Of a DNA stretch of 34,130 nucleotides, positions 1 to 34,130 are shown in pieces. The notes under the pieces are model-generated. The model made no database searches. It was given only the letters and a program-made list of their open reading frames with translations, and was not told where the DNA came from. Positions within the stretch are counted from its first letter, which is position 1. The number at the start of each line of letters is the position of its first letter. This stretch comes from Acidobacteriota bacterium. GTDB taxonomy: Bacteria; Acidobacteriota; Blastocatellia; HR10; J050. A program made the translations under genes and the position numbers. The stretch is taken from contig RFHM01000183.1 in assembly GCA_003696865.1 (NCBI GenBank), positions 1-34,130 on the forward strand, in the 5' to 3' direction.

Positions 1-1
1 C

Positions 2-148
2 ACCCTGGAGGAGATGGAACGCACCATGATCCAACAGGCCCTGGAACAAACCGGCTGGAACCAAACCCGCGCCGCCCACCTGCTCGGCATCTCGCGCGAT
101 TCCATCCGTTACAAGATGAGGAAGTATGGGATCGAGGAAAAGAAATGA
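2..148 (+). CDS. C-terminal fragment of sigma-54-dependent (NtrC-family) response regulator, Fis-type HTH; 5' end outside window
   Basis: Frame 2 reads TLEEMERTMIQQALEQTGWNQTRAAHLLGISRDSIRYKMRKYGIEEKK*, a typical Fis-family DNA-binding C-terminus. Confidence 0.88.
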   Translation, partial: TLEEMERTMIQQALEQTGWNQTRAAHLLGISRDSIRYKMRKYGIEEKK

Positions 149-263
149 GCCGGCCGACGTCCGCATCTAGGAAAGACGATCGACGAGGAGAAGATGATGT
201 TCATCGCTTCCTCTCTGACGATGAGGTCATCATCACCTTGATCCCCCCGTCGGATCGCTCGAA

Positions 264-1634
264 TCACCGCTTCAGTTCGTGGACCAGCTCGGTGAGCACC
301 TTCTTGGCATCGCCGAAGACCATCATCGTCTTGGGATCGTAGAACAACTCGTTGTCCACGCCGGCAAATCCCGGTGACAGACTGCGCTTGATGATCATCA
401 CCGATCGCGCCTTATCGACGTTGAGGATGGGCATGCCGTAAAGCGGACTGTCTTTCTTATATCGCGCCGCCGGATTGATGACATCATTGGCCCCCACGAC
501 GAGAGCGACATCGGTATTCTGGAAATCTTCGTTGATCTGATCCATATCATAGATCATGTCGTAGGGCACGTTTGCCTCGGCCAGCAGTACGTTCATGTGC
601 CCGGGCATCCGACCGGCCACCGGATGAATGGCGTACCGGACGGTGGCCCCGCGCTCCATGAGAATGGTAGCCAGTTCATGCAATACGTGCTGAGCCTGAG
701 CTACGGCCAGTCCGTATCCGGGAACGATGATGATGGACTGGGCGCTCTCCAACACCATGGCGGCATCTTCGGGCGTATACTCGGTGACCGGTCGACGCTC
801 GGCCGTCGCTGCCGCTCCGCCTCCGTCGGTGCCCACGGCGCCGAACAGGACATTGGCCAGAGACCGATTCATCGCTTTGCACATGATCTCGGTGAGAATG
901 AGCCCCGACGCGCCCACCAAAGCGCCGCTCACAATGAGGACGCTGTTGGAGAGAACGAATCCCGTCGCCGCCGCCGCCATTCCCGAATAGGAATTCAGCA
1001 ACGAAATGACGACCGGCATATCGGCACCGCCGATAGGAATGACCGAGAGGATGCCGAGGATGGTGGAGATGACGACGACGATCAACAACAGGGAACTCTG
1101 GGGGGCATCGAAAGCGAACAGCCCGCCCACGACCAGCGCACCCAGAAGAAGAAGCCCGTTCAAGAGATGATGAAGCGGAAGAACGATGGGCGCACCGCGG
1201 ATGATCCCCTGGAGTTTGGCAAACGCCACCAGGCTGCCGAAGAACGTCACCGTTCCGATGAGGACGCTGAGCACCATGGTGATGAGCACGTCCAGGCCCG
1301 GTCGCCCACTGAGTCGAACGAATTCGGCATACGCCACCAGCGCCGATGCCGCCCCACCGAATCCGTTGAACAGGGCGACCATTTGCGGCATGGCCGTCAT
1401 TTGAACGGTCTTTGCCGCATAGACGCCGATCGCCCCCCCGATGATCAAGCCAATGATGATGTGGGTGAAATCGATGATCTGCTTATCGAACAACGTCATC
1501 ACAATGGCCAGCAACATGCCGAGCATGGCCAGCGCATTGCCACGACGGGCGGTGCGGGGGGAACTGAGATCTTTCAGGCCGAAGATGAATAAGACCGCTG
1601 CCAACAGGTACACCAGATTGGTCACTGTGGACAT
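264..1634 (-). CDS. pntB: NAD(P) transhydrogenase subunit beta
   Basis: 456 aa; multi-TM N-terminus, then IIIVPGYGLAVAQAQH and GRMPGHMNVLLAEANVPYD...VALVVGANDVINPAA, the PntB NADP-binding (dIII) motifs. Confidence 0.97.
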   Translation of the reverse strand: MSTVTNLVYLLAAVLFIFGLKDLSSPRTARRGNALAMLGMLLAIVMTLFDKQIIDFTHIIIGLIIGGAIGVYAAKTVQMTAMPQMVALFNGFGGAASALVAYAEFVRLSGRPGLDVLITMVLSVLIGTVTFFGSLVAFAKLQGIIRGAPIVLPLHHLLNGLLLLGALVVGGLFAFDAPQSSLLLIVVVISTILGILSVIPIGGADMPVVISLLNSYSGMAAAATGFVLSNSVLIVSGALVGASGLILTEIMCKAMNRSLANVLFGAVGTDGGGAAATAERRPVTEYTPEDAAMVLESAQSIIIVPGYGLAVAQAQHVLHELATILMERGATVRYAIHPVAGRMPGHMNVLLAEANVPYDMIYDMDQINEDFQNTDVALVVGANDVINPAARYKKDSPLYGMPILNVDKARSVMIIKRSLSPGFAGVDNELFYDPKTMMVFGDAKKVLTELVHELKR

Positions 1635-1798
1635 CGATGATTCTCCTTCTGTGGATTGCCGATGTGCCGCTGGTCGAATCGCTGCGATCGTCGCATTCGA
1701 TTGAACTCCTGCTCCTCAGAGAGCGCCCATCGCCCGCCGGGGACGACACACCGACGACGAGGGCCTTCGGCTCTCCCCATCCTTGAAGACCTGGTCGA

Positions 1799-2101
1799 TT
1801 ACTTCTGATCGGTCCCCTTTTTGGCCGGCTTGAACATCTCCAGCATCCGATCGGTGACCAGGAAACCGCCGACGACGTTAATCGTGGCACAAATCACAGC
1901 CAATGTGCCGAGGATGGTGCTCAAGCCACTGTGACCAGCGCCCGCACTGATCAACGCCCCCACGATGGTAATCCCCGAGATGGCGTTGGATCCGGACATG
2001 AGCGGCGTATGAAGAAGCGGGGGGACTTTGGTGATGACTTCAAAACCGACGAAGATGGCGAGCACAAAGATATAAATGGATACGATGATCGACGCCGTCA
2101 T
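1799..2101 (-). CDS. pntAB: NAD(P) transhydrogenase subunit alpha, transmembrane part (alpha-2)
   Basis: 100 aa hydrophobic protein with FVGFEVITKVPPLLHTPLMSGSNAISGI, the conserved PntA transmembrane motif; lies between pntAA and pntB. Confidence 0.95.
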   Translation of the reverse strand: MTASIIVSIYIFVLAIFVGFEVITKVPPLLHTPLMSGSNAISGITIVGALISAGAGHSGLSTILGTLAVICATINVVGGFLVTDRMLEMFKPAKKGTDQK

Positions 2102-2107
2102 CAGAAC

Positions 2108-3268
2108 CTACCCTCCCGTTCGGACTTTCATGGCCTCCTTCACCATGTCGTTGATGATCTCCCCATTATGCGTCACGCACGCCCCGCGCGTGATCTCATC
2201 CTCGAAATCGAATGACTTCTCCGGCGAGGGGAACAGATGTCGGAACAGATTGACGACATTCTTGGCGTACATCTGACTGGCATGGACCGGGATGGTCGCC
2301 GCCAGGTTCACCGGGCCGAAGATGGTCACTCCCTGGTGTTCGATGATCTCGTTCGGCTTGGTCAGGGCGCAATTCCCTCCTTGCTCGGCGGCGAGATCGA
2401 CGATGATCGAGCCCGGGCGCAGCAGGTTGACCATCTCTTCGGTGATCAGCACGGGAGCGCGTTTGCCGAACACTTGCGCCGTGGTGATAATCACATCGAC
2501 TTTGGGCAATCGCTGGCTGATGACTTCGCGCTCTTTTTGCAGAAAAGCTTCGGACTGCTCCTTGGCATAGCCACCGGCCGTCTCCACATCTTCGGGCACT
2601 TCCATCTCGATGAACTGAGCGCCGAGACTCTGCACCTGCTCCTTGACTGCCGGGCGGGGATCAAATGCTTCGACTTTCGCGCCCAGCCGCTTCGCCGTGG
2701 CGATGGCCTGCAGGCCGGCCACGCCCGCGCCGAGCACGAGTACCGTCGCCGGGGGAATGGTGCCCGCCGCCGTCATCAGCAAGGGGAAAAACTTCCCCAA
2801 ATGATCGGCGGCCATGAGGACGGCCTTATATCCGGTGACCGTGGCCATCGAACTCAGCGCATCCATACTCTGGGCGCGCGTGATACGCGGGATCAGCTCC
2901 ATGGCGAAAGCGCTGATCTTCTTATCCAGGAGCTTCGCGATCGTCTCCATGTGAGATAATGGGGCGAGAAATCCGATCAGCACAGATCCCTCTCGTAACA
3001 AATCCACTTCCGACCGATTCGCCTTGGGATGCCAATCGAGAGGACGAACCTTGAAGATGACATCGGCCCGTTGATAGAGTTCGACGACGTCATCGATCAA
3101 CGTGGCACCCGCCGCTTCATACTCGGCGTCGGAGAACGAGGCGCCCGCTCCCGCGCCGATTTCCACCATGACGTCATGCTCCAGCTTGGTCAGAGTGGGG
3201 ACCAGAGAAGGGATTAACGCTACCCGCGTTTCCCCTTCCACAATCTCCTTCGGAATTCCAATTTTCAC
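2108..3268 (-). CDS. pntAA: NAD(P) transhydrogenase subunit alpha-1 (Re/Si-specific), GTG start
   Basis: 386 aa; MKIGIPKEIVEGETRVALIPS..., VLVLGAGVAGLQAIATAKRLGAKVEAFDPRP. SD-like GGGAGGTGTGAGG directly before the GTG start. Confidence 0.96.
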   Translation of the reverse strand: MKIGIPKEIVEGETRVALIPSLVPTLTKLEHDVMVEIGAGAGASFSDAEYEAAGATLIDDVVELYQRADVIFKVRPLDWHPKANRSEVDLLREGSVLIGFLAPLSHMETIAKLLDKKISAFAMELIPRITRAQSMDALSSMATVTGYKAVLMAADHLGKFFPLLMTAAGTIPPATVLVLGAGVAGLQAIATAKRLGAKVEAFDPRPAVKEQVQSLGAQFIEMEVPEDVETAGGYAKEQSEAFLQKEREVISQRLPKVDVIITTAQVFGKRAPVLITEEMVNLLRPGSIIVDLAAEQGGNCALTKPNEIIEHQGVTIFGPVNLAATIPVHASQMYAKNVVNLFRHLFPSPEKSFDFEDEITRGACVTHNGEIINDMVKEAMKVRTGG

Positions 3269-3516
3269 CTCACACCTCCCGGGTTATTGACTGCATCCAC
3301 ATGATATGTTGTCGCGAGACAGGCAATCGCTCGGATCGCGCGTCGCACTCTTTCGGAAGTTAAAAGAAAATTTAAAACATTACGTCCCGAAATGCCAGAC
3401 CGGATCACTTTTTTTGGAAGAGACGTCCTCAGAGTCACGCCCGACCGCCGTTCATCCCCGCCTCTCAGACCACCTTGATATCCCACCCCTATCCCTCCGG
3501 ATACCATACGCTCTCC

Positions 3517-4662
3517 CTAGGGCACCGTGGTGCGCACCGATCGCCGCTGGGGTTCGGGCGTAGGCCAGGCCAGCGCTCGGGCGAAGAGGCGCTCGTACTG
3601 ATCGGTGACCTTCTCCCAATCATAATGGGCCTTGACGCGCGCCATAGCCTTTTGCCGATAGAATCCGAGTACGTGAGGCTCGTCGATGATTCGTTGAAGG
3701 GTAGCCCTCAGCTCCTCGGCGTCTCGATAGTAGAGACCGGCGTCGCCCACCACTTCGCGGTTCTCGGGCGTCTCCAGCACCACGACGCAATTGCCGAAGC
3801 CCATCGCTTCGATCAACGCCGGATGCGTCCCGCCCACCTCGGTGGCGTGCACGTAACAATAGGCATGCTGCTGGAGGATGCGATAGGCTTCTCCGAACAC
3901 GAATCCGGTGAACAGAATCCGGTCATCGCGCGTGCGCCGCAGGCGACGAATATAGGCCTTCGCGTAAGGGGCATCTCCCACAATGACCAATTTCATGTTC
4001 GTTCGCACGCGTTCGAAAGCCTCGATGACCAGGTGGGCATTATTCTCCGGCTCCAATCGACTCACATAGAGGACGTACTGTTCGGGGAGAAGCCCGAAGG
4101 TCCGAAGCGCCTCGGGCTGGAAGCGCCGCTCGATCTCCGCACCGTAAGCGATCATCGCCGAATCCCGACCGTAATGCTGTCGATAATATCGCTGGATGAC
4201 GCGCGCATCGGTAACCAACAGGTGCGGGCGCCGTGCCGCCCACCATTCAGCCAGTCGATAATAGGCGCGCCCGAGCCAGTTCCATTTCTTGCGCCGGTGC
4301 TCGAGGCCATCCACATTCAATATGGTCTTTTTCCCCGAGAGCCGAACAATCTCGGCGGCGGGCACGTTGGCCGCATTGCATAGCAAGACGACATCATAGT
4401 CCCGGAAACAGGCGTGTATGGCGGCCAGCAGGGTGTGAACGACGGTATCCAAATATTTATGCTTGATGGTGGGCAGAACGACGAGTTCCACGCCCTTGTA
4501 GGCGCGGTCGGGAACGGACACATGATGGCGGCGACCATACACGGTCACTCGATGACCACGCCTGACCAGTCGCGTGCTCAACTGTTCGGCAAATGTCTCG
4601 AATCCTCCATAGTTCGCCGGAATGCCCCGTATTCCCATAATGGCAATTTTCATCGGTCTCAT
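3517..4662 (-). CDS. Glycosyltransferase (DUF1972/GT4-like)
   Basis: MKIAIMGIRGIPANYGGFETFAEQLSTRLVRRGHRVTVYGR and ATEVGGTHPALIEAMGFGNCVVV. The ORF track begins at 4740, but the ATG at 4662 forms an ATGA overlap with the upstream gene's stop and is the more likely start (or ATG at 4653). Confidence 0.9.
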   Translation of the reverse strand: MRPMKIAIMGIRGIPANYGGFETFAEQLSTRLVRRGHRVTVYGRRHHVSVPDRAYKGVELVVLPTIKHKYLDTVVHTLLAAIHACFRDYDVVLLCNAANVPAAEIVRLSGKKTILNVDGLEHRRKKWNWLGRAYYRLAEWWAARRPHLLVTDARVIQRYYRQHYGRDSAMIAYGAEIERRFQPEALRTFGLLPEQYVLYVSRLEPENNAHLVIEAFERVRTNMKLVIVGDAPYAKAYIRRLRRTRDDRILFTGFVFGEAYRILQQHAYCYVHATEVGGTHPALIEAMGFGNCVVVLETPENREVVGDAGLYYRDAEELRATLQRIIDEPHVLGFYRQKAMARVKAHYDWEKVTDQYERLFARALAWPTPEPQRRSVRTTVP

Positions 4663-5801
4663 CGCCTCGCTACCTCGATGGACGCGCGCGCGCCCACTTC
4701 CCGATAGACGGCCAGGGTCAACTCCGCCGTCCGATGCCACGAGAAGCGGGCAGCCTGCTGCACACTGCGCTCAGCCAACTCGTTGCGCAATTGACGATCT
4801 TCGATCACGCGAAGGATGGTCCGCGCCCAGGCTTCTTCATCATAGGGATCGACCATCAGGCCCGCCTCTCCAACGACCTCGGGTAACGACGAACTATTAC
4901 TGGTGATCACCGGCGTCCCACAGGCCATGGCTTCCAGGACGGGGAGACCAAATCCTTCAAATATGGAGGGATACACGAACACCGTTGCCCCACTATAGAG
5001 ATCGGGCAAATCGCTCTCCGGAACGTATCCGGTGAACACCATGTCCCCAGCATAGGGGGATCGATTCACCTCATGCAAGATATTCCGATACAACCAGGCG
5101 CGCTTCCCCACGATGACGAGCTGGTGACGAAAATCTTCGACCATCTCCCGCAATCGCGAGTAAGCCTTGATGAGTCGAGCCAGGTTCTTTCGCGGTTGAA
5201 GATTTCCGACGCTCAACAGGTACGGCCGTTCGATCCCATACTTCTTTTTCACCGCCTGAAGGCGCTCCTCATCCCGCGTAGGCCTGAATTCCGGACCCAC
5301 GCCGTTGGGCGTGACCACGACTTTTTCTGGTGGTAACCGGTAGGTGTTGATGATATCCCGTCGCGAGTATTCGGAGACGGTCAATACCTTGGCCGCCCGT
5401 CGCGCCGTATGAGGGATGGTTCGCCGGAAGAAAAATCGCTCTCGCGGCGTGAAAAATTGGGGGAAATGCTCGAACGAGAGATCATGAATGGTCACCACGA
5501 TCGGTTTGTGACAGAACGGAGGCGCCGTATATTGGACGTGGATGAGATCGACGCCGGCCCGATACATGGCCAGCGGAAAACTGACCGGAATCCGAGCATA
5601 TGGCGTATGCGGTCGGATGAGCTGGACGCGGACATTGGGAAAGCGTCCCTCCCACTGACGGGCCACCTCCGGTCGCGTGAAAAAGAGAACGTATTCGTTG
5701 AGGCGATCGATCTCGGCTAAGGCGAGAATGAGGTTCTTAATATAGGTTTCGTTCCCCGTCGATTGGCTCCCGATGGCATGAGCGTCGATTCCAATTCGCA
5801 T
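4659..5801 (-). CDS. Glycosyltransferase family 4 (GT-B)
   Basis: 380 aa; MRIGIDAHAIGSQSTGNETYIKNLI..., LLSVGNLQPRKNLARLIKAY, VYPSIFEGFGLPVLEAMACGTPVITSNSSSLPEVVGEAG. Confidence 0.94.
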   Translation of the reverse strand: MRIGIDAHAIGSQSTGNETYIKNLILALAEIDRLNEYVLFFTRPEVARQWEGRFPNVRVQLIRPHTPYARIPVSFPLAMYRAGVDLIHVQYTAPPFCHKPIVVTIHDLSFEHFPQFFTPRERFFFRRTIPHTARRAAKVLTVSEYSRRDIINTYRLPPEKVVVTPNGVGPEFRPTRDEERLQAVKKKYGIERPYLLSVGNLQPRKNLARLIKAYSRLREMVEDFRHQLVIVGKRAWLYRNILHEVNRSPYAGDMVFTGYVPESDLPDLYSGATVFVYPSIFEGFGLPVLEAMACGTPVITSNSSSLPEVVGEAGLMVDPYDEEAWARTILRVIEDRQLRNELAERSVQQAARFSWHRTAELTLAVYREVGARASIEVARR

Positions 5802-5963
5802 CGCCGGGGGGAAATATTACGGACTCCCGACGAAAAAAACAACCTGGGAGATGCGTCTCGGCGAGGGAGACTCCTCCGTCTCTCTGATCGATGGGGCGCA
5901 CTCTGAGAGCGTCAGCCACCGCCTTACGACTCAACCCGGTGACCGGAATCGCGTTCCACACAT

Positions 5964-6158
5964 TCAGGCCGCCTTGTGCTGCTCCGAACTGAGTACCCGA
6001 TAAATGAAGTAAATCACGAAGGCGACGATCCCCACCGCCAGCGCCACGTACACCAGGCTGACGACGAGGCCGAACACAACACCAAGAACCCAGAGCGCGA
6101 TTTTGATGATCACATATGCGGCGATGATGCCGACGATGATCTTGAGCAGTTTCATCAT
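5964..6158 (-). CDS. Small two-TM membrane protein of unknown function
   Basis: 64 aa, hydrophobic: MMKLLKIIVGIIAAYVIIKIALWVLGVVFGLVVSLVYVALAVGIVAFVIYFIYRVL; SD-like GGAGGG upstream of the ATG. Confidence 0.65.
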   Translation of the reverse strand: MMKLLKIIVGIIAAYVIIKIALWVLGVVFGLVVSLVYVALAVGIVAFVIYFIYRVLSSEQHKAA

Positions 6159-6217
6159 CTTTATTCCCTCCTCGATCTCTTCTCCACCACCGGGATGCTG
6201 AGTCCGCTCACCGGCCC

Positions 6218-7015
6218 TTACCTCTTGTCTCCCCTGGGGCGATCCGATGGGGAGTCGCGTTCACCGGAATCCGTCGCACCGGGTAGCCGGCCGGTGGGCG
6301 GCGAAAAGAGCGACGGCGTCACGAGGCGGAAATCAACCGAGAGCGGCTCCGATGGCTCCTCTCTCTGTGAGGCCCGCCACTGCCTGACGATGAGATAGAC
6401 GCCTCCGGCAATGAGCAGGAGCGGCCATAACCGCGCCAACCGAAGAGGCGTACTGAAGAACTGAAATACGTCGGTGAGCAAAAAGATGAGACCCAGCGCG
6501 ATGAGCAGGCCCGCCCAGGTCCGAACGTGATCCTGCAGGAAGCGTCGGAGCCGGAGATCTTCTTGAGTCGGATCGCTCCCAGTCCGAATGGCCCGCGCCG
6601 TCCGAACGGCATCCATGATGGAATAGAGATAGATGACGCCCCCACCACCGCCGAGCAGGGCCAATCCGGTGAGTTCGGCCAACTCCCACAGACCAACGAT
6701 GACGATGAAATACACAAACGCTTTGGTATGCTGGCGATTATAAGCCGCGCCCAACCCCGGCACGAGCGCGGCCAAGAAGGCCAGGACGGGCGATGGTCGC
6801 CATCCCATGGACCTCTCCGGATCGGCTCTGCCCGCCGATCGCAACAGTTCCACACCGCGCACGATACAATCCTGACAGTAGGCAAACCCCTTGATCCGAT
6901 GATCGCATCGGGGACAGAGCGGCCGGCCACAAGCCGAACACTGGATCATGGCGCGATGGGCCGGATGGTAGAAACATTTCATCATCATCACTCCACCTGT
7001 CGAAGAGATCCTCAC
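6218..7015 (-). CDS. Zinc-ribbon/B-box-like membrane protein with C-terminal LiaF/DUF5668-like TM segments
   Basis: N-terminal CFYHPAHRAMIQCSACGRPLCPRCDHRIKGFAYCQDC; several TM segments; GTGA overlap (7012-7015) with the anti-sigma gene. The true start may be an ATG shortly downstream after AGGTGGAG. Confidence 0.8.
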   Translation of the reverse strand: MRISSTGGVMMMKCFYHPAHRAMIQCSACGRPLCPRCDHRIKGFAYCQDCIVRGVELLRSAGRADPERSMGWRPSPVLAFLAALVPGLGAAYNRQHTKAFVYFIVIVGLWELAELTGLALLGGGGGVIYLYSIMDAVRTARAIRTGSDPTQEDLRLRRFLQDHVRTWAGLLIALGLIFLLTDVFQFFSTPLRLARLWPLLLIAGGVYLIVRQWRASQREEPSEPLSVDFRLVTPSLFSPPTGRLPGATDSGERDSPSDRPRGDKR

Positions 7016-7932
7016 CGGGGATCGCGGCCGATGGCCGGTCCTCCATGTCGCGTTCCGAGAGGAGCACCGGGCGATTGCGCTAACGGCTCTTTCTTCTTCT
7101 CTCCTCGCTCCCGGGGCGCACCAGAGGTGGGATATCCGACCCGGTCGGTCGTCTCAACAAACAGGTCGGCACCGAACCGGAGGACGCCACTCAACTGCGA
7201 TGTCACACGATGCCACCGGGAAGCGATTCGCCGTCCTTCCAATGAGCCGGAGCGGGCATGGGCGAACACCCGTTCGGCCTTGATCCTCGCCTGTCTATAG
7301 ACTCCGCTTAAGGTCATGTCGTCGGAGACCTCAACCAGGAGGAATCCCACTGTGGCCAGGGAGAGAATGACGGCCGTCATCCCCTCTGGCGCGAGGACGA
7401 GGCCAATGATTCGCGCGAGCTTCGCTCTCGTCTCCCCCCACCATCGACGAGCTATGGCTCTCCATTTTCGATGGATCGGTACCCGATCAATGCCCACAGT
7501 CGCCCTCATGATACGTCGCTGAAGATCGTCGGGTGCGGGCACGGCTCTCGCTTCGTGGCATAACTGGCGCGCCAGTCGAATACTGGTCAGAAGCCGCTGG
7601 CACCGAGGACAGGCCTGGAAGTGATCTTCGAAGATGTGATAATCGCTGGCCGAGATGTAGCCCTCAAAATAATCCAGGATCAACTCGTCGAAGACGGCAC
7701 AACTCATCATCGGGCCCGCCGGCGTCGCTCGAAGGATGCGGCTCACCAGATCCCCAGGCGGCTCGACGATGGCCGCCTGGCGACAGGCGGCCATGGTCGC
7801 TTGCACATCGCCGAGCAATTGACGACACGCCGGGCAACTCATCACGTGTTCGGCACACTGGGCGCGCACAGCCGGCGTCAACGTGCCATCCACATACTCG
7901 CCGATGATCTCCTGGAACTGCTCACACGTCAT
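7012..7932 (-). CDS. Anti-sigma factor with two tandem zf-HC2 (ZAS-like) domains and one TM helix
   Basis: MTCEQFQEIIGEYVDGTLTPAVRAQCAEHVMSCPACRQLL... and MSCAVFDELILDYFEGYISASDYHIFEDHFQACPRCQRLL...; TM GMTAVILSLATVGFLLVEV; directly downstream of the sigma factor gene. Confidence 0.9.
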   Translation of the reverse strand: MTCEQFQEIIGEYVDGTLTPAVRAQCAEHVMSCPACRQLLGDVQATMAACRQAAIVEPPGDLVSRILRATPAGPMMSCAVFDELILDYFEGYISASDYHIFEDHFQACPRCQRLLTSIRLARQLCHEARAVPAPDDLQRRIMRATVGIDRVPIHRKWRAIARRWWGETRAKLARIIGLVLAPEGMTAVILSLATVGFLLVEVSDDMTLSGVYRQARIKAERVFAHARSGSLEGRRIASRWHRVTSQLSGVLRFGADLFVETTDRVGYPTSGAPRERGEKKKEPLAQSPGAPLGTRHGGPAIGRDPR

Positions 7933-7936
7933 CTCA

Positions 7937-8539
7937 TCAAATCACCTTCATGCGACGTAAGATCTTGGCCAACTCGATGCGTCCCCGGTTGATGCGCGAT
8001 TTGACCGTTCCCTCTGGGATCTTCAACAAGTCTACGATCTCCTGGTAGGAAAGTTCCTCCAGATCTCGCAGGATGATGCAGGTCCGGAGTTCCGGAGATA
8101 ACTTGTTGATCGCCGCCTGGATCTGCTCGCTCAGCTGACGACGCTCCACCAGGCGCTGAGGGCTCTCGGCGCGACTTTTCAAGTGATAGGCGTGGGCCTC
8201 CAGCGTATCGCTGGCCTCGGTTGGCGTGCGGCCGCGTTTTCGCCAGTCATCGATGATGAGGTTTCTGGCCACTCGCATCAGCCAATTGGACAAGCTTCCC
8301 GCTTGGGGATCGTACTGATCCAGCGTGCGATAGATGCGCAGGAAAACCTCCTGAGTCAAATCCTCGGCCGCCTCGTGGGTTCCGACAAACCGATAGGCGA
8401 GACTGTAGATCCGCCGGGAGTACTGCTTGACGATCTCCTCCCAAGCCGCCTCATCCCCGGCCAGGCATTGTCGGACCAATTGGGCATCCTCGTTGGACAA
8501 TGCAACTTTTGCTCCCACTGACTCTTCTCTCGCTACCAA
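7937..8539 (-). CDS. ECF-type RNA polymerase sigma factor (sigma-24/RpoE-like)
   Basis: 200 aa; YRFVGTHEAAEDLTQEVFLRIYRTLDQYDP (region 2) and LSYQEIVDLLKIPEGTVKSRINRGRIELAKIL (region 4). The 5'-most start is a TTG; GTG at 8518 is a plausible alternative. Confidence 0.95.
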   Translation of the reverse strand: MVAREESVGAKVALSNEDAQLVRQCLAGDEAAWEEIVKQYSRRIYSLAYRFVGTHEAAEDLTQEVFLRIYRTLDQYDPQAGSLSNWLMRVARNLIIDDWRKRGRTPTEASDTLEAHAYHLKSRAESPQRLVERRQLSEQIQAAINKLSPELRTCIILRDLEELSYQEIVDLLKIPEGTVKSRINRGRIELAKILRRMKVI

Positions 8540-8567
8540 TTATCATGTGTTGACGCTCAATTTGCAA
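8539..8567 (-). promoter_or_regulatory. Candidate housekeeping (sigma-70-type) promoter for the ECF sigma module
   Basis: Minus strand TTGCAA-17 nt-GATAAT; the -10 overlaps the annotated TTG start codon, which argues for initiation at the downstream GTG (8518). Confidence 0.5.
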
Positions 8568-8850
8568 AACGAAAACGGAGTCAGAGAAGTTCCCCCCTGG
8601 GGCGATGAAGCGGCCGGCGAGTTCCCCACGGCGATCACATAACACACGCGATGAGAGAGGGTTAGCGTCGAAGAGGCGACCAGATGGAAGAGCGCATGCG
8701 ATCACCCGTGATCGGCCCACCATCCCGAGGCCGGCCGGCCCCGCTGGGACTCCCCATCGCCCGTGATCTGGAGAGCGGCCATCCCCTTGAATGGCGCTTG
8801 ACCTCCCCTGGTTTTTTCAGGTACTTTAGCATCTTCGAAACAGAGAGACC

Positions 8851-9930
8851 GTGCAAGACCGACGTTTCAAGCTGAAATTCACGCTCTGGCTGGTGATTGC
8901 TGCCCTGTTGATCGCCTACTTCGCCCACCGCCTGGATTGGGTCGAGGTCAAAGAGAGCTTCCGACACCTGAACCTCTGGCTGGCGGCGGGCTCGGTCCTC
9001 CCCATCCTGGCCACTTACGTCGTTCGGGCGCTCCGATGGCGGGCATTTCTCGCCCCCATGGCTCGGCCGTCGTTTCGCAATCTGTTCGCCGCCACAGTCG
9101 TGGGGTTCTCCAGCATTTTCATTTTCGGTCGAGTGGGCGAAGTCGCTCGCCCGGTCATGCTCAGTCTGCGGGAACGCATCCGGCCCAGCGCCACGCTGGC
9201 CACCATCATGATCGAGCGCCTTTACGATTCCATGTTCGTCATCCTCCTTTTCGCCATCGATCTCACCTTCTTCGAACGGTTCATCAACGAGGGCGACCTG
9301 ACCGCCATTCGCCAGGTTGGCTTCGGCCTGCTCATCCTCTCGGGCTTGGGGATTATCGTCCTGTCAGTGTATCGGTGGCGGGTCAACACCATCCTGGGAT
9401 TCCTGGAGAAGAAGCTTCCCTGGGTGCCCGAGAAGCTCCGGCGCGTCTTGTTGAACTTCTTGCGCCATCTGGCTGATGGGCTCTACGTCCTTCATGATGC
9501 CAGAGGATTCCTCATCACGCTGGGATACACGGTTCTGGTATGGGGCTTGGTCACGCTCAGTTTCTGGCTCGTGGTTCGTGCTTTCGGCCTGACGCTGTCG
9601 CTCCTCTCCATCGTCTTCATCCTGGGATTCGCTCTGGTCGGATCGCTCATCCCCACCCCGGGTGGCTCTGCCGGCGCTTTTCACACGGCGACGATGATTG
9701 CGTTGACCTTGCTGGGCGTGGAACGAAATGCGGCGGCCAGCACGGCCATTGGTATGCATCTGGTCGGCTTTGGCTCGGCGTTGCTCTTCGGGGTATATTT
9801 CTTCCTGCGCGATGGCATCTCGTTGAAAGATCTCCGGGCGATGATCGCCGAGGAGATGCTCTCAGAGGACATGTTGGATCCGTCGGCCTCTCAGCACACC
9901 GAGACCCAGGTCATTGGAGTGAAGTCATGA
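8851..9930 (+). CDS. Lysylphosphatidylglycerol synthase TM-domain/UPF0104-like flippase family integral membrane protein
   Basis: 359 aa multi-TM; GRVGEVARPVMLSLRERIRPSATLATIMIERLYDS and GSLIPTPGGSAGAFHTATMIALTLLGV motifs; GTG start. Confidence 0.9.
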   Translation: MQDRRFKLKFTLWLVIAALLIAYFAHRLDWVEVKESFRHLNLWLAAGSVLPILATYVVRALRWRAFLAPMARPSFRNLFAATVVGFSSIFIFGRVGEVARPVMLSLRERIRPSATLATIMIERLYDSMFVILLFAIDLTFFERFINEGDLTAIRQVGFGLLILSGLGIIVLSVYRWRVNTILGFLEKKLPWVPEKLRRVLLNFLRHLADGLYVLHDARGFLITLGYTVLVWGLVTLSFWLVVRAFGLTLSLLSIVFILGFALVGSLIPTPGGSAGAFHTATMIALTLLGVERNAAASTAIGMHLVGFGSALLFGVYFFLRDGISLKDLRAMIAEEMLSEDMLDPSASQHTETQVIGVKS

Positions 9931-10394
9931 AGTGTCCGTTCTGTGGTCACTTTGAAGATAGAGTCGTCGATTCGCGAGAATCGCGCGAAGGCGATGTCAT
10001 CCGACGGCGACGCGAGTGCGAAAAATGCGGGCGCCGGTTCACGACCTATGAACGCATCGACGAAATCCCTTACATGGTGGTGAAAAAGGACGGGCGCCGC
10101 GAGCCGTTCGAACGGCAAAAGGTGTTGACGGGCATCCTCAAGGCCTGCGAGAAGCGACCCATCCCCATGGCCAAGATCGAAGCCATCGTCGATGCCGTCG
10201 AGGCCTACGTGCATAACTCTCCCGATCGAGAGCGCTCCACGCAGAAGATCGGTCAACTCATCATGCGACGGTTGAAGGAGCTGGACAAAGTGGCTTACGT
10301 TCGCTTCGCCTCGGTCTATCTGGAGTTTCAGGACGTGTCCGAGTTCATGAACGAGCTGAAACAACTGGTTCGAGGCAAAAAGAAGAAACGATGA
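9927..10394 (+). CDS. nrdR: Transcriptional repressor NrdR
   Basis: From ATG 9927: MKCPFCGHFEDRVVDSRESREGDVIRRRRECEKCGRRFTTYERI...KKDGRREPFERQKVLTGILKACEKRPI (zinc ribbon plus ATP-cone). The ORF track start at 9540 is an upstream extension. Confidence 0.97.
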   Translation: MKCPFCGHFEDRVVDSRESREGDVIRRRRECEKCGRRFTTYERIDEIPYMVVKKDGRREPFERQKVLTGILKACEKRPIPMAKIEAIVDAVEAYVHNSPDRERSTQKIGQLIMRRLKELDKVAYVRFASVYLEFQDVSEFMNELKQLVRGKKKKR

Positions 10395-10440
10395 GGTGGG
10401 CCGTCCCCGGAGCGCCCCCCCAAGGTTCCACTCACACCTC

Positions 10441-10935
10441 TCATTCAATCAACGCGAATGCCTGCTCCACAGCTTCCTCCGGAGTCTGGGCGATGATGAT
10501 GCGAGCCGATGGCGGCCGAGGAGAGATCTCGAATGTCCACGAATGAAGCAGAACGACGGGCTTACCAATCTTCAACGCCAAGGCAATCTCCGAGAGGGTT
10601 CCATATCCGCCCCATAGCGCGATCACCACATCTGACGATCGCACGTTAATGGCATTGCGCGCGTCGGACATGCCGGTGAAGATGGCCACATCGATGAACG
10701 AGTTGGGAGGGGATTCCCGCTCGCTGCTTCCCGGCAAGATGCCAATGGTCAATCCACCCTCATGCTTCGCCCCTTTGGCCGCCGCCTCCATCACTCCCCC
10801 CAAGCCACCACATAACAGGATGGCCCCTCGGCGGGCGATGAGACGCCCGATCTGATAAGCAGTATGGAAGACCTGGGCATCGCAACTGGACGCCCCCATC
10901 ACGCCGATCACTTTTGGACGTCGCCGTTCGGTCAT
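10441..10935 (-). CDS. LOG/TIGR00725-family Rossmann-fold protein (lysine decarboxylase-like)
   Basis: MTERRRPKVIGVMGASS...GAILLCGGLGGVMEAAAKGAKHEGGLTIGILPG...ALWGGYGTLSEIALALKIGKPVVLL. The ORF track extends to 10977 using TTG; ATG 10935 preferred. Confidence 0.88.
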   Translation of the reverse strand: MTERRRPKVIGVMGASSCDAQVFHTAYQIGRLIARRGAILLCGGLGGVMEAAAKGAKHEGGLTIGILPGSSERESPPNSFIDVAIFTGMSDARNAINVRSSDVVIALWGGYGTLSEIALALKIGKPVVLLHSWTFEISPRPPSARIIIAQTPEEAVEQAFALIE

Positions 10936-10964
10936 CGTCGATGCTGAGACCTGTGGCCTTCCAT

Positions 10965-10986
10965 AATTATACGCCAATTATACGCC
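10965..10986. repeat. Perfect 11-bp tandem direct repeat (AATTATACGCC x2) across the SDR stop codon
   Basis: Read directly: AATTATACGCC|AATTATACGCC; the minus strand carries GGCGTATAATT twice. Confidence 0.9.
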
Positions 10987-11817
10987 CGGCCCGGCGCCCG
11001 CAGCCGTGGACTCCTCCCTCCGCTGTCGAGCCCGTTTGATGCTCTGGCGCATGGCCCAGTCGATCATCCGGGGACTCACCGCATTCAATACGACGAGCGC
11101 TCGCGCCGGCTTGAACGTGATCACCTCCGGTCGCGGACGTCGCGCCAAGCCGACAATCGCGCGGGCCACCTCCCCGGCCGATTGAACCGGTCCGACGGGA
11201 CGGACGCGACGCCCGGTCCGATTCTCGGCGACCTGGAAGAATTCGGTCGCCGTCGCTGCCGGACACACCAGGCTCACGTCGATGCCACTGCCGGCCAACT
11301 CCACGCGCAGAGATTCGGACAGGGCGACCAGGGCGAATTTCGTCGCCGAGTAGGCTCCCGAATAAGGAAGGGCGCGCTTCCCGGCCACCGAGGCGACGTT
11401 GATGATATGTCCCCGACCTTGCTGGCGCATCACCGGCAATACAGCTTTGATGGCGACGAAGGCGCCGATGAAATTGACCTCCATGATGCGCCTGAGATCG
11501 TCAGTGGTCGTCTCCTCGATCGAGGCGAAGAGACCATATCCGGCATTGTTGATCAACAGATCGATCCTTTGGAAGCGCTCGACGACCATTCGGATGAGAC
11601 GCTCAACTTCATGGGGAACGCTCATATCCGTCGGCACGATCAGCGCCTGGCCACCACGCGCATCAATCATCTCGGCGACCTCCCGGAGTCTCGGCTCACG
11701 TCGCGCCGCCAATACGACGCGAACCCCCTCGCCGGCCAGCGCTAACGCCGTCTCCTTCCCGATCCCACTGGATGCGCCGGTGATGATGGCTACCTTTCCT
11801 CGCAAATCCTCTGCCAT
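10978..11817 (-). CDS. Short-chain dehydrogenase/reductase (SDR)
   Basis: MAEDLRGKVAIITGASSGIGKETALALAGEGVRVVLAARRE...NNAGYG...YSGAYSATKFAL. Start at 11817 rather than 11958, from homology of the N-terminus. Confidence 0.93.
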   Translation of the reverse strand: MAEDLRGKVAIITGASSGIGKETALALAGEGVRVVLAARREPRLREVAEMIDARGGQALIVPTDMSVPHEVERLIRMVVERFQRIDLLINNAGYGLFASIEETTTDDLRRIMEVNFIGAFVAIKAVLPVMRQQGRGHIINVASVAGKRALPYSGAYSATKFALVALSESLRVELAGSGIDVSLVCPAATATEFFQVAENRTGRRVRPVGPVQSAGEVARAIVGLARRPRPEVITFKPARALVVLNAVSPRMIDWAMRQSIKRARQRREESTAAGAGPGV

Positions 11818-12121
11818 GTCACTGCTTCTTCCCCCATGAGAATACCACCTCACTAGCTTAAAGAACTGACCCTCCAGATGCAACGGTGTTCCTCCCCGGT
11901 GGAACTCCGGGAAACCAGCCGCCTCGAAAAGGACGGGACAACCGCGCTCGGGCCGCACGCGCTCAGAATCGGTTCTCCACCATTATCGCGCTCCACATAG
12001 CGATTCAATGGAAGCGGGCGTGTTCTCGGCGCGATGACGGCATGGTTTCCATTTCGAGCCGCCGAGCATCCTCGACAAACAGAGAACATCGCTATACCCT
12101 CTATCATCCGAACGAGAAACG

Positions 12122-12964
12122 ATGCGCATTGGAGTCCACACGTCCATCGCCGGAGCTCTGGTCAATGCCATCCACCGGGCCGAACGACTGAACTGTCAAA
12201 CGGTCCAGATCTTTTCCCGGAATCCCCGAGGATGGATCGCTCGACCACTCTCCCCAGCAGACGTGAAGGCGTTTTGCCGGGCGCGAGATCGCGCCGGGAT
12301 ATGGCCCCTCATCATTCACGGCGTCTATTTGATCAACCTGGCCGCTCCCGATCCCTTGATCCGAGAGAAATCCATCGTCGCCTTCCGGGAAGAGATCAAA
12401 CGAGCGTTGAGGTTGAAGGCCGATTTCCTCGTCATCCATCCGGGAAGCGCTAAGAACGGCTCTCCCGAAGAGGGGATCGCTCGTTGTATCCGTTCGGTCA
12501 AGAAAGCCGTCCGCCGGCTGAAGCTGAGGAACCTCACCATTCTCATCGAGAACACCGCCGGTCAAGGTGGCCAGATCGGATGCACATTCGAACAGGTCGC
12601 CGCCATTCTGGATGGTCTCGATGGATTGCCCATCGGATGTTGTCTGGACACCGCCCACACCTTCGCCGCCGGATATGATATCGCCACGCCTCGCGGCTGC
12701 CATCGTACCCTCTCGCTGATCGCCGCGACCATAGGCCTGGAGACCCTCCACGTCATTCATGCCAACGACACCCGAGTGCCGCTGGGCGGAGCGGTCGACC
12801 GCCATTGGCATATTGGCCGCGGGCATATCGACCTCGCCGCGTTCGGCTATCTCCTCAATCACCCCATCATCGGGTGCCTGCCCTTCATTCTGGAGACCCC
12901 CAAGACGTCCGACCAGGACGATCGGCGCAACCTGGCCACCTTGCGCCGATTGGCCCATGCATGA
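12122..12964 (+). CDS. nfo: Deoxyribonuclease IV / AP endonuclease (endonuclease IV)
   Basis: 280 aa; MRIGVHTSIAGALVNAIHRAERLNCQTVQIFSRNPRGW, ENTAGQGGQIGCTFEQVAAIL, GCCLDTAHTFAAGYD, HANDTRVPLGGAVDRHWHIGRGHI. Confidence 0.96.
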   Translation: MRIGVHTSIAGALVNAIHRAERLNCQTVQIFSRNPRGWIARPLSPADVKAFCRARDRAGIWPLIIHGVYLINLAAPDPLIREKSIVAFREEIKRALRLKADFLVIHPGSAKNGSPEEGIARCIRSVKKAVRRLKLRNLTILIENTAGQGGQIGCTFEQVAAILDGLDGLPIGCCLDTAHTFAAGYDIATPRGCHRTLSLIAATIGLETLHVIHANDTRVPLGGAVDRHWHIGRGHIDLAAFGYLLNHPIIGCLPFILETPKTSDQDDRRNLATLRRLAHA

Positions 12965-13055
12965 GCTGCCGGACGACGCAGAACGTCTCCGTTCATCCCT
13001 GGCGGAACATCGCTCGACTCCGTCTCGCGGGGTGCCGATCCCGGGCTTCCGGCGC

Positions 13056-13958
13056 TTAACGGTTCGTCTTCTTCGACGAGAGGCTCCGATAAATGATTTC
13101 GATCCATCGCTCGGTGGAGATGAACCCGCTACCCCACGAGGCCCATTTATCGGGCAACCCTTCAGCCTTGATCTCATCCAGGCTCTTGCCCGCGGCCATC
13201 TTCCGTCGCACGATATCCGTCGTCTCCACCAACATCTGATGATAGAGCTTGAGATCGTCCAAAGTGGAGACGGGACCATGCCCGGGAATGATTTTCACAT
13301 CGGCGGGAAGCTGCTTCATGATCGCTTCCACATTCTTGATGAGGCCCTCAACATCCCCACCACTGTTCAAATCGACGAACGGGAAGCGACCGGAGAAGAA
13401 GTCATCGCCCATGTGTACCACATTCGATCCGGTGAAAAAGATGACTACATCGCCATCCGTGTGCCCATGAGGGAAATGGATGGCCTTGATCTCCTCGCCG
13501 TTGAAGTGGATGGAGACCGATTGATCGAAGGTGATCACCGGCCATGCCTCCTCAGGAGCCGGAGGGATCGTGCGCCCGAGAACATGCTGCTCTCTCATCA
13601 GACGCTTCCGAACATTGGTGTGGGCAATGATCGGGGCCTCCGGACCGAACACGCGATTTCCCCCGGTATGGTCGCCGTGCCAATGCGTGTTGAGAATGAA
13701 CTTGAGGTCACCCTGACCGATATCCTTGAGCGCTGCCCGAATCTTGTCCGCCAGAGGGGCGAACTTATCATCGACGATGAGAATCCCATCCGGTCCGACG
13801 GAGACGCCGATATTTCCTCCCGTCCCATTGATCATGTAAATGTTGCCCCTCACATGAGTCGTTTTGAGCGTCACTTTGGAGAAGTCTTGTTGGGCGCTGA
13901 CCGACGCCAGGCTCACAAGGAGACACCCCACAACACTCAGACACACCAGTCTCTTCAT
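13056..13958 (-). CDS. Secreted MBL-fold metallohydrolase
   Basis: 300 aa; signal peptide MKRLVCLSVVGCLLVSLASVSAQ; metal-binding LNTHWHGDHTGGN; IPGHGPVST. Confidence 0.93.
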   Translation of the reverse strand: MKRLVCLSVVGCLLVSLASVSAQQDFSKVTLKTTHVRGNIYMINGTGGNIGVSVGPDGILIVDDKFAPLADKIRAALKDIGQGDLKFILNTHWHGDHTGGNRVFGPEAPIIAHTNVRKRLMREQHVLGRTIPPAPEEAWPVITFDQSVSIHFNGEEIKAIHFPHGHTDGDVVIFFTGSNVVHMGDDFFSGRFPFVDLNSGGDVEGLIKNVEAIMKQLPADVKIIPGHGPVSTLDDLKLYHQMLVETTDIVRRKMAAGKSLDEIKAEGLPDKWASWGSGFISTERWIEIIYRSLSSKKTNR

Positions 13959-14054
13959 GATTCCCTCCCTGATCGAGAATGATGGTTGAGTAAGATAACT
14001 TGGCGTGGAAGGGTCGTCAAGGAATCGAGAACGCCCCTCCCCGATGTCGCTCCC

Positions 14055-14843
14055 TCAGAGTTCGTAAGCTTCGGGACGCCGGTCGGCGAACAGATCGTTG
14101 AGCGGCGTGACGTGCTTATCGCACGCTTGAGAGGGATCGATCTCGACCACCGAGAGCACTTCTTCTCGAGCCGAGGCTCTGAGGAGGATGGTTCCATCGG
14201 GCGCAGCGATCTGACTGCATCCGGTGTAGACCAGTTTTTTGCCCCCGCGCTGTTCGACACCACAGCGATTGGCCAAGATCCAGAACACGCGGTTCTCGAT
14301 GGATCGAACGCGCGTCGTGAGCTGACCATATTTGGGGAGCACCAAGTTAGAGGGATGACAGACGATCTGCGCTCCCCGGAGGGCCAGCGTGCGCGCGGCC
14401 TCCGGGAAAAGATGATCGAAACAGACGAGCAGACCCACTTTCACTCCGGCTACATCGAAGACCGGGCATCCCAGATTGCCCGGCTGAAAGTAATACTTCT
14501 CTTCGTTGAACAAGTGAAGCTTACGGTAAACGCCGACCAGTCCGCGAGGACCAACGAGTACCGCGCTATTGAAGAACTCACCATCAGCACGCTCGACCAA
14601 CCCAACGACGAGATGGCAGTGGTGTTTTTCCGCCAGCCCGTGAAGGAATTCCGTCGTCGGGCCGGGGATGGGCTCGGCGACAGCGCCGACTTCCTCCCGG
14701 CTGATGAACAAATAGCCACTCGTAGCCAGTTCGGGGAGAACGATGAGATCGGCATTAATATTCTCCAAGGCGAGGGCGATGTGCATGAGGTTCGTCTCCA
14801 CGTCGCCAAACTCAGGAGCGAATTGATAATATCCGATGCGCAT
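14055..14843 (-). CDS. Carbon-nitrogen hydrolase (nitrilase superfamily)
   Basis: 262 aa; VLPELATSGY (Glu), YRKLHLFNEEKYYF (Lys), VGLLVCFDHLFPEAARTLALRGA (Cys). Confidence 0.93.
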   Translation of the reverse strand: MRIGYYQFAPEFGDVETNLMHIALALENINADLIVLPELATSGYLFISREEVGAVAEPIPGPTTEFLHGLAEKHHCHLVVGLVERADGEFFNSAVLVGPRGLVGVYRKLHLFNEEKYYFQPGNLGCPVFDVAGVKVGLLVCFDHLFPEAARTLALRGAQIVCHPSNLVLPKYGQLTTRVRSIENRVFWILANRCGVEQRGGKKLVYTGCSQIAAPDGTILLRASAREEVLSVVEIDPSQACDKHVTPLNDLFADRRPEAYEL

Positions 14844-15004
14844 GGTGAACTCTCCCCCTCATTGAAGCAAACCGAGTGCCGAGATGCAACCCCTTCTCCG
14901 GAACAATAAGCGATCTCACTGCCTGGATCTTCTTTTGTGGGCCGATGTGTTAGCGAGTGTCCACCGAGTCGTCGTTCCGCCACCGCCAAACATCGAGGCC
15001 GGGT

Positions 15005-15985
15005 TCACGCCGACTGCGCCAACTGCTGACACAAGTTTTCGAGATCGTCAGTATGCTCCCGAACGATGGCTTCGGCCAGCAATTTCAACACGCGAATATT
15101 GGTTCGACTGGCATCATCCAGATCATCATTCCCCTCATCCAATCGCGGTTGAAACCAATAGTACCTCTTTGTGCCATCGGATGCCGGGGGCAGCAAATGC
15201 CGCAGATGATAATCGACCGTGGCGCTCACCCCGTGAAAGACGACATTGAGGAGCGGTTGCGCCCACCGGGCCAGTCCCCATCCGCGAGCTTCGTCATAGG
15301 GAATTCGGCGCGTCAATTGGCCGGTTCCCAATGAGACGAGGAGGATGTCCTCAGCTTGGGGGAACATGGTCTTCGCCTCGACGAATCCACACAACGCCGG
15401 ATTATTGGCGAACACGCCACCATCGATCAAGGCATAGTAATCGGATCGGTCTGATGTTTCGACCTTGAGCGGCTCGAAATAGGTCGGCGCCGCCGACGTC
15501 GCTCGCGCGACCACTTTCATGGGAAAGTCATATTCATCGTTCACTTTCGCTTTCCGACTCTTGAAGAACCAGGGGATGCGTCGCTCGATCTCATAACTGG
15601 TGATGAGGACATCAGTCACCACATCCTTGAGCCGCGCTTCACCGAAATATTCGTCGAGGACCTGCTCGATGCCCTCCGAGGGGTATTTCTCTTCGGCGAT
15701 GTTCCCCACTGCATGAAGGCGATGCCAAACCGAGCGCGAAAAGATCCGCGCCCCTTCCCTCTCATAGAGGGCGACGAGATCCCGAGCGGCGTATTGGGGC
15801 CTTCCCCGAGCATCGGGTTTGGTGAGTCCGAGAGCGAGAATCCCTCCCGTCGACGTGCCAGCGATGAGATGGAACCGCTCGGCAATGGGCATCGGCAAGC
15901 GGTCTTCGAGCTCGGCCAGAATCATGGCCGGAATGATGCCACGAATTCCACCACCATCGATGGAGAGAATGTTCACCTGAGCCAT
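15005..15985 (-). CDS. Patatin-like phospholipase
   Basis: MAQVNILSIDGGGIRGIIPAMILAELE (oxyanion GGGxRG), LIAGTSTGGILALGL (GxSxG), ALIDGGVFANNPALCGF (DGG). Start 15985 preferred over 16198. Confidence 0.93.
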   Translation of the reverse strand: MAQVNILSIDGGGIRGIIPAMILAELEDRLPMPIAERFHLIAGTSTGGILALGLTKPDARGRPQYAARDLVALYEREGARIFSRSVWHRLHAVGNIAEEKYPSEGIEQVLDEYFGEARLKDVVTDVLITSYEIERRIPWFFKSRKAKVNDEYDFPMKVVARATSAAPTYFEPLKVETSDRSDYYALIDGGVFANNPALCGFVEAKTMFPQAEDILLVSLGTGQLTRRIPYDEARGWGLARWAQPLLNVVFHGVSATVDYHLRHLLPPASDGTKRYYWFQPRLDEGNDDLDDASRTNIRVLKLLAEAIVREHTDDLENLCQQLAQSA

Positions 15986-16121
15986 CTCGGCGTTAATGGT
16001 ATCAGCGACTCCCCTCGCGCGTCCAGTTCGGAGCATACCGACGCTCACCGTAAACAACGCGGGGAAAAGATGCTCGTGCGGATTAGGTTCCCTGCCCTCG
16101 ATGCTCACCGATTCTTGGCGC

Positions 16122-17771
16122 TCAGTGAGCACCGCGACGGAGGAGCCGGCCGACCGATCCTCCCCGGAACCGGCCGCGCTCGACGACGACACGACCATTG
16201 ATGATGACGTACGCGATGCCCTGAGCCAACTGCCGTGGTTTCTGGAACGTGGCTCGATCGCGAATTCTCCGGGGATCGAAGAGCACGAGATCGGCGCTGG
16301 CCCCGGGACGGATGATGCCTCGATCGCGGAGACCGAAAATCTGGGCCGGGTAAGTGGTCATCTTTCGTATGGCCTCTTCCAGCGAAAGGTCCCGCCTCTG
16401 TCGCACAAATCGGGAGAGGATGCGAGGAAACGCCCCATAGGCCGCCGGGTGGGGGCATCCGCGTCCATAATCTTCGGCGTCGGTGCAGAAGGCGCCGAGC
16501 GGATGCTGCGCATACCGGGTCAGATAGTCGAGCTGATGGCGCTCGCCTGAAACACCGAAGATGAGCATGGAAACTCGACCCTCTTCCTCGATGATGAGAT
16601 CGGAAATGGCCTCGAAGGGCGATTTCCCCGTGCGGCGAGCCAGTTCCGTCAGGGACAATCCCTCATAGCATTTATTCTTCCGACGTGGCACCCAACCGAT
16701 GAAGATATTCTCCCAGCCGACGGCCCGCACCAGATTATGTGGCCACCCACGCTCTTTCCACGGTGGCCAGGAAGGAGACCGACGCTCGATCTCTCGTCCG
16801 ATACGCGCTCGCGTCTTCGGATGGGCCAACCGCTCGATGAGCTTGCCCACTCCTCCTTCCAACGACCAGGGAGGATACAACGCGATCATCATGGTCGCCG
16901 CCGCCGTGTACGGGAACATATCGAATGTTATCCGAGTGCCGTCACGATGAGCTCTTTCTTCCATCTCGAGGACGCGATCGATTTTGACCCAATGAGATGA
17001 ACCGACCGCCTCATTGTGGGAATGATGCACGCGCACGCCGGCCCGGCGGCCAATCTCGATGAGTTCCCGCACTGCCGGGATGAGCGTCTCGCTGGAACCG
17101 CGAATGTGGCTCGTGTAGAGACCGTCGTATCGGGCGACGACGCGAGCGAGGGCAATGAGCTCATCGGTCGTCGAATACATGCCCGGTGGATAGATGAGCC
17201 CGCTGGACAGCCCCAGCGCTCCGGCTTCCATGGCCTCCCGAACGAGCGCACGCATGCGCCGCAACTCAGTCCCCGTGGGCGATCCTTTTCTCAGTCCCAT
17301 GACCGAGATGCGGACCGGTCCATGAGGGACGAGCGCACCAACGTTGAGCGGAAGGCCATCGGCCTCCAACCAATCGAGATACTCGCCGAACCGGCGCCAC
17401 GGCCACGGCATCGGCTCAGGCGTCATCCAGGAGACGACCGCTCGCAGTACGGGCTCGGCCTCCGCCGTATGGGGCGCCACGCCGAGACCGCAATTACCGA
17501 TGATCGCCGTGGTGATGCCCTGCACGATCTTGCCCTTCATGAGCTGCATGCGGCGCTCTGACGGCAAGCAGAGGATGACATCGGCGTGCGAGTGAGGATC
17601 GATGAAACCGGGCGCCAGAACGAGTCCCTCTCCGTCAATGACGCGATCCGCCGGTTCTTCGATGTGGCCGATGACGGCGATTCGATCTCCGACGAGGCCC
17701 ACGTTGGCTTTATAGCCGGGCATCCCCGTCCCATCGATGACCAGCGCATGGCGAATGAGGAGATCGATCAT
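16122..17771 (-). CDS. N-acyl-D-amino-acid deacylase-like amidohydrolase
   Basis: 549 aa; MIDLLIRHALVIDGTGMPGYKANVGLVGDRIAVIG...APGFIDPHSHADVILCLP...GLYTSHIRGSSET...RVHHSHNEAVG...FCTDAEDYG. Confidence 0.93.
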   Translation of the reverse strand: MIDLLIRHALVIDGTGMPGYKANVGLVGDRIAVIGHIEEPADRVIDGEGLVLAPGFIDPHSHADVILCLPSERRMQLMKGKIVQGITTAIIGNCGLGVAPHTAEAEPVLRAVVSWMTPEPMPWPWRRFGEYLDWLEADGLPLNVGALVPHGPVRISVMGLRKGSPTGTELRRMRALVREAMEAGALGLSSGLIYPPGMYSTTDELIALARVVARYDGLYTSHIRGSSETLIPAVRELIEIGRRAGVRVHHSHNEAVGSSHWVKIDRVLEMEERAHRDGTRITFDMFPYTAAATMMIALYPPWSLEGGVGKLIERLAHPKTRARIGREIERRSPSWPPWKERGWPHNLVRAVGWENIFIGWVPRRKNKCYEGLSLTELARRTGKSPFEAISDLIIEEEGRVSMLIFGVSGERHQLDYLTRYAQHPLGAFCTDAEDYGRGCPHPAAYGAFPRILSRFVRQRRDLSLEEAIRKMTTYPAQIFGLRDRGIIRPGASADLVLFDPRRIRDRATFQKPRQLAQGIAYVIINGRVVVERGRFRGGSVGRLLRRGAH

Positions 17772-17945
17772 CGTGTCATCATTTCACTCTTTACCAATTG
17801 AACCGGCCCTATTATTTTCGCTCCACTGAGGCGAGCGCAAGGGACGAAACGCCGAGGGGATATTGAGGAAGCGGTGAGCACCTCCACTCCCGAACTCGAT
17901 CAACTCCAGATCATCGATCGGACGACCGCGGCAACTTCGGAATCC

Positions 17946-19544
17946 TCACCGTTCTTGAAACAGCACCGGCTCCGGAGTGAGTTCCACAGCGAGACCGGAC
18001 GGACTGCCATCGAGCGGGACGGTCCGGTAATGATCGCCGGACGTAGGGATGGTGTACATGGTGACCGGTCCGCGGATGGGTAGGCGAACCTCTCGCGCGG
18101 GGAGGGGATCGTTCATGCCTCGCACTTCGTCTTCCCACAGCCAAGCCACCCATACCGGCGGACGCCCGTCGGCGAACAGGAAACGATAGAGTTCAACTCC
18201 CGGGTCTGCCTCAATCTTCTCCGCTTGAGCGAATCCATCGAGTTTATCCACCAACAGTGCGAGGGCGTAAAATGCCGGCCAGGGATCGCCGTCAGAGTCC
18301 GTCAAGCCAATGAACGGATTGGCCACGGTGAAGCGAGCGAGCATCTTATCCCAGTCGTTGGGCATACCCATGAACACTTTCTCGAATCCCGCTGCAAATC
18401 GCGTGACGAAGACCTTCACCAGGACGCGCGATTGCTCGGCTCGGTACCAAGCGACGGCTTCATCGTGCAGAGGATCAGCGGGGTTTTTCATGGCCTGCAA
18501 GATTCGCTGCCCATCGGGGATCACCAACTCGGGATGAAAATGGACCAGGGGATTGAACGTCAATCGTGGTTCCGAACGAGCCTCCATGTCCCAGATGGTC
18601 GTGGTCAAGCCGTGTTTGGCCAGTTCTTTCTGTACCCAGGCCATATATCCCGCCGAAGCCGTCTCATACGGGCCGTTTCCACCAGCGTCGAGGATGTCAT
18701 AAAGATACGCCAGCGCCACTGTCAATTCCGTCATGGCGCGGGCCCGCTGCCAGGCTTCCCGCCAGACATCGGACGGAAGACTCTCCAGGAACGCAGCAAA
18801 GCGTTCCTCGAATAACTGAGCGTCGGGATCGTTGTGAAAGAGGTCGTTCCATCGGATGCCGTTGGAGATGATGTGAACGTCGGCCGAAGCGCTACGAGCC
18901 GCGCTGACCGTCTCCTCGAGCAGGATGCGATAGTCGTCCAGCGTGCCCGTCCAGAAGACGGGATTGGCATATTCATTGCCGACTTGATAGTGCAGCACGG
19001 GAGCGCGCAGGCCGGGCATGTCGTCCTGACCATCGTCATCGTAACGCTCGACCAGTGCGGCAATCCAGGCGCGGTAGTCGTCCATGTATTCTTCGGCGGG
19101 CAGGCGATCCGAGTTCCTGAACTCCATGCCGCCGGGGCGATACTCGATCGGTCCAGCGAACCAGCCGTTGCCCAATCGCAGCGAGACGGTGATTCGGAAG
19201 CCGTACTTCTGCCACAGACGTACCGAGCGATCTAACCCCGCCCAGTTGTATCGATGCCGTCCCCCTCGGGGGGGATTAGGTTCGATAGCACTCCAACTCA
19301 CCTGGGCGAAGTTCACCCATCCCGCTCCCGTCCGGGAAAACCGTCGCGGCCACTTCTCCTTCTGGTAGAAAGACTGCAACGGAAAAACATAATCAATGCC
19401 GAAACGAGATTCGGCCGCTTGGGGAGCATCTGACCGGGAGAGGACCGGTGGACCACTCCGCTCGGGCCGAGAGATACCCCGTGGCCATCCGCAGAGAATG
19501 ATCAACATAGTCGAGACGAGGGAAAATGTCGTTCGGTTTTTCAT
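17946..19544 (-). CDS. Secreted clan GH-A-like glycoside hydrolase (family not resolved)
   Basis: Signal peptide MKNRTTFSLVSTMLIILCGW; RFGIDYVFPLQSFYQ...GWVNFAQVSWSAIEPNPPRGGRHRYNWAGLDRSVRLWQKYGFRITVSL; HYQVGNEYANP (candidate acid/base) and TTIWDMEARSEP (candidate nucleophile). Confidence 0.78.
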   Translation of the reverse strand: MKNRTTFSLVSTMLIILCGWPRGISRPERSGPPVLSRSDAPQAAESRFGIDYVFPLQSFYQKEKWPRRFSRTGAGWVNFAQVSWSAIEPNPPRGGRHRYNWAGLDRSVRLWQKYGFRITVSLRLGNGWFAGPIEYRPGGMEFRNSDRLPAEEYMDDYRAWIAALVERYDDDGQDDMPGLRAPVLHYQVGNEYANPVFWTGTLDDYRILLEETVSAARSASADVHIISNGIRWNDLFHNDPDAQLFEERFAAFLESLPSDVWREAWQRARAMTELTVALAYLYDILDAGGNGPYETASAGYMAWVQKELAKHGLTTTIWDMEARSEPRLTFNPLVHFHPELVIPDGQRILQAMKNPADPLHDEAVAWYRAEQSRVLVKVFVTRFAAGFEKVFMGMPNDWDKMLARFTVANPFIGLTDSDGDPWPAFYALALLVDKLDGFAQAEKIEADPGVELYRFLFADGRPPVWVAWLWEDEVRGMNDPLPAREVRLPIRGPVTMYTIPTSGDHYRTVPLDGSPSGLAVELTPEPVLFQER

Positions 19545-20122
19545 GACGCACCCTCCTACCAATAGTAATCCGGCACGATCACATTGTGAAGTTCATCATC
19601 ATTCCGCAATACCGATGCTTATGAACGTTGGACATCCCAGACTCAACATATTTATGAGCCGTTTGCTCGATCATACCACGACTCACCGGGCCCTGAGCGG
19701 CCTGGAATAATTCATCACGACTGATGAGCGGGGCCGGACCATTGTGGACCATGGCGTAGATCTCACGCATCAATGGCCACAGTGAAACACCAGATCAGAA
19801 ACCACTTTTCCATATGCCTCTTTTTGACGAAGACATGTGCCTCGGGAACACTCTGAAGTTCACAAGATCCCATATCCGTTGGGAGAGACGTGGATGGGTG
19901 GCTTTCTTCGGCCTGACTTCATAAACGCGAGTTGCAGTGGGAGCAGTGCTCTTGATACTGTCCGGGCTTGTTGGAGGGCGGTCCATCTGATCCCCGAACC
20001 GGCATGTTGCCGTTCCCCTCTTGCACTGCCCCACCCACCCGAAGTCCGTTTCCATCCACACCGAAGCGGAGCCGAGACGGACCGAGAGAACGGCCACCAT
20101 CTATTAATGAATGTATGATGTC

Positions 20123-20151
20123 TTGCAATCACGCATCGCCGACGGTATAAC
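20123..20151 (+). promoter_or_regulatory. Candidate sigma-70-type promoter for the beta-helix lipoprotein gene
   Basis: TTGCAA (20123-20128) - 17 nt - TATAAC (20146-20151); predicted +1 near 20158. Confidence 0.55.
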
Positions 20152-20159
20152 AACATCAC

Positions 20160-20193
20160 GCGTGGATGGTACGCTATGCCTTACCTTCCACGC
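20160..20193 (+). promoter_or_regulatory. Imperfect inverted repeat/stem-loop at the predicted 5' end of the mRNA
   Basis: GCGTGGA-t-GGTA-[10 nt]-TACC-t-TCCACGC: 7 bp plus 4 bp stem around a T-T mismatch. Confidence 0.5.
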
Positions 20194-20226
20194 CGGTGCT
20201 ATGATCTACCCAAAGGGAGGTGACCG

Positions 20227-21951
20227 ATGAGACACAAGTTTGTGTTAATTGTGGGAATATTGCTTCCAGGGCTTACAGGCTGTGTCGGCCATCCACCGAT
20301 AGCTCCTCAACCCGGTGATGTGCTCCATCTCGCGGTCCAGGTGGCCCGAGGGGAGGCGACCTTGGGCAACATCGAGCGGGCTTATCGGGATTTGGGCATA
20401 ACTACTGCCGTTAGCCCAGATGTGATGGCGATCGCCCAAGCCCTTGATAGGGAGGGAAACAGCAATGGCTGCCTTGACGGTACAGGGCTGATCACCGGGC
20501 TCAAGGCCTACGCCACGGGACAGCCGATCAACGGTCAGACCGTCGATGGCCGGGTGCTCATCGGGCTGGCTCGGATATATGCCACGGGAGCGAGGATCTC
20601 CCCATCCACACTGGTTCAGTCAGGTCGAACCTACTACGTCGCACCCTGGGGCGACAACGCCAATCCCGGCACCCGCGACCAGCCTTGGGCCACCCCCGGC
20701 TACGGCTCCCGTCAACTGACCCCTGGTGACACCCTCGTCATCCTGGGTGGACGCTACGTCCTCAGTGAATACGATGCCGACATCATCACCCCACCCTCTG
20801 GCACGGCCGATGCCTGGATTACCATCAAGGGCGAGGAGGGCAACCGTCCCGTCCTGGCCGGGCGGAATAACCTCCTCACCGCTATAGACCTCTCGGGTGC
20901 CCAGTACGTCCGCATCGAGAACCTGGAGATCACCCATGATGCCACCGTCCGAGGCGAGGCCGCTTGGTTCCGAGACGGGCTGGAGATCCTGGGTGAGCCC
21001 GTCGCCCACATCGTCCTGAAGGACCTTTACATCCACCACGTAGACGAGTTCGGGATGAACATCCAGGATGTGGAGGATCTACAAATTCTTCATTGCCGCA
21101 TCGAGTACGCTGGCTTCGGCGCGCTGGGCGGCCCGGCGGGGGAGCACGGCGGCTGGCGGAACGTGGTCATTCGAGGCTGCGTGCTTTCCTACAGCGGCCA
21201 CTACTACCAGGGCGGCGACGGCTCTGACCGTCCCTACGACCGCCCCGACGGCTTTGGCATCGAACCTTCGCAGGGACCGGTTCTGATTGAAGATACGATC
21301 GTTGAGCACAACTACGGCGACGGCATTGACTCCAAGGCGGCCAACACCACCATCCGCCGGACCATCGTGGCCAACAATTCCTCCGATGGCGTGAAGCTCT
21401 GGGGCGACCACAGCCGGGTGGAAAACACCCTCATCTATGGCCGCGGGGATGGCAATCCCGAACCTTCGCCCTGGGCGGCCATCGTCATTGACCAGGTGGA
21501 GACGCCGGGTGCAAGCTTTGAGATCGTCAATGTGACGGTGGATGACCTCGTGGGACAAAACTACCTGATGTACGTCCAGTATGAGGGGCAGCCGGTGCGC
21601 CTGACCGTGCGCAACACTATCTTCAGTGGGCGGGGACCGAGGTGCCCCATTTACGTTGGCGGGGAGAGCACCCTGGTGGCTGACCACAACCTCTTTTATC
21701 TGCCCCAGAGCGAGACGGTGCTCATCCACGGCGACCGGGCCTACACGGCGGCGAGCATCGGCGACCTGGGGCCGGTGAACTTCTACGGCGACCCACTGTT
21801 CGTGCGCCCGGCCTGGGGCGAGGAGGGGAACTATCACCTGCAAGAGGGTAGCCCGGCCATCGACGCGGGCAGCCCGGAGGACGCGCCCGCAGACGACCTG
21901 GAGGGCCGTCCGCGTGACGACCGGCCCGACATCGGGGCTTATGAGTACTAA
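20227..21951 (+). CDS. Lipoprotein with right-handed parallel beta-helix (DUF1565-like) domain
   Basis: 574 aa; lipobox-type signal MRHKFVLIVGILLPGLTGC; YYVAPWGDNANPGTRDQPWATPG; NVVIRGCVLSYSG, PVLIEDTIVEHNYGDGI, NTTIRRTIVANNSSDGV, SRVENTLIYGR repeats; C-terminal SPAIDAGSPEDAPADDLEGRPRDDRPDIGAYEY. Strong SD GGGAGGTGA at 20215-20223. Confidence 0.93.
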   Translation: MRHKFVLIVGILLPGLTGCVGHPPIAPQPGDVLHLAVQVARGEATLGNIERAYRDLGITTAVSPDVMAIAQALDREGNSNGCLDGTGLITGLKAYATGQPINGQTVDGRVLIGLARIYATGARISPSTLVQSGRTYYVAPWGDNANPGTRDQPWATPGYGSRQLTPGDTLVILGGRYVLSEYDADIITPPSGTADAWITIKGEEGNRPVLAGRNNLLTAIDLSGAQYVRIENLEITHDATVRGEAAWFRDGLEILGEPVAHIVLKDLYIHHVDEFGMNIQDVEDLQILHCRIEYAGFGALGGPAGEHGGWRNVVIRGCVLSYSGHYYQGGDGSDRPYDRPDGFGIEPSQGPVLIEDTIVEHNYGDGIDSKAANTTIRRTIVANNSSDGVKLWGDHSRVENTLIYGRGDGNPEPSPWAAIVIDQVETPGASFEIVNVTVDDLVGQNYLMYVQYEGQPVRLTVRNTIFSGRGPRCPIYVGGESTLVADHNLFYLPQSETVLIHGDRAYTAASIGDLGPVNFYGDPLFVRPAWGEEGNYHLQEGSPAIDAGSPEDAPADDLEGRPRDDRPDIGAYEY

Positions 21952-21999
21952 AAGAGCCATCATATCCCGATGGGATGAAGTGCCTCGGGGAAGCATAGA

Positions 22000-22612
22000 A
22001 TAATGGGCTCTTCCCGAGCACGTACTCCCACCGGGACCCCTCATTCGCGTCATGTAGGCCACCATCAGCTTCAGCTCGGCCCCATAGCGGCAATGTATTC
22101 CCTGACTGCTCCTCGGCCCGTCGTCTGTCCCACGCCATGATACATCCGCCCATCCAGCGGTTCCAACAAGGCACCGTCGAGCGAAGCCACATCAGGCGCG
22201 TTCCGGATCAGAGCACGACCCAAGCCGGCCAGGACGACCAACCGTCAAGCTGCAACATCGCCTCCCCGCCGCGGGCATGGACGGCTTCCACGGCGGCCTT
22301 GAGTGACGGCGCGCGGTCTCGGCCATTGATCACCAGGAAGTTGTCCAGCGTGGGGTTCACCTGCCAGGTCCAGATCTTGAAGCGAACGAGTTTCGAGCCC
22401 ACTTGGTCGAGAAGGCGTTCGAGGTCTTGCAGGAAGGACCAGGATGGGGTTCCGAGAACGTTGACTCCACCTGCTGGGTTGTGGAAAGGCTCCCCTGGAG
22501 AATCTGCCAGCACGGTGATGGTCACCGTGCTCTCGGGAGAGCCGATCTCGCTCCCCAATATGTTGATCGCGAGCACAACCGTCAGAACGAGCGAAACACT
22601 ATACCATCTCAC
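22000..22612 (-). pseudogene. Frameshifted remnant of a secreted glycoside-hydrolase-like (GH39-like?) gene
   Basis: GTG 22612 start with signal peptide VRWYSVSLVLTVVLAINILGSEIGS then ...NPAGGVNVLGTPSWSFLQDLERLLDQVGSKLVRFKIWTW...GGEAMLQLDGWSSWPAWVVL*; after the stop, other frames continue plausibly (LIRNAPDVASLDGALLEPLDGRMYHGVGQTTGRGAVREYIA, then RYGAELKLMVAYMTRM). Confidence 0.65.
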
Positions 22613-22826
22613 CTTCAGTTCCTCCCCGGGCTCGTCGGTGGCCGGGTAGCCGACGACCCCCCGGTGAAGAAGGGTGGGTCCTCTTCCACTTCGTGGCACT
22701 GAGCGTGGTAGACGATCGCCGGCATCTACTTGGCGTCTGAGGGAGGCATGAAGGGCTCGTGAAGTAGGAGTTGACCTCAGCCCCCCGGCGCGGGAGCCAA
22801 CAGCAATATACGTCTCCACATCGGGA

Positions 22827-23272
22827 TCATTGAGCAAGTCCTTCCCGTCCAAGGCAACAAAGGATGCCACCAAAACTCCGAGCACGCAGGGACCTGCCCG
22901 GCAACGACGGCTCGATAGAATCCGGATCGAAGCCGAAGCACTCCTGGAGCGTTAGCACGATGTCCACTTGGGTGGCTCTGTGCCCTTCCGGGAGCGCCAC
23001 CCGCGGATCGTTCGTCACCATCCAGATCTCTGGTGCGCGGCCGTGGCGCGTCTTCCCTTCGTCAAAGCCATGGTCCGTCGTGACGGAGATGAGTGTCCAT
23101 TCGTAGATCCCTAACTCCTCGAGCTTCGAGACGATCTCCCAGGAGAGGAGGATGATGTTCCACTCTGGGATCGAACTCGGATCACATACTCCGCAACGGT
23201 CGGTGCACCGAGGGTGATCATCAACAGAATCAAACCCAGTCCTAAGAGCTTAAATGGCGTCGTGGTTTTCAC
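22827..23272 (-). pseudogene. Internally deleted, frameshifted type I phosphodiesterase/alkaline-phosphatase-superfamily gene
   Basis: Signal peptide VKTTTPFKLLGLGLILLMITLGAPTVAEYVIRV, frame break, then NIILLSWE joined directly to IVSKLEELGIYEWTLISVTTDHGFDEGKTRHGRAPEIWMVTNDPRVALPEGHRATQVDIVLTLQECFGFDPDSIEPSLPGRSL. Confidence 0.75.
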
Positions 23273-23280
23273 CTCAAGGG

Positions 23281-24885
23281 TCACTCCTCTTGCAACATGA
23301 GGAGCGAGATGGCATTCACCGGCAATTCGAAGCTCACGCTCAACTGGCCATGAGGAGCCTCGACATACCGCGGCGGCTCGAGGAGTTCCAGTTGCGCATG
23401 GGCTTGAATCGTGGCCATCTGCTCAGGAGTGGGATTGAGCGGTCGCCCCAATCGCTCCCAGGCCCGATAGGCATTGCTGTGCTCCTTATCGATGCGATAG
23501 TGCCTGAGCATGAGCGCCTCGGCGTCCAGACCGGAGATCTCGACCTGGATGAGAGCAGCGCGGCCCTCCCCTTCTTCGTCCGCCTCGTCGAAATGGTAAA
23601 CCAACACTTGGGTTCTTGTGAGATCATGCCGAGTAGCAAAGCCCCTTACGGCACTCTCTAGATCGGGTCCAAACACCTGGACCCGCTCGGAGCCCAGCTT
23701 GGCCAAGAGCTCATAGGCGAGGAAAATCGGGAGTTTGACCAGCGCACCTCCCAAGCTAAATGTGAGCGCTCGCCAGCCACCTCTCCCTATGCCACCCGTG
23801 GGTTGGCCCCATCTCAGGAACTTGTCGACTCGGGTACTGGGATCATGAAATACGAGATCAAGAGAGCGACAAAGAAAACAGGCCTCGTACTCGCTATAGA
23901 TACTCTCGGTGCGCCTCCGCAACCGTTGACCCCACTCATTCTGCTGCAACTCCACGCCGATAAGCTCCGGGAACTCGCGCACGATCTGCTTCATCCGCTG
24001 ATTCTTCTGGCGGATGGACTCCGTCGTCCCATAGCCATGCCAGGAGATGAAGTCGATCGGGGTACCGCGCCCCCCGGTGGCGTAATTCCTCCCACGGACG
24101 CAGTGATCGAGGAAGGCCCTGAAATATTGCTCGTTCCCTGCGATGGCCGGACCTCCCACCTTGATTTGGGGATCGGCGGCTTTGGCTCCCGCTACGAAGT
24201 AATCGTACATCTTACAGAAACGCTCCACCTTCTCGGGCGTGACGGGCTCCCCTCGCTCCACGCCGTCGATGAAGTACCTCTTGAGATCCGGCTCATTCCA
24301 CACCTCGAAGTACCAGGTGCGCACTTCCTGTGCGCCGTAACGGTCGAGACAATGGCGGACCGTTTCATAGACGAGATCGCGCCATTTGTTATAGTCTTTG
24401 GGCGTGTTGATCGCCCCGTAGCTGTAATTTCTCACAATGGGGCCCTCGGCCAAGGCATCGGGCATAAAGTCCGTCTCCAGAATGGGCTTCAAGCCCGCCC
24501 TCGTCCAGGTGTCGAGCACGTGATCGAGGTACTGCCAGTTATATCTCGGATTGCCCTCGGCGTCTTCGGAGTAGACTCGGCAACCATAAGGCCAGGGATC
24601 ACCGGGGCGACCGTCGCTGAAGGCATTATGGCAACGAATGTAGCGAAAGGCGTCGCTCTCCTGCGCCAGCTCCCAGAAAGGCCGATTCTCCGGACGAACA
24701 GTGACGGCATAGATGGGGTCGTAACCGATGTTGGCCCAGATCGCCGGATCACAGGGACCGAGGGTTTGCGTGAGATCGACGTGAAAGCTCACTACCCTCT
24801 GAGAAGAGGTCCATTTCGGAAGGGCCGGGACGAGAAGCAGTCCCGAAAACCCGGTCAAAAACGCTCGCCTCGAGAATTCTTTCAT
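23281..24885 (-). CDS. Secreted GH39-like glycoside hydrolase (beta-xylosidase family)
   Basis: MKEFSRRAFLTGFSGLLLVPALP signal (Tat-like SRRAFL); WYFEVWNEPDLKRYF (acid/base), ELQQNEWGQR (candidate nucleophile), C-terminal YRIDKEHSNAYRAWERLGRPLNPTPEQMATIQAHAQLE typical of GH39. Start 24885 preferred over 24963. Confidence 0.88.
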   Translation of the reverse strand: MKEFSRRAFLTGFSGLLLVPALPKWTSSQRVVSFHVDLTQTLGPCDPAIWANIGYDPIYAVTVRPENRPFWELAQESDAFRYIRCHNAFSDGRPGDPWPYGCRVYSEDAEGNPRYNWQYLDHVLDTWTRAGLKPILETDFMPDALAEGPIVRNYSYGAINTPKDYNKWRDLVYETVRHCLDRYGAQEVRTWYFEVWNEPDLKRYFIDGVERGEPVTPEKVERFCKMYDYFVAGAKAADPQIKVGGPAIAGNEQYFRAFLDHCVRGRNYATGGRGTPIDFISWHGYGTTESIRQKNQRMKQIVREFPELIGVELQQNEWGQRLRRRTESIYSEYEACFLCRSLDLVFHDPSTRVDKFLRWGQPTGGIGRGGWRALTFSLGGALVKLPIFLAYELLAKLGSERVQVFGPDLESAVRGFATRHDLTRTQVLVYHFDEADEEGEGRAALIQVEISGLDAEALMLRHYRIDKEHSNAYRAWERLGRPLNPTPEQMATIQAHAQLELLEPPRYVEAPHGQLSVSFELPVNAISLLMLQEE

Positions 24886-24981
24886 CACTCCTGTCCTCCT
24901 TTCACGCAGATGATGAATATCTTGGCCACCCGTAAAGTCTCTGCAAGAATTTGTGCCTTGCACGGTCAGACCACCGCCCGC

Positions 24982-25557
24982 TCATGGCGAGAGACCGAGG
25001 AGTTCCATGATGGCCTGAGCAATCTTCCAGCGGTAGCGGGTGTAATCTTCCGCTTCGAAGTACGCAATGATCCCCCGTGCCTCCGGGCCGTAGCGATTCA
25101 AGTCGGCCCGCAGCTCGGCCAGAAGAGCCTCCGCATGGGCCACCGCATCGGTCTTCGCGAGGTCACCTCGAACGACGGCTAACGCCTGTTCCAGAGTAGA
25201 GAGATATCGCAGATCGTCGAGTCCCTCCCGGACGCCCCCCCGGCGCAGCGTCGGAAGCGTGGGGGCGTATTGGCGTTCTGGGTCGGGATAAGCATATGCC
25301 AGGTCGCCGGGGGGATCGAAAGGTCGGCCCTTGCGACCGGGCAAGAACAGGAGGCACTCCCGGCCGCTGCAATGGCGGCAGAAGAGGCCACGAGTAGCAT
25401 AGCTGGCATGGGGGAAGTTGCTCTTGGCGAAAGCTTCCGCCTCCAGCCAGACCCAGGATGTCGAGTTTGCGTTGCTCTTCCCGGATGCTCCCCGAAGCTC
25501 CAGTACGATGGTGGACAAGAGTAGACACAAGCCCAGAATCACCATGAGTCGTATCAC
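24982..25557 (-). pseudogene. Probable internally deleted secreted protein: N-terminal signal plus C-terminal DUF4091-like region
   Basis: GTG start after GGAGGAGATG; VIRLMVILGLCLLLSTIVLELRG signal, short WVWLEAEAFAKSNFPHASYATRG, then GDLAYAYPDPERQYAPTLPTLRRGGVREGLDDLRYLSTLEQALA resembling the C-terminus of DUF4091 proteins; the catalytic-size middle is missing. Confidence 0.6.
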
Positions 25558-25707
25558 GGCTTCATCTCCTCCTCGCTCGACCCGCAGACCCGCAGTTGAG
25601 AGGATGCCTTGGGCGGTGACCTGTACAATGGATTTGGAAAGACTCGGGCGGCTCACCGTTCTCACTCACCGGATTCTTCTACAGGTACACACGTCTAGGG
25701 CGTCGGT

Positions 25708-26060
25708 CTATTGCATGCTCACGGGCAGACGCTTGGTTGCGAAAGGGGCATGGAACGGGGGCCCAGTCATCAATTCGAATAACCCTTCCTCCCGGAATCC
25801 CGCCCCATCGTTCTCGGGCGCATGTACCGACCTGGGGAGTGAGTCGAGTATGATGTTTAACAACTCTTGCGCGACCAGCACCGTTGGCGCAGGCGATTGA
25901 TGGATGAGCACCGCGATCGATGCTCGGAGCGCGGGATCGTAAATGATAATCGCACTGTATCCACGTGTCCGACCCGCATGCTCCCAAACTGCCTCCCGGC
26001 GAGGATCTCTTGGTGAATGCCCAGGCCGTTAGTGCACGGCATCTCTTCATTGCCTTCACT
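25708..26060 (-). pseudogene. C-terminal remnant of a serine hydrolase/beta-lactamase-family gene, frameshifted
   Basis: Two frames joined: NGLGIHQEILAG / REAVWEHAGRTRGYSAIIIYDPALRASIAVLIHQSPAPTVLVAQELLNIIL, the usual end of class C beta-lactamase-like hydrolases (xGHxGxTxGYxSxxxYxP). Confidence 0.65.
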
Positions 26061-26585
26061 GGAAGCGCCTCCCACACTCGACTATGGTGATTCGGCTCTT
26101 TGAGCAAAAGTCACCACAGTGCGGGAAGATGACCGATCCCTCGGGTTGACCTACGTAAGCTGCCGCCGCACGGCCCGGTGATGCGGACTTCCTTCATCAC
26201 GCACCATCAGATCACAAGTCGCCACGCAGGAACGTTCCTCCTCGTCGCAAGCGCGGGCCCATGAGCGATTCTCGTCAAAATCGGAACACAGTCGATGCGG
26301 GAAATCGATGCTCGAATGGAGATCTCGGTCATCTTCACGTCCCCGCGCATCCTCAAATTTAAGACGAAAACGCTCGACGAGGAGTCTGAAAAGTATCTCC
26401 TCGGGACGGAACGGGGCCGATGGAGTGGAAGCACCACGTTGCCGCCTCGCCCATCGGTCTCTCAATCATCCCGAATTGAAGATTCACGTATTGTCATTAA
26501 TGGCCGACCCAGATTCAGGAGGGGCCAGTGCCTCATCACCCGATATTCGATCACAACCACTATGAGCATCATCCCACACCGCCCA

Positions 26586-28952
26586 TCAGTGCTCAGCTTT
26601 CCACTCCTCAGCAAACTCGATGAGGATGATTTTCAATGCTACTTCTGCGCGCCGTTCGGTTCCGAAATCGACGCCCAATGTTCCTACCAGAAATCTCCCA
26701 TCGGGACTGATATCCAAGGCCGCCACGATGACGCGCCTGCCCAGATACTCGGGAGCCTCGGGATCATTGAAATAGGTCAGCCGCTCCTTATGCATCCCAT
26801 CAGCTGTCATGAGCCAGTATTCGCGTTCCAGTGGTTGAGCCGGCCAATTGGGATCGTCGAAATCGAGTTCATAGCGAGAGGTCGCATTGCTCATGTAAAC
26901 GATCGTGTCACCATCGGGCGAGATGGCGGCGTCCTCCTCCCACACGGTCGGTGAGTTCTGTAAATTAGTCAATCGACCGGTCGGTAGATCGAGAATGTAC
27001 TGGTCCATCCCATATTCGTGCTGACCATCCAGATTTCCGGCCAGAAGCAACTGCCGACCATTGGGGAAAAATCCCATGCTGGTGACGTAATTGCCGCCCA
27101 CATCTTCGGCGCGGAGAATGACGCGCTCGTTCACCAGTCGCGGACCACTCTCGTCGACGACGAAATCGGCTCTCTTGATCTGCCATCGTCCCCAGTTATG
27201 GTGTCCTCCCTCGCCATATCGCTCGGTCCAGATGAGGACCGCGCCATCCGGCGAAAAGTGGGGATTCACCACTCCGAAGGTGGGGGTCGGATCATCGAAG
27301 CCTCGCTTAATCGGGATATTGGTCAATGGCCAGAACTGATCTCCTTCCGGCGTCGTCGCCCAGAGATTGGCGTAGAGCCCCAAGCCGGGATCACCGAGCC
27401 ATTTCATCCACAGGCCGAAATGCTCCTCTGTTTCGGAAACGAAAACAATATATCGCCCTGAGGGATGGAAGACGGCATTTCCGTTGTGCCTCTGAGGAAC
27501 GCCCGGTCGGCCCTCGGTGAGTGACCGGCGAATCGTTCCCTTCACATCCATCAGATAAACGTCGGCGAACCCATCGTCATTCTTCCGATCAAACACGATG
27601 AGGTCGCCCGACGGCGAGAAGCGCGGACGAGCCCCCTGTTGCTGAACGAGGCGAATGCTCTTGAGGCGAGGACTCTTCCCCCTCACCGCCATCCGTCCTC
27701 CCCTGAACGCGATCGTTCGCGAGCCCGCCGCCTCGGCGATCAACGCGCCATACCGAAGACCCGTCTGAGAGAAACGGCCGGCGAGGAGGTTCCGGACTGC
27801 TGCCTGATCCGAGAGCTGACGGAGCCGAGCGTAGGGGAGCCAGCGCGTGCGCTGATCGTAATCCAGGTAAGCGAAGAAGTACTTGCTCCAGAATGCCGAT
27901 ACGAATTCGATGCCCTGAGCCCGAACCAGCTTGACGATGACCTCCAGAAACTTCTGGTCCAGAGGTTCCCAGAAGGAGAAAACATCCCGGCGAAAAGCTT
28001 CACTCCAGGTCTCCCTGCCCAGTTCCGCTTCGCCGACTTTATAGAGCCATGCCTCGCCCACGATGACTCTCTTGTCATGCGAGCGGGCGAGTTCGGCCAG
28101 ATCGACTGCCCGCCGCAGAAGGCCACGCACGACGGGGTAGATATGCAGATCGACATAATCGAGGGCGGGCAGGCGGACCAGCTCTTGCACGAAACGAGGG
28201 TCATCCCAGTTCCCCGCTCCGGCCCCAACGCTCGTCTCTCCTCGCTGGAGTCCTTCCAGGATGAATGAGATCAGTTGGGCATATTTTTGAGGATCGCGCA
28301 ATTCCACCAGGCCCGTATTCTTGGCTTCGGTGGAGGGCTCATTGCCAATGGTGAGGTAGTCGGGTCGGATCTCACGAGCGATGATCTCGGCTACCCGACG
28401 CCGCCCTCGCTTGAACTCCTCGAAGGTCAAACCGGTATAGTCAACCGATACGGAGGTGAAGTTCGGATCTCGGAACATCGCTCCCGTTCCTACCAGGAGG
28501 ACCATTCGCCGCTTCCGGATTTCGGCAGCCAGCCGCTTGTAAAATTCGAGATATTCTTGAGCGCGAGGGAACTCTGGCGCCAGCAGTGGATAGCCGATGA
28601 AGACTTTCACCCCTTTGATGCCCAGAGAGGCCAGCGCATCCAGATAGATGGTGGCGCCCAGCAGAGCGTCTGGCGCCAGCAATTGCTCTCCTCGATGAGC
28701 GTTGGCGGCGAGCAACTCGGCGGCGAAGGTGATTCTCTGTGGCTCGCCGGGAACCTCAATTCCTCGCTCGAACTCCTCCAACCTGTTCTGGAGCTCGTCG
28801 AACAAGGCGCGATATTCGGGCGGGACGTCACTCCCGGTTGAGATGAGAGCCGACCTCATCCATCCGGCCAACCCCAGGAATCCAATGAGGAGAATGACTG
28901 CCCATCTCACCGCTCTCACGCTCCTCCTCTCTTCAGTTGTCCGCTCTCTCAT
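26586..28952 (-). CDS. Membrane-anchored/secreted protein: N-terminal glycosidase-like TIM barrel plus C-terminal PD40/TolB-like propeller
   Basis: 788 aa; N-terminal TM; PDYLTIGNEPSTEAK (candidate acid/base), KRVIVGEAWLYK (candidate nucleophile); then six PD40-like blades such as ARPRFSPSGDLIVFDRKNDDGFADVYLMD, VNPHFSPDGAVLIWTERYGEGG, EDAAISPDGDTIVYMSNA. Confidence 0.82.
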   Translation of the reverse strand: MRERTTEERRSVRAVRWAVILLIGFLGLAGWMRSALISTGSDVPPEYRALFDELQNRLEEFERGIEVPGEPQRITFAAELLAANAHRGEQLLAPDALLGATIYLDALASLGIKGVKVFIGYPLLAPEFPRAQEYLEFYKRLAAEIRKRRMVLLVGTGAMFRDPNFTSVSVDYTGLTFEEFKRGRRRVAEIIAREIRPDYLTIGNEPSTEAKNTGLVELRDPQKYAQLISFILEGLQRGETSVGAGAGNWDDPRFVQELVRLPALDYVDLHIYPVVRGLLRRAVDLAELARSHDKRVIVGEAWLYKVGEAELGRETWSEAFRRDVFSFWEPLDQKFLEVIVKLVRAQGIEFVSAFWSKYFFAYLDYDQRTRWLPYARLRQLSDQAAVRNLLAGRFSQTGLRYGALIAEAAGSRTIAFRGGRMAVRGKSPRLKSIRLVQQQGARPRFSPSGDLIVFDRKNDDGFADVYLMDVKGTIRRSLTEGRPGVPQRHNGNAVFHPSGRYIVFVSETEEHFGLWMKWLGDPGLGLYANLWATTPEGDQFWPLTNIPIKRGFDDPTPTFGVVNPHFSPDGAVLIWTERYGEGGHHNWGRWQIKRADFVVDESGPRLVNERVILRAEDVGGNYVTSMGFFPNGRQLLLAGNLDGQHEYGMDQYILDLPTGRLTNLQNSPTVWEEDAAISPDGDTIVYMSNATSRYELDFDDPNWPAQPLEREYWLMTADGMHKERLTYFNDPEAPEYLGRRVIVAALDISPDGRFLVGTLGVDFGTERRAEVALKIILIEFAEEWKAEH

Positions 28953-29022
28953 CGACTGCCCCTGAAACCGCTCTCACATCGAGTCGCCTCTCAGTCCGGA
29001 TCGGGGCCCCTCACCTCCCGTC

Positions 29023-31062
29023 TCACAGACCCGGCGGAATTCCTCGAACGCCGAGCGATGGAACGAGGCGACTCAACGAAAACGCACTTCTTTTACCGAT
29101 CGCTCCAGTCGCCGGTGAAGACTCCAGACTCCGGCGCCCGCCGATCGCTGTGGAGTCCCAATGAACACCGTTTCCATCTCGCCCATGCGCCGTCTCAGAC
29201 GGAGCCCGCAACTCCAGGAAAGTGACCGAGTGAGGTGGAAGGGCGAGGCGAGTCAGGGGTACCTGCAGCGGCTCCTCGCTCAATACGACGTTCGTGGGAT
29301 CGCGGTCATTATCGGCCGCGGGATCTTCGGCCCACAGTCTCCACAGGCGCGCAAAAGCGGGCGTGAATCCGTCGATTTGGAGCGTAGCCGTCAACGGTCT
29401 CTGCTCGGCGTTGTTGATCACGGCGAGGTGCAAGGTGCCGCCGTCGGGAGAGAGCGCCGCCGCCGCAACGACGTAAGGAACCTCTCGGTCATAGGCCGTG
29501 GCCGAGGGAGAATCCACTGCCACCGGGAGCACGTGACTGCCCGGCCAAGCGGAAAATCCCTGAAAGACATACCCCATGGGTGCGATGCTATAATTGGTCT
29601 GGCTGCGGATCAAGGCCAGGTTGCCTCCACCGAGCGCGAACTGATTGGCGTAGGCCACCGGTGCACGCTGACCTGCATTGAGCAGGCGGATGAACCATTC
29701 AGCGGCGATGACCGCTCCTTCCAGAGTTCGATTGATGTGCCAGTAGTCCTCGTTCAGGAAAATATTCCACTCCGTGACGGCAATGGAGGGTCTCTCGGAC
29801 ACGGCCAGGCTCTCCAGATAGTGATCAATCCTCCCGTACACCTCGGCGAGATGATCGGCGCGCTCCAGGGCGATCTGGCGCCGGGCAGCGTAAGAACCAT
29901 ACGCCCGGACGGGGATCGAAATGTCGTATTGATGACGGACATAGAAGTCCATTTGCTGAAAGATCTCGCGCATGTGGTCCGGATCGGCGATGGGAACGCC
30001 ATCGCGGAAAGGAAGCACCGCCGCGCCGATGGAGATGGGTATCGACGAGGGAGCGGCGCGCATGGCGCGAGCGAAATCCAGGAAGCCATCGTGGCCATAG
30101 GTCGTGTACTCTACCAGGAAGAAGCTCCCCGCCGGCGGCATCGCACCATGCACGCCATCGCCGAACTGGAGCACTCCGGCCTCAGCGTCCAGGACGAAGA
30201 CGCGGGCATTCGAAGGCTGGGCAGTGAGATCCTCGACCTCATGCCACTCCTGGAAGATGCGATCCTCCGCCTGCTGTCGAGTCGCCGCCCAGAAGACCCG
30301 CACTTCACGCACCGGTGGGAATCGCAGGGTGTAAGTCTGATGTGGCCCACCCTTGGCTTTGAAGACGTCTCCTTTCGCGCCCGCGGGATCGTATGCCTGG
30401 CTCGATGTGTTGTCGTAAAAGCCGCGACGCTCCTCCTCGCCACCGAAAAAGTATTTCTCGGGATTCTCGGCGGTCCAGGAGTAGTACCACATGTGCGGTT
30501 GGTTCTCCTCGTTGCCGATCTCGAAGTAGCGTACATTGATCGGCTCGGGAAAACCGAGAGCAGCGCGCCGAGCGCCCCACGGTGAGTCGATAGGGCCATT
30601 CAAGAACTCCACCAGATCGGCGGCATCCTGGGCCGTCATCGTACCGAAGTTGACCGTGATGCTCAACTCGGCGCCGGTATCGCGCACAAATTGGAGGATG
30701 CCGGCAATGTCGACCCCATCGGGCTGGGGCACGCGCCGACCGGGTTTGATCATCTCGTTGCGTTTCCAGTCGTAGGCCGAGGCGTTATTCCCGCCGGGCC
30801 AACGGATCACGCGCACGCCGATGTGCCGTGTGGCCTGTACGAAGCCGGTGTGTTCGACTGTTTGGATAGCCGGAGCCAGGTTCGTCAAATTGCTCCCCCA
30901 CAGGCGCCCGTCGATGACAGGACCGAGTTGGGTCGCATCGACGCTGATGGTGATCTCGGAACTCGGGAGAGCCGGATTATACACAAAGCCAGCGCCACGC
31001 CCGTTGAAGGTGAGAGTGAACAAAAGCAGACCGAGAATGGAAAGTTGCAGGAATCGCGTCAT
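29023..31062 (-). CDS. Secreted GH51/GH79-like (alpha-L-arabinofuranosidase-like) glycoside hydrolase with inserted beta-domain
   Basis: 679 aa; signal MTRFLQLSILGLLLFTLTFNGRG; ISVDATQLGPVIDGRLWGSNL, RVIRWPGGNNASAYDWK, VRYFEIGNEENQPHMWYY (acid/base), PSIAVTEWNIF (nucleophile), C-terminal beta-sandwich ending RLALPPHSVTFLEL. Confidence 0.85.
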   Translation of the reverse strand: MTRFLQLSILGLLLFTLTFNGRGAGFVYNPALPSSEITISVDATQLGPVIDGRLWGSNLTNLAPAIQTVEHTGFVQATRHIGVRVIRWPGGNNASAYDWKRNEMIKPGRRVPQPDGVDIAGILQFVRDTGAELSITVNFGTMTAQDAADLVEFLNGPIDSPWGARRAALGFPEPINVRYFEIGNEENQPHMWYYSWTAENPEKYFFGGEEERRGFYDNTSSQAYDPAGAKGDVFKAKGGPHQTYTLRFPPVREVRVFWAATRQQAEDRIFQEWHEVEDLTAQPSNARVFVLDAEAGVLQFGDGVHGAMPPAGSFFLVEYTTYGHDGFLDFARAMRAAPSSIPISIGAAVLPFRDGVPIADPDHMREIFQQMDFYVRHQYDISIPVRAYGSYAARRQIALERADHLAEVYGRIDHYLESLAVSERPSIAVTEWNIFLNEDYWHINRTLEGAVIAAEWFIRLLNAGQRAPVAYANQFALGGGNLALIRSQTNYSIAPMGYVFQGFSAWPGSHVLPVAVDSPSATAYDREVPYVVAAAALSPDGGTLHLAVINNAEQRPLTATLQIDGFTPAFARLWRLWAEDPAADNDRDPTNVVLSEEPLQVPLTRLALPPHSVTFLELRAPSETAHGRDGNGVHWDSTAIGGRRSLESSPATGAIGKRSAFSLSRLVPSLGVRGIPPGL

Positions 31063-31120
31063 GAGTTTACCTCACAGGTACGGCATCATGGGATGTACCA
31101 TGGCCTCATCGGATATCGAA

Positions 31121-31140
31121 CGAGCCCCAGAGGGGGCTCG
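31121..31140. repeat. Perfect 8-bp stem hairpin in the divergent intergenic region
   Basis: CGAGCCCC-AGAG-GGGGCTCG read directly; no T-run follows on either strand. Confidence 0.6.
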
Positions 31141-31493
31141 TCCGGGATTCGCCAGGCCGTCCAGACCGGGCCAGATGAGAATGAACACCACAAACACCGC
31201 TTGTCGCCCTCGTAGACGAAACACCAGATCATGCCTCGCCGTATCACACTCTTCCCCTGGAGCGAGGAATCCTCTGCCCCAGATCATCCACATACTCATC
31301 ATGAGTTGAGACTACGCGCCGACCCTATTGGTCGGAAAATCTTCCCCCTCGTGCCACCTACCGGGTGGTTCCCCCGGGCGTTTTTACCACGAAAGCCTGC
31401 CCGAAGCAACTCCGCCTTTCAAGCACCAAGGTTGAGACGATTACGAGGGGCGAGCAGCTTGGCAACCTGCCTCGTCTGAGCTACACTTAGGTC

Positions 31494-32774
31494 TTGAATG
31501 GCAAAACAGAGATGACGTCAAATACGCCGACTTCAGAAGCGACGGTCAATGCGGAACAACTCCGTACGTTGATCAAGGCCTTCCGGTTGGTGAGCGTCTC
31601 GCTCGATCTGAGAGAGACGCTTCGCGGCATTCTCCGAGCAGTGAAAAAGCTCATCACTTACGATGCCGCCGGGATCTACGTCTTCGATCCCCTCACCAAA
31701 TCATTGCGTGGGTACGAGGTCATCGGTTACGAGACGGATATCACCCAAACGGAACCCTTCTATGCGGGCAAAGGGATCATCGGTCGCGTTCTGGAAACGG
31801 GCAAAGGGGTCGTCGTCCAGGACGTGACCACCGATCCGTATTACATTCGCGCGCGAGAAGAAACACAATCCGAATTGGCCGCGCCCATCGTGGGGAGCGG
31901 TGATCGCATCATCGGCGTCATCAACCTGGAATCCGACCTGCCTCGTGCTTATACAGAGACCGACTTGCAATTGCTCAAGATGTTCGCCAGCATGGTGGCC
32001 GTGGCCATCGAAAAGGCCCACCTGCACAAGCAGTTGGTGGAGACGCGACGACTCGAATATGAGCTTCAGGTGGCCAGTCAGGTGATGGAGAAACTCATGC
32101 CCGATCACCCTCCCCAGATCGATAATTTCAGCATCTGCGGTCGATCGGTAGCCTCAGAGGCGGTGGGCGGCGATTACTTCGACTTCATCGACGTCGGCGA
32201 TGGTCGATGGGGGATCGTCATCGCCGATGTGGCCGGAAAGGGTATTCCGGCGGCCCTCATCATGGCGAGTTTCCGCGCCTACTTGCACGCTCTGCTGGGG
32301 AATGATTTTTCCCTCCGAGGGGTCTTCGCCCGGTTGAATCGGCTGCTCTTGAAAGGGGAGGAAGGACGCCACTTCGTCACCGCTTTCTTCGCCGAACTTG
32401 ATTCGGTGGAACGACGCGTCTTCTACGTCAACGCGGGACATAATCCCCCACTGTTCATCCGTCCCGACGAGCCGGCGCAACTTCTTTCCCGAGGAGGCAT
32501 TCCCTTGGGCATCTTCGAATCGACGACCTATTCGGAAGATATTGTCTACTTTCGGCCCGGCGATACGCTCATCCTGTATACGGACGGAGTGACCGAAGCA
32601 ACCAACGATCGCGGAGAATTGTTCGGATTGAAGCGGCTGGAGAACCTCGCTCGCCAGCACATGGGCGCCTCCGCCCAGGAACTCTGTCACCTCATGGTCG
32701 ATGAGGTCAAGGCGTTCGCCGATCCGGAAAGACGCTCCGATGATTTCACCATCGTCGTGGTGCGCGCCCTTTGA
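31494..32774 (+). CDS. GAF domain-containing PP2C/SpoIIE-type serine phosphatase (RsbU-like)
   Basis: 426 aa; GAF region DAAGIYVFDPLTKSLRGYEVIGYE...GIIGRVLETGKGVVVQDV; SpoIIE region SVASEAVGGDYFDFIDVGDGRWGIVIADVAGKGIPAALIMA...YVNAGHNPPLFI...LYTDGVTEATN...DDFTIVVVRAL. TTG 31494 or ATG 31512 start. Confidence 0.94.
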   Translation: MNGKTEMTSNTPTSEATVNAEQLRTLIKAFRLVSVSLDLRETLRGILRAVKKLITYDAAGIYVFDPLTKSLRGYEVIGYETDITQTEPFYAGKGIIGRVLETGKGVVVQDVTTDPYYIRAREETQSELAAPIVGSGDRIIGVINLESDLPRAYTETDLQLLKMFASMVAVAIEKAHLHKQLVETRRLEYELQVASQVMEKLMPDHPPQIDNFSICGRSVASEAVGGDYFDFIDVGDGRWGIVIADVAGKGIPAALIMASFRAYLHALLGNDFSLRGVFARLNRLLLKGEEGRHFVTAFFAELDSVERRVFYVNAGHNPPLFIRPDEPAQLLSRGGIPLGIFESTTYSEDIVYFRPGDTLILYTDGVTEATNDRGELFGLKRLENLARQHMGASAQELCHLMVDEVKAFADPERRSDDFTIVVVRAL

Positions 32775-32844
32775 GCCGCCAGGATAAACCACTTGACTCT
32801 CTTCACCCCGCATTGATTAAACGGTACAATTTATTGGTAGGCAT

Positions 32845-34130
32845 ATGAGCAAACAAAAGAAGAAGAGCTTATCCGTTGAAGAAACACCAGGACGACCGGA
32901 ATCCGAATCCACGCCGGTCGAAGAAGGAAAAGTGACCGAAAAAGAAAAGAGAGTGCACAACATTCCTATCCGTTCGGCGACGACCGTCGAGGAATCGCCG
33001 CTCCCGGAGACGGATGTCCTCATCAAGGACATCGAGGATCAGCCTTCGGTGATGGAATTGCCGGTGCTCCCCCTGCGGAATACGGTCGTCTTTCCCGGCG
33101 TCATCGCCCCCTTAGTCGTGGGTCGACCGAAATCGGTGGCCGCTGTGGAAGCGGCGGTGACCACCGAAGAGAAGTTCCTGGTGACCTTGACGCAATTCGA
33201 ACATACCAAAGACGAGGTCACCGGGGATGATCTCCACCACGTGGGCACGTTGGTGGTCATCACCAAGATGTTACGGACCTCGGAGGACACGATTCAGATC
33301 GCCGTCCAGGGCATGCGCCGGGTGAAGGTCATGGCCTTCTTGCCGCATGAGGAATACTTGAAGGCGCGCGTGGAGATCCTCGAACATCCCCGAGACGAAG
33401 GCATCGAAGTCGAAGCCCTCCATCGCAACATCCTGAGCCTGATACAGAAGAGTTTGAGCCTGCTCCCCAATGTGCCCGAGGGTGTGAGCACGTTGTTCAC
33501 CAGCGAGGAAGATCCGGTGGTGCTCTCCTACCGTCTGGCCACATTGCTCAACCTGGATGTGGAGAAGCAACAGGCGCTGCTGGAAGCGGATACGCGCCGG
33601 GATATTCTGCGCGTGATGAACGCATACCTGACGCGCGAGGTGGAGATTCTCGAGGTCCGTCGCAAGATCGCTGGGGAAGCCCAGGCCGAGATGGATAAGG
33701 CCCAACGAGAATATATCCTGCGGCAGCAACTGAAGGCCATCCAGAAGGAACTCGGCGAGGAGGAGCCAGAACTCGCCGAGGTGAACATGCTGAGAGAGCG
33801 CCTGGAGGCCGTTCAACTGCCGGACGAAGTGCGCCGGGAGGCCGAGCGGGAGTTGCGACGCATGGAGCGGCTGCCCTCGGCGGCGCCCGATTATCACGTC
33901 ATCCGCACCTATCTGGAATGGATCCTGGAACTGCCCTGGTGCGTGAGCACGGAAGACAATCTCGATCTGAACCACGCCGAGCAGGTGCTCGATGAAGACC
34001 ACTACGACCTGGAGGAAGTCAAAGACCGTATTCTGGAATTCCTGGCCGTGCTGAAATTGAAGCCCGACGCCAAAAGTCCTATCCTCTGCTTCGCCGGTCC
34101 GCCGGGCGTGGGCAAGACGAGCTTGGGACG
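32845..34130 (+). CDS. lon: ATP-dependent Lon protease, N-terminal part (truncated by window end)
   Basis: From ATG 32845: MSKQKKKSLSVEETPGRPESES...MELPVLPLRNTVVFPGVIAPLVVGRPKSV...QREYILRQQLKAIQKELGEEEPE...ILCFAGPPGVGKTSLG (Walker A). Not in the ORF track because no stop codon occurs in the window. Confidence 0.97.
   Translation, partial: MSKQKKKSLSVEETPGRPESESTPVEEGKVTEKEKRVHNIPIRSATTVEESPLPETDVLIKDIEDQPSVMELPVLPLRNTVVFPGVIAPLVVGRPKSVAAVEAAVTTEEKFLVTLTQFEHTKDEVTGDDLHHVGTLVVITKMLRTSEDTIQIAVQGMRRVKVMAFLPHEEYLKARVEILEHPRDEGIEVEALHRNILSLIQKSLSLLPNVPEGVSTLFTSEEDPVVLSYRLATLLNLDVEKQQALLEADTRRDILRVMNAYLTREVEILEVRRKIAGEAQAEMDKAQREYILRQQLKAIQKELGEEEPELAEVNMLRERLEAVQLPDEVRREAERELRRMERLPSAAPDYHVIRTYLEWILELPWCVSTEDNLDLNHAEQVLDEDHYDLEEVKDRILEFLAVLKLKPDAKSPILCFAGPPGVGKTSLG

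Follow-up and report, generated by a model that had tools for sequence, protein, structure and literature searches.

The 679-aa ORF at 29023-31062 on the minus strand of the window (the whole 34,130-nucleotide stretch of DNA that was analysed) encodes a predicted secreted GH51-like retaining hydrolase, and its barrel carries an inserted module homologous to a domain of phage and CIS baseplate J-type proteins. The protein shows a new architecture within a known enzyme family, and is neither a phage gene nor an artefact. As for the role of the module, we give an even chance to the reading that a single tail-derived insertion into the secreted GH51-like hydrolase now forms a rigid wall of the cleft and has no tail role.

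The host enzyme and its parts

The original prediction, made from the sequence alone, had placed an insert of about 90 residues at 30097-30372 in a GH51-like barrel. The residues quoted in that prediction are present in the minus-strand ORF, and the positions given are at most 6 bases off the domain as delimited here. The parts of the gene are:

29023..31062, minus strand: GH51-like hydrolase gene with baseplate module, 679 aa (Pfam, PDB, Foldseek)
30988..31062, minus strand: probable signal peptide, residues 1-25, MTRFLQLSILGLLLFTLTFNGRGAG (sequence)
30466..30957, minus strand: barrel part 1, residues 36-199, including the acid/base motif GNE (GH51 alignment, AF2 model)
30508..30510, minus strand: acid/base Glu185 (GNE) (invariant in 14 homologues; GH51 alignment)
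30367..30465, minus strand: pre-module linker, residues 200-232, KYFFGGEEERRG...KGD (clade-conserved; canonical GH51 without linker)
30094..30366, minus strand: baseplate-type beta-module, residues 233-323 (TIGR02243, AF2 pLDDT 94.3, Foldseek, hhalign)
30145..30165, minus strand: FGDGVHG motif in the module, residues 300-306 (conserved across both the GH51 inserts and the baseplate proteins)
29566..30093, minus strand: barrel part 2, residues 324-499 (GH51 alignment, AF2 model)
29770..29772, minus strand: nucleophile Glu431 (TEWN) (invariant in 14 homologues; GH51 alignment)
29188..29565, minus strand: C-terminal beta-sandwich, about residues 500-625 (Alpha-L-AF_C match 431-612; AF2 strands)

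Pfam matched Alpha-L-AF_C (PF06964) to residues 431-612 of the window protein (E 1.1e-5; 26.1 bits, gathering cut-off 27) and also gave a match to ASD1_dom (PF22848; E 1.3e-4; 22.0 bits, gathering cut-off 22.2). Because the scores fall just short of both gathering cut-offs, we term the protein GH51-like; the NCBIfam ArfA model, at 73 bits, likewise missed its threshold of 625. The PDB sequence matches were all GH51 arabinofuranosidases, down to E 2.4e-17, and a search with the family profile reached GH51 in the PDB at E 2.3e-38. When the full-length AlphaFold2 (AF2) model was searched with Foldseek, GH51 ranked first (E 3.8e-24; TM 0.56-0.65 by query length), and both the (beta/alpha)8 barrel and the GH51-type C-terminal beta-sandwich were present, the model being of low confidence in parts around the active site (150-156 and 396-400). 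The acid/base Glu185 and the nucleophile Glu431, the latter closing a later strand, align with the catalytic pair of GH51 (clan GH-A) and are invariant in 14 homologues. The PDB matches, the Foldseek search and the catalytic alignment thus bear out the proposed GH51-like barrel as the host. We infer an active enzyme, putatively an alpha-L-arabinofuranosidase-type hydrolase. Its predicted secretion is supported by a hydrophobic N-terminus of the kind seen in signal peptides and by the C-terminal T9SS sorting domain, scoring above the cut-off, of one homologue (L010).

The insertion point is in the beta4-alpha4 loop, directly behind the acid/base residue, so that the insert does sit beside the active site, as had been claimed. 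The net excess over the canonical GH51 L046 is about 122 residues, of which about 92 are module and about 30 are linker (e.g., YFFGGEEERRG...KGD). Two differences from GH51 enzymes lie in the barrel itself. The Glu that contacts arabinose O3 in GH51, i.e., Glu28 of TxGH51 or Glu23 of MgGH51 (PMC7604909), is replaced across the clade, F-x-E-H becoming WG[ST]N (LWGSN), and with this Glu lost the substrate may differ from alpha-L-arabinofuranose. The canonical GIGPxxxRP segment is shortened in the main insert-carrying clade.

Two further observations concern the ORF. The C-terminal 54 residues (29026-29187) have no counterpart in the homologues, save for an unlike extension in L002, and perhaps reflect the loss of an ancestral stop codon. 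Antisense to the gene is a 474-aa open frame (29161-30585, plus strand), which base composition most likely explains.

Relationship of the insert to baseplate proteins

The isolated insert matched TIGR02243 (putative baseplate assembly protein) with an E value of 8.6e-12, at 44.4 bits against a cut-off of 155.8 and over only positions 359-445 of the 659 in the model. PHROGs gave a weak baseplate wedge match (0.009). In Pfam, the window protein had no match to the Baseplate_J core, PF04865, and the insert matched no family, CBM families included; as a single sequence searched against the PDB, the insert found just a designed kelch protein, without a significant stretch. When the insert profile was aligned by hhalign to a baseplate profile, the probability was 98.8 (E 8e-17; 82 columns). 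The baseplate side of this comparison consisted of 11 proteins from relatives of the same class, with TIGR02243/Baseplate_J confirmed in those tested. The pattern common to inserts and baseplates consists of G-x-P-x-Q-x-[FY]-x-L, W-x-x-V-x-x-[LF], D-x-x-x-G-x-[ILV]-x-FGDG-x-x-G-x-x-PP and a closing tyrosine strand; the first of these elements, in the N-terminal half, had been missed in the original prediction.

For structural comparison the insert was folded alone by AF2 from an alignment of GH51 inserts only, which contained no baseplate sequences. The model is a compact beta-domain with a pLDDT of 94.3, and when the whole protein is modelled the module again ranks with the more confidently predicted regions (blocks 83-95). 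The five best Foldseek matches of the isolated module in the PDB were baseplate chains, and these were the only significant ones. The best was 9gtp, the S. coelicolor CIS baseplate (E 1.4e-4; TM 0.72), and the P1 baseplate entries 9vzk/9ay5 matched at E 1e-3 to 5.6e-3. The sixth match was a GH30 xylanase, at E 0.67, and no PDB match was to a CBM. Among the first 17 matches in BFVD, every named one was a baseplate J, wedge or assembly protein, with TM scores of at most 0.80. By TIGR02243, hhalign and Foldseek alike the insert is baseplate-like, in fold as well as in sequence; it shares ancestry with a domain found in the baseplate J-type proteins of phages and CIS, and chance resemblance is ruled out.

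A CocE/S15 peptidase (L028; 289-2292, plus strand) was rejected as a further host of the module, since its LKFGDGVAGKRPPDG segment mimics the motif by chance; such an FGDG look-alike means that the motif alone is insufficient as evidence. In a viral contig, a baseplate-like protein (L061; 3173-5260, plus strand) has two copies of the FGDG module, indicating that some tail proteins carry the module more than once.

Distribution, genome context and evolution of the insert

Thirteen homologues, 52-90% identical, were recovered from 84,980 species genomes, and every one contains the insert; the scan used short exact patterns, one inside the insert and the others in the barrel or tail, and so may favour insert carriers. 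The homologues come from Blastocatellia, Bipolaricaulota, Chloroflexota/Anaerolineae/Caldilineae, Bacteroidetes/Kapaibacterium and Verrucomicrobia. By profile searches the gene is rare, with 1 positive among 301 Chloroflexota, 1 among 198 Bacteroidota, 1 among 247 genomes of the window's phylum and 3 among 100 Bipolaricaulota, all of them genomes already known as carriers. The other GH51s met in these searches lacked the module in those examined (L046 among them), as did the examined canonical GH51s of plasmids and of the searched phyla; in the proteins examined the insert is not a common property of a known GH subfamily. A far more divergent GH51-like carrier, L104, surfaced in a search of the Verrucomicrobiota group. 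L104 is 28% identical to the window protein in the barrel and 38% in the insert, its module is independently detected by TIGR02243 (E 7.8e-13), and the module is preceded by [KR]Y-x-FGG and followed by G-[FY]-[LV]-x-[FY]-x-x-AM, as in the main clade. In L104, as in the 14 homologues, the insert enters the barrel at one and the same point. A search of 195 genomes of the L104 phylum for divergent carriers found L104 alone. The search for other carriers that accompanied the original prediction as a proposed check has yielded 13 homologues and L104, all sharing the insert. In a Bacteroidota genome (G066, contig 130) there is, in addition, a second, divergent paralogue truncated by the contig end (L063/L115), with another linker and the start of the module.

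When the insert profile was run against more than 700 further genomes, the classified matches were baseplate proteins, insert-bearing GH51 and one chance case, about 20 Chloroflexota module matches without a locus being left out of the classification. Module matches in viral contigs were to baseplate-like proteins, with no GH51 among them, and the phage collection gave one weak match, a cyanophage baseplate wedge. Unannotated plasmid matches in Paraburkholderia and Rhizobium proved to be baseplate proteins in CIS-like loci.

The carriers' own baseplate genes were sought with TIGR02243. Each of the 15 carrier genomes gave one match, the enzyme itself, always below the cut-off; these genomes are MAGs and incomplete, so the absence of baseplate genes is not absolute. 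On the inserts in 14 carrier genomes the E values were 1e-4 to 6.5e-12. Two control genomes with real baseplates (G263 and G441) scored over the cut-off, and four others, three with canonical GH51 (G275, G750 and G735) and one of the same family (G002), gave no match. In the window no tail genes, RNA families or tRNAs were recognised.

The neighbours of the homologues include GH1, GH26, DUF6259 and further barrel enzymes, which supports a carbohydrate setting; no conserved partner gene was found across the loci, near relatives excepted. The window itself has a GH39 enzyme (23281-24963, minus strand) and a weak GH42-like barrel protein (17946-19562, minus strand), possibly a loose carbohydrate region. 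Directly downstream of the GH51-like gene and on the same strand is a 788-aa PD40/TolB-like beta-propeller protein (26586-28952, minus strand), which recurs, 87% identical, in L002. L002, of the same genus, holds the closest homologue, where a penicillin amidase/PvdQ-like acylase precedes the GH51-like protein in an in-frame fusion (1742-6007, plus strand; also L015/G001), an ORF of 1404-1422 aa; the window version is free-standing and has its own signal peptide. The L009 homologue (3791-7066, plus strand) continues at its C-terminus into a second, fused barrel hydrolase-like domain, and a free-standing relative 61% identical to that fused domain adjoins the homologue in L006 (2-1276, plus strand).

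In a barrel tree from which the insert columns had been removed, the carriers fell on one side of a branch with support of 95/92, the union of L104 with the other 14 being weak because L104 is a long branch (program warning). In the module tree, built on 99 columns, the 15 enzyme modules grouped together, apart from the 59 baseplate modules (support 96/97; recovered in 95% of bootstrap trees). On present data both trees fit a single acquisition. The module tree is unrooted and so leaves the direction of transfer unproven. Because the module is ubiquitous in baseplate proteins and rare in GH51, movement from baseplate to enzyme is likely. The proposal that the module was transplanted is upheld in its homology and in the fit of the trees to one acquisition, and its direction stays at likely. 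In the barrel tree the window's Acidobacteriota genus falls among Bipolaricaulota and Chloroflexota, a placement suggesting that the gene has spread horizontally.

For the window protein and L002, dN/dS was about 0.11 in the insert (0.048/0.423) and 0.12 in the barrel, and over 91 pairs the insert and barrel identities were correlated (r 0.91; Mantel p 0.0002). With a dN/dS close to that of the barrel and correlated identities, the insert is under purifying selection and is not a passenger. Within a small GH51-like clade it is fixed.

Role of the module and comparison with known systems

In the reading to which we give an even chance, a domain of the contractile-tail baseplate J/wedge type, its source a tail gene, would have entered the beta4-alpha4 loop of the barrel in a single event. 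Given the insertion point, the module would lie next to the acid/base residue, on the barrel's C-terminal face, a cleft-wall placement that rests on topology; there it may act as a rigid cleft wall that shapes the aglycone subsites. Some of the work of the beta2-alpha2 loop, a loop shortened in the main clade, may have passed to the module, and the enzyme would play no part in a tail. There are precedents in GH51: loops on the C-terminal face of the barrel form the +1/+2 subsites, and exchanging them abolished activity (PMC6087011); in MgGH51 the cleft is narrowed by remodelled loops (PMC7604909). Because of these precedents, the shortened GIGPxxxRP segment and the lost O3 Glu, we take the module as the wall of a reshaped cleft. 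We infer that the substrate would be other, or more, than simple arabinofuranosides. A bolder version, which we think unlikely, is that the clade is a separate glycosidase family with a substrate that is not alpha-L-arabinofuranose, that the baseplate domain is essential to the active-site cleft, and that the module may have a latent glycan contact in baseplates too.

The main rival to a cleft wall is an oligomerisation or partner-docking surface, by which the module would keep the hydrolase in an oligomeric assembly or attached to a different secreted protein. The baseplate relatives of the module take part in protein packing in multimeric wedges, and in the S. coelicolor CIS, whose baseplate chain ranked first in the PDB search with the module, the baseplate wedge protein Cis11 is present in two copies per wedge (PMC12237407). 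A GH51 trimer interface lies near the active site (PMC6087011), and the insert carriers have lost part of the usual loops. Against docking stands the lack of a conserved partner gene across the loci beyond near relatives, and we hold this role possible but doubtful. The polymer or surface binding of a CBM-like module, as proposed originally, would suit a predicted secreted enzyme with glycan-active neighbours and a compact beta-domain. It is quite improbable, however, given that neither Pfam nor structure gave the insert a CBM match, that the module is inside the barrel and not terminal, and that its known relatives are structural proteins.

That the module is a neutral leftover, or that the protein is no longer an enzyme, could be argued from the loss of the arabinose O3-binding Glu; this is very improbable, since both catalytic Glu residues are invariant in 14 homologues, and since insert and barrel alike are under strong purifying selection and have been kept across several phyla. 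An assembly chimera, or a chance resemblance through the short FGDG motif of the kind seen in the unrelated CocE peptidase, is refuted: the same join is found in 13 more homologues, which come from separate MAGs across several phyla, both the fold and the full-length profile match the baseplate domain, and another genome of this genus has the same gene and neighbour.

In sum, the original observation is confirmed, and the interpretation as a whole is partly supported. The architecture is unusual in that the canonical GH51s examined lack the insert, but it is not a one-off, being fixed in a small clade. Few cases are documented of domains exchanged between contractile-tail machinery and metabolic enzymes, and the open-licence papers searched contained no example in a GH51. 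Fitting one event, fixed in position and kept over several phyla, the insert provides a clean case of a structural phage-type domain in an enzyme. It sets apart a GH51-like clade whose sugar-binding residues are altered, and its presence in such hydrolases explains spurious "baseplate assembly protein" matches in automatic annotation.

Among known systems, the fungal MgGH51 (PMC7604909) is likewise a GH51 with an added domain and cleft-narrowing remodelled loops, but it has no sequence match to the module and is only a distant relative of the window protein. Unlike proteins of the TIGR02243/Baseplate_J family, the window protein lacks the N-terminal baseplate region, the PF04865 core and a tail gene context; its 91-residue module is homologous to that family (phage P2 gpJ, P1 BplA and CIS wedge proteins, with T4 gp6 a more distant relative) in sequence and predicted fold. 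In contrast to canonical GH51 it has the roughly 122 extra residues with the module, the O3 Glu replaced, GIGPxxxRP shortened (in the main clade) and sub-threshold scores. With the GH51 arabinofuranosidases of T. maritima (3ug3), T. petrophila (3s2c) and X. axonopodis (XacAbf51, 6d25) it shares the barrel and C-terminal beta-sandwich, the GNE acid/base, the E-W nucleophile, the conserved Asn and Tyr, and the RWPGGN segment.
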